Source: Aminomonas paucivorans DSM 12260
GTDB lineage: Bacteria > Synergistota > Synergistia > Synergistales > Synergistaceae
NCBI RefSeq assembly: GCF_000165795.1
Contig: NZ_CM001022.1
Span: 1,302,001 to 1,366,000, forward strand
Direction of reading: 5' to 3'
DNA length: 64,000 nucleotides
Positions 1-64,000 of the stretch are shown here, in pieces. The stretch's first letter is position 1; the number at the start of each line of letters is the position of its first letter. The notes beneath the pieces were generated by a model. The model ran no database searches, was not told the DNA's origin, and was given only the letters and a program-made list of their open reading frames with translations. A program made the translations under genes and the position numbers.

Positions 1-1
1 A

Positions 2-889
2 ACCCTTCTGGGGGCGGCCCTCCTGGCCACCCGTGTCCCCGTCACCCTTTTCCCCGCCATGAACGTCCACATGTGGGAGCACCCTGCCACCCAGGAGGCG
101 GGAGAAGCCTGTCGCCGATGGGGCTACGGGGTGGTGGACCCGGAAGAGGGGGACCTGGCCTGCGGCTACGAGGGCAAGGGGCGACTCCCCCGGACGGAGG
201 TCCTGGCGGAGTGGACCTGGCGTTCCCTGTCCCCCAAGCGGGACCTGCAGGGGAAGCGGGTCCTGGTCACCGCGGGTCCCACTCGAGAGTATCTGGACCC
301 GGTCCGCTTTCTCAGCAACCCCAGCACCGGTCGCATGGGGGTGGAGATTGCCCGCACCGCCTGGTACCGGGGGGCGGAGGTGACGGTGGTCTGCGGTCCT
401 GGGGTGGATCGGTCCCTTCCCGGTGTGACCTGGGTGCCCGTGGAAAGCGCCCAGGACATGCACGCCGCCTGCATGGACCTGGCGGATCGGGACGTCATCG
501 TCAAGGCCGCTGCGGTGGGGGACTACCGGGCAGAGACCCCCAACCCCCAAAAGGTCAAGCGCCGGGGGCGCACAGGCTGGACCCTGGAGCTGGTGGCCAA
601 TCGGGACATCGCCGCGGACCTGGGGGCGCGCAAACGTCCCGGGCAGATGTTGGTGGGCTTTGCGGCGGAGACCCAGGATCTGGCCGCCCATGCCCGGGAG
701 AAGCTGGCCGCCAAGGGGTTGGACCTCATCGCCGCCAACGACGTTTCCGCTCCCGGGGTGGGGTTCGGCTCGGAGGAGAATGAGGTCCGGCTCTTCGCCC
801 CGGAGGGGGAGCTGGGAGTCCTTGCGGGAAGCAAGGAAGAGGTGGCGGACCGTCTCTGGGATCACATCGCGCTGCGAGTCGACCGCTGA
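2..889 (+). CDS. coaBC: Phosphopantothenoylcysteine decarboxylase / phosphopantothenate-cysteine ligase, 3' part
   Basis: Bifunctional coenzyme A biosynthesis enzyme: CoaB joins cysteine to 4'-phosphopantothenate and CoaC decarboxylates the product with FMN. The frame is open to the left edge, so the N-terminus lies outside the window; 295 residues remain. The end of the CoaC flavoprotein domain is visible as PAMNVHMW (residues 19-26), the family's substrate-recognition motif. The CoaB ligase domain follows, with TAGPTREYLDPVR and LSNPSTGRMG, and AAAVGDYR further on. The first internal ATG (59) lies inside the CoaC motif and is not the true start. The next gene starts 10 bp downstream, giving the common coaBC-priA order. 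Confidence 0.95.
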   Translation, partial: TLLGAALLATRVPVTLFPAMNVHMWEHPATQEAGEACRRWGYGVVDPEEGDLACGYEGKGRLPRTEVLAEWTWRSLSPKRDLQGKRVLVTAGPTREYLDPVRFLSNPSTGRMGVEIARTAWYRGAEVTVVCGPGVDRSLPGVTWVPVESAQDMHAACMDLADRDVIVKAAAVGDYRAETPNPQKVKRRGRTGWTLELVANRDIAADLGARKRPGQMLVGFAAETQDLAAHAREKLAAKGLDLIAANDVSAPGVGFGSEENEVRLFAPEGELGVLAGSKEEVADRLWDHIALRVDR

Positions 890-898
890 GGGCAGGGC

Positions 899-2722
899 GT
901 GTCCTGTTTCGTTCCGGTTCTCTTCCCGGGGCCCTGGTGGAGGCCCCTTTCCTACCTCTCCCCGGAACCTCTGGAGGAAGGGGTTCGGGTACGGGCTCCT
1001 CTGGGACATGGGAAGGCGGAACGTCCCAAGGTGGGCTTCGTCTGCTCCCCCGAGGAGGGAGCCTCGATTCCCCCGGGGCGCTGCAAGCCCCTGCTGGAGG
1101 TGGTGGACCCTCGCCCCACGATCCCGCCGGATCTCTGGCACCTCGTGGCCTGGGGGGGGCGACAGTTCGGCGTCCCCGGAGGCAACCTCCTGGAGCTGCT
1201 CTTTCCCCGGTGGGTTCTGGAGGGAGAAGCCCTCTGCCCTTGGGGGGCGGAAACCCTGGAACCTCCGGGTTCCCTGGAGCCTCGCTGCGTCCTCCGGTGT
1301 CCCGACCGTTCCCGGTGGGAGGAGTATCGCCGAATCCTGGAGGAAGAGGTATCCCCGACCCTGCTCCTTTTTCCCGAGAGGATTCAGGGAGAGTGTTTCG
1401 CCGCCTCCCTGGAAGGAGAGGAACGGCAGTTTCGTTGGGTCCTGTGGCCTTCCCGCGCCCGAGACCAGCGGCTTCTCTGGCAGGAGGCCCGGGAGGGGCG
1501 GTGGGATCTCGTGATCGGATCCCAAGGGGCGGCGACTCTCCCCCTGAGGGGACTAAGGCGGGTGATCCTGGACGACGAGAGCAGCGAAGCCTGGCGGCCC
1601 CTGCGTCATCCCCGCATTTCCCTCCGCAGTCTGGTGGGGGAGCGATGCCGTGTCCGAAGAGGGGCGTTCTTCCTGGGCGCTCGGGTCCCTTCCTCCAAAG
1701 TCTTCCTCCGTGCCTCCAAGGATCCGGAAGGACGGACCACCCCGGGGAAACGGCTGGTCTTCGTGGATCTGCACAGCCTCAAGACGGTGCCGGAGGAAGC
1801 GGGCGTTCCCCGGTCTCCCGTGAGCCCCACCCTGCGTCGCCGGACGGAGGAGGTGTTACGGCAAGGGGGCAACGCCCTCTGGGTCCTGGACCGCAAGGGC
1901 TTCGCCGGGGCTCTTCTCTGCGGGGAGTGCGGCCACTCCTGGGCCTGCCCCGCCTGTGGGGTCCCCGTGGTCTGGTACAGACGGGAGGATCGGCTGCGGT
2001 GCCCCTCCTGCGGTTCCCTCCAGGACGTCCCGGAAAGGTGCCCCCGCTGTGGGGGGGGGTGGATCGAAGCGCGACGCCCCGGCCTGGAGTCCCTGTTCGA
2101 CGAGGCACGGCGGTTTTTTGGCGCTCGGGGGGGCGGAAGCGTGGAGGACGCAAGCCTGCCCCTCCACGCCAAGGAACGGGCGGCACGGAGGGGACGACTT
2201 GCCCGGGGAGGGGTCCTGCTGCTGGGAACCCGGGGAGCCCTGGAGATCTGCGACCAGGCTCCGGTAGGCCTGATCGGGTGGGTGGAGGCGGACGGAGAAT
2301 CCCTGCGGGAGGAGCACGATGCCCGCTTCCGCGCCTACCGGCTTCTCTGGGAGTCCTGTTGGCGGGGGATCGATGCGGATTCCCGCATCGTGGTGGTGCA
2401 GAGCCGCATGGCGGGCAAGGGATGGCAGGGAGGGTTGTCTCGGGGGTGGTCCTCCTTCTGGAGGCAGGAGCTGGAAGAGCGTCGCCAGCTTCGTCTTCCC
2501 CCTTACGGGGTGCTGGTGCAGGTGGAGGCGCCGCCGGAGGAAAGAAAACGCATCCAGGCTGCTTTGGACGAGGCGGGAGCTTCCTGGATGGAGCAGGAGG
2601 GGAGCGATGTCCTTTGGATCCGGGAGGAACAGCCTGCCCGGGTGCCTGCCCTGCTGGGACGTTTTCTTCCCCCGAAGCGTCCCGCCCAGCTGCATCCCCG
2701 CATCACCCTGTGGACCGATTGA
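899..2722 (+). CDS. priA: PriA-like primosomal protein N' lacking helicase ATPase motifs
   Basis: Positional and sequence homologue of PriA, the replication-restart helicase, directly after coaBC and starting with GTG. It has 607 residues; family members are usually 700 or more. The zinc-binding region is intact: four CxxC pairs between about residues 341 and 388 (CGEC, CPAC, CPSC, CPRC). The ATPase core is not. Where PriA has GxTGSGKTEVY this protein reads RCPDRSRWEEY, the DEEH box is DDES, and the GTQM..KG and VAGRAGR motifs near the C-terminus are degenerate. I infer that it binds DNA or primosome partners but cannot hydrolyse ATP. PriA homologues lacking helicase activity are known in Actinobacteria and Deinococcus. 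Confidence 0.8.
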   Translation: MSCFVPVLFPGPWWRPLSYLSPEPLEEGVRVRAPLGHGKAERPKVGFVCSPEEGASIPPGRCKPLLEVVDPRPTIPPDLWHLVAWGGRQFGVPGGNLLELLFPRWVLEGEALCPWGAETLEPPGSLEPRCVLRCPDRSRWEEYRRILEEEVSPTLLLFPERIQGECFAASLEGEERQFRWVLWPSRARDQRLLWQEAREGRWDLVIGSQGAATLPLRGLRRVILDDESSEAWRPLRHPRISLRSLVGERCRVRRGAFFLGARVPSSKVFLRASKDPEGRTTPGKRLVFVDLHSLKTVPEEAGVPRSPVSPTLRRRTEEVLRQGGNALWVLDRKGFAGALLCGECGHSWACPACGVPVVWYRREDRLRCPSCGSLQDVPERCPRCGGGWIEARRPGLESLFDEARRFFGARGGGSVEDASLPLHAKERAARRGRLARGGVLLLGTRGALEICDQAPVGLIGWVEADGESLREEHDARFRAYRLLWESCWRGIDADSRIVVVQSRMAGKGWQGGLSRGWSSFWRQELEERRQLRLPPYGVLVQVEAPPEERKRIQAALDEAGASWMEQEGSDVLWIREEQPARVPALLGRFLPPKRPAQLHPRITLWTD

Positions 2723-2750
2723 AAGAGCACGGCAAAAGGAGGGTTCGGTC

Positions 2751-4094
2751 ATGTCCATCATCGCACTGGTGGGACGCCCCAACGTGGGGAAGTCGTCCCT
2801 GTTCAACCGCCTCATCGGCAAGCGTCTGGCCATCGTGGACGACATCCCCGGCGTGACCCGGGACCGCCTGTACGGCGAGGCGGAATGGGACGGGAAGCGG
2901 TTCTACCTGGTGGACACGGGAGGCATTGAGGCCTCCTCTCCCCACCCCTTCGAGAAAGCCATCGAACACCAGGTGCGCATCGCCCTGGAGGAAAGCGACG
3001 GGGTGGTGTTCATCCTGGACGGCAAGGACGGGGTGACCCCCGGGGACGAGGCCATCGCGGACCGGCTGCGCCGGGCGGGGAAACCTGTGGTGGTGGCCAT
3101 GAACAAGCTGGACAACGACAAGCGCGACGAGAACCTGGCGGAGGCCTACGCCCTGGGGTTCCCCTGCGTGCTGGGCATGAGTGTGGAGCATAACCGGAAC
3201 ATGGGGGACCTGCTGGACGAGATCTCGGCGCTGCTGCCGGAGGCGGAGCCGGAGGAACGCAGCCCCGACGAGCCCGTCCGGGTTGCCTTGGTGGGACGTC
3301 CCAACGTGGGCAAGTCCAGCCTGTTCAACAGCCTGCTGGGGGAAGAGCGCACCCTGGTGAGCGACATCCCCGGAACCACCCGGGACACGGTGGACTCCCT
3401 TCTGGTCTGGAAGGGCATGAACCTGCGGATCATGGACACGGCGGGTCTGAGGCGGAAGAGCCGCGTGGACGGAGCTCTGGAGTACTACTCCACCGTTCGT
3501 ACCTTCCAGGCGGTGGACCGTTCCGACGTGACGGTGGTGCTCCTGGATGCCCAGGAGCTTCTGGCGGAGCAGGACAAACGACTGGTGGGCCACGTGCTGG
3601 ATCGGGGGAAGGGGCTTGTGCTGGGGGTGAACAAGTGGGACCTTCTACCCCCGACGGAGGATCTGGGAGATCGCATCCGGGACCGGATTCGGGAGGAGCT
3701 GCCCTTGGTGCGCCACGCCCCGGTGGTGTTCCTTTCCGCCAAGACGGGGCGAGGGGTGCAGCGGGTGCTTCCGTACGTGAAAACGGTGGACGAGAACCGA
3801 CGCAGGCACCTGAAGACCTCGGTGCTCAACAAGCTGGTTCGGGAGACCCTGGAGTTCGAGCGTATGCCGGGAGACGGAAAGGGGCATTTCCTGAAGATCC
3901 TGTACCTCACCCAGGCAGAGACGGTGCCTCCCACGTTCCTCTTTTTCGTGAACGACCGGCGCCTGGTGGAGCGTCCCTTCATCCGAAGGCTGGACCGATT
4001 GCTCCGGGAATTGGACGATTTTTCGGGGACCCCCCTGCGAATTTGGTTCCGAGACAGGGAAAATCAGGAAACTTCCAGGTCTGGACGGGGTTGA
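2751..4094 (+). CDS. der: Ribosome biogenesis GTPase Der (EngA)
   Basis: Double-GTPase protein needed for 50S subunit maturation. Two G domains in tandem each carry GRPNVGKSS (near residues 8 and 180), DTGG/DTAG G3 motifs, and NKLD/NKWD G4 motifs, followed by the KH-like C-terminal domain, for 447 residues in all. The start is ATG 2751, preceded by AAAAGGAGGG at 2734-2743; the frame is open further upstream but that part overlaps priA and has no family similarity. It lies 28 bp after priA and may share its transcript. Confidence 0.96.
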   Translation: MSIIALVGRPNVGKSSLFNRLIGKRLAIVDDIPGVTRDRLYGEAEWDGKRFYLVDTGGIEASSPHPFEKAIEHQVRIALEESDGVVFILDGKDGVTPGDEAIADRLRRAGKPVVVAMNKLDNDKRDENLAEAYALGFPCVLGMSVEHNRNMGDLLDEISALLPEAEPEERSPDEPVRVALVGRPNVGKSSLFNSLLGEERTLVSDIPGTTRDTVDSLLVWKGMNLRIMDTAGLRRKSRVDGALEYYSTVRTFQAVDRSDVTVVLLDAQELLAEQDKRLVGHVLDRGKGLVLGVNKWDLLPPTEDLGDRIRDRIREELPLVRHAPVVFLSAKTGRGVQRVLPYVKTVDENRRRHLKTSVLNKLVRETLEFERMPGDGKGHFLKILYLTQAETVPPTFLFFVNDRRLVERPFIRRLDRLLRELDDFSGTPLRIWFRDRENQETSRSGRG

Positions 4095-4098
4095 GCCC

Positions 4099-4127
4099 TT
4101 GACCAGTCCATGATTTGGCGGTAATAA
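4099..4127 (+). promoter_or_regulatory. Sigma-70-type promoter for HU
   Basis: TTGACC at 4099-4104 and TAATAA at 4122-4127 are separated by exactly 17 bp, starting 5 bp after the der stop codon. The spacing and near-consensus boxes in otherwise GC-rich sequence support a promoter for the HU gene. Confidence 0.7.
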
Positions 4128-4202
4128 TCGAAAATAGCCTAGAGCAGGGCTGATTCAAAACCTTCGCCCTAGGCGATGATCCCAATTCGGAGGTGACGGA
4201 AG

Positions 4203-4484
4203 GTGACCAAGGCAGATCTGGTGAATGAGCTGGCCAAGGCGGTGGAAGACCTGACGAAGAAGAAGGCAGCGGAGATCGTGGACGCCCTCTTCGAAACGGT
4301 CCAAGGCGCTCTTGCCAAGGGAGACAAGGTTCAGGTCGTGGGCTTCGGGACGTTCGAGGTTCAGAGGCGGGCGGCGCGCCAGGGGCGGAATCCCCAGGAC
4401 CCCAAGAAGACCATCAACATCCCCGCGAAGAACGTTCCCGTGTTCCGGGCCGGCAAGGCGTTGAAAGACCTCGTCAACAAGTAG
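4203..4484 (+). CDS. hup: HU-family DNA-binding protein
   Basis: Small histone-like nucleoid protein of 93 residues that binds and bends DNA as a dimer. The N-terminal helices (TKADLVNELAKAVE) and the DNA-binding arm region, with GRNPQDPKKTINIPAKNVPV and FRAGKALKD, follow the HU pattern, including the arm-tip proline. The start is GTG 4203, seven bases after GGAGGTGA (4189-4196). It has its own promoter and appears monocistronic; a GC-rich hairpin at 4535-4564, inside the convergent ksgA, could contribute to termination but has no T-run. Confidence 0.95.
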   Translation: MTKADLVNELAKAVEDLTKKKAAEIVDALFETVQGALAKGDKVQVVGFGTFEVQRRAARQGRNPQDPKKTINIPAKNVPVFRAGKALKDLVNK

Positions 4485-4519
4485 ATCTTCCCTGGCTCAT
4501 CCTTACGCCACACCATCCT

Positions 4520-5383
4520 TCATCGTTCCCTTTCGGCGGACCGTCCCTCCGGGGCCGGTCCGCCTTCCCGTCTCCAATCATGTTCCTGGGCCAGACGGAT
4601 CCACTGAGGAAGGGTCAGCTCCTCCGGGCGAGCGGTTCGAGGCAGGGCCAATGGGGCGAGCCTCCCTTCCGCCTCTTCCCGGGGGAGCCGCCAGCCGGCG
4701 ATCCAGTTGTTCACCAGGGTCTTGCGCCGCTGGGCGAAGGAACCCCGGACGAAGGCGCGCCAAGAGGGATCGTTGGCCAAGTCCGGTTCCCGCTGGATGC
4801 GGATCTCCAAGATGGTGGAAGCCACCTGGGGGATGGGGCGGAAAGCCCCGGGGGATACGGCGCGGACCTTCCGGAGGGTACCCATACGCTGCAGGGTGAT
4901 CCCCAGGGGGGTCCGATCTCGGCTCCCTTCCTGCGCCATGAGGCGCCACGCGGCCTCCCGCTGCACCATGAGCACCAGGGTTCGAGTCCCCCGGGGCGTC
5001 AGTTCCTCCAGGAACTTCCAGATCAGGGGGGTGGTGATGTGGTAGGGGAGGTTGGCCGCCACCAGATGGGGGATTTCGGGAAGCAGATCCTGGAAGGTGA
5101 CCCGGAGGGCGTCCCCCCAGAGGAGGGTACCCTTGGGGGCGTAGCGGGCAAACAGAGGCTCCAGGAAGGGCTCCAGGCGCCGGTCGATCTCCAGGGAAAA
5201 GACCTTCCGGCAGGGACTACCCAGGAGGGCCTCCGTGAGGATGCCCTTCCCCGGTCCCACCTCCAGGACCACCGTGTCCGGGTCAGGGGCCGCGGCTGCC
5301 ACCAGGTCCCGCACCACCTTGGGGTCCACGAGGAAGTTCTGGCCGATCTCGGTTCTGCAGGCGAAGGGGGTCGGATTTTCCAT
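4520..5383 (-). CDS. rsmA: 16S rRNA (adenine1518/1519-N6)-dimethyltransferase
   Basis: KsgA-family SAM-dependent enzyme that dimethylates two adjacent adenines near the 3' end of 16S rRNA during 30S assembly. Visible features are the N-terminal GQNFLVDP, the SAM motif LEVGPGKGILT, and the catalytic NLPYHI motif; the usual basic C-terminal domain follows. I chose ATG 5383 as start because GGAGGTG lies 8 bases upstream on this strand. A TTG at 5398 overlaps that Shine-Dalgarno sequence itself and is unlikely to be used. The protein is 287 residues, the normal family length. Confidence 0.95.
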   Translation of the reverse strand: MENPTPFACRTEIGQNFLVDPKVVRDLVAAAAPDPDTVVLEVGPGKGILTEALLGSPCRKVFSLEIDRRLEPFLEPLFARYAPKGTLLWGDALRVTFQDLLPEIPHLVAANLPYHITTPLIWKFLEELTPRGTRTLVLMVQREAAWRLMAQEGSRDRTPLGITLQRMGTLRKVRAVSPGAFRPIPQVASTILEIRIQREPDLANDPSWRAFVRGSFAQRRKTLVNNWIAGWRLPREEAEGRLAPLALPRTARPEELTLPQWIRLAQEHDWRREGGPAPEGRSAERER

Positions 5384-5475
5384 GGGGCGCACCTCCAAGG
5401 GTGAGGATGGGGGGAGAACTTCCTGCGGTTCACCCCGAAGGACGGTGCGAGGCGCCGCCCCCGGTAGGGCATACG

Positions 5476-5501
5476 AAAAAGCGGGGGTCCAAGACCCCCG
5501 C
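5476..5501 (-). terminator. Rho-independent terminator of tRNA-Pro
   Basis: On the minus strand a perfect 9-bp stem GCGGGGGTC/GACCCCCGC with a 3-nt loop (5481-5501) is followed by five Ts (5480-5476). It begins 10 bases after the tRNA CCA end, between the tRNA and rsmA. Confidence 0.9.
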
Positions 5502-5510
5502 TCTGCCTTC

Positions 5511-5588
5511 TGGTCGGGATGAGAGGATTCGAACCTCCGACCACCTGCACCCCATGCAGGTGCGCTAGCCAGGCTGCGCTACATCCCG
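5511..5588 (-). tRNA. tRNA-Pro (anticodon GGG)
   Basis: The minus strand folds into a full cloverleaf. The acceptor CGGGATG/CATCCCG pairs over 7 bp, the D arm has GCGC/GCGC, the anticodon stem CCTGC/GCAGG closes a 7-nt loop whose central triplet is GGG, and the T arm carries GGTTCGAAT. CCA is encoded (5513-5511). The GTAGCGCAGCCTGG segment is typical of bacterial tRNA-Pro. It is a single-gene unit with its own promoter and terminator. Confidence 0.95.
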
Positions 5589-5600
5589 AAAGCGAGTGTT

Positions 5601-5629
5601 ATTCTATCCTCCTTCCCCGGTTCGGTCAA
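5601..5629 (-). promoter_or_regulatory. Promoter of tRNA-Pro
   Basis: Minus-strand TTGACC (5629-5624) and TAGAAT (5606-5601) are separated by 17 bp. The expected transcription start is a few bases before the tRNA 5' end at 5588, consistent with a tRNA promoter. Confidence 0.75.
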
Positions 5630-5711
5630 GCGGGGTCTTGCCAGAGCACCCAACGGAGGCCACTGTCGGGGCTTCCTGTGTCCCGGGATGCGGGAGCCTG
5701 AGAGCGAGCGC

Positions 5712-5740
5712 TTGAACGGACCCGCCCGGGCAGGGATAAT
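5712..5740 (+). promoter_or_regulatory. Promoter upstream of trmB
   Basis: TTGAAC (5712-5717) and GATAAT (5735-5740) are 17 bp apart, about 50 bp before the trmB start. The 200 bp between the tRNA and trmB contain this promoter and the tRNA promoter and nothing else I recognise. Confidence 0.65.
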
Positions 5741-5788
5741 ACGAAACCGCGACGTCCCGGCGAGGGCGCACGGGAAAGGATGGGGTGC

Positions 5789-6745
5789 ATGTACTGGGCT
5801 TTCCAAGACGTGGTGGTGGACGGAGCGAGGCACCCGCTGCCTCTGTCCTGGGTCGTCCCCGGAGGGGACGGACGGCTGTTCGTGGAGATCGGCTTCGGGA
5901 ACGGGGAATTCCTGGCTCATCTGGGACGTGCCGAGCCGGGGGCCACCGTGGTGGGGATCGAGGTCTCCCAGTGGTGCGTCACCAAGGCTGCCCGAAGGGT
6001 CCAGGCCTGCGGGCTCACCAACGTCCGCCTGCTTTGGGGGGATGCCCGCCACCTGATCCCCCTGTGCTTCGCTCCGGCATCCCTGGATCGGGTCATCCTG
6101 AACTTCCCGTGTCCCTGGCCCAAGAACCGTCACGCCTCCCGCCGGGTCACCAGCCCGGAGTTTGCGGGCCTTTTGTCTCGTTTCCTCAAACCAGGCGGTT
6201 TTTTTTCCCTGGCCACGGACGTGGACTGGTATGCTCGTTCCGCCCGGGAGTGTTTCGCCGCTCTTCCGGGGTTTTCCCTCCGGGAGGAGAGGACCAATCC
6301 CCAGAGGGAGTACCTGACGAAGTACGAGCGGAAATGGAAGGAGGAGGGCCGGGACACCTTCACCCTGGAGGTGGAGTGGGCCGGCGGTGGCGTCCCCGCT
6401 CCCGAACCCCGCTTCGAGGAGGAGTCGCTTGAGATGGACATGCCGAACTGCGGTCAGGGTCTTGCCTCGATCCTGGAGGGGCTGCGGGACCGGGAGGGAG
6501 GGCGGGGAGACCACCGCTTCGTGTTTCGCGAGGCCTTCACGTCTCCGGGAGGCGAGGGAATCCTCCTGGCCATCACGGTGGACGAGGGTTTCGAGCAGCA
6601 CTTCTTTCTGCGTTTTTACCCCAGCCGGGGTCGGATTGCCGTGAAGCCCGACCCCACCACCTTGCCCTACCGCACCCCTGCGGTGAAGGAGGCTCTGAAG
6701 GAAGCCTCCCGGGCCCTGGGTTCGCCTGCCTCGCGGGAGGCCTAG
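5789..6745 (+). CDS. trmB: tRNA (guanine-N7-)-methyltransferase with C-terminal extension
   Basis: Makes m7G46 in the tRNA variable loop using SAM. The SAM-binding motif VEIGFGNGEFL and a family motif at NFPCPWPKNRH are clear; the latter usually reads FPDPWPKKRH, so an Asp is replaced by Cys. After the normal methyltransferase domain (about residues 1-205) comes an extension of roughly 110 residues; long C-terminal regions are known in some thermophile TrmB proteins. I prefer ATG 5789, with AAGGA 8 bases upstream; an ATG at 5780 directly abuts that sequence. The 3' end overlaps the convergent MFS gene by 4 bp. Confidence 0.88.
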   Translation: MYWAFQDVVVDGARHPLPLSWVVPGGDGRLFVEIGFGNGEFLAHLGRAEPGATVVGIEVSQWCVTKAARRVQACGLTNVRLLWGDARHLIPLCFAPASLDRVILNFPCPWPKNRHASRRVTSPEFAGLLSRFLKPGGFFSLATDVDWYARSARECFAALPGFSLREERTNPQREYLTKYERKWKEEGRDTFTLEVEWAGGGVPAPEPRFEEESLEMDMPNCGQGLASILEGLRDREGGRGDHRFVFREAFTSPGGEGILLAITVDEGFEQHFFLRFYPSRGRIAVKPDPTTLPYRTPAVKEALKEASRALGSPASREA

Positions 6746-7917
6746 CGAGGGGCGCCTCGAGAGACCCGGGAGACCAGGGGGTTCAGGGCCAGGAAGGCCC
6801 AAGGGGTCAGGGCGATGCAGATCAGGGCTTGGTTGAGCCCCCAGGCGTCCGCCAAAAGCCCTAGGGGGGAGGTCACCCAGTTCGCCAGACCCCAGGAAAC
6901 TCCCATGGCCAGGGAGCTGGCAGTGCTCCGGGATTCCGGGGTGGTCTTCTGCGCAAGAGCGGTGGTCACGGGGGAGCTGGAGGACAGGACCGCGCCCCCC
7001 AGAACCAGGAGAAGCCAGGAAATTCCTCCCTGCGTGACAAGGCCTCCCAGCAGCAGAGCCGGGGCCAGGGCGAAGCTCCCGGTGAGGAAGGGGCGGGTGC
7101 CCAGCCGGTCCGAGAGGCGCCCCGCCACCATGCCTCCCGCCATGCCTCCCAGGGTGTAGGCGAACAGCAGCGTCCCTCCCTGGGCCAGGGTCCCTCCTCG
7201 CAGGGTGACCCAGAGGGGCAGGAAGACCCGGATCCCCTGGGAGGTGGCGTCTCGGGCGATGGTTAGGGCCAGGATGGGGGCCACCAGCCGTCCCACGTGG
7301 AGGAACTGCTTGAACGGGGGGAGCTGAGAACCCGCTCCGGGGGTCCTCCGGGGAAAGATCCCCCGGCACAGCAGAGGGATCAGCAGGGCGCCCGCCGAGA
7401 CCCCGACGAGGCCCAGGTGTCCCGGAGTATCCCACAGGGCCACGGCATAGAGAGGGCTCAAGGCCGCTCCCAGGGTTCCTGCGGCGGCGAAGATCGCCAG
7501 GGCGCCTCCCAGTTCGTTTCCCGGGACCACGGCTCCCACCAGCCCGTGTCCCTGGGGGTGGAACGCCGCGGTGCCCAGGCTGAAGATGCCTACGATTAGG
7601 AAGGCCAAGGGGAGAGTGGGAGCCAGGGGGATGAGGCAGGCTCCCCACAGGGTGAGCACCGGTCCCCAGAAGACCAGAAGGGATCGGGCGGACCGATCCG
7701 CCCAGAGCCCCGCCAGGGGCTGGGCGATGAGATGGATGCCTCCGAAGAGGGCGTTGAGGGTTCCCGCCTCGCCCAGGGTAAGGGACAGGTTGCGGATCAG
7801 AAGCGGCAGGAAAGTGGGGAGGAACGAAGCATGGAGATCGTTGATGAAATGAAGGCCCGAAAGCACCATAAGACCCTTGTGGCTCCGGCGGCCGTCTGCG
7901 TTGGTATGGCTGGACAT
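6742..7917 (-). CDS. MFS transporter, fosmidomycin-resistance (Fsr)-like
   Basis: Inner-membrane major facilitator of 391 residues with about 12 hydrophobic segments. The N-terminal HFINDLHASFLPTFLP and the mid-protein GTAAFHPQGHGLVG correspond to motifs shared by the Fsr-like MFS group, which includes drug and sugar-phosphate effluxers. The substrate cannot be told from sequence. It is divergent from rsmD, with only 5 bp between the annotated starts, and convergent with trmB. A possible extended -10 (TGG-TACACT, minus strand 7962-7954) lies about 40 bp upstream. Confidence 0.8.
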   Translation of the reverse strand: MSSHTNADGRRSHKGLMVLSGLHFINDLHASFLPTFLPLLIRNLSLTLGEAGTLNALFGGIHLIAQPLAGLWADRSARSLLVFWGPVLTLWGACLIPLAPTLPLAFLIVGIFSLGTAAFHPQGHGLVGAVVPGNELGGALAIFAAAGTLGAALSPLYAVALWDTPGHLGLVGVSAGALLIPLLCRGIFPRRTPGAGSQLPPFKQFLHVGRLVAPILALTIARDATSQGIRVFLPLWVTLRGGTLAQGGTLLFAYTLGGMAGGMVAGRLSDRLGTRPFLTGSFALAPALLLGGLVTQGGISWLLLVLGGAVLSSSSPVTTALAQKTTPESRSTASSLAMGVSWGLANWVTSPLGLLADAWGLNQALICIALTPWAFLALNPLVSRVSRGAPR

Positions 7918-7922
7918 GGGAT

Positions 7923-8495
7923 ATGTACCTTCCTTTCCCTTCAGGGTCCCCAGAGTGTACCATCGAGAAGACAGATCGGGCCCATGGAGGGCGTTCTTCC
8001 GTCTTCTGGTATCCGGGGTTGAAGGGCCTCCGTCCCACCACGGGAAAGGTGGTCCAGGCGCTGTTCAACATCCTGGGACAGGATCTCGGAGGATCGAGGT
8101 TTCTGGACCTTTTCGCCGGGACCGGAAAAGTGGGCCTGGAAGCACACCAGCGAGGAGCGTTGGTGGTGGCTGTGGAGTCGGACCGGCGAAGAAGCACCCT
8201 GTTGAGCCGCATGGCCCCGCCGGAGGGGTTTCAGGTGCGCCCCCTGGACGTGCGTCGGGCCCTGCCGATGATGGTGCAGGCCGGGGAGACCTACGACGTG
8301 GTGTTCGCAGACCCGCCCTACCATTTGGGGTGGGTGAAGCAGTTCCTGGAACTCTGGGAGGTCTCGTCCTCCTTGCTGGCGCCCGGAGGCTGCATGATCC
8401 TGGAGCACAGCAAGAGGGAATCCATCCCCTCCAGCTGGGAAAAGCCCTACGAGACCCGGGTCTACGGGGAGACCCTGCTGACCCTGTTCCGATAG
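7923..8495 (+). CDS. rsmD: 16S rRNA (guanine966-N2)-methyltransferase RsmD family
   Basis: SAM-dependent methyltransferase acting on the assembled 30S subunit. The family core is present: LRPTTGKVVQALFNIL, the SAM loop FLDLFAGTGKVGLEA, and catalytic DPPY (FADPPYHLG). The first 35 residues do not resemble the usual RsmD N-terminus (normally a GGxxRGRxL segment), and the ribosome-binding site before ATG 7923 is weak, so the start is uncertain. The gene precedes coaD by 23 bp, the conserved rsmD-coaD pair. Confidence 0.85.
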   Translation: MYLPFPSGSPECTIEKTDRAHGGRSSVFWYPGLKGLRPTTGKVVQALFNILGQDLGGSRFLDLFAGTGKVGLEAHQRGALVVAVESDRRRSTLLSRMAPPEGFQVRPLDVRRALPMMVQAGETYDVVFADPPYHLGWVKQFLELWEVSSSLLAPGGCMILEHSKRESIPSSWEKPYETRVYGETLLTLFR

Positions 8496-8518
8496 CGAGA
8501 GGATCGGAGGAGCGTTCC

Positions 8519-9019
8519 ATGATCCGGGCGGTCTATCCGGGGTCCTTTGACCCCATTACCAACGGGCACCTCTACATTGCGGAGCGGGCGGCCTTTTCCT
8601 TTGACGAGCTGGTGGTGGCGGTGCTCCACAACCCCCAGAAACGGGCCACCTTCAGCGTGGAGGAGCGGCAGATCATGGCTCGGGAGGCCCTGAGCCACCT
8701 CCCCAACGTCCGGGTGGCGGCCTTCGAGGGGTTGCTGGTGGACTTCATGCGGCACCAGCAGAGCCGGATCATCGTCCGAGGGCTTCGGGCCCTCTCGGAC
8801 TTCGAGTACGAGTTTCAGCTGGCTCAGATGAACCGCCAGCTGGCTCCGGAGATCGAGACCCTGTTCATCGTCACCGATGCGCAGTACTCCTACCTCTCCA
8901 GCCGGGGGGTGAAGGAGGTCTTCCACTTTGGGGGGTCCGTACAGGACATGGTGCCGCCGGGGGTCTATCGGCGCCTTCGGGAACGAATCCCCCCGCCGGA
9001 CATCAGGGACCCGTCATGA
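8519..9019 (+). CDS. coaD: Phosphopantetheine adenylyltransferase
   Basis: Penultimate step of CoA synthesis: 4'-phosphopantetheine plus ATP gives dephospho-CoA and PPi. It shows the nucleotidyltransferase motif YPGSFDPITNGH with the catalytic TxGH-like histidine, RGLRALSDFEYE, and the late SSRGVKEV motif. Its 166 residues match the family. CGGAGG (8505-8510) lies before ATG 8519. The 3' end overlaps the convergent tmcAL by 17 bp. Confidence 0.96.
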   Translation: MIRAVYPGSFDPITNGHLYIAERAAFSFDELVVAVLHNPQKRATFSVEERQIMAREALSHLPNVRVAAFEGLLVDFMRHQQSRIIVRGLRALSDFEYEFQLAQMNRQLAPEIETLFIVTDAQYSYLSSRGVKEVFHFGGSVQDMVPPGVYRRLRERIPPPDIRDPS

Positions 9020-10223
9020 GGGGACGGCTGCGGGGCTCCCTTTCCGGGTCCCCTCCGGGGACGAGGCTCTCCCAGAGGCGGGAGGCCCGACCCTCCAGGG
9101 CCAGGATGCCCCGGGAGTAGGGATCCGGGGGGCAGGCGAACCGGGAGAAGAGGGGGAGGGTGGCGGTCTGTCGCATCCGCCGCAGCAGCTTCCGTCCCTG
9201 CCCGTTGGCCCCCAGCACGGAGATCCAGGAGGGCCCCAGTCTTTGGGTGGCCCGATTGAACCAGTGGTCGTGCCGAAGGAGCAGGTGGACGCAGAGCCTC
9301 TGGATGCGGGAGCGAGGGTAGCGCCGGCTCACGGTCCTCTGGAGGAACTGTTCGTAGTCCCGGGTTTCCCGGGCTTCCTTGAGGAGCTTGTGCTCCAGCC
9401 CCTCGGCCATCTCGGCGCTCTCCCGCAGCTCTTCGGGGGTGCTTCGGTCCAGGATGTGGCGCAACAGGGCCCACCAGAGGGGTAGAGGGCCTCCACAGAC
9501 CCGCCCTCGGTCCGCTTCCCGGACAAGCAACGCCCCGGACCGGGGAGGCAGCCCCTCCAAAGCCTGGGCTCGGTCTCCCCGAAGCCAGTGGGCGCGGATC
9601 GCCGTGGCGCTGGGCAGGCCTTCCGTAAAGGATGGGTCGTGGTAGGCCGCTCCTTTGCGAGGGACCGCAAGGAAACGGAATGGATAGCCCTTCCGTCGGG
9701 CATGGAGGCGGTAGGCCAGGGCCAGGTTGTTGTTGGGGCGACGAAGTCGTGCCGCAGCCCCGGGGATCCATTCCTCCAGCGCCAGGCTTCGGGCCTCTAC
9801 GAAGGAATGCCCTTCCTCCAGATGCCTCCTCAGGGATTGCTTGAATCCGGGAGGTTCGTGCATTAGAATACCCACGATTGTGTCCATGGAATCCTCTCCG
9901 TCGTCTTCCACGCCGAAGGAAAGGTGTGTCACCAGTCCGGTTCCCCACAGGACATCCAAGGCTCCTGCGGCGAAGATTCCCGCCTGGTGGCAAGAGAAGG
10001 CCGTGGGAAGCCCCAGGACCAAGTCGACCCCCTCGGAAAGGGCCATTTCCGCTCGGGTCCACTTGTCCAAGAAGGCTGGTTCGCCCCGCTGGACGAAGTG
10101 GGAAGACAGCACGGCGACCACCGCCGCGCCGGGCAGGCGGGCCTTCGTGGCCTTCAGGTGGTGGGCGTGGCCCAGGTGGAAAGGGTTGTACTCCGCGACG
10201 ATCCCCACCACGGGGTTCTCCAT
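9003..10223 (-). CDS. tmcAL: tRNA(Met) cytidine acetate ligase
   Basis: TmcAL-family enzyme (formerly DUF795), which activates acetate with ATP to acetylate C34 of elongator tRNA-Met. The N-terminal nucleotidyltransferase signature GIVAEYNPFHLGHAHHL contains the HxGH motif; FVQRGEPAFLDKW and LPSATAIR are further family blocks. It has 406 residues. It is next to, and divergent from, acetate kinase; whether they are functionally linked through acetate is speculation. It converges on coaD with a short overlap. Confidence 0.9.
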   Translation of the reverse strand: MENPVVGIVAEYNPFHLGHAHHLKATKARLPGAAVVAVLSSHFVQRGEPAFLDKWTRAEMALSEGVDLVLGLPTAFSCHQAGIFAAGALDVLWGTGLVTHLSFGVEDDGEDSMDTIVGILMHEPPGFKQSLRRHLEEGHSFVEARSLALEEWIPGAAARLRRPNNNLALAYRLHARRKGYPFRFLAVPRKGAAYHDPSFTEGLPSATAIRAHWLRGDRAQALEGLPPRSGALLVREADRGRVCGGPLPLWWALLRHILDRSTPEELRESAEMAEGLEHKLLKEARETRDYEQFLQRTVSRRYPRSRIQRLCVHLLLRHDHWFNRATQRLGPSWISVLGANGQGRKLLRRMRQTATLPLFSRFACPPDPYSRGILALEGRASRLWESLVPGGDPEREPRSRPLMTGP

Positions 10224-10309
10224 GGACGGTCACCTCGCACCGAAGGATGTGGTTTCACACCATAGGGGCCCGATGGGGGCCGGTCAAGCTGAGGGAGGCT
10301 GGTGGAGAC

Positions 10310-11506
10310 GTGAAGATCCTGGTTCTGAACTGCGGCAGTTCGTCCTTGAAATACCAGCTCATGAACATGCAGGACGAGTCCGTGTTGGCCAAGGGGTTGG
10401 TGGAGCGCATCGGCATCGCCGGTTCGCGGATCAAGCATGTCCGCACGGGGTTGGATGCGGTGGTACGGGACACGGACATCCCGAACCATAAGGTGGCCAT
10501 CAAGCTGGTCCTGGAGGCCCTCCTGGATCCGAACCACGGTGCGTTGAGGGATCTCTCGGAGCTTTCCGCGGCGGGGCACCGGGTGGTGCACGGCGGGGAA
10601 CTCTTCACCACCTCTGTGCGGATCGACGCGGACGTCATCAAGGGCATCGAGGAGGTCATCCACCTGGCGCCCCTGCACAACCCCGCGAACCTCCAGGGGA
10701 TCCGGGCCATGATGGACGCCCTCCCGGACCTGCCCAGCGTGGCGGTCTTCGACACGGCCTTCCACCAGACCATGCCTCCTCGGGCTTTCGTTTATGGGAT
10801 TCCCTACCACTACTATGAAAAAGACCGGGTGCGTCGCTACGGCTTCCACGGCACCAGCCACTTCTACGTGGCCCACCGGGCGGCGGAGATCTTGGGTCGC
10901 CCCGTGGGGGAACTGAAGATCGTCACCTGCCATTTGGGCAACGGCAGCTCCGTCACCGCCGTGAACGGGGGCAAGTGCGTGGACACCAGCATGGGCCTGG
11001 GAACCGCGGAGGGAGTTCTGATGGGAACCCGAAGCGGTAACGTGGATCCCTCGGTGATGCTTTTCCTCATGGAGCAGGAGAACGACCCCAAGGTGGTCAG
11101 CCACATCGTCCACAAGGAGAGCGGCCTTCAGGGCATCTCCGGCTTCTCCAGCGACCTCCGGGACATCGAGGAGGAGGCGGAGAAGGGCAACGAGCGGGCT
11201 CAGCTGGCCTTCGACATGCTCTGCTACGGCATCCGCAAGTACATCGGGTCCTACGCCGCCGCCATGGGCGGCCTGGATGCGGTGGTCTTCACCGCCGGGA
11301 TCGGGGAGAACAGTTCCCTGTTGCGGGAGAAGGTCTCCGAGGGCCTGGGTTTCCTGGGGGCCCACTTCGACCCCTCCCGGAACCAGGTGCGGGGCAAGGA
11401 GGCGGAAATCAGCGCCCCCGGTTCCAAGGTGAAGATCCTGGTGGTGCCCACCAACGAGGAACTGGTCATCGCCCGGGACACCCGGGACCTGGTGGGAAAG
11501 CGCTGA
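10310..11506 (+). CDS. ackA: Acetate kinase
   Basis: Interconverts acetyl phosphate + ADP and acetate + ATP, the substrate-level phosphorylation step expected in an amino-acid fermenter. The N-terminal NCGSSSLKYQ, the RYGFHGTSH segment with its catalytic His, HLGNGSSVTAV, MGLGTAEGVLMGTRSG and FTAGIGENS are all family signatures. Translation starts at GTG 10310, after GGTGGAG (10301-10307); the open frame further upstream belongs to the antisense of tmcAL. It has 398 residues, the usual length. No pta is adjacent. Confidence 0.96.
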   Translation: MKILVLNCGSSSLKYQLMNMQDESVLAKGLVERIGIAGSRIKHVRTGLDAVVRDTDIPNHKVAIKLVLEALLDPNHGALRDLSELSAAGHRVVHGGELFTTSVRIDADVIKGIEEVIHLAPLHNPANLQGIRAMMDALPDLPSVAVFDTAFHQTMPPRAFVYGIPYHYYEKDRVRRYGFHGTSHFYVAHRAAEILGRPVGELKIVTCHLGNGSSVTAVNGGKCVDTSMGLGTAEGVLMGTRSGNVDPSVMLFLMEQENDPKVVSHIVHKESGLQGISGFSSDLRDIEEEAEKGNERAQLAFDMLCYGIRKYIGSYAAAMGGLDAVVFTAGIGENSSLLREKVSEGLGFLGAHFDPSRNQVRGKEAEISAPGSKVKILVVPTNEELVIARDTRDLVGKR

Positions 11507-11522
11507 AGGAGAAGGCGAAGCC

Positions 11523-12125
11523 TTGATCGGTCTCCCCTGGCCTTCTTCCTGGGAAGCCCTTCGGATCGACGTTCCCGCTCTGAAAGCGGACGGGGAGCCC
11601 CTGGAGGACGCTTTCTCCCTCCCAGTCCCCCTCCTGTCCCATTGGGGACTGGACTACCGTTTCCCCCAACCCGTGGCGTTTCGGGTCCGGGCCTCCCGGC
11701 AGGGGGAGAGGATTCTGGTGGAGGTGGGCATGAAGGGGGTTCTCGTGGTACCCTGCTCCCGATGCCTTGCCCCAGCCTCCGCCTCCATGGAGGGGGAGGG
11801 GGAGTTCGCCTTTCGCCTGGGTCCGGAGGGGCGTCAGGAAAGTGAGGACGAAGACGGCGAGGACGCTCCGCAGGAGGATGTGCAGGAGCTGGATGCCTGG
11901 GCGGATCGGGTGGAGCTGGCGCCTCTGTTCTGGGAGGTTCTGGTGACCGCGCTCCCTTCGGGAGTGCTCTGCAAAGAGGATTGTCGGGGGCTCTGCCCGC
12001 ATTGTGGCGCGGACCGGAACGTTCAGTCCTGCCAGTGTGAGGAGGGTTCCGTGGATCCAAGGCTGGAAGCGCTTCGGCGGGCCTTGGACGCAGACGAGGA
12101 ATTCCAGCGAAGGGAGGGAAAATGA
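11523..12125 (+). CDS. yceD: YceD/DUF177 family protein, precedes rpmF
   Basis: A conserved protein of 200 residues found almost always directly before rpmF; its plant and E. coli relatives have been linked to 23S rRNA accumulation, but its molecular role is not established. It has a CSRC pair near residue 78 and a zinc-finger-like CxxDCRGLCPHCGxDRN block near 155-170. The start is TTG 11523, following AAGGAG at 11506-11511. An acidic linker (about residues 105-125) separates the two halves. It ends one base before rpmF. Confidence 0.88.
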   Translation: MIGLPWPSSWEALRIDVPALKADGEPLEDAFSLPVPLLSHWGLDYRFPQPVAFRVRASRQGERILVEVGMKGVLVVPCSRCLAPASASMEGEGEFAFRLGPEGRQESEDEDGEDAPQEDVQELDAWADRVELAPLFWEVLVTALPSGVLCKEDCRGLCPHCGADRNVQSCQCEEGSVDPRLEALRRALDADEEFQRREGK

Positions 12126-12344
12126 ATGGCCACACCGAAACGGCGTGTATCCCACGCCCGGACCCACAACCGCAAGGCTCACTGGCTGGGCGCCCTGGAG
12201 GCTCCTGCCATGACCACGTGCAGCCACTGCGGGGAGACGATCCAGACCTATCGGGCCTGCCCGGCTTGCGGTTACTACCGGGGGCGGCAGGTCCTTGCGG
12301 GAAAGGAAGAGGCTTCCGCGAAGAAGGATCAGGGCGCGAACTGA
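12126..12344 (+). CDS. rpmF: 50S ribosomal protein L32
   Basis: Ribosomal protein of 72 residues beginning MATPKRRVSHARTHNRKAHW, a near-universal L32 start, with a zinc-binding CSHC...CPAC pair of knuckles. It sits between yceD and the fatty-acid genes as in many bacteria, but a strong terminator follows it, so plsX and the fab genes must rely on their own promoter. Confidence 0.97.
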   Translation: MATPKRRVSHARTHNRKAHWLGALEAPAMTTCSHCGETIQTYRACPACGYYRGRQVLAGKEEASAKKDQGAN

Positions 12345-12362
12345 GCGACCTGCCTGACTGAA

Positions 12363-12396
12363 GGGGGGATCGGGGCGACCCGGTCCCCCCTTTTTT
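12363..12396 (+). terminator. Rho-independent terminator after rpmF
   Basis: A GC-rich hairpin (GGGGGGAYCG pairing with CGGTCCCCCC, 12363-12390) is followed directly by six Ts (12391-12396). It separates the yceD-rpmF transcript from the fapR promoter, which begins 7 bp later. Confidence 0.85.
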
Positions 12397-12402
12397 GCTC
12401 TC

Positions 12403-12431
12403 TTGACGAAGCCCCGCGGGCTTTTTATACT
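12403..12431 (+). promoter_or_regulatory. Promoter of the fatty-acid operon
   Basis: TTGACG (12403-12408) and TATACT (12426-12431) are spaced by 17 bp, immediately after the rpmF terminator. This is one of the best sigma-70-type promoters in the window and would drive fapR-plsX-fab genes. Confidence 0.8.
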
Positions 12432-12453
12432 CCCCATGTGTTCGGAACAGTTC

Positions 12454-12470
12454 TTAGTACCAGATCACAA
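12454..12470 (+). promoter_or_regulatory. FapR-type operator
   Basis: The 17-bp TTAGTACCAGATCACAA lies about 15 bp downstream of the predicted transcription start. The left half TTAGTAC equals the FapR operator half-site described in Bacillus; the right half (ATCACAA) is a degenerate inverted copy. Location and sequence fit malonyl-CoA-responsive autoregulation of the operon. The match is to the consensus as I recall it, not from a motif search. Confidence 0.7.
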
Positions 12471-12484
12471 GGGAGTGGGCCCCG

Positions 12485-13067
12485 ACGCGATCGGACCGCA
12501 AGAAGCTTCGCCACCAAAAGCTGCGACAGTTGATCGACACGAATCCGCTCCTCCCGGACGAAGAGCTGGCGGAGCGGCTTCGCGTCAGCGTGAGCACCGT
12601 GCGCCTGGATCGAGCGGTCCTGGGGGTGCCGGAGCTTCGGGAGCGCATGCGGGCCATGGCGGAGGCGGCAGGGAGCCGCCTGACCTCCCTCCGACAGGAG
12701 GAAGTGGTGGGGGAGCTTCTGGAACTGGAACCCAACCAGTGGGCCCTCTCCATCTCTGGATACCACGCGGGACATGGCGTTTCGCCATACCGACCGAGTG
12801 TGGGACCATTTCCTCTATGCCCAGGCCACCACCCTGGCCATGGCCACCATCGCCGCGGAAATGGTGGTGACCGGTGCGGCCCGTCTGCGATACCGCAGCC
12901 CCGCCCTGGTGGGGGAGCGCTTGGTGGCCCGGTCCAAGGTGGGGATCCACAAGGGGAACAAGTATGTGGTGAGCGTCCGCACCCGGGTTCAGGAGCGGGA
13001 AGTCTTCGTGGGCCGGTTCATCGTGGTGGCCATCGAAGGGGTTTCTTCTTCAAACGAGAGTCTTTAG
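12485..13067 (+). pseudogene. fapR: FapR transcription factor gene, frameshifted and without a normal start codon
   Basis: Encodes FapR, the repressor of lipid synthesis genes that is released by malonyl-CoA. The N-terminal HTH (ELAERLRVSVSTVRLDR, then VPELRERMRAMAE) is in one frame; the C-terminal hot-dog effector domain (MAFRHTDRVWDHFLYAQATTLAMATI) is in the next. One extra T at about 12755 breaks the frame: removing it restores the continuous SILDTTRDMAF. The N-terminal frame has no ATG, GTG or TTG before the HTH; an ACG at 12485, about 9 bases after AAGGGAG, sits where ATG would be expected (xRSDRKKLR). Repaired length would be about 193 residues, as in Bacillus FapR. It may be a decaying gene or a sequence with errors. 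Confidence 0.8.
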
Positions 13068-13081
13068 GGGGATTACAAGGA

Positions 13082-14083
13082 ATGCTTCTCGCTCTGGATG
13101 CCATGGGAGGCGACCGGGCTCCTCAGGAACCCTGCAGGGGGGCCGTTCGGGCTTGTGAATCCCTCCCGGATCTGGAAGTCGCCCTGGTGGGGGACGGCAA
13201 ACGTCTGGAACCCCTGCTGGCGGAGGTCTCTTCCAACGTGCGTTCTCGGCTGCACGTGGTGCACACCGAGGAATACATCACCATGGAGGATTCCCCCTCC
13301 GTGTCCATGCGGCGCAAGCGCAACTCCAGCCTGCGCCTGGCCTTGGACATGGTACGGGGAAAGGAGGCGGCGGGCTGCGTCTCCGCGGGAAACACGGGGG
13401 CCATCGTCGCCGGAGGGGTGCTGGTGTTGGGGCGCATCGCCGGAATCGACCGGCCCGGCCTGGGGGTCCCCATCCTCTCCCTGTCCCGGACCAGCCTGCT
13501 CATCGACGTGGGGGCCACGGTGCGCTGCAAGCCCGTGAACCTGGTGCAGTTCGCCCTCATGGGGTCCATCTACATGCGCTGCCTCGCCGGGGTCCCGGAG
13601 CCTTCCGTGGCCCTGCTCTCCAACGGGGAGGAGGACATCAAGGGGGACGACGTGATCTCCGAGGCTCGGGAGATCCTCAAGGCCAGCTCCCTGAACTTCG
13701 TGGGCTATGTGGAGGGCAAGGACGTCCCGGTGGGAAAGACCGACGTGGTGGTCTGCGACGGCTACACCGGCAACGTGCTCCTCAAGTTTGGGGAGGGGCT
13801 GGGGGAAGGGGTCTTCGGGCTCATGAAGGAGGAGATCCGGCGGAGCTTTCTGCCCAAGATCGGTCTTGCCTTCATGTGGCCCATGCTTCGACAGCTCCAC
13901 ACCCGGTTCGACTACGAGAAGCAGGGGGGAACGCCCCTGCTGGGAGTGGAAGGCACGGTCATCAAGGCCCACGGGCGCTCCAAGGCCCGAGCCATCGACA
14001 ATGCCCTACGGGTTGCCCGCCAGTTCGTGCTTCAGCGAGGGGTGGAGACGATCCGGGAGGAAGTTGCCAAGGGAGGAATGTGA
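13082..14083 (+). CDS. plsX: Phosphate acyltransferase PlsX
   Basis: Converts acyl-ACP and phosphate into acyl-phosphate for the PlsX/PlsY route of phospholipid synthesis; a peripheral membrane enzyme. It begins with LALDAMGGDRAP and shows SAGNTGAIVAGG and CDGYTGNVLLKFGEG, all family signatures. The start is ATG 13082. Upstream the frame runs on into the N-terminal fapR frame, but that is a by-product of the fapR frameshift. It has 333 residues and directly abuts fabH. Confidence 0.96.
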   Translation: MLLALDAMGGDRAPQEPCRGAVRACESLPDLEVALVGDGKRLEPLLAEVSSNVRSRLHVVHTEEYITMEDSPSVSMRRKRNSSLRLALDMVRGKEAAGCVSAGNTGAIVAGGVLVLGRIAGIDRPGLGVPILSLSRTSLLIDVGATVRCKPVNLVQFALMGSIYMRCLAGVPEPSVALLSNGEEDIKGDDVISEAREILKASSLNFVGYVEGKDVPVGKTDVVVCDGYTGNVLLKFGEGLGEGVFGLMKEEIRRSFLPKIGLAFMWPMLRQLHTRFDYEKQGGTPLLGVEGTVIKAHGRSKARAIDNALRVARQFVLQRGVETIREEVAKGGM

Positions 14084-15082
14084 ATGTCTCTCCTGAAGGG
14101 AGTGCCGGTAGGACTTTTGGGCACGGGGATCGCCCTGCCCGAGAAGGTCCTTACCAACCAGGACCTGGAGAAGATGGTGGAGACCACGGACCAGTGGATC
14201 GTGGAGCGTACGGGCATCCGTACCCGTCACGTGGCTGCAGAGGGAACGGTCACCACCGACCTGGCGGAGGAAGCTTCCCGCAAGGCCCTGTCTGCGGCGG
14301 GGGTGGCCCCGGAGGACCTGGACCTGATCCTGGTGGGGACCAACTCCCCCGACACCCTGTTCCCCTCTGTGGCCGCCAAGCTTCAAGGTCGCCTGGGGGC
14401 GAAGAGGGCGGGGGCCTCGGACATCCAGTCAGGCTGCACGGGGTCCGTGTACGCTCTGACCTTTGCCTCTGCAGGCATCGCCGCAGGTCTCTTCCGGAAC
14501 GTGCTGGTGGTGGGGGCGGAGGTCCTTTCCCGCCTGATCGACTGGACGGACCGGAACACCTGCATCCTCTTCGGGGACGGGGCGGGAGCCGCCGTCCTGG
14601 GGCGGGTGGAAGAGGGGCGGGGCCGTTTTCTCGGTGCCTCCCTCCGGGCGGACGGGGCCAAGCACGATCTGATCACCTTCCAGGGCGGACTGGTGGAGTA
14701 CCCCGCCTCGGAGGAGACCCTCCGGGACGGACGTCACTTCGTGCGCATGAAGGGCAATGAGGTCTTCAAGTTCGTCAACCGGGAGCTGCCGCCTTTCCTG
14801 GAGGAGTTCTGCAAGAGCGTGGACGTGGAGGCTTCCTCGGTGGACTGGTGGGTGTTCCATCAGGCCAATTGGAGGATCATGGAGGGAGTCCTTCGCCGGT
14901 TCGGCGTCCCGGCGGAGAAGGCGGTGGTGAACCTGGACCGCTATGGCAACACCTCCGCCGCGTCGGTTATGATCGCCCTGCACGAGGCCCTGGAGGACGG
15001 ACGCATCGGACGGGGGCAGAAGGTGATCGTCACGAGCTTCGGCGCGGGGATGACCTACGGCGCCGTGCTCTTCGAAGTCTAG
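14084..15082 (+). CDS. fabH: Beta-ketoacyl-ACP synthase III
   Basis: Initiates fatty-acid synthesis by condensing acyl-CoA with malonyl-ACP. The catalytic triad is visible: Cys in SGCTGSVYAL (about residue 116), His in HQANWRIM, and Asn in DRYGNTSAAS. It has 332 residues. ATG 14084 immediately follows the plsX stop, with GGGAGG (14071-14076) inside plsX as ribosome-binding site, implying translational coupling. Confidence 0.97.
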   Translation: MSLLKGVPVGLLGTGIALPEKVLTNQDLEKMVETTDQWIVERTGIRTRHVAAEGTVTTDLAEEASRKALSAAGVAPEDLDLILVGTNSPDTLFPSVAAKLQGRLGAKRAGASDIQSGCTGSVYALTFASAGIAAGLFRNVLVVGAEVLSRLIDWTDRNTCILFGDGAGAAVLGRVEEGRGRFLGASLRADGAKHDLITFQGGLVEYPASEETLRDGRHFVRMKGNEVFKFVNRELPPFLEEFCKSVDVEASSVDWWVFHQANWRIMEGVLRRFGVPAEKAVVNLDRYGNTSAASVMIALHEALEDGRIGRGQKVIVTSFGAGMTYGAVLFEV

Positions 15083-15089
15083 GATCGAG

Positions 15090-16082
15090 GTGATCGGGCC
15101 AGTGCAGCAGTGGAATCGCGTCACCCAACTCACGGGCATCCATTATCCCCTCTTTCAGGGCGGCATGGCCTGGGTCGCGGAGGCCCGTCTGGCTGCGGCG
15201 GTGAGCAACGGCGGCGGGCTGGGCATCATCGCCGCAGCCAACGTCCCCCCGGACCTGCTGGACCAGCAGCTTCGCCTGGTCCGCCAGCTGACGACCCGTC
15301 CCTTCGGGGTGAACATCATGCTCCTTTCTCCCACGGCGAACGAGGCCATCGAATTGGCGGCGGAGCACCGGGTCCCGGTGGTCACCACCGGCGCGGGGAT
15401 GCCCGGCAAGGTCATCGAGCGGCTCAAACCCCTTGGCACGGTGGTGATCCCGGTCATCGCCTCGGTGGCCCACGCGGAGCGGGTGGCCAAGCAGGGGGCG
15501 GATGCGGTGATCGCCGAGGGGCTGGAGTCGGGGGGACATATCGGAGAGATCACCACCTTCGCCCTGGTGCCCCAGGTGGTGGACGCGGTATCCATCCCCG
15601 TCATCGCCGCCGGGGGCATCGCCGACGGGCGAGGGATCGCGGCGGCCTTCGCCTTGGGGGCTGAGGGGGTCCAGGTGGGCACGCGGTTCGTCTGTGCCGA
15701 GGAGTGCCACGCCCATCCCCGCTACAAGGAGATGATTCTGAAGGCCTCGGATCGGAGCACTGTGGTGACGGGCCGATCCACGGGGCACCCGGTGCGGAGC
15801 CTGAAGAACAAACTCACCCACCGTTTCGACGAACTGGAGCGTTCCGGTGCCTCGGTGGAGGAAGTGGAAGCCCTGGGATCCGGAAAGCTCCGGGCCGCAG
15901 TGATGGACGGGGACGTGGAGTGGGGGTCCGTCATGTCCGGCCAGTGCGCCGGCATGATCCGGGAGATCGCCCCCGCGGCGGTCCTGGTTCGGCGGCTCTT
16001 CGAGGAGGCCGCAGCGGCCTGCGGACGTCTCGGTTCCCTGGAGAACCCGTTGCAGCAGTTGGGGAAGGAGGTCCCGCGTTGA
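15090..16082 (+). CDS. fabK: Enoyl-ACP reductase II (FMN-dependent)
   Basis: FabK reduces enoyl-ACP with NAD(P)H and FMN in the last elongation step, replacing FabI. It belongs to the nitronate monooxygenase/IMPDH-like TIM barrel family: YPLFQGGMAWVAE at the start, GVNIML, GLESGGHIGEITTFALVPQVVD with the catalytic His, and AAGGIADGRGIAAA for phosphate binding. Start GTG 15090; 330 residues. No fabI or fabL is seen in the window, so this is probably the operon's enoyl reductase. Its stop overlaps the fabD start. Confidence 0.93.
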   Translation: MIGPVQQWNRVTQLTGIHYPLFQGGMAWVAEARLAAAVSNGGGLGIIAAANVPPDLLDQQLRLVRQLTTRPFGVNIMLLSPTANEAIELAAEHRVPVVTTGAGMPGKVIERLKPLGTVVIPVIASVAHAERVAKQGADAVIAEGLESGGHIGEITTFALVPQVVDAVSIPVIAAGGIADGRGIAAAFALGAEGVQVGTRFVCAEECHAHPRYKEMILKASDRSTVVTGRSTGHPVRSLKNKLTHRFDELERSGASVEEVEALGSGKLRAAVMDGDVEWGSVMSGQCAGMIREIAPAAVLVRRLFEEAAAACGRLGSLENPLQQLGKEVPR

Positions 16083-17026
16083 CCTATGCTCTGGTCTTTC
16101 CCGGACAGGGAGCGCAAGAAGTGGGTATGGGCAGGGGATTCTACGACGCCTGCCCCGCGGCGAGACGGGTTTTCGACGAGGTGGACGAAGCCCTGGGCTT
16201 TTCCCTCTCCCGCGTGATCTTCCAGGGGCCGGAGGAGGAGCTTCGTAAGACCGCCCTCACCCAGCCCGCGATCCTCACGGTTTCCATCGCCATCCTGGAG
16301 GCCCTGCGGGAAGAGTGGAACCTTTCTCTGGAACCCGCCTTCGTGGCGGGGCACAGCCTGGGGGAATACACCGCCCTGGTGGCGGCGGGAACCCTCTCCG
16401 TCCAGGACGGCGCCCGCCTGGTCCACCTGCGGGGAGACCGGATGCAGCACGCCGTGCCCCTGGGTGAGGGATCCATGGCGGCGGTGCTGGGCCTGGACGC
16501 GGAAGCGATCCGGGAGGTTTGCGCCGAGGTCTCTGCCTTGGGGGTCTGTGAGCTGGCAAACTACAACGCCCCGGGACAGATCGTCCTCTCCGGGCAGGTT
16601 CAGGCGGTGGAACGGGCTCAGGAGCTGGCCAAGGAACGGGGGGCGGCAAAGGTCATCCCCCTGAAGGTGAGCGCCCCCTTCCACTGTGCCCTCATGCGTC
16701 CCGTGGCGGAGGAGCTGGAGAGGGCCTTTGAAGGCGCCCTGTGGAGCCCCCCCCGCTGGCCCGTCCTGGCCAACGTGGATGCGGCTCCCAAGACCGACGT
16801 CCTCTCCATCCGCAAGGCCCTCTACGCCCAGACCTACTCCCCCGTGCTTTGGGCGGAGGAGGTTCGGGCCATGGCGGACCAGGGGGTCCAGGCCTTTGTG
16901 GAGATCGGTCCGGGGAACGTGCTCTCCGGTCTGGCGAAGCGCTGCGTCAAGGGCACGAAGACCCTTTCGGTGAGCAAGCCCGAGGACGTGCCCGGGTTGC
17001 TTGCATTCCTCGAAGGAGGTCTCTAG
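16079..17026 (+). CDS. fabD: Malonyl-CoA:ACP transacylase
   Basis: Loads malonyl groups onto ACP. FPGQGAQEVGMG near the N-terminus, the nucleophile motif GHSLGEYTAL (Ser near residue 91), and the catalytic His in SAPFHCALM define the family. Translation starts at TTG 16079, whose last two bases overlap the fabK TGA; GGGGAAGGAGG (16061-16071) precedes it. It has 315 residues. Confidence 0.96.
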   Translation: MTYALVFPGQGAQEVGMGRGFYDACPAARRVFDEVDEALGFSLSRVIFQGPEEELRKTALTQPAILTVSIAILEALREEWNLSLEPAFVAGHSLGEYTALVAAGTLSVQDGARLVHLRGDRMQHAVPLGEGSMAAVLGLDAEAIREVCAEVSALGVCELANYNAPGQIVLSGQVQAVERAQELAKERGAAKVIPLKVSAPFHCALMRPVAEELERAFEGALWSPPRWPVLANVDAAPKTDVLSIRKALYAQTYSPVLWAEEVRAMADQGVQAFVEIGPGNVLSGLAKRCVKGTKTLSVSKPEDVPGLLAFLEGGL

Positions 17027-17027
17027 A

Positions 17028-17771
17028 ATGACCTCGCCTTCCCGAGTTGCCCTGGTGACCGGAGCGGGACGGGGAATCGGACGGTCCATCGCCCTGGAAC
17101 TGGGGCGAATGGGGTGCCGGGTCGGGGTGAACTACCAGCGCTCCCGGGATGCCGCCCTTGAGGTGGTGGAACGGCTTCGCGAGTTGGGCTGCGAGGCGGA
17201 GGCCTTCAAGGGGGACGCGGGGGATGCCGGCGCGGTGAAGGGCCTTTTCGAGAGCGTGGAATCCCGGCTGGGTCCCGTGGAAGTCCTGGTGAACAACGCC
17301 GGGATCACCCGGGACAACCTCCTGGTTCGGATGAAGGAAGAGGACTGGGAGGAGGTCCTGCGCACCAATCTGACTTCCGTGTACCTCTGCACGAAACAGG
17401 CCCTTCGGAACATGATGAAGGCCCGGTGGGGGCGCATCGTGACGATCAGCTCCGTGGTGGCGCTGGTGGGCAATCCGGGGCAGTGCAACTACGCAGCGGC
17501 CAAGGCGGGCCTTTTGGGCTTCTCGAAGAGCGTCGCTCGGGAGGTGGCCTCCCGGGGAATCACTTCCAATGTGGTGGCGCCGGGGTATATTGATACGGAC
17601 ATGACCCGGGCGCTCCCGGAGGCGGCCCGCACGGCCCTCCTGGGTCAGATCCCCATGGGGCGGCCGGGGACGGGAGAGGACGTGGCCCGCGCCGTTGCGT
17701 TCCTGGCTTCGGAGGAAACGGGGTACATCACGGGTCAGGTTCTTGCCGTCGACGGCGGCATGACCATGTAG
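17028..17771 (+). CDS. fabG: 3-oxoacyl-ACP reductase
   Basis: NADPH-dependent short-chain dehydrogenase reducing beta-ketoacyl-ACP. It shows the cofactor loop [21 protein letters not shown], the catalytic Ser in TISSV and the YxxxK pair in NYAAAKAG, plus the C-terminal [13 protein letters not shown]. The start is ATG 17028, one base after the fabD stop, with GAAGGAGGT just upstream. It has 247 residues. Confidence 0.97.
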
Positions 17772-17799
17772 ACCGATCCTGGAAGGAGGTGAACGGCCA

Positions 17800-18051
17800 A
17801 TGCAGATGGAAGAAGTCATGTCTCGTTTGAAGGAAATCGTGGTGGACCGACTGAACGTCGAAGAAGAGCAGATCAAGCCCGAGGCGTCCTTCGTGGAGGA
17901 TCTGGGCGCGGATTCCCTGGACATCGTGGAGCTGATCATGGGCATCGAGGAAGAGTTCGACATCGAGATCCCTGACGAGGACGCGGAGAAGCTCACCAGC
18001 GTCGGCGACGCGATCAACTACGTGAAGAACAAGCTCGGGATCGAGGAATAG
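17800..18051 (+). CDS. acpP: Acyl carrier protein
   Basis: Acidic 83-residue carrier of growing acyl chains. The 4'-phosphopantetheine attachment site is the Ser of GADSLDIVE (about residue 45). A very strong ribosome-binding site AAGGAGGTGA (17783-17792) fits its need for high expression. It has the normal fabG-acpP-fabF position. Confidence 0.97.
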
Positions 18052-18070
18052 ATGTTTTCTGGGCACATCG

Positions 18071-18094
18071 GGGGGGATGGTCATCCGTCCCCCC
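18071..18094 (+). other. Stem-loop between acpP and fabF
   Basis: GGGGGGATGG (18071-18080) pairs with CCGTCCCCCC (18085-18094) around a 4-nt loop, 20 bp after the acpP stop. There is no following T-run, so it is more likely a 3' stabilising or processing hairpin that raises acpP message over fabF than a full terminator. Confidence 0.5.
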
Positions 18095-18203
18095 TCTTCA
18101 TCGGCACCCGACCCGAACGGATTGCCCTCGGGAAGGGGAGCACCTTCCCGCAGACGAAGCGTTCGGCTTGCGGAAAACCCTCAAGACAAGGGAGTGACCT
18201 GGT

Positions 18204-19442
18204 TTGAGAAGAGTCGTCGTCACGGGCCTCGGAGTCGTCAGCCCCATCGGACAGGGACGCGAGACCTATTGGCGGGCCCTCTCCGAGGGCCGCAGCGGTG
18301 CCGGCCCCATTTCCCTCTTTGACCCGGAGGGCTACAGCGTGCGCATCGCCGCGGAGGTGAAGGACTTCAACCCCGAGGACTGGATGGACAAGAAGGAGGC
18401 CCGACGAGCCGACCGGGTCATCCATTTTGCCTCCGCCGCCGCGGAGATGGCCGTCCGGGATGCCCGTCTGGACGTGTCCGCCCTGGACCCCCACCGCTTC
18501 GGAGTCTACCTGGGAAGCGGCGAGGGGGGCATCACCACCACCCATGAAAACTACGGGATTCTCCGCGACAAGGGACCTTCGCGGGTGAGCCCCTTCTTCA
18601 TCCCCATGATGCTCAGCAACATGCCCGCCGCCTACGTGGCCATCCGCTACGGGGCCAAGGGACCCAACATGGCGGTGGTCACCGCCTGCGCTTCCGCCAC
18701 CCACAGCATGGGGGAGGCGTACCAGTGCATCCTGCGGGAAGACGCGGACATCATCCTCACCGGGGGGGCCGAGGCTGCCATCACCCCCATCGCCGTGGCG
18801 GGTTTCGCCTCCCTGAAGGCTCTCTCCACCCGTAACGACGAGCCCGGACGGGCCTCTCGCCCCTTCGACCTGGAGCGGGACGGATTCGTCATGGGGGAGG
18901 GCGCGGGGGTCCTGGTGTTCGAGGAACTGGAGCATGCCCTTCGACGCGGCGCCCCCATCTACGGGGAGGTCACGGGGTACGGCCTTTCCTGCGACGCCTA
19001 CCACATCACCGCCCCGGATCCGGAAGGGGACGGTCCCAAAAGGGCCATGGCCATGGCGGTGCGCAAGTCCGGATGGAAGCTGGAGGACGTGGAACTCATC
19101 AACGCCCACGGTACCTCCACGCCCCTGAACGACAAGATGGAAAGCGCCGCCCTGCGAGGGCTGTTCGGGGACCACGCGGACAAGCTCCTGGTCCACTCCA
19201 CCAAGTCCATGATCGGCCATGCCCTGGGGGCGGCGGGGGCGCTGGAGACCATTGCGGCCCTGCAGTCCTTCGCCGAGGATCTGGTGCACCCCACCATCAA
19301 CTACGAGAACCCCGATCCGGAGTGTCCCATCCCCGTGGTGGCTGCCCAGCCGGTGCGCAGGGCCGTGCGGACCATGCTGGTGAACAATTTCGGCTTCGGG
19401 GGCCACAACGGAGTGCTGGCCCTCCAGCGTTACGAAGGATAG
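18204..19442 (+). CDS. fabF: Beta-ketoacyl-ACP synthase II
   Basis: Elongating condensing enzyme of fatty-acid synthesis. The Cys-His-His catalytic set is visible: VTACASATHS (Cys near residue 159), NAHGTSTPLND, and KSMIGHALGAAGA. It has 412 residues. The start is TTG 18204, after AAGGGAGTG (18188-18196). A 152-bp gap with a stem-loop separates it from acpP. Confidence 0.96.
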   Translation: MRRVVVTGLGVVSPIGQGRETYWRALSEGRSGAGPISLFDPEGYSVRIAAEVKDFNPEDWMDKKEARRADRVIHFASAAAEMAVRDARLDVSALDPHRFGVYLGSGEGGITTTHENYGILRDKGPSRVSPFFIPMMLSNMPAAYVAIRYGAKGPNMAVVTACASATHSMGEAYQCILREDADIILTGGAEAAITPIAVAGFASLKALSTRNDEPGRASRPFDLERDGFVMGEGAGVLVFEELEHALRRGAPIYGEVTGYGLSCDAYHITAPDPEGDGPKRAMAMAVRKSGWKLEDVELINAHGTSTPLNDKMESAALRGLFGDHADKLLVHSTKSMIGHALGAAGALETIAALQSFAEDLVHPTINYENPDPECPIPVVAAQPVRRAVRTMLVNNFGFGGHNGVLALQRYEG

Positions 19443-19461
19443 AGGGGAGAGCCGGGAGGGG

Positions 19462-20160
19462 ATGACGAAGGGGATCCAACCCCCCGCCTTCCTGGGGCGA
19501 GCGCTTCGGTACCGTTTCCACAGACAAGAGCTTCTGACGGAAGCCCTGACTCACGCGTCCTTCGCGAACGAGTCGGGGCTTTCCCGTTGCAACGAACGGC
19601 TCGAATTCCTGGGGGACGCGGTGCTGGAGCTGTGCGTCTCCGAGAGGCTCTACCGGGAACGACCGGACGCGGAAGAGGGGGACCTGACCCGATGGCGCTC
19701 CGCCTTGGTCTGCGCCCCCAACCTGGCCCGGTGGGGCCGGCTTTGGGGTATCCCGGCCTGCCTTCTCCTGGGCAAGGGCTTCCGAAGAGGGGGGCCGAAC
19801 GAGAACATGGTGGCCGACGCCTTCGAGGCGGTGCTGGGGGCGATCTACCTGGACGGAGGACTGGACGCGGTCAGAGAGGTGCTCCACCCCCTTCCCCTCC
19901 CGGAGGTTCTGGAAGAGGGGAAGGACCCCAAGTCTCGCCTTCAGGAGGTTCTCCAGGGACAGGGGCACCCTTGCCCCCGTTACGAACTGAGGGAGCAGTC
20001 CGGCCCTCCCCACGAGCGCTGGTTCGTGGTGGAGGTTTCCTGCGGGGAGCAGGTCCTGGCCAGCGGGGAGGGGCGCTCCCTGCGGGAGGCGGAGCGGTGT
20101 GCGGCAAACCGCGCCCTGGAATCCATGCAACCGGTTGCATTATCGGGGGAAGAGGGGTAG
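19462..20160 (+). CDS. rnc: Ribonuclease III
   Basis: Double-strand-specific endoribonuclease that processes rRNA precursors and mRNAs. The signature NERLEFLGDAVLEL carries the metal-binding Glu and Asp residues, NMVADAFEAVLGAIYLDGG is the second catalytic block, and a dsRNA-binding domain follows from about residue 155. It has 232 residues. The acpP-fabF-rnc order is typical. Its 3' end contains a perfect 16-bp palindrome and a probable promoter for the pyr operon. Confidence 0.95.
   Translation: MTKGIQPPAFLGRALRYRFHRQELLTEALTHASFANESGLSRCNERLEFLGDAVLELCVSERLYRERPDAEEGDLTRWRSALVCAPNLARWGRLWGIPACLLLGKGFRRGGPNENMVADAFEAVLGAIYLDGGLDAVREVLHPLPLPEVLEEGKDPKSRLQEVLQGQGHPCPRYELREQSGPPHERWFVVEVSCGEQVLASGEGRSLREAERCAANRALESMQPVALSGEEG
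20125..20140 (+). repeat. Perfect 16-bp palindrome at the pyr promoter
   Basis: ATGCAACCGGTTGCAT is a perfect inverted repeat in the last codons of rnc. Its core fits the TGnAAnCGnTTnCA pattern typical of LacI/PurR-family operators, and its right half overlaps the putative -35 box at 20135. About one perfect 16-mer palindrome is expected by chance in 64 kb, so position is the main argument. Confidence 0.4.
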
Positions 20161-20163
20161 ACT
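20135..20163 (+). promoter_or_regulatory. Candidate promoter of the pyr operon
   Basis: TTGCAT (20135-20140) and TAGACT (20158-20163) are 17 bp apart, straddling the rnc stop codon. The boxes are only moderate matches, but transcription would start just before the PyrR-binding element, as an attenuator requires. Confidence 0.45.
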
Positions 20164-20184
20164 CTCCTACGAAGCACCACCCTT

Positions 20185-20293
20185 GAAACGGGTCCCGTGA
20201 GGCCCGAAAGGGAGGAGGAGAGTCCATGAAGAGGAATAGCGTCTGCGTGAACCGATCATCCGGGAACCTGCACTCGTGCGGGTTCCCTTTTTT
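20185..20293 (+). promoter_or_regulatory. PyrR-dependent attenuator leader of the pyr operon
   Basis: The RNA segment GUCCCGUGAGGCCC (20192-20205) fits the PyrR-binding-loop consensus (UCCNGNGAGG core), flanked by CGGG/CCCG. Downstream is an intrinsic terminator: an 11-bp stem GGGAACCTGCA/TGCGGGTTCCC (20262-20287) with a CTCG loop, followed by six Ts (20288-20293). In the known mechanism UMP-bound PyrR stabilises the binding loop and lets the terminator form. A possible 31-codon leader peptide (ATG 20226, behind GGGAGGAGGAG) overlaps the terminator. Confidence 0.8.
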
Positions 20294-20308
20294 GTGCTCG
20301 GGAGGTGG

Positions 20309-20863
20309 ATGGGGTTGCTGAGGGAAAAGGCTAGGGTGCTGGAGGCGGAGGACATCGAGCGGATCCTTCGAAGGATGGCCCACGAAGTGGTGGAGAACAA
20401 CCGGGGGCTGGAAGGGCTCGTGCTGGTGGGGATCCAGAGGCGGGGGATCTACCTGGCCAGGCGTCTGCGGGATCGGATTCAGCAGTTCGAGGACGTGAAG
20501 CTCCCCTGCGGGGAACTGGACATCACCCTCTACCGGGACGATCTGACCCTGCTCCACGACCAGCCGGTGGTGCACAGCACCTCCATCCCCGGAGACATCC
20601 GGGGCAAACACCTGGTTCTGGTGGACGACGTGGTCTACACGGGGCGTACGGTGCGCTCCGCCCTGGACGCCCTGATGGACCTGGGACGGCCCGACACGGT
20701 GCGCCTGGCGGCCCTCATCGATCGGGGGCATCGGGAACTGCCCATCCAGCCGGATTTCGTGGGGAAGAACCTGCCCACCTCCAAGTCCGAGGTGGTGGAG
20801 GTGCGTTTGGAGGAACTGGACGGAAAGGACGAGGTGGTCATCTGTGAACGGGACGTCCTCTAG
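20309..20863 (+). CDS. pyrR: Bifunctional pyr operon regulator / uracil phosphoribosyltransferase PyrR
   Basis: RNA-binding attenuation regulator of pyrimidine genes with a phosphoribosyltransferase fold. The PRPP loop [19 protein letters not shown] is intact, and [13 protein letters not shown] and [23 protein letters not shown] follow the PyrR pattern. GGAGGT (20301-20306) is only 2 bases before ATG 20309 but 8 before TTG 20315; either could be the start. It has 184 residues. It overlaps pyrB by 20 bp and presumably acts on the leader just upstream of its own start. Confidence 0.93.
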
Positions 20864-21800
20864 CGCCACGCGGTGGACCCGGCGCAACGTGCTGGACCTG
20901 GAGGGATGGAGCCGGGAGGAGATCCTGCTGCTGCTGGAGCAGGCCCGCCACATGGACGACCTCCTCTCCCGGCCCATCAAGAAGGTCCCCGCCCTGCGGG
21001 GCAAGCTGGCGGTGAACCTGTTCTTCGAGAACTCCACCCGGACCCGGGTGTCCTTCGAGCTGGCGGAGAAGATGCTCTCCGCAGACGTGGTGAACTGGTC
21101 CGCTGCCGGATCCAGCACCAGCAAGGGGGAGACCCTGCGGGACACCGCCTGGACCCTGGAGGCCATGGGGGCGGACATCGTGGTGATCCGTCACGGCGCC
21201 GTGGGGGCCGCGGCGTACCTGACCCGCAAGCTCAAGAAGGCGGTGGTGCTCAACGCCGGGGACGGGGCCCACGCCCACCCCACCCAGGGACTTCTGGACC
21301 TGTACACCGCCTGGAAACACCTGGGGGACCTGGAGGGGCGGAAGATCGTCATCCTGGGAGACGTGGAACACAGCCGGGTGGCGCGCAGCGACGCCCGGGG
21401 CTTCGCCGCTCTGGGGTGCGAGGTGGTCTTCTGCGGTCCCAGGACCCTGATCCCCCTGGAAGTGGAGGCCCTGGGAGGACGCTTCGAGCCCGACGCCCGC
21501 AAAGCCGTGGAGGGGGCGGATCTGGTCTACATGCTCCGCATCCAGCGGGAGCGCCAGCAGGACGGGCTTTTCCCCTCGGTGGACGAGTACCATCGCTTCT
21601 GGGGGGGGACGGAGGAACTGATGAAGCTGGCTCGGCCCGGCGCCTTGGCGATGCACCCCGGTCCCATCAACCGGGGGGTGGAGATCGCTTCGGAGATCGC
21701 CGACGGGGAGCAGAGCGTGATTCTGGAACAGGTTCGCAGCGGCGTCGCCGTTCGCATGGCGCTGCTCTACCTCTGCGCGGGAGGGGCGGTGGACGCATGA
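20844..21800 (+). CDS. pyrB: Aspartate carbamoyltransferase catalytic subunit
   Basis: Forms carbamoyl-aspartate from carbamoyl phosphate and aspartate. The carbamoyl-phosphate motif [13 protein letters not shown], the SSTSKGET loop, [13 protein letters not shown] and [11 protein letters not shown] are all present. Start GTG 20844 inside the pyrR end; 318 residues. No regulatory subunit gene (pyrI) follows. Confidence 0.96.
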
Positions 21801-23092
21801 GCATCTGGCTGAAGAACGCCACGGTCTTCGACGGGAAGGCCTTCATGGAGGGGACGCGGCATCTGGTGGTGGAGGAAGGGCAGATCGCCCACCTGGGCGC
21901 CGAGGCGCCGGAAGGCTTCGAGGGACAGACCCTGGACCTGGAGGGCAAGTGGCTCTGCCCGGGGTTCTGGGACCTGCACACCCACCTTCGGGAGCCGGGG
22001 CAGGAGTGGCGGGAGGACCTGACCTCCGGGTCCCTGGCGGGAGCGGCGGGGGGCTACACCACCCTGGTGGCCATGCCCAACACGGATCCTCCCGTGGACT
22101 GCCCCAGCGCCGTGTCCTACGTGGCCCGAAAGGGACGGGAGCTTCCGGGCGCCCGGGTCCTCCCGGCGGGTTGCGTGAGCAAGGAGCGCAAGGGGGAGGA
22201 GCTGGCGGAACTCCTGAAGATGGCCGAGGAAGGGGCGGTTCTCTTCACCGACGACGGTGCCCCGGTGCGCTCCTCCGGTCTGCTGCGCCTGGCCCTGCGC
22301 TACCTGGACGGGACGGGGCTTGCGGTGATGGAGCACTCGGAGGATCGCTCCCTCTTCGGCAAGGGGCAGGTCCATGAAGGGGTCATCAGCGCGGTGAGCG
22401 GCCTGGCGGGGGTTCCCTCCTCCTGCGAGGTCCTGGGGGTCCAGCGGGGCATCGAGCTGCTCCGGGAGGTAGGAGGGTGCCTGCACTTCACCCACCTGAG
22501 CGCGGCCCGCTCCCTGGAGCTGATCCGGGCCGCCAAGGCGGAGGGACTGTCGGTGACCTGCGACGTCACCCCTCACCACCTGACCTTCTCGGAGGAGGAC
22601 GTCATGGCCAGCGGTTACGACGGCTACTTTAAAGTGAACCCTCCTCTCCGGTCCGTCCGGGATCGGGAGGCCCTATGGGGGGGGATCGAAGACGGCACGG
22701 TGGACGCCATCGGGACGGACCACGCTCCCTGGCACGCCGACGAGAAGGACCTTCCCTTCCAGGAAGCCTCCTTCGGCATCGCCTCCCTGGAGTGCGCCGC
22801 CGCGGGGGTCCTGGACGGGGCGGTCCGTCGAGGCGTGGCGGCGGAGAAGGTCCTGGCCGCCCTCACCCGGGCACCTCGCTGCATCCTGGGACGGGGGGGC
22901 GACGACCTCCTGGCCGTGGGAGCGGAGGCGGATCTGACGGTGGTGGACCCGGATCGGGTGGAGAAGGTGAACCCTCGCCTCTGGCGCAGCAAGGCCAAGC
23001 ATAGCCCCTGGTCCGGGGTGGTCCTGAAGGGCTGGCCGGTGCTCACCCTCCTGGGGGATCGGGTTCTCTGGCGGGCCTCGGAGGAACAGTGA
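21797..23092 (+). CDS. pyrC: Dihydroorotase
   Basis: Amidohydrolase that cyclises carbamoyl-aspartate to dihydroorotate. It shows the metal-binding DLHTHLREPGQE, AMPNTDPPVD, the later HLSAARS segment, DVTPHHLTF, and GTDHAPWHADEK. It has 431 residues, the type I (PyrC/AllB-like) length. ATG 21797 overlaps the pyrB stop as ATGA, and its own end overlaps pyrK. Confidence 0.95.
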   Translation: MSIWLKNATVFDGKAFMEGTRHLVVEEGQIAHLGAEAPEGFEGQTLDLEGKWLCPGFWDLHTHLREPGQEWREDLTSGSLAGAAGGYTTLVAMPNTDPPVDCPSAVSYVARKGRELPGARVLPAGCVSKERKGEELAELLKMAEEGAVLFTDDGAPVRSSGLLRLALRYLDGTGLAVMEHSEDRSLFGKGQVHEGVISAVSGLAGVPSSCEVLGVQRGIELLREVGGCLHFTHLSAARSLELIRAAKAEGLSVTCDVTPHHLTFSEEDVMASGYDGYFKVNPPLRSVRDREALWGGIEDGTVDAIGTDHAPWHADEKDLPFQEASFGIASLECAAAGVLDGAVRRGVAAEKVLAALTRAPRCILGRGGDDLLAVGAEADLTVVDPDRVEKVNPRLWRSKAKHSPWSGVVLKGWPVLTLLGDRVLWRASEEQ

Positions 23093-23877
23093 GCGTCTGC
23101 GGGGGGCACGTTTTTTCGGAGGTGCGGGGGACCCTGGTCTCCCGCATCTCTCTGGGAACGGGGGCGGCGTGGCTGGAAATCCGCCTTCCCGGCCCGATTC
23201 CCCCTGTGCGGGCGGGGCAGTTTGCCCTCCTTTCCCTTCCGGAGGTGTGCGACCCCCTGTTGGGAAGACCCCTGGCGGTGGCTCGGGCACAGGAGGACCG
23301 GGTCTCCTTCCTCTGCCGCCGGGCGGGGCGGGGGAGCGGGTTGCTGGCGGACCTGATCCCGGGGCAGTCCGTGGACCTGCGCCTTCCCCTGGGACGTCCC
23401 GTGGAGGTACCCCAGGATCGGCCGGTCTGGTTCCTCGGGGGCAGCGTGGGGGCGGCTCCCCTTCTGATGGCCCCTGTCCCGCCGGGCTTTCGAGGGTGGG
23501 TCCTGGGTTTCCGGGACGCTTCCTGGGGGCCCGCGTTGGAACACCTGCGGGGGCTTCTGGCGGGGTTGCCCCTGACGGTGGCCTGCGACGACGGCTCCCT
23601 GGGCCCGAAAGGAAACGCCGTGTCGGCCCTGGGGGAGCGGGTCCGCCCCGGGGATTGCGTGGTGGCCTGCGGCCCCGAAGGGATGCTGCAGGCGCTGCGG
23701 GATCTCTCCCGAGCGGGAGGGTTCCAGGCGATTCTGGGGCTGGAGCGGCGCATGGCCTGCGGGTTCGGGGGGTGTCTGGGCTGCCGCATCACCCGGCGGG
23801 ACGGGACGTCCGCCCGGGTCTGTGTGGATGGTCCCTTCTTCGACGGAGAGGAGCTGGGGGACGATGTCTTCGCCTGA
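23089..23877 (+). CDS. pyrK: Dihydroorotate dehydrogenase B, electron transfer subunit
   Basis: FAD- and [2Fe-2S]-containing subunit that passes electrons from PyrD to NAD+. The ferredoxin-reductase-like N-terminus has AGQFALLSLPE and GRPLAVARA; the cluster ligands are in MACGFGGCLGCR and the later CVDGPFF. Start GTG 23089 overlaps the pyrC TGA. It has 262 residues. Pairing with the adjacent pyrD makes this a class 1B, NAD-linked system suited to anaerobes. Confidence 0.94.
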   Translation: MSVCGGHVFSEVRGTLVSRISLGTGAAWLEIRLPGPIPPVRAGQFALLSLPEVCDPLLGRPLAVARAQEDRVSFLCRRAGRGSGLLADLIPGQSVDLRLPLGRPVEVPQDRPVWFLGGSVGAAPLLMAPVPPGFRGWVLGFRDASWGPALEHLRGLLAGLPLTVACDDGSLGPKGNAVSALGERVRPGDCVVACGPEGMLQALRDLSRAGGFQAILGLERRMACGFGGCLGCRITRRDGTSARVCVDGPFFDGEELGDDVFA

Positions 23878-24817
23878 CCTGAGGGCCACCCTGGGAGGGG
23901 TGACCCTGGATTCCCCCCTAATCCCCGCCTCGGGGATCCTTCCCATGGATCCCGTCCTCTGGATGGGGCTGGAGGGGTGCGACGGGGTATGCACCAAGGG
24001 GCTCACCTGGCGTCCTCGCGCGGGGAACCCGGGGGTGCGCCTCGAAGAGACGCCCGGGGGGCTTCTCAACAGCATCGGTCTGGAGAACCCGGGGGTGCAG
24101 GCCTGGATGCGGGAGACCCTTCCCGGCCTTGCGGGCACGGGGAAGCGCATCGTCCTGAACCTGGCCTGCGAGGACCTGGATTCCCTGGGGCGGGCGGTGG
24201 AGGCCTTGGGAGGGGCTTCGGACCGGATCGCCGTGCTGGAACTGAACCTCTCTTGTCCGAACGTGGACGGGGGGGGAGCGGCCTGGGGGGAAGCTCCCGA
24301 AGGGGTCCGGGCGGCCCTGGGGATCGCGCGACCGGGCTGGAAGGGGATCCTCTGGGTGAAGCTCACCCCCCAGGCGGGGGATTTCGTGGCCACCGCTCGG
24401 GCCGCCGAGGCGGGAGGGGCCGACGGGGTGGTGGTGGCCAACACGTGGTTGGGCGCCGCCCTGGACCTGCAGACGGGGCTTCCCCGCTTCGCCCGAAGCG
24501 TGGCGGGGCTTTCCGGCCCCGCGGTGTTCCCCCTGAGCCTGCGCCTGGTTTTTCAGACCTACGGCAGGGTGGGGATCCCCATCGTGGGGTGCGGCGGGGT
24601 TCGTAGCGCCGAGGACGCCCTGTGCATGGTGCTGGCCGGGGCCAGCGCCGTGGAGGTGGGGACCTGGCACTTCCGCAAGCTGGATTGCCTGGCGGGGATG
24701 TGTCGGGATCTGCAAGCGCTCCTGCAGGCGCGAGGGGTGGCTTCCCTGGCGGAACTGGTGGGAGCGGCGCACCGGGGCGGGTTTGCCGGAGCGAGGAAGG
24801 AGAGGAGCGGGGCATGA
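23864..24817 (+). CDS. pyrD: Dihydroorotate dehydrogenase B, catalytic subunit
   Basis: FMN enzyme oxidising dihydroorotate to orotate. Motifs are IPASGILPMD, the active-site Cys in LELNLSCPNVDGG, VKLTPQAGDF, and GCGGVRSAEDAL for FMN phosphate binding. ATG 23864 lies 14 bp before the pyrK stop; an open frame further upstream is within pyrK and not family-like. It has 317 residues. Confidence 0.94.
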   Translation: MSSPDLRATLGGVTLDSPLIPASGILPMDPVLWMGLEGCDGVCTKGLTWRPRAGNPGVRLEETPGGLLNSIGLENPGVQAWMRETLPGLAGTGKRIVLNLACEDLDSLGRAVEALGGASDRIAVLELNLSCPNVDGGGAAWGEAPEGVRAALGIARPGWKGILWVKLTPQAGDFVATARAAEAGGADGVVVANTWLGAALDLQTGLPRFARSVAGLSGPAVFPLSLRLVFQTYGRVGIPIVGCGGVRSAEDALCMVLAGASAVEVGTWHFRKLDCLAGMCRDLQALLQARGVASLAELVGAAHRGGFAGARKERSGA

Positions 24818-25509
24818 ACGGAAAGGAACGATTGATCCTGGCGCTGGACACGCCGGGGACCGAGGAGGGGCTGGCCCTTCTGGACCGCCTGAAGGCCCCC
24901 TGGATGAAGGTGAAGGTGGGTCCCCGACTCTTCGCCCTGGGGGGAGAGACGTTTCTTCGGGACCTGCAGGAACGGGGGCATCGGGTCTTTCTGGACCTGA
25001 AGCTCCACGACATCCCCAACACCGTGGCCCAGGCGGTGGAGGTCTATGCCCGCTGGGGGCTTTGGGCTCTCACGGTGCACACCTCCGGGGGGGAGACCAT
25101 GATGCGCCGCGCGCGGGAGGCGGCGGGGACGGACCTGCTCCTCCTGGGAGTCACGGTACTCACCAGCCTTGATGGGCCGGAGTGGGAGGCTGTCCATCCC
25201 GGGTGTTCCCTGGAACGGGCCCTGAGCGGGCGGGCGGCGCTGGCTCGGGAGTCGGGGCTGGGGGGCGTTGTGTGCAGCCCTCGAGACCTGACCCTGGTGC
25301 GGGAGGCTGCCCCTGGGCTCGTCACGGTGGTGCCGGGCATCCGCCTTCCGGGAGACGGGACGCAGGACCAGGCGCGGGTGGATACCCCGGCGGCGGCGAT
25401 GGGGCGGGGGGCGGACTACCTGGTGGTGGGGCGCTCCATCCTGGGAGCGGCGGACCCGCAGGAGGCGGCGGAGCGGGTGCTGGGAAGCATGGAGGAGGGA
25501 CGGGCATGA
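24814..25509 (+). CDS. pyrF: Orotidine 5'-phosphate decarboxylase
   Basis: Final decarboxylation to UMP. The catalytic Asp-Lys-Asp block is clear in FLDLKLHDIPNTV (near residues 59-71); LALDTP at the start, VHTSGGETMM, and the late VVGRSILGAADP phosphate loop complete the family pattern. ATG 24814 overlaps the pyrD stop as ATGA. It has 231 residues. Confidence 0.96.
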   Translation: MNGKERLILALDTPGTEEGLALLDRLKAPWMKVKVGPRLFALGGETFLRDLQERGHRVFLDLKLHDIPNTVAQAVEVYARWGLWALTVHTSGGETMMRRAREAAGTDLLLLGVTVLTSLDGPEWEAVHPGCSLERALSGRAALARESGLGGVVCSPRDLTLVREAAPGLVTVVPGIRLPGDGTQDQARVDTPAAAMGRGADYLVVGRSILGAADPQEAAERVLGSMEEGRA

Positions 25510-26096
25510 CGGCAGGGGAGAAACGCTTTGAAAAACGCTTCGCTCAGCGCATGGCGGAGAGGGGCGCCCACCTGAAGGGGCATTTCCTCCTTTCCTCGGG
25601 GCTTCACAGCTCCGACTACCTTCAGTGCGCCCTCTTCCTGGCCCACCCCCGGGACGCCGCCTGGGCGGGGCGGATCCTGGCCCGGCGCCTGGCCCCCCTG
25701 GGGGCGGACCTGGTGGTCTCCCCCGCCATGGGGGGGCTTCTCATCGGACACGAGGTGGCCAAGGCCCTGGGGGTTCCCTTCCTGTTCACCGAACGGGTGG
25801 AGGGAACCATGACCCTGCGCCGATTTCCCCACCCCGGGAAGGCCCGGTTTCTGGTGGTGGAAGACGTGTTCACCACGGGGAAATCCACTCGGGAAACCGC
25901 AGAGGTGCTGGAACGGGACGGAGCGGTGTGGGTCGGGGCTGGCTCCTTGGTGGATCGTTCCGGCAACCCCTCCCTCCTTCCCGTGCCCTGGCGGTCCTTG
26001 TGGGCCGTTTCCTTCCCGGTATATGATCCAGCGGATTGTCCGTGCTGCAGGGAGGGACTGCCCCTGGTGAAGCCTGGGAGCCGTCCCCAACCCTAA
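25506..26096 (+). CDS. pyrE: Orotate phosphoribosyltransferase
   Basis: Couples orotate with PRPP to give OMP. The PRPP loop FLVVEDVFTTGKSTRE is complete, and SSGLHSSDYLQCA corresponds to the orotate-binding start. It has 196 residues, including a C-terminal Cys-rich tail (CPCCREGLP) like that seen in some anaerobe PyrE proteins. ATG 25506 overlaps the pyrF stop. It is the last pyr gene before folD. Confidence 0.94.
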   Translation: MTAGEKRFEKRFAQRMAERGAHLKGHFLLSSGLHSSDYLQCALFLAHPRDAAWAGRILARRLAPLGADLVVSPAMGGLLIGHEVAKALGVPFLFTERVEGTMTLRRFPHPGKARFLVVEDVFTTGKSTRETAEVLERDGAVWVGAGSLVDRSGNPSLLPVPWRSLWAVSFPVYDPADCPCCREGLPLVKPGSRPQP

Positions 26097-26121
26097 TTTC
26101 CGCACCATCGGGAGGGATCCC

Positions 26122-27024
26122 ATGCTTCTCATGGAAGGCAAGACCCCCGCAGGGAGGATTCGGGACTGGGTTCGACGCCAGGTGGAGGAGCTTCGCACGC
26201 CCCTCGGGGTCTTCCGGCTGCTCTCCCTGTGCGTGGGGGACGACCCCGCCTCGGAGGCCTACCGGCGGAACCAGATCCGGGCCTGCGAAGCCTCGGGCAT
26301 CGAGACCGCCACGGTCCGGCTTCCCTCCACGGCCACGGAACAGGACGCCCGGGACCGGATCCTGGAGTTCAACCACGACGAGACGGTGGACGGGGTGATC
26401 CTCCAGACCCCTTTGCCCCCTTCCTGGGATGTCCGGAAGCTCCGGGAGGCCCTGGACCCGGACAAGGACGTCGAGGGGACCCACCCCGAGAACCTGGGGC
26501 GTCTCTTCCTGGGCTGCACGGGGCACCCTCTCCCCTGCGCCGCCTGGTCCGCCGCCCTGCTGCTGGATTGGTACGGCTGCGGGGATCTCAAGGGCAAGGT
26601 GGCGGCGGTGGTGGGGCAGAGCGCCACCGTGGGGCGTCCCCTGTCGACCCTGCTGTTCCATCGGGGGGCCACGGTGGTGCAGATCCACGAGTTCACCCCC
26701 CCAGGGAGGCTGGAAGCCTTCCTGAAGGGGGCAGAGGTGGTGGCCGTCGCGGCGGGGGTTCCCGGCCTGGTTCGCGGTGCCTCCCTGAGCCCCGGTGCCT
26801 GGGTGGTGGACGTGGGGACCAACCCCACCCCCGGGAAGGGGCTGGTGGGAGATGTGGCCCCGGACGCGGCGGGGGTGGCGGGAGCCCTGACCCCCGTGCC
26901 CGGAGGGGTGGGGCCCCTGACGGTGTCCCTGCTCCTGGCGAACCTGCTGCTTCTGGCCACCCGAAGGAGGGCCGGAAGGCCGGTGGAGCTGCCCGATCTG
27001 AAGGAACTCCGCTCCGCTCCATGA
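26122..27024 (+). CDS. folD: FolD-family methylenetetrahydrofolate dehydrogenase/cyclohydrolase with altered active site
   Basis: Homologue of the enzyme interconverting methylene-, methenyl- and formyl-THF. Folate-binding landmarks remain (GDDPASEAY, VDGVILQTPLP, GVGPLT), and the dinucleotide fold has VVGQSATVGRP. Two conserved positions differ: the active-site Lys of the YxxxK motif is Gln51 (YRRNQ), and the KDVDG motif is KDVEG. In human DC301 the Lys-to-Gln change abolishes cyclohydrolase while the dehydrogenase persists, so this protein may be dehydrogenase-only. It has 300 residues and follows pyrE by 25 bp, in the pyr transcript. Confidence 0.85.
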   Translation: MLLMEGKTPAGRIRDWVRRQVEELRTPLGVFRLLSLCVGDDPASEAYRRNQIRACEASGIETATVRLPSTATEQDARDRILEFNHDETVDGVILQTPLPPSWDVRKLREALDPDKDVEGTHPENLGRLFLGCTGHPLPCAAWSAALLLDWYGCGDLKGKVAAVVGQSATVGRPLSTLLFHRGATVVQIHEFTPPGRLEAFLKGAEVVAVAAGVPGLVRGASLSPGAWVVDVGTNPTPGKGLVGDVAPDAAGVAGALTPVPGGVGPLTVSLLLANLLLLATRRRAGRPVELPDLKELRSAP

Positions 27025-27872
27025 GACCCTCTGCCCTGTGCCGGGGGCTCCTCCTGGGGGTCCTCCTTTCCCTTCTTCTGCCCGGGGGGGCCTCGTTTCC
27101 TCGGGAAGCGCAGGCCCTGGAGCTTTGGGTCACCTCTCCCTGGCTGGGCCTCATGGCCCGCTTCATCGGGGGGGCGCATGCCACGGTGCATTCCATGCGG
27201 GTCTGGGGGGTGGATGGCAGGCTGGTGGGGGGAAGCCGCCCCCAGCCTCGGGGGTTGGTGGTGGCCCTGGATCCCCGGGAGGCGGCGGAGCTGGGAATCT
27301 CCGCGGGGCGACCGAACCTGCGCTGCCTGTACCGCTCCCTTCCCTTTCGGGGTGCCATGCGTCAGGAGATCTTCTTCGATCCCGCCGCGCTGCCCTTCGT
27401 GGGGCAGCGACTGCTCATCGTCCTGGCGAAGGCGGACCAGGAGCACTACGCCTATTTTCAACGACGCTTGGCGGAATTCCAGTCCCGCATGGAGAGCACC
27501 CTGGAGGTGGGGCGACAGCTTCTTCAGGATACGGAACTGCTGGACCTGGCGGGGCTTTCGGGGGCCTGGATCCGGGCAGCCATCCCCAAGGCGGTGAGGC
27601 CCCCGGAGGCGTTGTGGAAGAAATGGGAGTCCGGGGGCGACCCCGTGTCGTTGCGGGCCTCCCTGGATCGGGCGGAATCCCGGGGGTGGCTGATCCTCTT
27701 GGATCCTTGGACCCCTGGGCCCGTCCGGGAGGCAGCGGCGGGGAGAAAGCGGGTGGTGCACCTTCCGGTTCCCCGGAACGACCAGGAAATGTTCCTCTTC
27801 TACTACGACCTCTACCTGACCCTCTGGAATACCCTGCGGGGCGGAGCTGCCCCGACCCCCGTCCCCAAGTAG
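27021..27872 (+). CDS. Secreted protein resembling a metal-type ABC substrate-binding protein without its histidines
   Basis: A 283-residue protein with a signal peptide (basic start, hydrophobic residues 9-22, cleavage probably after the Ala-Gln-Ala near 33-35). The middle (FFDPAALPFVGQRLLIVLAKAD, then YAYFQRRLAEFQSRME) has the spacing of the ZnuA/TroA helix region, where DPHxWLDP is followed by helices carrying dP..Y..N. The His ligands are not conserved, so metal binding is doubtful. ATG 27021 overlaps the folD stop, so it is translationally coupled to folD. The function is unknown and the TroA resemblance is tentative. Confidence 0.6.
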   Translation: MRPSALCRGLLLGVLLSLLLPGGASFPREAQALELWVTSPWLGLMARFIGGAHATVHSMRVWGVDGRLVGGSRPQPRGLVVALDPREAAELGISAGRPNLRCLYRSLPFRGAMRQEIFFDPAALPFVGQRLLIVLAKADQEHYAYFQRRLAEFQSRMESTLEVGRQLLQDTELLDLAGLSGAWIRAAIPKAVRPPEALWKKWESGGDPVSLRASLDRAESRGWLILLDPWTPGPVREAAAGRKRVVHLPVPRNDQEMFLFYYDLYLTLWNTLRGGAAPTPVPK

Positions 27873-27883
27873 GCGAGGACGCA

Positions 27884-27929
27884 CAAGGCCGCCCCGGGAA
27901 CCGTTGCCCCGGGGCGGCCTTGCGTTTTT
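27884..27929 (+). terminator. Rho-independent terminator of the pyr-folD operon
   Basis: A perfect 15-bp stem CAAGGCCGCCCCGGG (27884-27898) / CCCGGGGCGGCCTTG (27908-27922) is followed by TTTTT at 27925-27929. It lies between the secreted-protein gene and the convergent selD. Confidence 0.92.
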
Positions 27930-27933
27930 CCCA

Positions 27934-28977
27934 TCACTCTCCGGGATGAACCACCAGGTTCCCGGTGCCTTCCTGCAATCGTCCCACCCGCACGGTTTTG
28001 GGGAAGCCCCCCTGGCGGAAGGCCTCCAGGAAGGCCGGTTCGTCCCCTTCCCCCACTGCCAGGAGCAGGCCCCCGGAGGTCTGGGGGTCGAAGATCAGGT
28101 CTTCCAGGGGAGGGGATACCCCTTCTCCCATCCGGACCCTGGTTCCCGCATGGTTCCGGTTGGAATAGGCCCCTGCGGGGATGAGCCCCATGGAGGCGGC
28201 CTCCAGTGCCCCCGGGAGGACGGGAAGGTTTGCCGCGAAGAGCTGCAGGTCCAGGGTCCCCTCGGAGAGGAGATCGAGGGCGTGGCAGCCCAAGCCGAAG
28301 CCCGTCACGTCGGTGCAGGCATGTACGCGGCTCCGAAGCTCCGGCGTCAGGAAGAGGGGAGCGTCGTTGAGCCGTGCCATGGTCTCCACGGCGCCCTGCA
28401 GGTGTTCCGGCGACGCCAGCCCCGCTTTCCCGGCGGTGGTGAGAAGCCCCGTCCCCAGGGGTTTGGTGAGGAGCAGCACGTCCCCCGCCCTTGCCCCGGT
28501 GACCTTCCAGAGGTCCTTCGTGGGGACCTCGCCGTACACCACCAGTCCGTACTTCGGTTCCTCGTCCTGCACGCTGTGCCCCCCCGCGAGGCAGGCACGG
28601 GCCTCCATTACCTTCCGCGCTCCTCCCTGGAGGATCTTCTGAAGCACCTCAAGGGGCTCGCAGGAGGTGGGAAAGCCCACCACGTTCAGGGCCACGAAGG
28701 GCCGGCCCCCCATGGCGAAGACGTCGCTTAAGGCGTTGGCCGCGGCGATGGCGCCGAAGGTCTCCGGATCGTCCACGATGGGGGTGATGAAATCCACCGT
28801 CAGGATCCCCACCCGTTCGTCGTCAAGGATCCACAGCGCCGCGTCCTCCCCGTGTCCCCAGGAGGCCAGGAGTCGGTCATTGGGGATGGTGGGCAGGGAC
28901 GCGAGGATTTGGTCCAGCTCCGCTGGGCCGATCTTGGCGGCTCAGCCGCTGGTGCGTGCTCGTTCGGTCAGACGCAT
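27934..28977 (-). CDS. selD: Selenide, water dikinase, a selenoprotein (Sec at codon 12)
   Basis: Makes selenophosphate from selenide and ATP for selenocysteine and selenouridine synthesis. The reading frame contains an in-frame TGA (28944-28942) at codon 12, at the position of the catalytic Cys/Sec in the SelD motif: here SG-Sec-AAKIGP, with the essential Lys at residue 15. Downstream homology (DFITPIVDDPETFG, ANALSDVFAMGG, DVTGFGLGCHA, DPQTSGGLL) is strong. ATG 28977 is preceded by GGGAGGTGA on this strand. Counting Sec, the protein has 347 residues. A SECIS-like hairpin follows the UGA, and a diverged copy of the whole start region lies upstream. Confidence 0.93.
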
Positions 28978-29068
28978 GCGCGTCACCTCCCTTCTGTAAC
29001 CGGTCCAGCTCCGCTGGGCCGAGTCCGGCGGCTCAGCGGCCGATGCGAACGCCCGGTGTCGGATGCAC
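28877..29068 (-). other. Upstream UGA-containing reading frame preceding and overlapping selD
   Basis: In copy 2 of the duplicated unit a GTG (29068) stands where selD has ATG, seven bases after a Shine-Dalgarno sequence that includes the birA stop. A TGA occurs at codon 12 (29035-29033), as in selD. Termination there gives an 11-residue peptide, MHPTPGVRIGR. If the UGA were read as Sec, translation would continue with AAGLGPAELDRL, which resembles SelD, then pass the selD start codon in another frame and stop at TGA 28879-28877 (63 residues). Whether it is translated is unknown; see findings. Confidence 0.5.
28911..28944 (-). promoter_or_regulatory. Bacterial SECIS element within selD
   Basis: On the selD mRNA the UGA is followed after 12 nt by GGCCCAG-CGGAG-CUGGACC: a 7-position stem with one C-A mismatch and a 5-nt G-containing loop. 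A further GAU/AUC pairing extends its base. Distance and loop composition fit the SelB-binding SECIS of bacterial selenoprotein mRNAs. Confidence 0.75.
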
Positions 29069-29081
29069 CGGCGTCACCTCC
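28911..29081 (-). repeat. Tandem 91-nt duplication of the selD start/UGA/SECIS unit
   Basis: Two units are offset by exactly 91 nt. Copy 1 is the selD start region (28911-28990) and copy 2 lies in the birA-selD gap (29002-29081). The hairpin-coding 21 nt (28911-28931 and 29002-29022) are identical, as are the 11 nt around the UGA (28936-28946 and 29027-29037) and the Shine-Dalgarno segment GGAGGTGACGC (28980-28990 and 29071-29081). The stretch between UGA and start codon has diverged to about half identity. Confidence 0.9.
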
Positions 29082-30096
29082 CCTCGGAGCCCTTGGAGGG
29101 GCGCAGGTGGTGCACGTCCGCTGCGGCGAACCGGTGTTCTTTCCCCAGGGCGTCGCGGACCCAGAGGGCGCCCTCCCGGTCCACGGAGAGGGCGGTGCCC
29201 TCCACGAAGCTGCAGTCCAGCTCCACCCGCACGGGCATCCCCAGGGTGGAGCAGCGTTCTCGGTAGGAAGCCAGAAGCGCCTCGTCCCCTTCCGGGGAGG
29301 AGAGCCGAACCATCTGCGACGCCAGGGATTCCAGCACCGCCGCGAGCACCGCGCCTCGGGAGGTGGGGCCGCCGAGCCGATCCTTCAGGGTGGCGATCCG
29401 GGCACCCAGCTCCGCCGGGAACTGGGAGGCGGAGAGGTTCACGTTAAGCCCCATGCCCGTCACCACGTGGTGGATGCGGTCCGCCTCCACCGCCGCCTCG
29501 CTCAGGATGCCGCAGAGCTTGCGCCCTTCCAGGAGCACGTCGTTGGGCCACTTGATGGCAGCCCTCAGGCCGAAGAGGCGAAAGAGCCCCTCCTGAACCG
29601 CCAGGGCCGCGGCGAAGTTGACCAGCTGCACCTGGCCGGGCAAAAGGGGAGGACGCAGGAGCACGGAGAAGTACAGGCCGCCCCCTGGAGGGGAGTCCCA
29701 GTCCCGTCCCCGTCGGCCCCGTCCGGATTCCTGGCGTTGGGCTACCACCACCACTCCCTCCGGGGCTCCTTGGCGGGCCAACTCCTTCAGGGGGACCTGG
29801 GTGGAGTCCAGGACGGGAAAGTGCAGGATGGGGTGCCCCAGGGGGACGTCCCGGAGAAGCCACTCCGTCCAGGAGGGAGAGAAGTCCTCCGCGTGGGGTT
29901 CCCCTTCAAGGCGGTATCCTTTCTGGGGAACCGAGGCCAGGGGGATGCCTTCCTGGCGCAGCCCGTCGGCCAGCTTGGAGATGGCTTGGCGCGTGATGCC
30001 CAGGCGGGAGACGAGAAGGGAGCTTGGGATCAGGTCTCCAGGGGTTTCCGCGAGGATCCCCAGCATCTGGAGTCGATGGGGTGTGGATCGGTTCAT
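29074..30096 (-). CDS. birA: Biotin operon repressor / biotin-[acetyl-CoA-carboxylase] ligase
   Basis: Activates biotin to biotinyl-AMP and transfers it to carboxylase carrier proteins; the N-terminal winged HTH (LLVSRLGITRQAISKLADGLR, then SVPQKGYRL) suggests it also represses transcription. The ligase core has SGRGRRGRDWDSPPGG and IKWPNDVLLEGRKLCGIL. ATG 30096 is chosen because AAGGAGG lies just upstream on this strand; an in-frame ATG at 30153 would run into the promoter region shared with prfB. It has 340 residues. Its stop codon lies inside the Shine-Dalgarno sequence of the selD leader unit. Confidence 0.93.
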   Translation of the reverse strand: MNRSTPHRLQMLGILAETPGDLIPSSLLVSRLGITRQAISKLADGLRQEGIPLASVPQKGYRLEGEPHAEDFSPSWTEWLLRDVPLGHPILHFPVLDSTQVPLKELARQGAPEGVVVVAQRQESGRGRRGRDWDSPPGGGLYFSVLLRPPLLPGQVQLVNFAAALAVQEGLFRLFGLRAAIKWPNDVLLEGRKLCGILSEAAVEADRIHHVVTGMGLNVNLSASQFPAELGARIATLKDRLGGPTSRGAVLAAVLESLASQMVRLSSPEGDEALLASYRERCSTLGMPVRVELDCSFVEGTALSVDREGALWVRDALGKEHRFAAADVHHLRPSKGSEGR

Positions 30097-30130
30097 GGGG
30101 GCCTCCTTGTGGGGAACGACGATAGACCGA

Positions 30131-30139
30131 TGATATAAT
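30131..30139 (+). promoter_or_regulatory. Extended -10 promoter of prfB
   Basis: TGATATAAT (30131-30139) is a perfect extended -10 (TGnTATAAT). No good -35 box stands 17 bp upstream, which is normal for extended -10 promoters. It lies 44 bp before the prfB start. Confidence 0.6.
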
Positions 30140-30182
30140 CGGAGCTTACGCAAGACAACCGAAAAACCAAGGAGGGATGGAC

Positions 30183-31308
30183 ATGGTCGTTCTGCCCGTC
30201 AGCACGGTCATGAATCATCTGCGCTCGCAGGCCTGCGAGTTGCGTGACAGTCTTTGACCTGCCTGCCGCGGAGACACGCATCGAAGGGCTTCTGAAGCAG
30301 GCGGCGGACCCGGAGTTCTGGACCCGGGAGGATGCCCAGGAGACCACACGGGAGCTGGCGCAGCTCCAGCAGAAGCGGGAGTCCTGGGAGACCCTGAATC
30401 GAGAGCTTCAGGAGATGGAGACCCTGGCGGCCCTTCTGGCGGAGGGGGAGGATGTGGACCTGGAGGAAGAGTTCTACCGCCGCGCCGGGGCCTTCGAAAA
30501 GGAGCTGGAACGGCGGCAGATCTTCGTCCTCTTGGACGAGGAATACGACCGATCCGACGCCATCGTCACCATCCACGCCGGGGCGGGGGGGCTGGACTCC
30601 CAGGACTGGACGGAGATCCTCTCCCGCATGTACCTGCGCTGGGTGGAGAAGGAGGGCTTCAAGAGCCGCATCCTGGACCAGCTGGCGGACCAGGAGGCGG
30701 GCATCAAGAGCATCACCTTCGAGGTGCTGGGGGACTATGCCTACGGCTACCTCAAGGGGGAGAAGGGGGTGCACCGGCTGGTGCGCATCTCCCCCTTCGA
30801 CGCGGCCAAACGGCGTCACACCAGCTTCGCCTCCGTGGAGGTCCTGCCGGTGCTTCCGGAGGACGCGGACATCGAGATCCGACCGGAGGACCTGAAGATG
30901 GACACCTTCCGCTCCAGCGGGGCGGGAGGGCAGTACGTGAACATGACCGACTCGGCGGTGCGGATCACCCACATTCCCACGGGGATCATCGTGAGCTGCC
31001 AGGTGGAGCGGTCCCAGCACATGAACCGGGCCACGGCCCTCCAGGTGCTGAAGTCGAAGCTCTTCGAACGGCAGCTCCAGGAGCGGCAGGAGCATCTGGA
31101 ATCCCTCCAGGGGGAGAAGCGGTCCATCGCCTGGGGGAGCCAGATCCGCTCCTACACCCTCCAGCCCTTCCAGTTGGTGAAGGACCACCGGAGCGGCTGT
31201 GAGGTGGGCAACGTGGCGGCGGTGCTGGACGGAGACCTGGAGGAGCTGATCATGTCCACCCTGCGGTTCTTCAAGACCGGGAGGACCGTGGACAAGGAGG
31301 GGGCGTGA
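30183..31308 (+). CDS. prfB: Peptide chain release factor 2 with programmed +1 frameshift
   Basis: Recognises UGA and UAA stop codons. Translation starts at ATG 30183 (AAGGAGGG at 30169-30176) and runs 24 codons to CTT-TGA (30252-30257). Ribosomes must slip +1 there, reading GAC from 30256, to continue into LPAAETRIEGLL: the classical RF2 autoregulatory frameshift. The main domain shows the UGA-reading tripeptide in RISPFDA, and the GGQ loop in [17 protein letters not shown]. Total length is 374 residues. The slip site lacks an obvious Shine-Dalgarno-like stimulator just before CTT. Confidence 0.95.
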
Positions 31309-33152
31309 TGGGGGTTTTCCTGAGGAGAGGGGCGTTTTGCCTCCTCTCCCTTTTCCTTTTCGTCTCCGCAGCGGGGGCGGAGGAATTCCTCCTCCCCAAG
31401 GAGGACCTCTTCCCCGTGTCCCGACTGGTTCGGGGCATGAAAGGCGTCGCCCGGACGGCGGTCCGGGGGCGGCAAGTGGAGACCTTCGATGTGGAGATCC
31501 TGGGGGTGCTTCCCCAAACGGGGCATCCCCGAAACCTCGTCCTCATCCGGGCCTCCGGCCCCCTCATCGAGCGGACCGGCGGGATCGCCGCGGGGATGAG
31601 CGGATCGCCGGTGTACGTGAAGGGACGCCTGGTGGGGGCCATCGGCTACGGCTGGGGGTTCAGCGACCACAGGCTGGGCCTGGTCACCCCGGCGGAGGAC
31701 CTCCTGCGGATTCCCCGCTGGCCCGACCGGACCCCGGCCTTTTCCCCCGCCCCCGTAGTCTCTTCAGATGTATCCCCTTCTCCGTCACCCGGGCCTTCCT
31801 CGGGGGACCGGACCCCCCCGGTTTCGGGGGACCAGGGCGATGGGCCCGCCTCGGGAGACCTTCCGGAGCTGGCGGCACCCCTGCTGGTTCAGGGACTGGG
31901 TGACCGAAGCGCCGCCGAACTGGGAGCCCTTCTGGGCCGTCCCTGGGTGGCCGGAGGCGCCTCCGGGGCGGCTCCACCGGGCCTTTCCGGCAAGACCTTC
32001 GAGCCCGGTTCCCCCGTGGGGGTGCTTCTGGCCTGGGGGGACGTGACCGTGGGGAGCATCGGCACCGTCACGGCGGTGGACCGGAACGGGCGTTTTCTGG
32101 CCTTCGGACATCCCTTCCTCAACCGAGGGGCGGTGTCCTTTCCCGTCTCCGCCGCGGAGATCCTGGACGTGGTGCCCAGCCTGGAAAGCCCCTTCAAGAT
32201 CGGCAACCTGGGACCCCTGGCGGGGACCCTGAACCAGGACCGGGCAGAGGGGATCTCCGGACGCTTCGGCGTCCTCCCCCCCGCCTCGGAATACTCCCTG
32301 CGCTTCGAGGACGTGGACACCAAGAGGAAGGAACTTCGGCGCTTCCAGGTGGTTCCCGATCCCTTCCTCCGGGGAAAGATCGCCCCCCTGGCCATGGCGG
32401 GGTGTCTGGAGGATCTGTGGGGAAGGCGGGGGCAGGGGACGGGAAAGGTAGAGATCCGCTTCGAAGGAGGAGGCCTTGCCCGACCCTGGAGCCGGACGAA
32501 TCTCTTCTTCTCCCAGACCGACTTGGCCACGGAGATGCTCAAGGAGTTTGCCCTGATCCACGAGGCCTTGCCCCTCAACCCCTTCCAGGAGATTCGCCCC
32601 CTGGGGGTCCATCTGCGTGTGGAGGTCACCGAATCCCCCCGTGTCCTGACCATCGAGCGCATCGAGATGCCCGAGGATCGGACCTATTCCCCTGGGGAAA
32701 AGGTGGCGGTCACGGTGACCCTTCGCCCCTGGCGGAAGCCCCCCCAGAAGCGGGTCTTTCAGATGCGGATCCCCCCCAAGATGCGAGGCCGGGGCGAGGT
32801 GGTGGTGCGGGGAGGGGGCATCGCCGAACCGGAACAGGAGTCCCTCCAGGAAGGCTGGCGGAGCATCGACAGCCTTGCGGCTCTGCTCAAGGAACTGGAC
32901 GCCAAGGAGGCTAACCAGGAAATCGTGGTGGAGATTCGGGGGGATCTGCGCAAGGATCCCCGGGATCCGGGGAAGGAGAAGGACACGGGGTCCAAACTCC
33001 TGAGCGAGATCAAGGAGGAACGGCTCAAGGAGGGGTCCCTGAAGGTCCTCCGGACGAACTACTACGTGGAGGGGCTATTGCGCAAGTCCCTGACGATCCG
33101 TGCCCCCAAGAAGGCGGCGGCGGGGGAGGACGCGGAGGAAGAGCTCGATTGA
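31308..33152 (+). CDS. SpoIVB-type S55 peptidase-domain protein, exported
   Basis: A 614-residue protein with an N-terminal signal peptide (residues 1-23). The S55 core is recognisable: RGMKGVARTAV, then GIAAGMSGSPVYVKGRLVGAIGYG with the presumed nucleophile Ser near residue 97, and later FLAFGHPFLNRG. A Pro/Ser-rich insert (about 140-185) interrupts the domain. The C-terminal half contains beta-rich segments and a Lys/Glu-rich tail. In Bacillus, SpoIVB signals across the forespore membranes; nothing here indicates sporulation, so the role is unknown. ATG 31308 overlaps the prfB stop and has AAGGAGGGGG upstream. Confidence 0.75.
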   Translation: MGVFLRRGAFCLLSLFLFVSAAGAEEFLLPKEDLFPVSRLVRGMKGVARTAVRGRQVETFDVEILGVLPQTGHPRNLVLIRASGPLIERTGGIAAGMSGSPVYVKGRLVGAIGYGWGFSDHRLGLVTPAEDLLRIPRWPDRTPAFSPAPVVSSDVSPSPSPGPSSGDRTPPVSGDQGDGPASGDLPELAAPLLVQGLGDRSAAELGALLGRPWVAGGASGAAPPGLSGKTFEPGSPVGVLLAWGDVTVGSIGTVTAVDRNGRFLAFGHPFLNRGAVSFPVSAAEILDVVPSLESPFKIGNLGPLAGTLNQDRAEGISGRFGVLPPASEYSLRFEDVDTKRKELRRFQVVPDPFLRGKIAPLAMAGCLEDLWGRRGQGTGKVEIRFEGGGLARPWSRTNLFFSQTDLATEMLKEFALIHEALPLNPFQEIRPLGVHLRVEVTESPRVLTIERIEMPEDRTYSPGEKVAVTVTLRPWRKPPQKRVFQMRIPPKMRGRGEVVVRGGGIAEPEQESLQEGWRSIDSLAALLKELDAKEANQEIVVEIRGDLRKDPRDPGKEKDTGSKLLSEIKEERLKEGSLKVLRTNYYVEGLLRKSLTIRAPKKAAAGEDAEEELD

Positions 33153-33175
33153 TCGGTGCAAGGCGGGAGAGGTTT

Positions 33176-33535
33176 TCAGCGGAAGAGCAGCCAGAGGCTC
33201 CCCCCGTAACCGATCCAGAGGCTTACGAACACGGAGGCGGAGAGCATGTCTTTGGTTCGCCGCACGTCCTCCCGATACGTGGCCCCCAGGTGGCTGTCGA
33301 TGAGGGTCTCCACGGCGGAGTTCACCAACTCCAGGGACAGGGGCAGCAGGGAGAGAAGGAAGACCGGGACCAGCACTTCCGCGTCCTTGTCCAGCCACCA
33401 ACCTGTGGCCACCAGACCCAGGGTGGTCAGGCACTCCTGCGGGATGGCTCTCTCGGTGAGGAAGGCCACGCGAAACCCGTTGCAGGAATTCAGGAACTTG
33501 CGAAGCAAGCCGGTGTTCTTCCACGGGGTCGACAA
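33176..33535 (-). CDS. dgkA: Diacylglycerol/undecaprenol kinase, DgkA family
   Basis: Small integral membrane lipid kinase. The family pattern is visible in FLNSCNGFRVAFLTERAIPQE, then three hydrophobic helices with ELVNSAVETLIDS and RRTKDMLSASVF. I chose TTG 33535 as start: GGAGGAGG lies just upstream on this strand and the resulting 119 residues equal the normal DgkA length. A longer open frame to 33685 adds residues unlike the family. It is convergent with the S55 gene and divergent from fhs. Confidence 0.88.
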   Translation of the reverse strand: MSTPWKNTGLLRKFLNSCNGFRVAFLTERAIPQECLTTLGLVATGWWLDKDAEVLVPVFLLSLLPLSLELVNSAVETLIDSHLGATYREDVRRTKDMLSASVFVSLWIGYGGSLWLLFR

Positions 33536-33670
33536 GGGAAAACCTCCTCCGGCTTCGGGTGTCTCCCGAGGCACACGACATTCTACGCATCCCCCAGCGC
33601 TTTCATCAACCGCCAAAGCCAGGGAGGAAGGTTCTCCGTGGAGAGGCGGAGTATAGACGTTTTGTTGATG

Positions 33671-33676
33671 TATAAT
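33671..33676 (+). promoter_or_regulatory. Candidate -10 box of the fhs promoter
   Basis: A consensus TATAAT lies at 33671-33676, 36 bp upstream of the fhs start codon in the dgkA-fhs divergent gap. I see no convincing -35 box. Confidence 0.45.
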
Positions 33677-33711
33677 CGACGGCATACCGCTCTGACCGAG
33701 GAGGGATTCGC

Positions 33712-35379
33712 GTGTTGTCCGATATCGACATTGCCCAAGCCGCTCGTTGCAAACCCATCGGGGAGATCGCCCGGGATCTGGGGATTCCGGAGGAGTACCT
33801 CGTCCCCTATGGTCGCAACAAGGCCAAGGTGGATCTGCGCTTTCTCCGCTCCCTGGAGGACCGTCCTCAGGGGAAACTGATCCTCGTCACCGCCACCACC
33901 CCCACCGCGGCGGGGGAAGGCAAGACCACCGTTACCATCGGTCTCGCTCAGGCCCTGGTGCGCAAGGGCAAGAGCGCCATGTTGTGCCTTCGGGAACCCT
34001 CTCTCGGGCCCTGCTTCGGGGTCAAGGGAGGAGCTGCGGGAGGAGGCTACTCCCAGGTCCTTCCCATGGAGGAGATCAACCTCCACTTCACCGGAGACAT
34101 CCACGCCGTGGGGGTGGCCCACAACCTCCTCTCCGCGATGATCGACAACCACCTCCAGCAGGGCAACCCGCTGGGGATCGACCCCCGTCGGGTCACCTGG
34201 AGACGGGTGATGGACATGAACGACCGGGCCCTTCGCCACCTGGTGATCGGCCTTGGGGGCAAGGGCGACGGGGTTCCCCGAGAGACGGGTTTCGACATCT
34301 CCGTGGCTTCGGAGGTCATGGCCATCCTCTGCCTGGCCGACGGCATCGAGGACCTCAAGGCCCGGCTGGGGCGCATCGTGGTGGCCTACACCTATGAAGG
34401 CAAGCCCGTCACCGCTTCGGACCTGAAGGCCCAGGGGGCCATGGCGGCGCTGCTGAAGGAGGCCATCCAGCCCAACCTCGTGCAGACCATCGAACACGTC
34501 CCCGCCTTCGTCCACGGAGGCCCCTTCGCCAACATCGCCCACGGCACCAACTCCATCGCCGCCACCCGTACGGCCCTGCGCCTCCGGGACTATGTGGTGG
34601 TGGAGGCAGGGTTCGCCTCGGACCTGGGGGCGGAGAAGTTCATGGACATCGTTTCCCCTTATGGGGGCTTCCATCCCGAAGCGGTGGTGGTGGTCACCAC
34701 CGTGCGGGCGCTCAAGCTCCACGGCGGTCTTCCCAAGGACCGTCTGGGGGAGGAAGACCTGGAAGCGGTACGGGCGGGGCTTGCGAACCTGGAGGCCCAC
34801 ATCGGGAACATGCAGCAGTTTGGCGTGCCCGTGGTGGTGGCCCTGAACCGCTTCACCGCCGACACGGACCGGGAGCTGGAGTTGGTGCGCGGTGCCGTCC
34901 AGGCCCAAGGGGCGAGCATCGCCCTTGCGGAGGTCTGGGCCAAGGGGGGCGAAGGGGGCCTGGAGTTGGCGGACCGGGTGCTGGAGGCCCTGGACAAAGG
35001 CAACCGGTACGGCCCGCTCTACGCCTGGAACCTGCCCCTGGCGGAGAAGATCCGCACCGTGGCCACCAAGGTCTACGGTGCCGACGGGGTGGTCCTTGAA
35101 GAAGGAGCGGCCAAGACCCTCAAGGAACTGGAGTCCCTGGGCTACGGGAACCTGCCCGTGTGCATGGCCAAGACCCAGATGTCCCTCTCCGACCGGCCGG
35201 AGCTGAAGGGCCGTCCCAAGGGGTTCGAGGTGCACGTTCGGGAGGTCCGCCTCTCCGCCGGGGCGGGTTTTGTGGTGGCCATCTGCGGACCCATCATGAC
35301 CATGCCGGGACTCCCCAAGTCCCCGGCGGCGGAGCGCATCGACATCGACGCGGACGGGCGCATCACGGGGCTGTTCTAG
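33712..35379 (+). CDS. fhs: Formate-tetrahydrofolate ligase
   Basis: ATP-dependent formation of 10-formyl-THF from formate, used in one-carbon metabolism and acetogenic or fermentative pathways. The P-loop [43 protein letters not shown], and [12 protein letters not shown] are family signatures. It has 555 residues. Start GTG 33712 follows GAGGAGGG (33699-33706). It appears monocistronic, ending in a bidirectional terminator. With FolD altered at its cyclohydrolase Lys, Fhs could be an important source of 10-formyl-THF here. Confidence 0.97.
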
Positions 35380-35410
35380 GGCAGCGGCTTTTCGGCTTTC
35401 GACGCATCAC

Positions 35411-35446
35411 AAAAGGGGGAGACGGCGGATGCCGTCTCCCCCTTTT
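35411..35446. terminator. Bidirectional terminator between fhs and the TAXI gene
   Basis: AAAAGGGGGAGACGGC (35411-35426) and its exact inverse (35431-35446) form a 16-bp stem with a GGAT loop. A-run and T-run flank both sides, so it can stop fhs on the plus strand and the TAXI gene on the minus strand. Confidence 0.92.
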
Positions 35447-35466
35447 CGAACAGCTCGTTTCTGGGT

Positions 35467-36417
35467 CTAGGGAAGCTTCAGACCCTTTTCCTTGTAGAAC
35501 TTCGCGGCGCCGGGGTGCAGAGGAGCGGTGATGCCGTCCAGGGCGGTCTTCAGGGTGATGAGCTTGCCCTTGGCATGGGACTTCTGGACGTCCCCAATAT
35601 TGTCCCAGAGGCCCTTGGTGAACTTGTAGATCACGTCCGCCGGGACCTTGTCGTCGCACACCAGGATGGCCATGACCGCAGGGGTCTTGGTCTCGGTGGT
35701 GACGCCCTTGTAGGTGTTGGCGGGGATGGAGCTCTTCACGAAGTAGGGGAATTCCTTCTGAAGCTTCGCCAGGAAGGCGTCGTCGAAGTCCACCAGGTTG
35801 ACCTCTTTGGTGGTGGAGAGGTCCATGATGGAGGCCACGGGGTAGCCCGCCACCACGAAGCCCGCGTCGATCTGGTTGTCCTTGAACCGCTGGGTGGTGG
35901 CGCCGAAGTCCAGGAAGTCGGTCTTCATGTCGGCGTACTTCAGACCGGCGGACTGGAAGATGGCCCGCACGTCGCCCTCCACGCCCGATCCGGGAGCGCC
36001 CACGGAGACCTTCTTGCCCTTCAGGTCCATGATGCCCTTGACGCCGGAGTTCTTCAGGGTGATGAGGTGCACGTGCTCCGGATAGAGGGAAGCGATGACC
36101 CGGATGTTCTTGAAGGGAGCCTTGAACATCACTTTTCCGTGGTAGGCCCAGTAGGTGACGTCGTTCTGGGCGAAGGCGATCTCGATGCCGTGGGTGCCGA
36201 TGAGGTTCAGGTTGGCCACGGAAGCGTTGCCGGTCTCGGCGGTGACCTGAAGGTCCGGAGCGCCCTTGCTAGCCGCCTGGGCGATGGCGCCGCCGATGGG
36301 GTAGTAGGTGCCGGACGTGCCGCCGGTGGCGATGGAAAGGAACGTCTTGGCCTGGGCCGCCCCAGCCAGGGCAGCAACCAGAAGACCGGAAATAAGAAGC
36401 AGAGAAATGCGTTTCAT
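35467..36417 (-). CDS. TAXI family TRAP transporter solute-binding protein
   Basis: Periplasmic binding protein of 316 residues with a clear signal peptide (MKRISLLLISGLLVAALAGAAQA). The mature start TFLSIATGGTSGTYYPIGG is the TAXI signature, followed by QVTAETGNASVANLNL and GAPGSGVEGDVRAIF. Related proteins bind glutamate or other carboxylates for TRAP permeases. No permease gene is adjacent, so it must work with a distant partner. ATG 36417 has GAGAGGAGG upstream on this strand; it has its own promoter and terminator. Confidence 0.92.
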   Translation of the reverse strand: MKRISLLLISGLLVAALAGAAQAKTFLSIATGGTSGTYYPIGGAIAQAASKGAPDLQVTAETGNASVANLNLIGTHGIEIAFAQNDVTYWAYHGKVMFKAPFKNIRVIASLYPEHVHLITLKNSGVKGIMDLKGKKVSVGAPGSGVEGDVRAIFQSAGLKYADMKTDFLDFGATTQRFKDNQIDAGFVVAGYPVASIMDLSTTKEVNLVDFDDAFLAKLQKEFPYFVKSSIPANTYKGVTTETKTPAVMAILVCDDKVPADVIYKFTKGLWDNIGDVQKSHAKGKLITLKTALDGITAPLHPGAAKFYKEKGLKLP

Positions 36418-36521
36418 GACAGATTTGGCCTCCTCTCGATATAGACCCCTCCCGAATTCCCATTCCGCAATAAAGCCTGTTGCCCCGCATCCCTCCCTCG
36501 CATTGGTGCCGATTCGTTTCA

Positions 36522-36550
36522 AGTATAGGGTGTCGGACGGCAAGATTCAA
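36522..36550 (-). promoter_or_regulatory. Promoter of the TAXI binding-protein gene
   Basis: Minus-strand TTGAAT (36550-36545) and TATACT (36527-36522) are 17 bp apart, about 105 bp upstream of the start codon. This leaves a leader of roughly 100 nt in which I recognise no riboswitch. Confidence 0.7.
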
Positions 36551-36646
36551 CTAAAGTAACGGGGGTGGACGGCATTGCACCAAGGCGGGGACTATGCTAG
36601 ATTTATACGTTGTGTCCAGGGTCATTCCACACGGAGGTGTGCAGCC

Positions 36647-36874
36647 ATGAAAAAGGATATCCATCCGAAGTACGAGACCTGCAAGGTGACCTGCTCTTGC
36701 GGGAATGCCTTCGAAACCCGGTCCACCCAGCCGGAGATCAAGGTGGCGGTGTGCAACGCCTGCCATCCCTTCTATACCGGCAAAAAGGGACGGGCGATCG
36801 AAGCGGGGCGCCTGGAGAAGTTCCGGCAGAAGTACGCCGGAGTCGACTACGGCCAGAAGAAGGTCTCCGAATAG
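36647..36874 (+). CDS. rpmE: 50S ribosomal protein L31
   Basis: Ribosomal protein of 75 residues of the zinc-binding (C+) type, with Cys in CKVTCSCGNAF and the pair CNACHPFYTGKKG. The start is ATG 36647, after GGAGGTG (36633-36639). It begins a cluster rpmE-thyX-DUF1385-prfA-prmC similar to that of many Gram-positive anaerobes, though a terminator separates it from thyX. Confidence 0.96.
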   Translation: MKKDIHPKYETCKVTCSCGNAFETRSTQPEIKVAVCNACHPFYTGKKGRAIEAGRLEKFRQKYAGVDYGQKKVSE

Positions 36875-36885
36875 GCCGACGGATC

Positions 36886-36909
36886 GGGGGAGCCTGGCTC
36901 CCCCCTTTT
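36886..36909 (+). terminator. Rho-independent terminator after rpmE
   Basis: GGGGGAGC and GCTCCCCC form a tight hairpin (36886-36904) followed by TTTT (36906-36909), 12 bp after the rpmE stop. Some read-through into thyX is possible. Confidence 0.75.
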
Positions 36910-36959
36910 CGTATCGTCACAAGCGACTCGAAGGAGCCCGAAGGGAGGAGAAGTCCCAC

Positions 36960-37652
36960 ATGGTCTGCGCGGTGAAACTCCTGACCCGAACCGCCGAAGG
37001 GGGCCGGGCGGTGGCGGCGGCGGCAAAGCTCTGCTACAGCCCCTCCGACGCGGGGTCCCTGTTCGAAGGGCTCGGGCCCGAGAAGGTCCGATCCTTTCTG
37101 GCCCATCTGCGCAAGGCGGGGCACTTTTCTCCCTTCGAGCATGCCTCCTTCACCTTTGCCGTGGACGGTCTGAGTCGGGTGGCCTCCCACCAGCTGGTGC
37201 GCCACCGCATGGCCAGCTTTTCCCAGCAGAGCCAGCGCTATGTTCCCGTGGGGACGCCGGAGTGCGTGCTCCCCCCCAGCGTTTCGGAGAACCCGGAGTG
37301 CCGGGGCCTCTTCGAGGAACATGCCCGCCGGAGCCTGGAGCTTTACCGGACCCTGGTGGACCGGGGGATTCCCAAGGAGGATGCCCGGTTCGTCCTGCCC
37401 CACGGCTGGGCCACCCGTCTGGTGGTGACCATGAACGCCCGGGAGCTGCACCACTTTTTCCGACTTCGCCTGTGCCGCCGTGCCCAGTGGGAGATCCGGG
37501 AGGTGGCCCGGCAGATGCTCCTGGCCGTTCGGGAAGCGGAGCCGGAGCTCTTCGACCTCGCCGGACCGGATTGCCTGACCGAGGGCGCCTGCCGGGAGCC
37601 TTCCAGCTGCGGGCGACCCTATGCCACCATGGAGGAACTGCTTGCCCGATGA
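36960..37652 (+). CDS. thyX: Flavin-dependent thymidylate synthase
   Basis: FAD-dependent conversion of dUMP to dTMP with methylene-THF, the alternative to ThyA. The ThyX motif RHRMASFSQQSQRY (canonical RHRxxSxxxxSxRY) is intact, along with SPFEHASFTF and LPHGWATRLVVTMNAREL. It has 230 residues. GGGAGGAG (36943-36950) precedes ATG 36960. The stop overlaps the next start codon. ThyX yields THF rather than DHF. Confidence 0.95.
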   Translation: MVCAVKLLTRTAEGGRAVAAAAKLCYSPSDAGSLFEGLGPEKVRSFLAHLRKAGHFSPFEHASFTFAVDGLSRVASHQLVRHRMASFSQQSQRYVPVGTPECVLPPSVSENPECRGLFEEHARRSLELYRTLVDRGIPKEDARFVLPHGWATRLVVTMNARELHHFFRLRLCRRAQWEIREVARQMLLAVREAEPELFDLAGPDCLTEGACREPSSCGRPYATMEELLAR

Positions 37653-38599
37653 AGACCAAACACGTAACGCTGCTCCTTTCCCGCTTTTTCACCCTGATGG
37701 CCCTTCCCTGGGATGCTCCCTGCGAGCGGCTTCCCGTGGGGGGGCAGGCGGTGATCGAAGGGGTTCTCATGAAGGGGTACCAGCAATGGGGGCTATCGGT
37801 TCGGGAGCCCGATGGGGGGCTGTGGCGCCGTTCCTGGTCCGTGGCCACCTGGGTGAAGCGTTTTCCCTGGGATTGGCCGGTGTTGCGCGGGGTGGCGGTC
37901 ATGGCGGACATGATGAAGACGGGCTATCGGGCACTGAACCTCTCCGCGCAGGTGGCCCTGGGGGAGGAGGAGGGCGGCTTTTCCCTGACCGAGACGGTCC
38001 TCTCCCTGGTTCTGGCCATCGGTGCGGTGGTGGGTCTGTTCCTGCTCCTCCCTCTGTGGATCTCCGAAGGCCTGGGCGGACGCTGGGGGTGGTCCCCCCA
38101 CGGAATCCACGCCTTCGAAGGCCTGGTCCGAGGGGGCGTCTTCGTGGCCTACCTGGCTCTCATGGGGTGCTGGGGGGAAATGCGTCGGGTCTTCGCCTAC
38201 CACGGAGCGGAGCACAAGACCATCAACGCCTTCGAGGCGGGTGAGGACCTGACCCCCGAGACGGCCCTCCGGTATTCCCGAATCCATCGCCGCTGCGGGA
38301 CCTCCTTCCTTTTGGTGGTGGTGGCGGTGAGCATCCTCGTCTTCGGTCTCGCCGGCACGGGGGGGGCGCTTTGGCGCTTTTCCAGCCGCATCGTGCTGCT
38401 CCCGGTGGTGGTGGGCCTTTCCTACGAGATCATCCGCTGGGCCTCCAAGGACAGCCTCCTGGGACGGTGGCTTCTTGCACCGGCCCTTCTGCTGCAGTAC
38501 CTGACCACCCGCGAACCCTCCTCCGACCAACTGGAGGTGGCCATCGACGCCCTGCGGGTGGCTTTGGGGGATCCCCTTCCGGAAACGCAGAACCCTTAG
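37649..38599 (+). CDS. DUF1385 (YqhQ-like) membrane protein
   Basis: A conserved protein of 316 residues without established function. Family signatures are GGQAVIEGVLMKG near residue 31 and YHGAEHKTINAFEAGE and HRRCGTSFLLVV in the middle, where His, Cys and Glu could bind a metal. Hydrophobic segments occur near residues 110-130, 155-175, 220-240 and 245-265. ATG 37649 overlaps the thyX stop. It precedes prfA-prmC, an arrangement repeated in many Firmicutes. Confidence 0.85.
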   Translation: MKTKHVTLLLSRFFTLMALPWDAPCERLPVGGQAVIEGVLMKGYQQWGLSVREPDGGLWRRSWSVATWVKRFPWDWPVLRGVAVMADMMKTGYRALNLSAQVALGEEEGGFSLTETVLSLVLAIGAVVGLFLLLPLWISEGLGGRWGWSPHGIHAFEGLVRGGVFVAYLALMGCWGEMRRVFAYHGAEHKTINAFEAGEDLTPETALRYSRIHRRCGTSFLLVVVAVSILVFGLAGTGGALWRFSSRIVLLPVVVGLSYEIIRWASKDSLLGRWLLAPALLLQYLTTREPSSDQLEVAIDALRVALGDPLPETQNP

Positions 38600-38615
38600 G
38601 TGGTGGTGAAGGCAC

Positions 38616-39689
38616 ATGGATCTGATGGGAAAGTTGGAGGAGATCGAATCGACCTTCTCCGAGATTGAGTCGCGCATGGTCGATCCCGCCCTCTCGTCGA
38701 ACCTGCAGGAGATGCACGCCCTGGGGAAGCGTCATTCCGAGCTTTCTCCCATCGTGGCGGCCCTGCGGGAGTATCGGGGGGTGCTTCGGAGGATTCAGGA
38801 TGCCCGGGAACTCCTTTCCCAGGAGGACGAGGGACTCCGAGAGCTGGCCAAGGAAGAGCTTTCTACCCTGGAGGAGCAGGTGGAGCCTCTGGAGCAGCGC
38901 ATCAAGGTCCTCCTCCTTCCTCAGGACCCCAATGACGCGAAGGATGTGGTCATTGAGATCCGGGCTGGTGCCGGGGGCGAGGAGGCGGCCCTCTTCGCGG
39001 CGGATCTCTTCCGCATGTACAACCGCTTTGCCGAGCGGGAAGGTTGGGGCTCGGAGCTTCTGAGTACCAACGACACGGGCATCGGAGGCTACAAGGAGGT
39101 GGTGTTCCACCTCAAGGGTACCGGGGTCTACAGCAAGCTGAAATACGAAAGCGGCGTCCACCGGGTCCAGCGAATTCCCGTCACCGAGGCGGGGGGGCGG
39201 ATCCACACCTCCACCGCCACCGTGGCGGTGCTTCCGGAGGCGGAAGAGGTGGACGTGCAGGTCCGCACGGAGGATCTGAAGATCGATACCTACCGGGCCA
39301 GCGGGGCGGGGGGGCAGTACGTGAACATGACCGACTCGGCGGTGCGCATCACCCACGTGCCCACGGGCCTGGTGGTGACCTGTCAGGACGAACGCTCCCA
39401 GCTGAAGAACCGCGTCAAGGCCATGCAGCTCCTTCGGACCCGCCTTTACGACCTGGAACTCCAGAAGCAGCAGGCGGTGATGGCGGCGGAACGCAAGGGC
39501 CAGGTGGGCACGGGGGATCGTTCCGAGCGCATCCGTACCTACAGCTACCCCCAGAACCGCCTCACGGATCACCGCATCGGCTTCACCCTCTACAAGCTGG
39601 ACCAAGTGTTGGACGGGGACCTCTACGAGCTGGTGGAGGCTCTCACGGTGGCGGAGCAGACGGAGAAGCTGAAGACCCTGGCACCGTGA
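38616..39689 (+). CDS. prfA: Peptide chain release factor 1
   Basis: Terminates translation at UAA and UAG. The anticodon-like tripeptide is in [10 protein letters not shown] (PVT here, PxT family), and the catalytic GGQ loop is in [17 protein letters not shown], methylated by the product of the next gene. It has 357 residues, the normal length, with ATG 38616. Confidence 0.97.
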
Positions 39690-39699
39690 GGACCCGGCG

Positions 39700-40575
39700 G
39701 TGAAACTGCAAGAGCTTCGCAACCGTTTGGGACACTCCCTCGCGGAGGCGGGGGTCCCTCGTCCCCTCTGGGAGGCGGAGCTGTTCTTGGAGAAGGCCAC
39801 GGGGTGGACCCGCCGAGAACAGCTGGTGTTCCCGGAACGGGAGGTCTTTGAGACGCCCAGGGATACGGCGGAGGCCTTGGTCCGTCGTCGCCTGGCGGGA
39901 GAACCCCTGGATTACATCCTGGGGGAGGCTCCCTTCGGGGCCTGGGCCTTTGCCGTGGGGCCCGGGTGTCTGATCCCCCGCCCTGAATCGGAGGTGTTGG
40001 TCCGGGAGGCGGTGGGCCGTCTTCCCAGGGGAGGGAACTTCCTGGACTGGGGGGCTGGCAGCGGCTGCCTAGCCTGCTCGGTGGCTCTGGAACGGCCGGA
40101 CCTTCGGGGCTGCGCCCTGGAGGCCAGCCCGGCAGCCCTTCGATGGGCCTGGGAGAACCTGCGCCGCCACGGGCTTCGGGACCGGGTGCTCCTCTGGCAC
40201 GGCCGATCTCCCATGGAGCTTCCCCCCTGGACGGCCCCCTTCCACGGCGTCCTGGCCAATCCCCCCTACATCCCCACGGAGCACTGGATTGCCCTGGACC
40301 CGTCGGTCCGGGACCAGGAACCTCGCTGCGCCCTGGACGGAGGAGATCGGGGGCTGGAGCCCCTTCTCTCCTGGCTGGCCCTCCTTCCTCCCTTCCTGGA
40401 GCCGGGGGGGTGGATCCTGGCGGAGACCGCGGGGCCCTGGCAGATCGACCTCCTGCAAGAGCATCGCCCCGAGGGCCTGTGCCTGGAGGAAGTGTTAGAG
40501 GATCCCTTCGGGGTTCCTCGCTTTGTTCTCTGGCGCCGGACCCGGGTGGGGCTTAGAATAGACATCGAGAAATAA
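39700..40575 (+). CDS. prmC: Peptide chain release factor N5-glutamine methyltransferase
   Basis: Methylates the Gln of the GGQ loop of RF1 and RF2. It shows GEAPFGAWAFAVGPGCLIPRPESE before the Rossmann fold, LDWGAGSGCLACSVAL as SAM loop, and the catalytic NPPY in VLANPPYIP (near residue 187). It has 291 residues. Start GTG 39700, 10 bp after prfA, the usual pairing. Confidence 0.94.
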   Translation: MKLQELRNRLGHSLAEAGVPRPLWEAELFLEKATGWTRREQLVFPEREVFETPRDTAEALVRRRLAGEPLDYILGEAPFGAWAFAVGPGCLIPRPESEVLVREAVGRLPRGGNFLDWGAGSGCLACSVALERPDLRGCALEASPAALRWAWENLRRHGLRDRVLLWHGRSPMELPPWTAPFHGVLANPPYIPTEHWIALDPSVRDQEPRCALDGGDRGLEPLLSWLALLPPFLEPGGWILAETAGPWQIDLLQEHRPEGLCLEEVLEDPFGVPRFVLWRRTRVGLRIDIEK

Positions 40576-40614
40576 CGGACCCCCGCGAGGGCGGTCGAAA
40601 CGAGGAGGGTACTC

Positions 40615-41802
40615 ATGGAAAAGCGAGAACTGGTCATCTTGGGAGCGGGCCCTGCGGGCATGACCGCAGCGATCTACGGCCGTCGGGCGGGACTGGACGT
40701 CCTGGTGCTGGAGAGGGGTTTGCCGGGAGGCCAGATCACCATCACCGACGAAGTCGAGAACTGGCCGGGAGTGCAGCATACCACGGGCCAGGCTCTGGCG
40801 GAGAGCTTCCGCAAGCACGCGGAGAAGTTCCACCCCGAGTTCCGGGAAGCCACGGTGGAGAAGGTGGAGCTTCGGGACGGCCGCAAGATCCTGGTCACCG
40901 AGAAGGGCGAAATCGATGCAGAGGCCGTCCTGGTGGCCACGGGGGCGAACTTCAAGAAACTGGGCTGCCCCGGCGAGGCGGAGTACACCGGGCGGGGGGT
41001 CAGCTACTGCGCCGTCTGCGACGGGGCCTTCTTCGAGGACGAGGTGGTGGCGGTCATCGGCGGGGGCAACACGGCGGTGGAGGAGGCTTGCTACCTCACC
41101 CAGTTTGCCAGCAAGGTCTACGTGGTCCATCGGCGGGACAGCTTCCGGGCGGACCGGGTCCCGGTGGAGCAGGCCATGGCCAACCCCAAGATCGTCCCGG
41201 TGTGGGACTCCGTGGTGGAGTCCATCGAAGGCGGCGACATGGTGGAGCGCCTGATGCTGCGGAACGTGAAGACCCAGGAGGTTTCGCCCCTTCCCGTGGC
41301 GGGGGTGTTCGTCTTCGTGGGTACCGACCCCAACAGCCGCTTCGTGGCGGACCTGGTGGAGACGTCCAAGGGAGGCTGGATCCGCACCAACCCCCGGATG
41401 GAGACCTCCGTGGAGGGCATCTTCGCTGCCGGAGACGTACGGGACACCTATCTGCGCCAGGTGGTCACCGCCGCCGGGGACGGAGCCACCGCGGCCATGG
41501 CTGCCTATGCCTACATTGCCGAACAGGTCCACCTCCAGAGCGTGTTGCTGGAGCCGGAGCGGGTGAACGCCCTGTTCACCTCCAGCATCGACCCGGCCCA
41601 TGTGGCCCTGGTGCAGCAGGTGGAAGCCTGGTCTGCGGAGTCGGGGATCCCCGTGAGCGTGGTGGATGGGTACCGCAACGGGCGGATGATGGAAAAACTG
41701 CGCATCCTGGAGATGCCCACTCTGGTGAAGCTCCAGAAGGGAGTGGAGCAGGGACGAAGGGCCGTGACGAACCTGGAGGAGGTTCGGGCATTCCTTCAGT
41801 AG
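40615..41802 (+). CDS. trxB: Thioredoxin reductase with C-terminal redox-inactive thioredoxin-like domain
   Basis: FAD/NADPH flavoprotein reducing thioredoxin-type partners. It shows the FAD motif GAGPAGMTAAIYGRRAG, the redox pair C132-A-V-C135 in YCAVCDGAFF, the NADPH motif VIGGGNTAVEEA, and GIFAAGDVRD. Beyond the normal end (about residue 305) an extra 90 residues look like a thioredoxin fold: LFTSSIDP where the WCGPC motif would be, and the cis-Pro loop MPTLVKLQKG. It has no CxxC, so this part may be a docking domain. The start is ATG 40615, 39 bp after prmC. Confidence 0.9.
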   Translation: MEKRELVILGAGPAGMTAAIYGRRAGLDVLVLERGLPGGQITITDEVENWPGVQHTTGQALAESFRKHAEKFHPEFREATVEKVELRDGRKILVTEKGEIDAEAVLVATGANFKKLGCPGEAEYTGRGVSYCAVCDGAFFEDEVVAVIGGGNTAVEEACYLTQFASKVYVVHRRDSFRADRVPVEQAMANPKIVPVWDSVVESIEGGDMVERLMLRNVKTQEVSPLPVAGVFVFVGTDPNSRFVADLVETSKGGWIRTNPRMETSVEGIFAAGDVRDTYLRQVVTAAGDGATAAMAAYAYIAEQVHLQSVLLEPERVNALFTSSIDPAHVALVQQVEAWSAESGIPVSVVDGYRNGRMMEKLRILEMPTLVKLQKGVEQGRRAVTNLEEVRAFLQ

Positions 41803-41846
41803 TTCCTCCACGGTCCTGGGAAGTCCTGAAGAGGTGAGGTGATGCC

Positions 41847-42779
41847 ATGATCGTGACGGTAACGCTCAACCCTGCGGTGGACGAAGAGTACCTCGTCCCG
41901 GAGTTTCGGCCTGGGAGCTGGTTTCGGGCCACCAGCGTCAACCGTTCCGCGGGAGGGAAGGGCATCAACGTTTCCATCCTGCTGCGGCAGATGGGGTGCG
42001 ACTCCGCGGCCCTGGGCTTCCTGGCGGGGTACAACGGAGAGTACGTCCGGGACGCCCTGCGACGGGAGCGTATCACCACCAACTTCGTCAACGTGCGGGG
42101 GGAAACCCGCACGAACACCTATGTGGTGGACGAGGTGGGACACGTGGAGACGGGCATCGCCGAGCTGGGCCCCTACATCCCCGAAGAGGCCCTGAGCCGG
42201 TTCTTCCGGAACTACGAGAGGATCCTGCACCGTGCCGACGGGGTGGTCATGGGGGGATCCCTTCCCCCGGGAGTTCCCCAGGATATCTTTCGAGAGCTGA
42301 CCCTCTTGGCCCGTCGCCACAGCAAACCGGTTTTCATCGACGCCTCCGGGTCCCCCCTCCTCATGGCGTTGGAGGGGGGACCCACGGTGGCCAAAATCGA
42401 CCATCGCTTCATGTCCCTGGTAATGGGGGTTCCCCTTTCCACCCTGGACAACCTGGTAGGGATCGCCCAGAAGGTGCATGCCCAGGGGGTGCCCTGGATG
42501 GTAGCCTCCTACCGGACCTACGGAGACCTCTTCTCCACCCCCGAGGGAGTCTTCATCGCCGAGGTGGAGCGCAAGGGCATCGTCTCCCTCTTCGGAGCCA
42601 GCGACGCTCTGTTGGCGGGACTGGTCCTGGGGTTGGGAGAACGCATGCCTGCGGAGGACGCCATCCGCTTCGCCATGGCGGCGGCCCTGGAGGACGCCAT
42701 GCACATGGAAAAGGGAGTTCGTTCCCGGGCGTCGGTGGAGCAGCATCTTTCCAAGGTCAAACTGGATCGGGTGGGGTAG
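41847..42779 (+). CDS. PfkB-family sugar kinase, 1-phosphofructokinase-like
   Basis: Ribokinase-fold kinase of 310 residues. The N-terminal TVTLNPAVDEEYLV and SAGGKGINVSILL are typical of the FruK/LacC branch, as is GVVMGGSLPPGVP. The usual catalytic GAGD motif is GASD here (LFGASDALLAGL), retaining the base Asp. No PTS or sugar operon is adjacent, so the substrate is unclear; fructose-1-phosphate or tagatose-6-phosphate are guesses from the branch. Confidence 0.82.
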   Translation: MIVTVTLNPAVDEEYLVPEFRPGSWFRATSVNRSAGGKGINVSILLRQMGCDSAALGFLAGYNGEYVRDALRRERITTNFVNVRGETRTNTYVVDEVGHVETGIAELGPYIPEEALSRFFRNYERILHRADGVVMGGSLPPGVPQDIFRELTLLARRHSKPVFIDASGSPLLMALEGGPTVAKIDHRFMSLVMGVPLSTLDNLVGIAQKVHAQGVPWMVASYRTYGDLFSTPEGVFIAEVERKGIVSLFGASDALLAGLVLGLGERMPAEDAIRFAMAAALEDAMHMEKGVRSRASVEQHLSKVKLDRVG

Positions 42780-42790
42780 GAGGTGCGGGG

Positions 42791-43246
42791 ATGAGGATTG
42801 CGGACGTGATGGACCGGGACCTGACGGCCCTGACGGTGGACTCCACCCTGGGGGAGGCCATCGAGGTCCTTTCCCGGCACGGCCTCACGGGGGTTCCCGT
42901 GGTGGACGACCAGCTTCGGCTTGTGGGATTCCTGAGCGAGCAGGACATCGTCCGGGCGGCTCTTCCGGGGTACTTCGAGTATCTCCAGGATTCCTTCGTG
43001 ATCCCCGACTTCGGACAGTTCCAAAACCGTCTCCGTCGGGTCAGCCTGGAGCGGGTGGAGAAGTACATGGTCCGCAAGGTCATCTCCTTCCAGGAGGACG
43101 ACAGCGATTTCTACGTGGCCATGACCCTCATCAAGCACAACATCAAGCGGGCCCCGGTGGTCCTGGACGGGATCCTGGCGGGGATGGTCAATCGGGCGGA
43201 CCTGCTGGAACGGATCATGTGCGACGAGCTGAACGGTCAGGCATGA
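42791..43246 (+). CDS. CBS-domain pair protein
   Basis: A 151-residue protein consisting of two CBS motifs: MRIADVMDRDLTALTVD...GLTGVPVVDD at the start, and a second ending in IKRAPVVLDGILAGMVNRADLLERI. A linker of about 40 residues (FEYLQDSFVIPDFGQFQNR) separates them. Such proteins bind adenine nucleotides and act as sensors, but the partner here is unknown. It lies 11 bp after the PfkB kinase and overlaps the next gene by 4 bp, suggesting one transcript. Confidence 0.85.
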   Translation: MRIADVMDRDLTALTVDSTLGEAIEVLSRHGLTGVPVVDDQLRLVGFLSEQDIVRAALPGYFEYLQDSFVIPDFGQFQNRLRRVSLERVEKYMVRKVISFQEDDSDFYVAMTLIKHNIKRAPVVLDGILAGMVNRADLLERIMCDELNGQA

Positions 43247-43716
43247 TCCCCATCCTCTTCGTTTGCTCCGGAAACACCTGCCGCAGCCCGATGGCTGCGG
43301 CGTTTTTCAATGCTCGGGCGGAGGCGGATGCGCCCTCCTCCGGCCTGCGGGCGGAATCGGCGGGGATTGCGGCGGTTCCCGGTGCCCCCGCCACGGCCCC
43401 GGCGATTCAGGCTGCGGCGGAAAGGGGCGTGGACCTCTCCTGCCACCGGGCGCGCTGTCTGGACGAATCCCTTTGGAAGCAGGCTTCTCTGGTGTTGTGT
43501 CTGTCCTCGACCCATCTGCGTTTTCTCCGGGGATGGGCCGTCAAGGGAGCCCCGGTGCCCCGACTCTACGGGGAGTATCTGTCCCTGAAGGGATCCCCGG
43601 AGGTGCCGGACCCCTACGGGGGCACTCTGGCGGTCTATAGGACGGTGGCAACTTTGCTCTGGGACTGGAGTCCTCTCCTTTTGGACCTCCAGACTCGGAA
43701 GGGACAAGGGACTTAA
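43243..43716 (+). CDS. Low-molecular-weight protein tyrosine/arginine phosphatase
   Basis: A 157-residue phosphatase with the P-loop VCSGNTCRSP (nucleophile C8, R14) and the general-acid Asp in VPDPYGG (near residue 124). The Thr in the P-loop (CSGNTCRS) resembles members that prefer phosphoarginine, which contain Thr where tyrosine phosphatases have Ile or Leu; this is an inference. ATG 43243 overlaps the CBS gene stop; the open frame upstream is antecedent sequence of that gene. Confidence 0.88.
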   Translation: MIPILFVCSGNTCRSPMAAAFFNARAEADAPSSGLRAESAGIAAVPGAPATAPAIQAAAERGVDLSCHRARCLDESLWKQASLVLCLSSTHLRFLRGWAVKGAPVPRLYGEYLSLKGSPEVPDPYGGTLAVYRTVATLLWDWSPLLLDLQTRKGQGT

Positions 43717-43741
43717 GGCCTCTCGGGAGAAGGGCCGATAA
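43714..43741 (+). promoter_or_regulatory. Sigma-28 (FliA/SigD)-type flagellar promoter
   Basis: GCCGATAA (43734-43741), the full sigma-28 -10 consensus, lies 16 bp after TTAAG/TAAG (43714-43717), close to TAAA-N15-GCCGATAA. It sits 22 bp before fliS, a flagellar gene, which supports the assignment. Confidence 0.7.
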
Positions 43742-43763
43742 CGGACGGAGAGGGGGGATCTGC

Positions 43764-44249
43764 ATGGACGAGAACGCTGTCCTGAAGGCCCGCGACGTAT
43801 ACCGAACGAACCAGATCCAGACGGCGAGCCGGGAGCAGCTGCTGCTGTTGACCTACGACATCGGCATCCGCTCCTGCGCCATGGCCCTGGATGCCCTGGA
43901 AAACAAGGATACGGAGGGAACGAACCAACACCTCCAGAAGGCCCAGGCGGTGATCCGGGAACTCATGATCACCCTGAACGTGGAGCAGGGAGGCGAAGTG
44001 GCCCAAAGCCTCATGAGCCTCTATGACTATCTTTACTACCAGCTGGTGGAAGCCAACGTGCACAAGAATCCCGAGCCAGTGATCCAGGTGAAGCAGATGC
44101 TGGAGGAACTCAGACAGACCTGGGTCGAGGCCATCGACAAGCTGAGGCAGGAGGCACAGCCCGAAGCCGTGACCCCGTCCCCGGCTCCGGTGCCCGTTCA
44201 GACCTCCGCTGGGGGCTCGCTTTCGGGAGGGTTCAACCTTGCAGGCTGA
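43764..44249 (+). CDS. fliS: Flagellar export chaperone FliS
   Basis: Cytoplasmic chaperone for flagellin. The family pattern is strong: YRTNQIQTASREQLLLLTYDIGI, then QAVIRELMITLNVEQGGEVAQSLMSLYDYLYYQLVEAN, split over helices. It has 161 residues, the last 30 being a Pro/Ala/Gly-rich tail. GGAGAGGGG (43747-43755) lies before ATG 43764. No fliD or flagellin gene is in the window. Confidence 0.94.
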   Translation: MDENAVLKARDVYRTNQIQTASREQLLLLTYDIGIRSCAMALDALENKDTEGTNQHLQKAQAVIRELMITLNVEQGGEVAQSLMSLYDYLYYQLVEANVHKNPEPVIQVKQMLEELRQTWVEAIDKLRQEAQPEAVTPSPAPVPVQTSAGGSLSGGFNLAG

Positions 44250-44697
44250 CTTGAAAGGACAATTGGAGGTTCTCCTGGAGGAGGAACGCCAGGTCTACCT
44301 GGTCCTGGAGGGGTTGATCCAGGACGAAGAAGGCTGCGTCCGGGAACAGAACATGGAGGGTCTCATGATGATCCTCCAGGAAAAACAAAAGCACATTTCC
44401 CGGCAGGAGAAACTCCTGGAAGGCTGGGGGGGCTTGTCCCGTGCCATGGGGGTCAAGGAGGGGAGAGAGGGTCCCGCCTTTTGGGCCGCCCTTTCCCGGC
44501 GGGTGGATCAGGAGGGATTCCACGATCTGGTGGAACGGGTCAACGGAATCCGAGATCTGGCGGCGTCCCTTCTGGAAAAGGAGCAGCGGGTTCAGAAGGA
44601 GCTGGAGTTCCATCTGGAGGCGATGCGGGCGAAGCTCGTCCAGATGAAGCAAGGGCGCCAGGCACTGAAAGGCTATGCGCGAACGCAGGGAGGCTGA
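44239..44697 (+). CDS. flgN: FlgN-like flagellar chaperone
   Basis: A 152-residue, mostly helical protein rich in Glu, Gln and Leu, consistent with the FlgN family that chaperones hook-associated proteins. The pattern LEVLLEEERQVYLVLEGLIQDEEGCV and the repeated LLEKEQR helices fit. Start TTG 44239 overlaps the fliS end by 11 bp, with GGGAGGG (44225-44231) upstream. Assignment rests on weak family similarity plus the fliS context. Confidence 0.7.
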   Translation: MQADLKGQLEVLLEEERQVYLVLEGLIQDEEGCVREQNMEGLMMILQEKQKHISRQEKLLEGWGGLSRAMGVKEGREGPAFWAALSRRVDQEGFHDLVERVNGIRDLAASLLEKEQRVQKELEFHLEAMRAKLVQMKQGRQALKGYARTQGG

Positions 44698-45802
44698 AAC
44701 GCGGGCCCACCCCTGCGTCCTGGTCCTGTGTCTGGTTGCCTTCCTCTTTGCCCTTTCCTCCTGTCCTCGCGCGGAAGGAGCGGCCACGTCGGCGGATGTC
44801 CTGTCCCGGGAGATCCGGACGGGCAAGGAGGTCTCCGAGCAGATCGAGAAGCACTGGACGCGGGTGACGGACCCGGTCCTGTGCGCCCGGTTGGAGATGA
44901 TCCTGGATAGGCTTCGTCCCACCCTGTCCCGTCCTCTTCCTTACGAGCTTCGCCTTGTGGATCGACCGGAGCCCAATGCCTTTGCCCTCCCCGGGGGCAT
45001 TTGCTACCTCACCCGGGGGATGTTGGGCTTCGTGCGCAGCGACCCGGAGCTGGCGGGGGTGGTGGCCCACGAGCTGGTCCACGCGGATCGTCGGCACGGG
45101 ATGATCCAGATGGCGCGAAACGAGCGGGTCTCCCTGCTTGCCCTCGCGGTGGCCGTGGCCAGTCGAGGCCAGGCCGCAGCGGTGCTGCTGGCCAACCTGG
45201 GCCAGATGGCGGTGATGAACGCCTACAGTCGGGACTTGGAGCGGGAAGCGGATGCCGGAGCCCTCGGCATGCTTTTGCAGGGAGGGTACGATCCCGTGGG
45301 CATGGTGACCCTTCTGGAGAGGCTGCAGGAAGAGCAGCTGAAGCACCCCTATGTGGACCCGGGAATCGCTCAGGACCATCCGGACCTCACGGAACGGATT
45401 CGTTACGTGGAGGAGGTCCTTGAGGAAAAGGGAATCCGAGTGGCGCGAAAGGGCGTTCTCGGACTCCTTCGCGTCCGGGTGAGCCGCGAGGGTCCGGAGT
45501 GGACGGTCCGCCTGGATGATCGGCTGTGGCTTCGCTGTCCTGAGGCGCCCGGGGCGGAAGCGTGGAGCGCCCGTGTAGCCCGAAGGCTTGAGGAACAGAT
45601 GCAGATGGAACTGGCTCCCCACGAAATCCTGCTCGTCGGCGAGGGTCCCTCTCGGTCCCTTAGGGTGGGGGGAAAACTGCTGCTGGCTTCGGGAGAATTG
45701 CCCCCCCTTCCGACTCAGACCCTCGACTCCCTTCGGGAGACTCTTGTAGAATCCCTCCTAGAAGCCCAGAAGAAACACCCCATGGGACGTTTCCTCCAGT
45801 AA
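44675..45802 (+). CDS. M48-family metalloprotease, probable lipoprotein
   Basis: Zinc peptidase of 375 residues. The HExxH motif is in VVAHELVHADRRH (near residue 132) and the third ligand Glu in DLEREADAGALGML. The N-terminus has a hydrophobic stretch ending in FALSSC, a fair lipobox, so it is probably anchored in an envelope membrane. Relatives such as BepA/YfgC and LoiP process or quality-control outer-membrane proteins. A C-terminal beta-rich region (residues 265-375) is unassigned. It overlaps flgN by 23 bp. Confidence 0.88.
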   Translation: MRERREAETRAHPCVLVLCLVAFLFALSSCPRAEGAATSADVLSREIRTGKEVSEQIEKHWTRVTDPVLCARLEMILDRLRPTLSRPLPYELRLVDRPEPNAFALPGGICYLTRGMLGFVRSDPELAGVVAHELVHADRRHGMIQMARNERVSLLALAVAVASRGQAAAVLLANLGQMAVMNAYSRDLEREADAGALGMLLQGGYDPVGMVTLLERLQEEQLKHPYVDPGIAQDHPDLTERIRYVEEVLEEKGIRVARKGVLGLLRVRVSREGPEWTVRLDDRLWLRCPEAPGAEAWSARVARRLEEQMQMELAPHEILLVGEGPSRSLRVGGKLLLASGELPPLPTQTLDSLRETLVESLLEAQKKHPMGRFLQ

Positions 45803-45861
45803 CAAACCCGGCGCTTTGTCCACCGGTCGCCCTGGGGAATCCACTCCTTGGAGGCGAATCT

Positions 45862-47718
45862 ATGTATCTCTCCCTGTATCGGCGGTATCGTCCCTCCTGT
45901 TTTTCCGAGATTGTGGGTCAGGAAGGGGTAGTGGAGGCCCTCCTTCGGTCCCTGCAGGAGGGTAGGGCCAGTCATGCCTATCTGTTCTCCGGGCCTCGGG
46001 GCTGCGGCAAGACCAGCGCCGCCCGTCTGGTGGCCAAGCGGTTGAACTGCGCCAGTCCCGCCCCGGGAGGAGAGAGCTGCGGGCAATGCCCGAGCTGCCT
46101 TGCCTTGGCGGCGGGAGAGCATATGGACGTGGTGGAGATCGACGGGGCGTCGAACCGGGGGATCGAGGAGATTCGGGAACTCAAGAGCCACGTGTCCCTG
46201 GCCCCTTTCCAGTCCCCTCACAAGGTCTACATCATCGACGAGGTCCACATGCTCACCGAACCGGCCTTCAACGCCCTCCTCAAAACCCTGGAGGAGCCGC
46301 CGTCCCGGGTCTATTTCATCTTGGCCACCACGGAGCCCCAGAAGGTGCCCGTCACCATCCGTTCCCGATGCGTCCACCTGCCCTTCCAGCGAATCCCCAA
46401 CGACGACGTGGTGGCTCGGCTTCACGAAGTCTGCCGGGCGGAGGGAGTGGAGGCGGAACCCCAAGCCCTTTGGGAGATCGCCCGGCAGTCCGACGGAGCC
46501 CTTCGGGATGCCCTATCCCTCCTGGAACAGGTGCTGGCCCTTCAGCCCGAGGCTGTTACGGTGGCCGCCCTGCGTCGCCTCCTGGGGGGTACGGGAAGAG
46601 AGGATCTGGAGAGGTGGCTCCAGGCCTTCCGGCAGGAGCCAGGTCAGGCCTTTCCCCACCTCTCCCGACTGGCCCAGCGCGGGGCGAACCTGGAGAGGCT
46701 TCTGGAAGGGTTCTACCTCCTCTTTCGAGACCTTCTCTTTTTCCGGATCTGGGGGGAAGCCATCCTTCCCGGATTGGGGGTTTCTCCAGAGGAGGCGGAG
46801 TACCTGCGCCAGGAGGCCCTCCAGTGGTCCGAGTCCTCTCTGGAAAGGGGCGCGGCCCTGTGCGCCTCCCTTTTCCCACGGGCTCGGCAGGGGCTTCGGG
46901 CGGACGTGTTCTCCGGTCTACTCTTTCAGCGTCTGGGAGAGGCACGGCAGCTCCCCGAAGGGGCCCCGAGGGGGGGCCCTATTGTGCCGGAGCCCACAGA
47001 GCCCTCCGGTGGGGAAAACGCCCCGTCCCCTCCCCCCGTTTCCCGGCCCCTCCCCCCTTTCCGGCAGGAACCATGCGGCGAGCGCGGGTCCGGTACGGCG
47101 GGGGTTGCGCCCTCTCCTCCCGTCTTTCCGCTTCCGGTGGAGGAGTCCTCCTGTCCGGTCCCTCGGGTGAGGGAGGAGGACGAAGAGAAGGCGGGTCTCG
47201 GGGAGGTCGAGGAGGAACAGCGGGTTTCCGACCCCTCGGGATGGAATCCCCTGGTGCTGTACCTGGCCCAGCGGGACCTGCCCCTGGCGGCGGGGATTCT
47301 CCGCTCCCGGATCGTCCGGGAGGGGGAGTCCCTTGCGCTGGTCGTGCCGGAGGAGGACCGGATCCTTTCCCAGACCCTTCGCAGCCCCAAGTCCCGCCGC
47401 ATCCTTCGGGAGGGGGCTCAGAGCCTTTTTGGGGGGGAGCTGCGGCTTGCCGGGGAGGAGGCCCCCCCGTCGTCTCCTCCGGAGAGAGAAGGTGCCCCCG
47501 GCTCTCCCGAGGGGGATTCCTTTACCCCCCCCGACTCCGTGGTTTCACGGGTGGAGGGCTTGGGAAGGGAATTCCAGGCACCTCCAGGCGGGGAACCTGC
47601 GGAGAAGGGTGAGTGGATCCACGAGGCCATTTCCTGGTTGGATGCGGAGGTCCTCTTCATCCAAAAGGGAACCAGGGAGGAAGAATCCGGCACGGGTGAC
47701 GGAGGGGTGGGGGAATGA
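45862..47718 (+). CDS. dnaX: DNA polymerase III subunit gamma/tau
   Basis: Clamp-loader ATPase. Walker A GPRGCGKTSAARL (near residue 43), zinc ligands in CASPAPGGESCGQCPSC, Walker B IIDEVHML, and sensor/SRC motif TIRSRCVHLPFQ are intact. Domain III continues to about residue 370, followed by a long Pro/Glu-rich linker and a C-terminal region of about 150 residues that would form the tau part. I saw no A-rich slippery heptamer of the E. coli type, so only the full-length form is predicted. It overlaps dnaE by 4 bp rather than being followed by ybaB-recR. Confidence 0.93.
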   Translation: MYLSLYRRYRPSCFSEIVGQEGVVEALLRSLQEGRASHAYLFSGPRGCGKTSAARLVAKRLNCASPAPGGESCGQCPSCLALAAGEHMDVVEIDGASNRGIEEIRELKSHVSLAPFQSPHKVYIIDEVHMLTEPAFNALLKTLEEPPSRVYFILATTEPQKVPVTIRSRCVHLPFQRIPNDDVVARLHEVCRAEGVEAEPQALWEIARQSDGALRDALSLLEQVLALQPEAVTVAALRRLLGGTGREDLERWLQAFRQEPGQAFPHLSRLAQRGANLERLLEGFYLLFRDLLFFRIWGEAILPGLGVSPEEAEYLRQEALQWSESSLERGAALCASLFPRARQGLRADVFSGLLFQRLGEARQLPEGAPRGGPIVPEPTEPSGGENAPSPPPVSRPLPPFRQEPCGERGSGTAGVAPSPPVFPLPVEESSCPVPRVREEDEEKAGLGEVEEEQRVSDPSGWNPLVLYLAQRDLPLAAGILRSRIVREGESLALVVPEEDRILSQTLRSPKSRRILREGAQSLFGGELRLAGEEAPPSSPPEREGAPGSPEGDSFTPPDSVVSRVEGLGREFQAPPGGEPAEKGEWIHEAISWLDAEVLFIQKGTREEESGTGDGGVGE

Positions 47719-50700
47719 GCGAGCCGTTTATCCATCTCCACGTGCACAGCGAGTACAGCCTTCTGGACGGGGCCATCCGCTGCACCGAGCTGGTGGAGAC
47801 CGCTTCGAGCATGGGCATGAACGCCGTGGCCCTGACGGACCACGGGGTCATGTACGGGTGCGAGGAGTTCTTTGAGAAGAGTGAAAAGGCGGGCATCAAA
47901 CCCATCTTCGGGTGCGAAGTCTACGTGGACCCCAGCGGCATCGACAACCGAGAAGGGAAGGGAAAAAACCACCATCTGGTCCTGTGGGCGGAGAACGAGA
48001 CGGGGTACCGCAACCTGGTGAAGCTGGTCTCCCTGGCCAACACGGAGGGTTTCTACTACAAACCTCGCATCGACCACCACCTCCTTGCGCGCCACGCCGA
48101 GGGGCTCATCGGTTCCTCCGCCTGCCTTGCCGGGGAGATCCCCTCCCTGATCCTTTCGGGGGACTACGAGGCAGCCCGGGATCGAGCCTTTCTCTACCGG
48201 GACATTCTGGGAGAAGGTCGGTTCTATCTGGAGGTCATGCACAACGCCCTCCGGGAACAGGCCCTGGCGAACCGGGAGCTGGTTCGCTTGGCCCGGTCCG
48301 AAGATTTCCCCCTGGTGGCCACCAACGACGCCCACTATCTTCGGCGCAGCGACGCCTCCTGGCACGACGTGCTCCTCTGCGTGCAGACCCAAAGCACCGT
48401 CCAGACCACGGACCGCTATCGGTTCGGGGCAGACGATTTCTATTTCCGAAGCCCCGAGGAGATGTGGTCCCTTTTCGGCGCGGAGCTGCCCGACGCCCTT
48501 CGAAACACCCAGGAGATCGCGGATCGGTGCAACGTGAAACTCACCCTGGGGAAGTACCTCCTGCCGGAGTTCCCCATCCCCGAGGGGCAGACCCTGGAGA
48601 CCTTTCTGGAGAAGCGGGCCTGGGAGGGGTTGGCCCGAAGACTGGGGACCCAGGAAATCCCGGAGGCCTACGGGGAACGTCTTCGCTACGAGCTGGGGGT
48701 CATCCGGCAGATGGGGTTCCCCGGCTATTTCTGCATCGTGGCGGACATCATCACCGCCGCCAAGGGACAGGGTATCCCCGTGGGGCCGGGGCGAGGGTCC
48801 GCCGCCGGTTCGCTGGTCGCCTGGGCCCTGGGCATCACGGAGCTGGACCCTCTCCGCTACCATCTGCTTTTCGAGCGATTCCTGAACCCCGAGCGGATCA
48901 GCATGCCTGATATCGACACGGACATCTCCGACAAACGAAGGGATGAGGTTCTGGCCTACATCGTCCAAAAGTACGGGGCCGATCGGGTCTCCCAGATCAT
49001 CACCTTTGACCGGATGAAGAGCAAGGCGGCCATCCGGGACGTGGGCCGAGCCCTGGCCATGCCCTACTCCGACGTGGACCGGGTGGCCAAACTGGTCCCC
49101 GAAGGAGTGAAGACCCTGGGGGAAGCCCTGGAGAAGGCCCCGGATCTGAAGCAGCTTTCGGACCAGGACCTCCAGGTCCGTCAGCTCATCGAGACGGCCT
49201 CCCACATCGAGGGCATCGCACGGCACTGCTCCCAGCACGCCGCCGGGGTGGTGATCACCCCGGTTCCCCTGGTGGAGATGGTGCCGGTCCGCAGGATCGG
49301 GGAGAACCAGGTGGTCACCCAGTACTCCATGGAGCCCATCGAACACCTGGGCCTGGTGAAGATGGACTTTCTGGGGCTCCGGACCCTTTCGGTGCTGGAG
49401 GATACCCTGTCCAACATCGTGGCCAACCACAAGCCCCCCCTGGACCTCTCGGCCATCCCCATGGACGATCCGGAGACCTTCGACATGCTCCAGCGGGCAG
49501 ACACCCTGGGGGTCTTCCAGCTGGAATCCTCGGGCATGCAGGACCTCCTTCGGCGGCTTCGACCGGACTGCTTCGAGGATCTCATCGCCGTGCTGGCCCT
49601 TTACCGCCCCGGCCCCTTGGGCAGCGGCATGGTGGAGGACTACATCGAACGCAAGCACGGACGGGCAGTCACCCAGTATCCTCATCCCTGTCTGGAGAAG
49701 GCCCTGAAGGAGACCTACGGGGTCATCCTCTACCAGGAGCAGGTCATGCAGTGCGCCGCAGAGCTGGCGGGGTACTCCCTGGGGGAAGCGGACCTGTTGC
49801 GTCGGGCCATGGGCAAGAAGAAGGCCGACGTAATGGAGAAGCAGCGTTCCAAGTTCGTGGACGGAGCGCGGGAGCGGGGCGTGGACCCGGTGAAGGCGGA
49901 GGAGATCTTCGACAGCATCGAGAAGTTCGCCGAGTACGGGTTCAACAAGTCCCACAGCGCCGCCTACGCCCTCATCAGCTACCAGACCGCCTACTTGAAG
50001 GCTCATTACGGGGCGGAGTTCCTGGCAGCGTACCTTTCCAGCATGGTGGGGGCCCGCATGGACATCCTGGGTCGCTACATCCGAGGGGTTCGGGACCTGG
50101 GCTTCCCCGTCCTTCCCCCGGACGTGAACGAGTCCAAAGCCGCTTTCGCCGCCGTGGGGAAGGTGATCCGCTTCGGCCTTTCCGGCGTGGGGAAGGTGGG
50201 GGAGGCGGCGGTGGACTCCATCCTCAAGGCCCGGTCGGAAGGGGGCCCCTTCGCTTCCTTCTGGGATTTCCTCATCCGGGTGGACCTGCGGGCCGTGAAC
50301 CGAGGGGTGGTGGAGAACCTCATCAAGGCTGGAGCCTTTGATGCCCTTTGGCCGAATCGGCGTCAGCTTCTGGAAAACCTCCCGACGCTGCTGGAGATGG
50401 GACAGAAGCGGGCGGAACGGGGAAACCAGACGAGCCTCTTCCTGGAAGAGCAGGAGGCCGACGATGTCCCCCCCATGGAACCCTGTGAGGATTTCGAGGT
50501 CCGGCAGAAGCTGGATTTCGAGAAGGAAGCCCTGGGACTGTACATCTCCGGGCACCCTTTTGAACAGATTGAGGGGAGGGTCCGTCCCTACACCACCTGC
50601 TCCCTTGCGGAGGTGGAGCACTGGCAGTCTCGCGATACTCCTCCCGTGGTGGGAGGTTTGTTGGTGGGTGTAAAGGAACGCTATACTAAACGGGGCGATC

Positions 50701-51125
50701 CCATGGGCATCCTGGAGTTCGAGGACACGGAGACCAAGCTGGAGACGGTCTGTTTCCCCAAGCTCTGGCAGAAGGTGAAGCCCCTGCTTCAAGTGGGAAA
50801 GGCGTACACTTTCTCGGGGAACGTCAAGAACGACGGTCGCCTTTCCCTGCTCCTGGAGGAGATCCAACCCTCCGAGGAATGGGGGCGGGAACGGTCCCCG
50901 TGGGTGCGCGTGGAGATCACGCAGGTCGATGGGGAGGAGGGATTTTTCCGAGCCTTGGCCAGGGAACTCAAGGGACACGCCGGTTCCGCCCCGCTGCTGG
51001 TGCACGTGGAGGACCAGGGGTCGCGCGTGGTCCTGCACCCTCGATCCCTGAAGGTATGTGACACCCCCGCACTGCGAAGCCGTCTGGAGGAACTCTTTCC
51101 CGGACGGGTGCGCGTGGGAGCTTAG
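47715..51125 (+). CDS. dnaE: DNA polymerase III alpha subunit
   Basis: Replicative polymerase of 1136 residues. The N-terminal PHP domain keeps [22 protein letters not shown] and TNDAHYLRR, so its metal site may be intact. The palm catalytic Asp motif is [16 protein letters not shown] (near residue 398). Further family blocks are [34 protein letters not shown] and [19 protein letters not shown]. An OB-fold is seen near residues 985-1070. It starts at ATG 47715 inside the dnaX stop, so the two replisome subunits are translationally coupled. Confidence 0.96.
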
Positions 51126-51169
51126 AGGTCCGGAGCCCTTCCCGTGAGGGCCCGAGGAGGTGGAAGCTC

Positions 51170-51430
51170 GTGAAGGAAGGCGAAGAAGCCAAAACATCGG
51201 TCTTGAGCGACTACGTGGTGGTCAAGGCCCTGGAGAACGGGGTGACGGTCATCGGCCTGACCCGAGGCCAGGAGACGAAGTTTGCCCACACGGAGAAGTT
51301 GGACGACGGGGAGGTATGGATCGCTCAGTTCACGGAACACACCTCCGCCATCAAGGTGCGCGGCGCCTCGGAGATCCACACGAAGCACGGCATGCTCTTC
51401 AGTGGGAGGGGTCGAAATGAGAAGGGTTAA
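51170..51430 (+). CDS. mtrB: Trp RNA-binding attenuation protein (TRAP)
   Basis: Forms an 11-mer ring that binds tryptophan and wraps (G/U)AG-repeat RNA to shut down trp genes. It is very similar to Bacillus Mtr[37 protein letters not shown]. Tryptophan-site residues (T31, R32, Q53, T55, S59) and the RNA-binding Lys43, Lys62 and Arg64 (K37, K56 and R58 in Bacillus) are all kept. It has 86 residues, about 10 longer than Bacillus TRAP, with extensions at both ends. Start GTG 51170, after GAGGAGG (51154-51160). It overlaps pyk by 14 bp; no trp gene is in the window. Confidence 0.93.
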
Positions 51431-53168
51431 GATCGTCTGCACCTTGGGTCCCGCTTGCAGCGACTACGATGTCCTTCGCACCATGGCGGAGGCGGGGATG
51501 AACGTGGCCCGCCTGAACTTCAGCCATGGGGATTACGAGACTCACGCCCTGAACCTCAAATTGGTACGGAGGGTAGAGGAGGAGATCCGACGTCCCCTGG
51601 CGGTCCTGCTGGACACCAAGGGGCCGGAGATCCGCACGGGGCTGCTCAAGGGCCATGCTCCCGTGAACCTCCTGCCCGGCAAGACCTTCGACCTGATCGT
51701 TCCCCAGATCGACGGGGACGAACGGGGGGTCTCCATCAGCTACCCCAACCTCCCGGGGGAAATCGCCGAGGGGCAGGACGTGTTCATCGACGACGGCAGC
51801 CTCCACCTTCGGGTGGAACGGGTCTACGAGGACCGCATCACCTGCAAGGTCCTGGTGGGGGGGGAGCTGGGGGAACGCAAGGGAGTCAACGTGCCCGAGG
51901 CCACCCTTTCCGTCCCCACCCTCACCTCCAAGGACATCGAGGACATCCGCTGGGGCGTGGAAAACGGCATGGACTTCATCGCCGTCTCCTTCGTCCGCAC
52001 CCGGGACGACATCATGCAGGTCCGCCGGGTGTTGGAAGAACTGGGGGGCACCATGAAGATCATCGCCAAGATCGAGACCCGCCAGGCGGTGCAGCACCTG
52101 GACGAGATCGCCCAGGTGGTGGACGGCATGATGGTGGCCCGGGGCGACCTGGGGGTGGAGATGCCTACGGAGGACGTCCCCCTGGTGCAGAAGCGCATCA
52201 TCGAGGTCTGCCGGAACCAGGGTAAGCCCGTCATCGTGGCCACCCAGATGCTGGATTCCATGATCCGCAACCCTCGCCCCACCCGGGCGGAGGCCAACGA
52301 TGTGGCCAACGCGGTGCTGGACGGGGCGGACGCGGTGATGCTCTCCGGCGAGACTGCCAAGGGGAAGTATCCCGTCCAGGCGGTGGAGACCATGAACCGC
52401 ATCGTCACCCGGGCGGAACAGGAGATGCGCCTCTGGCAGAGGACCTGCCAGTCCCCCGCCGTGGCCAACAACGTCTCCGACGCGGTGAGCCACGCCGCCA
52501 TGAGCATTGCCGAGGACATGCGGGCGGCTTCCGTCATCTCCCTGACCCGAAGCGGCAGCACCGCCCGGATGGTCAGCAAGTACCGCCCCCTCTGCCCCAT
52601 CGTGGCGGCCACCCCGTCGCGCAACACCTGGCGCGAGCTGGCCCTGCTCTGGGGGGTGTACCCGGTGATGCGGGAGGAGGCCAACAACGCGGAAGAGGCG
52701 GTGGAAGCCGCCATGGCGGCGGCCCTGGAGGAGGGCTTCGTCTCCGAAGGGGACTTGGTGGTCATTACCGCGGGGGTGCCCGTGGGCATCCCGGGGACCA
52801 CCAACATGGTCCAGGTCTACACCATCGGCCAGATCCTGGTGAAGGGCCTGTCCCTCATCAAGAGAGAGGCCTCGGGTTTCGTGTGCCGAGCTCGAAACGC
52901 CCAGGAGGCCCTGACCAAGATGCGCCCCGGGGACGTGCTGGTGGTGGAGCAGACCGACCGGGAATACGTCCAGGCCATGAAGAAGGCCGTGGCCATCATC
53001 ACCGAGGAGGGGGGACTTACCAGCCATGCGGCCATCGTGGCCCTGGAGCTGGGGGTTCCCTGCGTGGTCAGCGCAAGGGACTGCATGAAGCTCCTCCAGG
53101 ACGGCATGCTGGTGACGGTGGACGGAACCCGGGGTGTGGTCTACCAGGGGCGGGTGAAGCTGCGCTGA
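51417..53168 (+). CDS. pyk: Pyruvate kinase with C-terminal PEP-utilising (swivel) domain
   Basis: Transfers phosphate from PEP to ADP in the last step of glycolysis. Motifs are [36 protein letters not shown], the catalytic [13 protein letters not shown] and GDLGVEMP, and [12 protein letters not shown]. After the normal end (about residue 470) an extra domain of about 110 residues resembles the phosphohistidine swivel of PPDK/PEP synthase ([22 protein letters not shown]), as in Bacillus-type enzymes. ATG 51417 lies within the mtrB end. It has 583 residues. Confidence 0.96.
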
Positions 53169-53170
53169 CC

Positions 53171-53782
53171 CTGGAGCCCCTTCGTGTTTCCTCCCATGCT
53201 CTGGCTCAAGACCCCCTGCGGCCCGACGAACCCTGGCCGCGCACTGTCTCCGGAGAGGGTCGGTGGGGAGCCGTCCTGATCCCCCTGTGGAGGGAAGGCG
53301 GAGGTTTCTTCACCCTCCTGACGGTGCGCTCCGCCTCCTTGCGCCGCCATCCGGGGCAGATCGCCTTTCCCGGGGGGGCTCGGGACCCGGAAGACCGGAC
53401 CCCCGGACAGACCGCTTTCCGGGAAGCCCGGGAGGAAGTGGGGCTGCTCCCGACGGAATGGCGCCCCCTGGGGCTCTGGGGACAGGAACGGACCTTCACT
53501 TCCCGTTTCCGCGTGGTCCCCGTGTTGGCGGAGGCTGCGTCCCCCGGTGCCTGGGGGCGCTTTTCTCCCGATGGGGCGGAGGTGGTCACCCTGGTTCCGC
53601 TTGCGGTCCCTCCCCTGAAAGCAGGGTTTTCCTGGGAGACGGTTCCCGGTAGACAGATCTCCTACGTCGGGCCGACGCACCGCCTCCCCTGCGGGAAACG
53701 GGTTTGGGGACTTACGGGGAGGCTCCTGTGGCGGCTTTCCCGGCTTTGCTCGGGGGAAGGGGTTCCGGTGCCGTGGCTCTGA
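53171..53782 (+). CDS. Nudix hydrolase, CoA-pyrophosphatase-like
   Basis: Nudix-fold pyrophosphohydrolase. The NuCoA-type motif (LRRHPGQIAFPGGARD) directly precedes the Nudix box (FREAREEVGLLP), as in NudL/YeaB enzymes that cleave CoA. The start cannot be fixed: between the pyk stop and the conserved core there is no in-frame ATG, GTG or TTG, only CTG codons (53165, 53171, 53201). The left coordinate is a CTG chosen provisionally, giving about 203 residues. It overlaps nfo by 10 bp. Confidence 0.75.
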   Translation: MEPLRVSSHALAQDPLRPDEPWPRTVSGEGRWGAVLIPLWREGGGFFTLLTVRSASLRRHPGQIAFPGGARDPEDRTPGQTAFREAREEVGLLPTEWRPLGLWGQERTFTSRFRVVPVLAEAASPGAWGRFSPDGAEVVTLVPLAVPPLKAGFSWETVPGRQISYVGPTHRLPCGKRVWGLTGRLLWRLSRLCSGEGVPVPWL

Positions 53783-54612
53783 TCGGCTCCCACGTGTCCA
53801 TTGAGGGGGGACTGTGGAGGGCGTTTGAACGAGGGCAGGAGATGGGCTGCGAGGCCCTTCAGATCTTCACCAAGAACCAGCTTCAGTGGTTCGCCTCTCC
53901 CCTCCCCTTAAGGGAGTGCGAACGGTTTTACCGGGCCTGGCGAGAGAGCGGAATCTCCACGGTGGTGTCCCATGCCTCCTACCTCATCAACCTGGCGGGG
54001 GAAGAGGCGGTGCGCCGAAAGAGCGTGGACGCCCTCGTCCAGGAGCTGCAGCGTTGCGATGCCCTGGGGATCGATCGGGTGGTGCTTCATCCGGGCTTCC
54101 ACAGGCAGCTCACCCGGCAGGAGGGGATGAAGCGGGTTCTGCATTCCCTGGAAGAGGTGCTGGAGCAGACGGAGGCCCTCCGGGTGCGTATCCTCCTGGA
54201 AACCATGTCCGGACAGGGCACTTCCCTGGGAGCGACCCTGGAGGAGTGCACGTCTCTCTGCGCTTCCGCCGGGGACCTGCGTCGAGTGGGGGTGTGCCTG
54301 GATCTGTGTCATCTCTTTGCGGCGGGGTACGAGCTTCGCACCCCCGAGGGGTACGAGCGTCTCGTGGGAACCGTGGAGAGGGAGCTGGGGCTGGATGCCG
54401 TGGGGTGCTGGCATCTGAACGATTCCAAGGACCCCAAGGGTTCCCGGAAGGATCGGCATGCCCACCCGGGAAGCGGTGCCCTGGGGACGCTTCCTTTTTC
54501 CCTGGTGGTCTCGGACCGTCGGTTTCCGGATGTCCCGGCAATCTTGGAAACTCCCGCGGATCGAGGGAAGGAGAACCTGGCGCTGCTGCGCAAATGGCGG
54601 GGCCGGGAATGA
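53773..54612 (+). CDS. nfo: Endonuclease IV
   Basis: AP endonuclease for base excision repair with a trinuclear zinc site in a TIM barrel. The signatures IGSHVSIEGGLWRAF, ALQIFTKNQLQW, VVSHASYLINLA, RVVLHPGFH, LLETMSGQG, CLDLCHLFAAGY and HLNDSKDPKGSRKDRHAHPGSG carry the metal ligands. It has 279 residues. GTG 53773 is the likely start, since the upstream frame has no family similarity. Confidence 0.95.
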   Translation: MALIGSHVSIEGGLWRAFERGQEMGCEALQIFTKNQLQWFASPLPLRECERFYRAWRESGISTVVSHASYLINLAGEEAVRRKSVDALVQELQRCDALGIDRVVLHPGFHRQLTRQEGMKRVLHSLEEVLEQTEALRVRILLETMSGQGTSLGATLEECTSLCASAGDLRRVGVCLDLCHLFAAGYELRTPEGYERLVGTVERELGLDAVGCWHLNDSKDPKGSRKDRHAHPGSGALGTLPFSLVVSDRRFPDVPAILETPADRGKENLALLRKWRGRE

Positions 54613-54634
54613 GGAATGGGGAAGGAGCCTGGTC

Positions 54635-55699
54635 ATGGCGTTGCCCGAACTGATGGTCCACGGAGATCGGATCCTCCATAACGTCCGGGAGGTGGTCCGG
54701 CGTTGCGGCGCTGCGGGAGTGGATCTGTGGGGGGTGACGAAGGGCCTCTGCGGGAACCCCCAGGTGGGGCGTCTTTTCCTGGAGGGAGGCTGCACCGCCC
54801 TGGCGGACAGCCGGGTGCGCAACCTCCGGGGGTTGCGGGAGGCAGGCATCCGCGCCCCCCTGTATCTCATCCGCATCCCCATGGAGCAGGAATTGGAGGA
54901 GCTGGTGGAGGTGGCGGACGGAGCCCTGGTCTCCATGGGGGAGACCCTGGAGGCCCTGGAGGAACTCTGTCGCAGCCGGGGGCGGACCTTCCGCGCCGTG
55001 GTGATGGTGGATGTGGGAGACCTGCGGGAAGGGGTCCTCCCGGAGGAGCTGGAATCCCTGGGGCGGCGGTGCGCCGCCCTGCGCCACGTGGTCGTGGAGG
55101 GACTGGGCACCAACCTGGGGTGCTTCGGGGGCATCCTGGCCACCCCGGAGAACCTCACCGAACTGCTCCAGGGGGCAGAACGCTTCCGGGAAGCATCGGG
55201 GCTGGAGGCTCCCCTGGTTTCCGGAGGGGCAACCCTATCCTTGAAGCTGCTGGAGGAGGGGACCCTTCCCCGGGGAATCAACCACCTTCGCGTGGGAGAG
55301 GCTTTGCTGCTGGGGACCGACTCCACGGGGATGCGCACCATCCCCTACCTGAACCAGGAGACCATGGAGATCCGGGCCCAGGTGGTGGAGCTTCGCCGCA
55401 AGCCCTCCGTCCCCCGGGGAACCGTGGGGGTGGACGCCTTCGGGGCGGTCCCGTCCTTCGAGGATCGGGGCAACCGCAGAAGGGCCATCCTGGCGCTGGG
55501 CAAGCAGGACGTGCGACTGGAGGGGTTGACCCCCCTGGAGTCGGGCGTCGAAATTCTGGGCGGATCCAGCGATCATCTGGTCTGCGACGTGGAGGAGGTG
55601 CCCGCCTTGCAGCTGGGAGACGTGCTCTCCTTCCGTCCCAACTACGGAGCCATGTTGGCGGCCGCCACCTCTCCCTACCTGGACCTGCGGGTCCTCTGA
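54635..55699 (+). CDS. orr: Ornithine racemase-like PLP enzyme
   Basis: Alanine/ornithine racemase family, fold type III PLP enzyme of 354 residues. The PLP Lys is K36 in WGVTKGLCGNPQVGRL; MVDVGDLREGV, VEGLGTNLGCFGG, INHLRVGEALLLG and GKQDVRLEGLTPLE follow the ornithine racemase of Clostridium sticklandii as I recall it. That enzyme makes D-ornithine for reductive ornithine fermentation. Here it stands alone between nfo and cdaA, without other ornithine-pathway genes. ATG 54635 has GAAGGAG upstream. Confidence 0.85.
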   Translation: MALPELMVHGDRILHNVREVVRRCGAAGVDLWGVTKGLCGNPQVGRLFLEGGCTALADSRVRNLRGLREAGIRAPLYLIRIPMEQELEELVEVADGALVSMGETLEALEELCRSRGRTFRAVVMVDVGDLREGVLPEELESLGRRCAALRHVVVEGLGTNLGCFGGILATPENLTELLQGAERFREASGLEAPLVSGGATLSLKLLEEGTLPRGINHLRVGEALLLGTDSTGMRTIPYLNQETMEIRAQVVELRRKPSVPRGTVGVDAFGAVPSFEDRGNRRRAILALGKQDVRLEGLTPLESGVEILGGSSDHLVCDVEEVPALQLGDVLSFRPNYGAMLAAATSPYLDLRVL

Positions 55700-55719
55700 T
55701 CCGACAGGGACGCCTTCTC

Positions 55720-56553
55720 TTGCCCATCCCGGATCTCCGCTGGCAGGATTTTCTGGACATCTTCATCATCGCCTTCATCGTCTACCGCCTTCTCCTTTTG
55801 GTGGTGGACACGAGGGCCATGCAGCTTCTCAAGGGGCTGTTCGTCCTGGCTGCCGTGGCGGTGGTGGCCTATTTTCTGGAACTGAAGGCCCTCACGTGGC
55901 TTTTGAGCCGCTTGCTAGGAGCCCTGTTCATCGCCATCCCCATTCTCTTCCAGCCGGAACTGCGCCGGGTGCTGGAGGAGCTGGGGCGGGGGCACCTATG
56001 GAGGGTCCGGGAGATCCAGGAGCGGGCGGAGAGCCTGGCGGAGGAACTGTTGCGGGCGCTCCTCTACCTCCAGGGGCATCGCATCGGAGCGCTGGTGGTC
56101 CTCCAGAAGAACACGGGGCTCAAGGAGGTCTGGCGCTCCGCCGTGAGCCTCCGGGCAGCCCTCTCCCAGGAGCTTCTGGTGTCCCTCTTCTGGCCCGGGA
56201 ACCCCCTCCATGACGGGGCGGTGATCCTAGATCGGGAGATGGTCATCGCTGCGTCCTGCTACCTGCCCCTCACGGAGAAGAGCGACCTTTCCCGATGGTA
56301 CGGCACCCGCCATCGGGCTGCCCTGGGGGTCACGGAGATCTCCGATGCCCTGGCCCTGGTGGTCTCGGAGGAACGCGGGGAGGTCTCCCTGGCGGTGAAC
56401 GGCCACCTTTCCCGGGGCCTGAACGAGGATCAGATCCGCCGCCTGCTCCTTCACTACTTCCGGGGAGGGGAAAAAGAATCCTCCCTGTGGGAACGTTTCC
56501 GGGAGGAACTCAAGGGAGACGTGGATTTGGAGAGGACCGATTCCCGTGAATAA
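55720..56553 (+). CDS. cdaA: Diadenylate cyclase CdaA
   Basis: Membrane enzyme that makes cyclic di-AMP from two ATP. Three transmembrane helices cover about residues 10-75, then comes the DAC domain with PLHDGAVILDREM (DGA motif) and GTRHRAALGVTE (RHR motif), both intact. Start TTG 55720, with GACAGGGA upstream; it lies 20 bp after orr. It has 277 residues. It is followed by cdaR and glmM, the arrangement in which CdaR and GlmM regulate the cyclase in Firmicutes. Confidence 0.93.
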   Translation: MPIPDLRWQDFLDIFIIAFIVYRLLLLVVDTRAMQLLKGLFVLAAVAVVAYFLELKALTWLLSRLLGALFIAIPILFQPELRRVLEELGRGHLWRVREIQERAESLAEELLRALLYLQGHRIGALVVLQKNTGLKEVWRSAVSLRAALSQELLVSLFWPGNPLHDGAVILDREMVIAASCYLPLTEKSDLSRWYGTRHRAALGVTEISDALALVVSEERGEVSLAVNGHLSRGLNEDQIRRLLLHYFRGGEKESSLWERFREELKGDVDLERTDSRE

Positions 56554-57787
56554 GAAATGCCGCGGGGGCCGAAAGACCTTGGATCAATGGCTCTCCTCCC
56601 GCTGGTCCCTTCGGGTTCTGTCCCTGGGGGTGGCCCTGTTGGTCTGGTTCTTCGTGGCCTGGGACCATCAGGCCCAGGGACATCGGACCCTGCGTCTGCC
56701 CGTGGAGGTGGTGAACCTCCCGGAAGGGACGGTCTTCTCCGTGGAGGAAAAATGGGTGGAGGCCCGATTCCTGGGAGATGTGGAAAGCCTGGCGGACCTA
56801 GAAAGAGAACGCCCTCAGTGCACCCTGGACGCCAAGGGACTCTCCGTGGGGAGTCATCGACTTCCCGTCCGCGTTCCCATCCCCAAGGGGGTTCGCACCG
56901 TCTCCCTCTCTCCGAAGACCTTGAAGCTCACCTTGGAGCGACACCTGGAGCGCCGACTTGCCGTGCGGGTGGAACGGGGGGAGGACTTTCCCGAAGGGGC
57001 CCGCATCCACTCCTTCCGGGTGGTGCCCCAGGAGGTGGTCATCCGGGGGGCGGAACGGGATGTCCTGGCGGTGGACCTGGCCAGAGTGGTGGTCCATGCG
57101 GAGGACCTGAAAACGAAGAAGCGGGCCTTCGACGTGGACCTGGTCACCCGGGCGACAAAGGGGAAGCTGCTCCGTCCTGTGGAGGTGGAGCCGCGCTCGG
57201 TCCGCCTGACCCTGGTGGTCTCCGCGGATCGCCGCTCCCTTCGGTGCCCCCTCCGCATCCCCATCGTGGGGGCCCCGGAACGGGACTACCACGTGGAGGG
57301 GGTCTCCATCAGCCCCGACCAGGTGTTGGTGGAAGGACCTCCCGCCCTCATGGAGGGGATGAAGGAGCTGGTCCTGGACCCGTTGGACATCACGGGGCTC
57401 AAGGGAGACCTGGTGCTGGATCTGCCGATCAAACCGCCCTTCCCGGAAGTTGCTATAATCGGAGCGCAGCATGCCCAGGTGCGCGTCACCCTGGAGCGGA
57501 AGGTCAACCAGAGGACTTTGGCGAACATCCTCCTCCGGGTGGAGGGAGAAAGCCCCGTTCGTCAGTGGGTCCCCACTCCGGAACGGGTGAGCGTCACTCT
57601 CGAGGGTTCCCCTTCCGCCTTGGCGCACGTCGACGAGGAAAACCCGTTGGTGGAGGCCTATGTCGATGTGAGCAATGTGGTGACGCCCCGCATCGTCCTT
57701 CCAGTTCTCGTCCGGAATCGACGGGAAGACTTGAGAATCCTCCGGGTGGAGCCTCCCCGGGTGCAGCTTCAAGGGCAACTGCCCTGA
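56546..57787 (+). CDS. cdaR: YbbR-domain protein CdaR
   Basis: Membrane-anchored regulator of CdaA. One N-terminal transmembrane segment (about residues 22-42) is followed by roughly four YbbR repeats (for example LRLPVEVVNLPEG and LRIPIVGAPERDYHVEGVSISPDQVLVEGP) outside the membrane. It has 413 residues. Start GTG 56546 overlaps the cdaA end by 8 bp. A TGCTATAAT sequence at 57451-57459 could be an internal promoter for glmM but may be coincidence. Confidence 0.88.
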   Translation: MNKKCRGGRKTLDQWLSSRWSLRVLSLGVALLVWFFVAWDHQAQGHRTLRLPVEVVNLPEGTVFSVEEKWVEARFLGDVESLADLERERPQCTLDAKGLSVGSHRLPVRVPIPKGVRTVSLSPKTLKLTLERHLERRLAVRVERGEDFPEGARIHSFRVVPQEVVIRGAERDVLAVDLARVVVHAEDLKTKKRAFDVDLVTRATKGKLLRPVEVEPRSVRLTLVVSADRRSLRCPLRIPIVGAPERDYHVEGVSISPDQVLVEGPPALMEGMKELVLDPLDITGLKGDLVLDLPIKPPFPEVAIIGAQHAQVRVTLERKVNQRTLANILLRVEGESPVRQWVPTPERVSVTLEGSPSALAHVDEENPLVEAYVDVSNVVTPRIVLPVLVRNRREDLRILRVEPPRVQLQGQLP

Positions 57788-57823
57788 CCGAGCACAGGAC
57801 GATACCGTATCGAGGTGAATTCG

Positions 57824-59194
57824 GTGGATGTGAAAAAGAGCCAAGCCGTGCGCTGTTTGTTCGGGACCGACGGGGTGAGGGACGTGGCGAACCGGGGCAT
57901 GATGACCCCCGAGATGGCCCTACGGCTGGGCCGGGCGTTCATCCTCTTCCTGGCCGAACGGGGCATCCCTCGCCCCCGGATCCTCCTGGGCAGGGACACG
58001 AGGCGTTCCGGCCCCATGCTGGAAGCGGCCCTGACCAGCGGCATGGTGTCCGCGGGCGCTCAGGTGCGGACCCTGGGGATCATCCCCACTCCCGGGGTGA
58101 GCTATCTCCTCCAGGAAGGGGAAGCGGACGGGGGAGCGGTGATCAGCGCCTCTCACAATCCCGCGGAGTACAACGGCATCAAATTCTTCGACGGGGCGGG
58201 TTTCAAGCTTCGGGACGAGGACGAAGCGGCCATTGAGGACTATCTGGGAGACCCTCTGCTCGACGACTGGCGTCCCACCGGAGCTTCCATCGGCGAGACG
58301 GAACCCCTTTTGGGGGGGATGGATCGTTACGTGCTCTGGCTTCGGGAGTGCGACCCCGTAGGGCTTCGGGACGGCTGGACCGGAGTGTTCGACTGTGCCC
58401 ACGGAGCCGCCTGCGTCCCCGCCAAGGCTCTGGTTGCGGGGAGTCCCTCCTCCCTTCGCTGGATCGGAGATGCCCCCAACGGTCTGAACATCAACGAGGG
58501 GGTGGGGGTCATGCACCTTTCCGCCCTTTCCGAAGAGGTCTTGCGCGCCCGTGTCCCCTTTGGGGTGGCCTTTGACGGCGATGCGGACCGAACCCTCCTG
58601 TGCGATTCCCGGGGTCGGGTCCTGGACGGGGACGTGATCCTCTGGGTCCTGGCTCGGTGGCTCCACGGACAGGGGATTCTGGGCAGCGGCCTGGTAGCCA
58701 CGGTGATGAGCAACCTGGCCCTGGAGGAAAAGCTCCAAAGAGAGGGGATCCGGGTTTTCCGATGTCCCGTGGGGGACCGCTACGTCCTGGAGACCATGCA
58801 CCGGGAGGGCTCCCTTCTGGGGGGAGAGCAGTCCGGGCACGTGATCCTTCGCGACTGGGTCCGCACGGGGGACGGCCTCTGCACTGCCCTCCTCTTCCTG
58901 CGGGCCTGCAGGGAACTGGAGGAGGACGTGGATACCCTCTGGGACCGTTTTGCCCGGTATCCGCAAAAACTGTGCAACGTCAAGGTCCGGGATCGCAAGG
59001 CCGTCATGGAGAGCCCCCTGCTTCGGGAGACCCTCGGGGACGCGGAGGCGGAGCTGAAGGATCGAGGGCGCCTCCTCCTTCGCCCCTCCGGCACGGAGCC
59101 CCTCATCCGGGTTCTGGTGGAGGCAAGGGACGTGGACCTCATGGGACGGGTCACGGACCGGATCGTCCAGGTCCTAGAGTCCATCAAGGGCTAG
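57824..59194 (+). CDS. glmM: Phosphoglucosamine mutase
   Basis: Interconverts glucosamine-6-phosphate and glucosamine-1-phosphate for UDP-GlcNAc synthesis. The phospho-Ser is in VISASHNPAEYNG (near residue 107), the metal loop is FDGDADR, and LRPSGTEPLIRV binds the substrate phosphate. I prefer GTG 57824 as start because GAGGTGA (57813-57819) is correctly spaced; GTG 57815 is within that sequence. It has 456 residues. In cdaA operons GlmM binds and inhibits CdaA, tying c-di-AMP to cell-wall precursor flow. Confidence 0.95.
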   Translation: MDVKKSQAVRCLFGTDGVRDVANRGMMTPEMALRLGRAFILFLAERGIPRPRILLGRDTRRSGPMLEAALTSGMVSAGAQVRTLGIIPTPGVSYLLQEGEADGGAVISASHNPAEYNGIKFFDGAGFKLRDEDEAAIEDYLGDPLLDDWRPTGASIGETEPLLGGMDRYVLWLRECDPVGLRDGWTGVFDCAHGAACVPAKALVAGSPSSLRWIGDAPNGLNINEGVGVMHLSALSEEVLRARVPFGVAFDGDADRTLLCDSRGRVLDGDVILWVLARWLHGQGILGSGLVATVMSNLALEEKLQREGIRVFRCPVGDRYVLETMHREGSLLGGEQSGHVILRDWVRTGDGLCTALLFLRACRELEEDVDTLWDRFARYPQKLCNVKVRDRKAVMESPLLRETLGDAEAELKDRGRLLLRPSGTEPLIRVLVEARDVDLMGRVTDRIVQVLESIKG

Positions 59195-59237
59195 GTTCCT
59201 TACGGGGAAATCAGCAGACCGGAAAGGAGAGTTCCTT

Positions 59238-60116
59238 TTGAGCCATCTCCAGCATTGCCTGTTTCCCGTGGCGGGGTTGGGAACCCGCTTTCTCCCCGCC
59301 ACCAAGGAGACGCCCAAGGAAATGCTCCCCCTCATTGACCGTCCCCTCATCCATTACGGAGTGGAGGAAGCGGTTGCCTCGGGCTGCCGGGACATCGTCT
59401 TCGTCACCGGGCGGGGCAAACGTTCCATCGAGGACTACTTCGACCGCTCCCACGACCTGGAATCTCTGCTTCTGGAGAGAGGCAAGGGCGACCTGGCGGA
59501 GCTGGTTCGCTCCATCAGCGAGCTGGCTCGTTTCTCCTACGTCCGCCAGACGGAACCCCTGGGCCTGGGGCATGCGGTGCTCTGCGGGCAGGCCTGCTGC
59601 AGCAGCGACTACTTCGGGGTGATCCTGCCCGACGACGTGATGGTGGCCCGTCCTCCCGTGTTGGCCCAGCTGGACGCGGTGCGTCGATCCTGCGGAGGAT
59701 CCGTGCTGGCCCTGGAGCAGGTTCCCTGGGAGGAGACCTGCCGCTACGGGGTGGTGGACGCGGAGGATCTGGGGGGCGGCGTGTTCCGCATCCGGGGGCT
59801 GGTGGAAAAACCCCGGCAGGAGGATGCCCCCAGCCGCCTTGCCATCATGGGGCGCTACGTCCTCTCCCGAAAAGTCTTTGCCCATCTGGAGAACCTGGGT
59901 CCCGGTTCCGGAGGGGAATTCCAGCTTACCGACGCCCTCCAGTCGCTGCTCCAGGAGGAACCTCTTTTCGGGCTGGTCTACCAAGGGCAGCGTCTGGATT
60001 GCGGCACCAAGGAAGGTTGGCTCCGTGCCACCGTGAGCCTGGCCCTCAAGGACCCGGCCCTGCGGAGGCTCATCCTGGACGTGCTCCGACAGGAGGAGGT
60101 GGTGCTGGGGATCTGA
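59238..60116 (+). CDS. galU: UTP-glucose-1-phosphate uridylyltransferase
   Basis: Makes UDP-glucose from UTP and glucose-1-phosphate. The N-terminal FPVAGLGTRFLPATKETPKEM nucleotide motif is complete (quoted here through residue 27), with TGRGKRSIEDYFD and QTEPLGLGHAVLCG following. It has 292 residues. Start TTG 59238, with AAGGAGA (59224-59230) upstream, 43 bp after glmM. It probably shares the cdaA-cdaR-glmM transcript. Confidence 0.95.
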   Translation: MSHLQHCLFPVAGLGTRFLPATKETPKEMLPLIDRPLIHYGVEEAVASGCRDIVFVTGRGKRSIEDYFDRSHDLESLLLERGKGDLAELVRSISELARFSYVRQTEPLGLGHAVLCGQACCSSDYFGVILPDDVMVARPPVLAQLDAVRRSCGGSVLALEQVPWEETCRYGVVDAEDLGGGVFRIRGLVEKPRQEDAPSRLAIMGRYVLSRKVFAHLENLGPGSGGEFQLTDALQSLLQEEPLFGLVYQGQRLDCGTKEGWLRATVSLALKDPALRRLILDVLRQEEVVLGI

Positions 60117-60143
60117 CGGGGATTTTGTCTTGCGCCCGTGGAA

Positions 60144-60290
60144 GCGCCTGATCCGGTTCGCCGGATGACGAGGACGGGGAGGATCGAGTTTCGGCGGATG
60201 CCCCGGGGCGTGGAAGCGCGCCCTCAACCGCCGCTCCAAATCCCGGGAGCGATCCCGGGGACAAAGGCGGCGGAGCTTCGTTTCCCTGGT
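60144..60290 (+). ncRNA. glmS ribozyme (glucosamine-6-phosphate-activated)
   Basis: The 197-bp galU-glmS gap contains the conserved glmS ribozyme core: GGAAGCGCC with the cleavage site predicted between A60143 and G60144, GACGAGGACGGGG and ATCGAGTTTCGGCGGATG (60168-60203), then paired regions including the hairpin CCCGGGAGCGATCCCGGGG (60241-60259) and CCGCCGCTCC with GGCGGCGGAGC (60230-60278). It would cleave the mRNA when glucosamine-6-phosphate is plentiful, lowering GlmS. The 3' boundary is approximate. Confidence 0.92.
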
Positions 60291-60313
60291 TGGTCGAAAA
60301 GGAGGATGCCTCC

Positions 60314-62140
60314 ATGTGCGGCATCGTTGGTTACGTGGGTCCGCGGAACGCCGCGGACGTGTTGTTGGATGGCCTTCGGCGGCTGGAGTACCGGGGCTAC
60401 GATTCTGCCGGGCTTGCCGTCCGGGGCGCCGAGGGTGTCCAGGTGGTCAAGGAACTGGGCAAGGTGGCGGATCTGGCGCGGGTCGTGCAGGAGAGGCAGA
60501 TGAGCGGGAACCTGGGGGTGGGTCATACCCGATGGGCGACCCACGGAGGGGTGACGGAGGTCAACGCCCATCCTCACTGCGATGGCTGCGGCCGGTTCGC
60601 CCTGGTGCACAACGGCATCGTGGAAAACTACCTGGATCTCCGGGAGGATTTGGAGAACCGGGGAGTGGCCTTTGTCTCCCAGACGGATTCGGAAGTGGTG
60701 GTCCAGCTCTTGGCTCAGATCCACCAGGGGGACATGCTCACCACCCTGGTGGACCTGCAGAAGCGGCTGCGGGGGTCCTTTGCCCTGGTGATCCTCTGCC
60801 ACGACGACCCCGACGGGTTCTACTGCGTCCGCCGAGGCTCGCCCCTCGTCCTGGGGGTGAACGACCAGGAAGGGCTGTGTGCTTCCGATGTCCCCGCCCT
60901 CCTGCCCTACACCCGGGAGGTCCTCTACCTGGAGGAGGGGGAGATCGCGGAAATCCGGCGGGGTTCCGCCCGCATCTGGGACCAGGAGGGGCATCCCGTG
61001 GACCGCAAGCCCGTGCAGGTGGACTGGGATGTGGCCATGGCCGAGAAGGACGGTTTCCCCCACTACATGGCCAAGGAAATCCACGAGCAGGGGGCGGTGT
61101 TGCGTTCCACCCTGAAGGGACGGCTTACCGAACAGGGGGTGGACCTTTCGGAGGAACTGGACTGGTCCGGTGAGTTTGTCCGTTCCCTGAAACAGGTCCA
61201 TCTGGTGGCCTGCGGCACCTCCTACTACGCCGCCCTGGTGGCGGAACGGGTGTTGGAACAGTGGACGGACCTGGACGTGAGGGTGGACATCGCCTCGGAG
61301 TACCGCTACCGACAGGTCCGGGTGACCCCCCAGACCCTGGCGGTCTTCGTCTCCCAGTCCGGGGAGACCGCCGATACACTGGCGGCGCAGAGGAAGGTCC
61401 GCTCCCTGGGAGCCCGATGCCTGGCGGTGACCAACGTCCGAGGGGCCACTCTGGCCCGGGAAGTGCATGACCGCCTCCTCCTCAAGGCGGGACCGGAGAT
61501 CGGCGTGGCCGCCACCAAGACCTTCATGGGACAGATGGCTACCCTCTATCTCCTGGCTCTTAAGCTGGGGTGGGATCGCGGTACCCTGAACCCCGCGGAG
61601 GCGGAGCGGCTTGCCGCCGCCCTGATCCAGCTTCCCTACCAGGTGGAACGCACCCTGGAGCGGGAGGAGCAGGTCCGAAGGGTGGCCGAAAAGTATAGCA
61701 AGTACGACAACTTCCTCTACCTGGGGCGGGGGATCTCCTTCCCCGTGGCCCTGGAGGGAGCGCTGAAGCTCAAGGAGATCTCCTACGTCCATGCGGAGGC
61801 CTACGCGGCGGGGGAGATGAAGCACGGCCCCATCGCCCTGCTGGAGCCGGACGTCCCCGTCATGACGGTGATGCCTCGGGACAGCCTCTACGAAAAGAGC
61901 CTCTCCAACCTCCAGGAGGCGAAGGCCCGTCGCTCTCCCCTGGTGGCGGTAGCCACCGACGGGGACGACCTGGTGACCCGGCACGTGGACGATGTGCTGC
62001 GCATCCCCTGGAGCGACGAGGTGTTTTCCCCCTTCCTTTCGGTGATTCCCCTCCAGCAGTTCGCCTACCACGTGGCCCGGTTCCGGGGTCGGGAGATCGA
62101 CCAACCCCGCAACCTTGCCAAGAGCGTCACGGTGGAGTGA
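60314..62140 (+). CDS. glmS: Glutamine-fructose-6-phosphate aminotransferase (isomerising)
   Basis: Makes glucosamine-6-phosphate from fructose-6-phosphate and glutamine. The N-terminal amidotransferase begins MCGIVGYVG with the nucleophile Cys2 and includes GHTRWATHGG and HNGIVENY; two SIS domains follow (CGTSYYAAL, SQSGETADTLAA, and the C-terminal LAKSVTVE). It has 608 residues. AAAAGGAGGATG (60297-60308) lies before ATG 60314; a slightly longer frame (from 60290) overlaps the ribozyme and is unlikely. It is controlled by the ribozyme immediately upstream. Confidence 0.97.
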   Translation: MCGIVGYVGPRNAADVLLDGLRRLEYRGYDSAGLAVRGAEGVQVVKELGKVADLARVVQERQMSGNLGVGHTRWATHGGVTEVNAHPHCDGCGRFALVHNGIVENYLDLREDLENRGVAFVSQTDSEVVVQLLAQIHQGDMLTTLVDLQKRLRGSFALVILCHDDPDGFYCVRRGSPLVLGVNDQEGLCASDVPALLPYTREVLYLEEGEIAEIRRGSARIWDQEGHPVDRKPVQVDWDVAMAEKDGFPHYMAKEIHEQGAVLRSTLKGRLTEQGVDLSEELDWSGEFVRSLKQVHLVACGTSYYAALVAERVLEQWTDLDVRVDIASEYRYRQVRVTPQTLAVFVSQSGETADTLAAQRKVRSLGARCLAVTNVRGATLAREVHDRLLLKAGPEIGVAATKTFMGQMATLYLLALKLGWDRGTLNPAEAERLAAALIQLPYQVERTLEREEQVRRVAEKYSKYDNFLYLGRGISFPVALEGALKLKEISYVHAEAYAAGEMKHGPIALLEPDVPVMTVMPRDSLYEKSLSNLQEAKARRSPLVAVATDGDDLVTRHVDDVLRIPWSDEVFSPFLSVIPLQQFAYHVARFRGREIDQPRNLAKSVTVE

Positions 62141-62162
62141 GGGAGAGCGGGCAGGACAAGGC

Positions 62163-62205
62163 AAAGAGAAGGGGGCGGGACCTCGGGTCCCGCCCCCTTC
62201 TCTTT
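62163..62205. terminator. Bidirectional terminator after glmS
   Basis: A 20-bp perfect stem (62163-62182 with 62186-62205) with a TCG loop, flanked by A-rich and T-rich ends, lies between the convergent glmS and the secreted-protein gene. Confidence 0.92.
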
Positions 62206-62231
62206 CGTCCTTTCCTTCCTCCTACGCCTCG

Positions 62232-63362
62232 TCAGGGGGTCGGGGTGGGTGCCAGGGGTTCGTCGATCACGGGGAAATAGATCCGAAGGTGGGTGAGTTT
62301 CGCCAAGGCCTGGTCCTGTCTTCCCGAAACCTCTGGCAGCTTCTCCCAGGGGCCCCCGTCGATCCGGCAGAGCACCAGAGGGCGCCTGCCGTAGGTGGAC
62401 CAGAGGTCCCACAGGGCCTCCCCCTCCCCGGGACCGGGCACCAGCCCCCCGGAAAAGAGCGGCGGAGTCCCCACCAAGGGGCTGCTTCCGTCCGGGGCCG
62501 CCACCACGAGCCACTGGGTCATGGTCCAGGCCCCTTGCATCTCCGAGGATTTCCCGTGATCCATGGGAAGGATCTGGAACCCCCCCACCACCCCGTGGGG
62601 GGAGGTGCTGATGTCGATGACCCCCGGGTGGTTGGCCCGAAGGCGCCCCCGGTCCTGGAAAAGGGTTCCCTCGAAGCGCCCCACTCCTCGGACGGGTCGC
62701 AGGACCCGCCCGATCAGCTTCGCCCCCCGGGAGCGGCTCCAGGCGTAGACGCGCCCCCCCGGGCGGTTTTCCAGGTCCACCAGGTAGGGGACCTCCTCCC
62801 GGCGGACGTGCATCCAGAGGGTATCCCCCATGCGCGGGATCAGGGAGCCCGAGAGGGGGCCCTCTTCCCCGTCAGCTCGGCGCACCCGGACGGGGTTCCC
62901 TACCGGGGGAGCCCAGGCGCCGAAAACCCCCGTGCCCGCTTCCGCGTCCAGGACCACACTGGCCCCGGGGCCCGCAGCGGGGGCCACGGTCTTCTGGGGG
63001 ATCAGGCTCAGGGTGCGCCCCTTGCCCTGCTCCACGTCCACCAGGAGATGGAGGGCGTTCACCGCCGAGGCCGCCACCGATCCGGGGACCCCCCAGCGCG
63101 TGGCGGTGAAGGAGGGCCATCGGGTCTTTTCAGGCAGGGCCACCACGCGGCCCAGCTCTCGCGTGGAACCGTCGGGAAGGTGGACTTGGACCACCCCGTC
63201 CAGGTTCAGGGGGATTTCCAGGGCAAAAAGGTCTTGGGAGGTGCAGCCTGAGGCCCAGGAGGCGGCGGGCAGAGGGAACAGCCACGCCGCGATGAGGAAG
63301 GGAAGGAGCCCGAGAGCCGGCCGAGGGAAGGGGTAACGCCGCAGGGAAAAGGACACGGTCAT
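62232..63362 (-). CDS. Exported protein of unknown function
   Basis: A 376-residue protein with an N-terminal signal peptide (basic start, hydrophobic core LGLLPFLIAAWLFPLPAA, cleavage around ASWASG-C; the Cys after SG could make it a lipoprotein). The remainder is mostly beta-strand-like with many Gly, Pro and Val, and I recognise no domain or catalytic motif. ATG 63362 overlaps the stop of the response-regulator gene upstream, so the two are co-transcribed and coupled. The function cannot be inferred. Confidence 0.75.
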   Translation of the reverse strand: MTVSFSLRRYPFPRPALGLLPFLIAAWLFPLPAASWASGCTSQDLFALEIPLNLDGVVQVHLPDGSTRELGRVVALPEKTRWPSFTATRWGVPGSVAASAVNALHLLVDVEQGKGRTLSLIPQKTVAPAAGPGASVVLDAEAGTGVFGAWAPPVGNPVRVRRADGEEGPLSGSLIPRMGDTLWMHVRREEVPYLVDLENRPGGRVYAWSRSRGAKLIGRVLRPVRGVGRFEGTLFQDRGRLRANHPGVIDISTSPHGVVGGFQILPMDHGKSSEMQGAWTMTQWLVVAAPDGSSPLVGTPPLFSGGLVPGPGEGEALWDLWSTYGRRPLVLCRIDGGPWEKLPEVSGRQDQALAKLTHLRIYFPVIDEPLAPTPTP

Positions 63363-64000
63363 GCCTCCTGTTCCGTCCCTTCGTCTCCCAGGTGGCGGCG
63401 GATCTTTTCCTTCACCACCTCGGGGCGGAAGGGTTTGACGATGAAGTCGTTGGCTCCCGAGCGGAGCGCCTTGACCAGGCGGGCCCGGTCTCCGTAGCTG
63501 GAGATCACGATGATGGGGGTCTTGGCGTTGCTGGGGGTTCCACGAAACCGGCTGATGAGGGAGAAGCCGTCCATTCCCGGCATCACCAGGTCCGTGAGGA
63601 GCAGCCTCGGAGGGGTCGCCAGGGACAGCCGATAGGCTTCGTTTCCGTTGTCCGCCTCCAGCACGGGCAGGTCCATCTCTTTGAGGATGTGCTTGAGCCC
63701 CACCCGGATCACCGGGGCATCGTCGGCGATCAGGATCGGCTGACGGGACGCCTCCGTTCCCGTCCCCCCTGCCCCGGGAGGAGTTGTAGGGAGATCCGAT
63801 CCCTCCGGGGCTTCGGGAAGGGGGCCCGTAGTAGAGGAAAAGCCCAGGGCCTTCTCCAGTTGGGGGGTGGAGGGGGGCAGGGACAGGACGTCGTCGCATC
63901 CTGCCATGCGGGCCTTGAGTCGAACCCGCATCTGCTCCCATTCCTCGTCGAAGGCCAGGACGCGACAGGAGGCTCCGTAGGGGAGGTTTCGCAGCACCTG
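63359..64000 (-). CDS. Response-regulator receiver protein, N-terminus outside the window
   Basis: The frame runs to the window edge, so the start is missing. The visible 213 residues hold a segment resembling the end of a first, degenerate receiver domain (about residues 1-50, CDDVLSLPPSTPQLEKAL), a Pro/Gly-rich linker, then a complete CheY-like receiver: acidic pair in LIADDAPVIRVG, phospho-acceptor Asp in LLTDLVMPGMDG, Ser in VISSYGD, Lys in FIVKPFRP. There is no DNA-binding domain, so it probably signals through proteins, for example in chemotaxis-like control. The sensor is not in the window. Confidence 0.85.
   Translation of the reverse strand, partial: QVLRNLPYGASCRVLAFDEEWEQMRVRLKARMAGCDDVLSLPPSTPQLEKALGFSSTTGPLPEAPEGSDLPTTPPGAGGTGTEASRQPILIADDAPVIRVGLKHILKEMDLPVLEADNGNEAYRLSLATPPRLLLTDLVMPGMDGFSLISRFRGTPSNAKTPIIVISSYGDRARLVKALRSGANDFIVKPFRPEVVKEKIRRHLGDEGTEQEA

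Follow-up and report, generated by a model that had tools for sequence, protein, structure and literature searches.

The start of selD, the gene for selenide, water dikinase, is present twice in the genome of Aminomonas paucivorans, and sequence comparison indicates that the UGA codon and SECIS hairpin of the upstream copy (hereafter copy 2) are kept beyond what chance decay would leave. Our preferred reading, held tentatively and just short of even confidence, is that copy 2 is a selenocysteine (Sec)-dependent leader ORF in the birA-selD mRNA, born of a 91-nt tandem duplication. That this leader also senses the supply of Sec-tRNA and SelB at its own UGA-SECIS and sets the translation of selD, as a homeostatic control atop the Sec codon of selD itself, is a more doubtful proposition, although a possible one. 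The Sec-dependent leader is slightly ahead of a neutral remnant of the duplication as an explanation.

The birA gene (biotin--protein ligase, 29074..30153; TIGR00121, 173.7 bits), recognized also by its ORF and by relatives with the same birA-selD order, is followed by selD (27934..28977; ATG at 28977, Sec at codon 12 with the UGA at 28944-28942; TIGR00476, 334 bits), with both gene names confirmed with NCBIfam profiles. These genes and all the leader elements lie on the minus strand of the 64-kb window, the whole stretch of DNA that was analyzed. Copy 2 occupies 28994..29085, as delineated by repeat searches, alignment of the copies and comparison of the birA-selD gap with relatives, and consists of a Shine-Dalgarno (SD) sequence, GGAGG (29077..29081), that is identical in the selD copy and is overlapped by the birA stop codon (UGA, 29076-29074), a putative leader ORF (29033..29068) with GTG at 29068, 11 codons (VHPTPGVRIGR) and UGA at codon 12 (29035-29033), at the same distance from the start as in selD and with no indel, and a 21-nt block (29002..29022) with a stem-loop at 29020-29002. 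The SD of selD (GGAGG) is at 28986..28990, and the 21-nt block of selD that matches the copy 2 block and, by folding, holds the SECIS hairpin is at 28911..28931. If Sec were inserted at the leader UGA, the frame would extend over 28877..29068 and comprise 63 sense codons, the Sec codon counted among them, before a second UGA (28879-28877). A sigma-70-like promoter was looked for between birA and selD, and none was found. The Sec machinery is complete in this genome, with selA, selB and tRNA-Sec present.

The birA-selD pair is adjoined by a divergent prfB gene (release factor 2, 30183-31308, plus strand; TIGR00020, 474 bits) with the classic frameshift signal CUUUGAC at 30252, in the frame of the ATG at 30183. 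In 53 of the 109 Synergistota selD loci, which are of limited length, prfB is detected next to selD (upstream and divergent in 48, downstream and co-directional in 5). The gene for the competitor at UGA and the UGA-Sec gene selD are conserved neighbors.

The duplication itself is unequivocal. The repeat search yields one direct-repeat family of 84 nt, with 75% identity and a spacing of 91, and the features of copy 2, including the SD (both are GGAGGTGA), are offset from their selD counterparts by exactly 91 nt, which bears out the claim of an earlier note, made from the bare sequence, that the unit of SD, start codon, UGA at codon 12 and hairpin exists twice. The Tandem Repeats Finder score of this repeat is 210, compared with 60 and 68 for the two other rows in the 64 kb, and it is the sole long-period tandem repeat in the window. 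Local alignment of the selD start with the upstream DNA (655-nt region) gives a score of 39, whereas 20 shuffles give at most 15. An assembly artefact was rejected because the copies differ at 25% of the positions and the genome is finished: it is represented by one contig of 2,630,170 bases, and the published finished genome has 2,630,120 bp (PMC3035310). A match to the duplicated leader was sought in viral contigs, and none was found.

The origin of the duplication can be gleaned from the junction with birA. In this family, selD commonly lies immediately behind birA, in most members at a distance of -4 to +19 nt. In the nearest genus that shares the A. paucivorans birA-selD junction (L012 and L013), birA ends with GGGAGGTGA and the selD ATG follows 5 nt on; in A. 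paucivorans, birA also ends with GGGAGGTGA, and it is the GTG of copy 2 that follows 5 nt on. The gap of 96 nt between birA and selD in A. paucivorans thus equals 5 + 91, so that copy 2 occupies the ancestral position of the selD start and the working selD start is the downstream copy. Column 18 of the SECIS alignment is C in both copies but T (94) or G (3) in the 97 other distinct Synergistota sequences, which suggests that the duplication occurred within the Aminomonas lineage or else that the copies were homogenized. Recombination with a foreign selD was rejected given that this C is found in both copies and in 0 of the 97 other distinct SECIS regions. The same junction has a bearing on the least probable of the explanations considered, namely, that copy 2 is a coupling spacer without Sec dependence that does no more than hand ribosomes over from birA to selD, its UGA being an ordinary stop: the birA stop overlaps the SD of copy 2 just as it overlaps the SD of selD in L012 and L013, but an identical hairpin after the UGA is left unexplained, and we consider this explanation very improbable.

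The differences between the two copies are distributed strongly non-uniformly: there are 2 mismatches in the 13 positions of the SD and spacer, 14 in 33 from the start to codon 11, 4 in 34 from the UGA to +31, and 8 in the 11 nt that follow the hairpin. The core is accordingly mismatched at 4/34 positions, compared with 22/44 for the flanks (Fisher p 0.0006), and the difference persists at codon positions 1 and 2 only, a count that discards silent changes in selD itself (3/22 against 15/30, p 0.008). The sequence UGA-GCCGCC is identical in both copies (UGAGCCGCC), and an identical 21-nt run (29022-29002 and 28931-28911) holds the hairpin (permutation p 0.0009). The identity of the hairpin and of the UGA surroundings, as originally claimed, holds for UGAGCCGCC and for the 21-nt block but not for the bases 5' of the UGA, nor for the 4-nt block between the UGA and the hairpin (AAGA->GGAC), which differ between the copies. 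The peptide of copy 2, VHPTPGVRIGR-U-AAG, keeps 2 of the 11 residues of the selD MRLTERARTSG-U-AAK, the start codon is GTG compared with ATG in selD, and, beyond the 9 of 11 residues that changed, the Lys of UAAK, which is conserved across the selD set, is lost. The further claim that the coding stretch diverged with the UGA and hairpin kept is borne out, as a role at the RNA level (Sec and SelB) predicts. The loss of the protein meaning of copy 2 with retention of the UGA and hairpin favors RNA-level selection, as far as can be judged from the sequence of one genome.

The most serious competitor of the Sec-dependent leader is a neutral remnant, that is, a functionless, decaying tandem duplication in which the core remained alike by chance or because the selD copy, which is under selection, converted it. 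This is a distinctly possible scenario considering that the duplicate is found in one genome among all Synergistota examined, that the coding part and the start codon of copy 2 have changed, that tandem copies 91 nt apart can convert, and that both copies share the C of alignment column 18, a base unseen in other selD genes. Nevertheless, a remnant does not readily account for the skew of the mismatches between core and flanks, nor for the preservation, with no indels, of the SD, the start-UGA distance and the UGA-hairpin spacing, and a conversion tract would have to end just outside the element and to skip the 4-nt block.

Published constraints on bacterial SECIS (bSECIS) elements call for an in-frame UGA and, after it, a hairpin with an apical loop that begins 16-37 nt from the UGA, with a loop of 3-9 nt, G in one of the first two positions, an upper stem of 4-16 bp and a minimum free energy (MFE) of -7.5 kcal/mol or lower (PMC13188914). 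In both copies, the loop GGA begins after 20 nt, has 3 nt with G first, and caps an upper stem of 5 bp that is extended by 2 pairs across a C.A mismatch. The MFE is -14.3 kcal/mol for the copy 2 hairpin compared with -9.8 kcal/mol for that of selD, so the former is predicted to be at least as stable as the latter; the extension of the hairpin is not evidence in itself because in 11% of the trials random flanks yield an extended hairpin that is just as stable. By distance, loop, stem and MFE, the copy 2 hairpin is predicted to be a bSECIS-type element. Across the phylum, the UGA is present in almost every full-length Synergistota selD match, and the 71 distinct Synergistota selD sequences display two hairpin registers: register A, with 5 bp and usually a GGC loop (56 sequences), and register B, with up to 8 bp and usually a GGA loop. 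In register A, 94.6% of the cells pair and one pair covaries, and all 15 sequences in which register A is broken keep 7-8 of the 8 register B pairs; A. paucivorans belongs with these, with register A broken and 7/8 register B pairs, identically in both copies. The structure is backed by this comparison of sequences from relatives, which indicates that the hairpin of selD is a genuine element throughout the phylum. A covariance model of the Synergistota selD SECIS assigns 42.5 bits to selD and leaves copy 2 at background (15.2 bits, E 0.3), but what weighs most in this model is coding conservation and register A, the latter absent from A. paucivorans, so that it is no test of hairpin function.

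In a subset of the selD sequences (alignment A1, e.g. L012, L013, L014, L018 and L020), a Glu codon, GAG, breaks register A; in 9 sequences the pair is regained by a Gly->Ala change (GGU->GCU), and otherwise the 8-bp register B forms. The amino-acid change in selD thus fits the RNA structure.

The conservation of the hairpin also invites an explanation that dispenses with UGA decoding, whereby the copy 2 hairpin would bind SelB and act through titration, tethering or a block of initiation, by analogy with E. coli selA. Indeed, the hairpin is the best conserved block, with 21 nt identical, and conforms to the bSECIS constraints (PMC13188914). However, UGAGCCGCC, the SD and the start-UGA distance, all needless for a hairpin alone, are kept as well, and the hairpin stops about 11 nt short of the selD SD and does not cover it. 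This explanation appears improbable, if less so than a coupling spacer. An element of the selA type would be a SelB-binding hairpin in the 5' leader with no decoded UGA; copy 2 has the hairpin and also, in a plausible leader ORF, a UGA.

The duplicated leader is not a conserved mechanism of the family; on the sequences at hand, it is lineage-specific, with A. paucivorans being the sole Aminomonas genome compared. A SelD match was found in 136 of the 188 Synergistota genomes, some of these weak and probably to related kinases. When the selD start was aligned with its own upstream DNA at the other Synergistota loci, no duplicate was detected, the best score being at most 17 compared with 39 here, and a search for the double-UGA pattern over the 188 genomes returned the A. 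paucivorans site and two chance matches only, one in a start region reading ATGAGCTGCC (G045) and the other 167 kb from the selD of its genome (G115). The second UGA and hairpin for which the earlier note would have relatives checked are absent from every other Synergistota selD locus compared, all in other genera, and the leader ORF is not conserved across related genomes. By the refuting condition named in that note, this absence counts in part against its interpretation, which is thus borne out only partly. Two further candidates were rejected: the 14-mer GCCGCTGAGCCGCC upstream of selD in L149, L157, L159 and L160 is the stop codon of an upstream ORF, and the N-terminal extensions of selD in family f6 contain no second UGA, the cysteines there being encoded by TGC or TGT, not TGA.

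The same survey brought up other variation in selD. One Synergistota genome (locus L184, G140:C58) has a second Sec-type selD, possibly acquired, whose N-terminus (IKLTQMSKTSGUAAKISPEILAQVL) resembles clostridial SelD more closely. Six genomes of family f1 (G143, G147, G152, G155, G156 and G160; genera g10-g12) carry SelD-like genes, with 43-45% identity, without an in-frame UGA; these differ from most of the family, perhaps through replacement of Sec or loss of the trait.

On the Sec-dependent leader reading, the tandem duplication turned the old selD start into a short putative leader ORF and shifted the working start 91 nt downstream, after which the leader, freed of protein-coding constraint, retained the UGA and the SECIS hairpin. 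We infer translation of the leader, Sec insertion there, and an effect on selD together with its sign. The putative leader has a ribosome-binding site and start (GGAGG, 8 nt, GTG) that are predicted to be paired in the mRNA, with unpaired fractions of 0.13 for the SD and 0.03 for the GTG, so that initiation there would probably require ribosomes arriving from the end of birA. For its composition, the hairpin that covers the start of copy 2 is ordinary (z -0.9). Ribosomes ending birA stop within the leader SD and could start at GTG 29068. At low Sec, they would terminate at the leader UGA, with the selD SD about 43 nt ahead for reinitiation; if Sec is inserted, they would read 51 further sense codons up to the UGA at 28879, passing over the selD start out of frame, and selD initiation would be altered. 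The predicted out-of-frame overlap of the extended frame with the selD start, already proposed in the earlier note, amounts to 101 nt; the length of the open frame past the leader UGA is not informative. In E. coli, recoding reaches 30-40% and is selenium-dependent (PMC4513850), so that the choice between termination and insertion could report Sec supply. The proposal that Sec insertion represses selD went too far: the selD SD is predicted to be paired for the most part, whether copy 2 is there (unpaired fraction 0.15) or not (0.33). Readthrough over the selD start might block selD, repression being the simpler guess, or it might melt the predicted pairing of the selD SD and open the start.

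Bacterial control of the Sec synthesis genes is poorly known, and a leader that reads out Sec insertion would, if real, be a compact selenium sensor, in which a recoding signal was duplicated and turned into a regulator, with its birth traceable against the birA-selD junctions of relatives. If copy 2 is instead a remnant, it is still a recoding element that outlasted its coding frame. In the open-licence papers on selD, SECIS, leader control and A. paucivorans, no duplicated selD leader is described. The Sec-encoding selD genes of Synergistota and clostridia contain a UGA and a bSECIS at the active-site codon, and copy 2 is a copy of exactly that element, which at all other loci examined is present once, in frame with selD, but here is duplicated. 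In the E. coli selA mRNA, Thanbichler and Boeck (2002; cited in PMC3834832) reportedly described a SECIS-like element of the 5' leader and proposed SelB-mediated tuning of translation; we know of no UGA-bearing leader ORF in that case, nor of a duplicate of the gene's own start. The two leaders are alike in having a SECIS-type hairpin upstream of a Sec-pathway gene, but copy 2 keeps the UGA, the SD and the spacing, and the gene is selD. The autoregulation of RF2 (prfB) through a UGA frameshift is similar in that the outcome of decoding an early UGA sets the expression of the downstream frame; there, however, the frameshift occurs within the gene, whereas copy 2 would involve a separate leader ORF, at whose UGA ribosomes either insert Sec or terminate.
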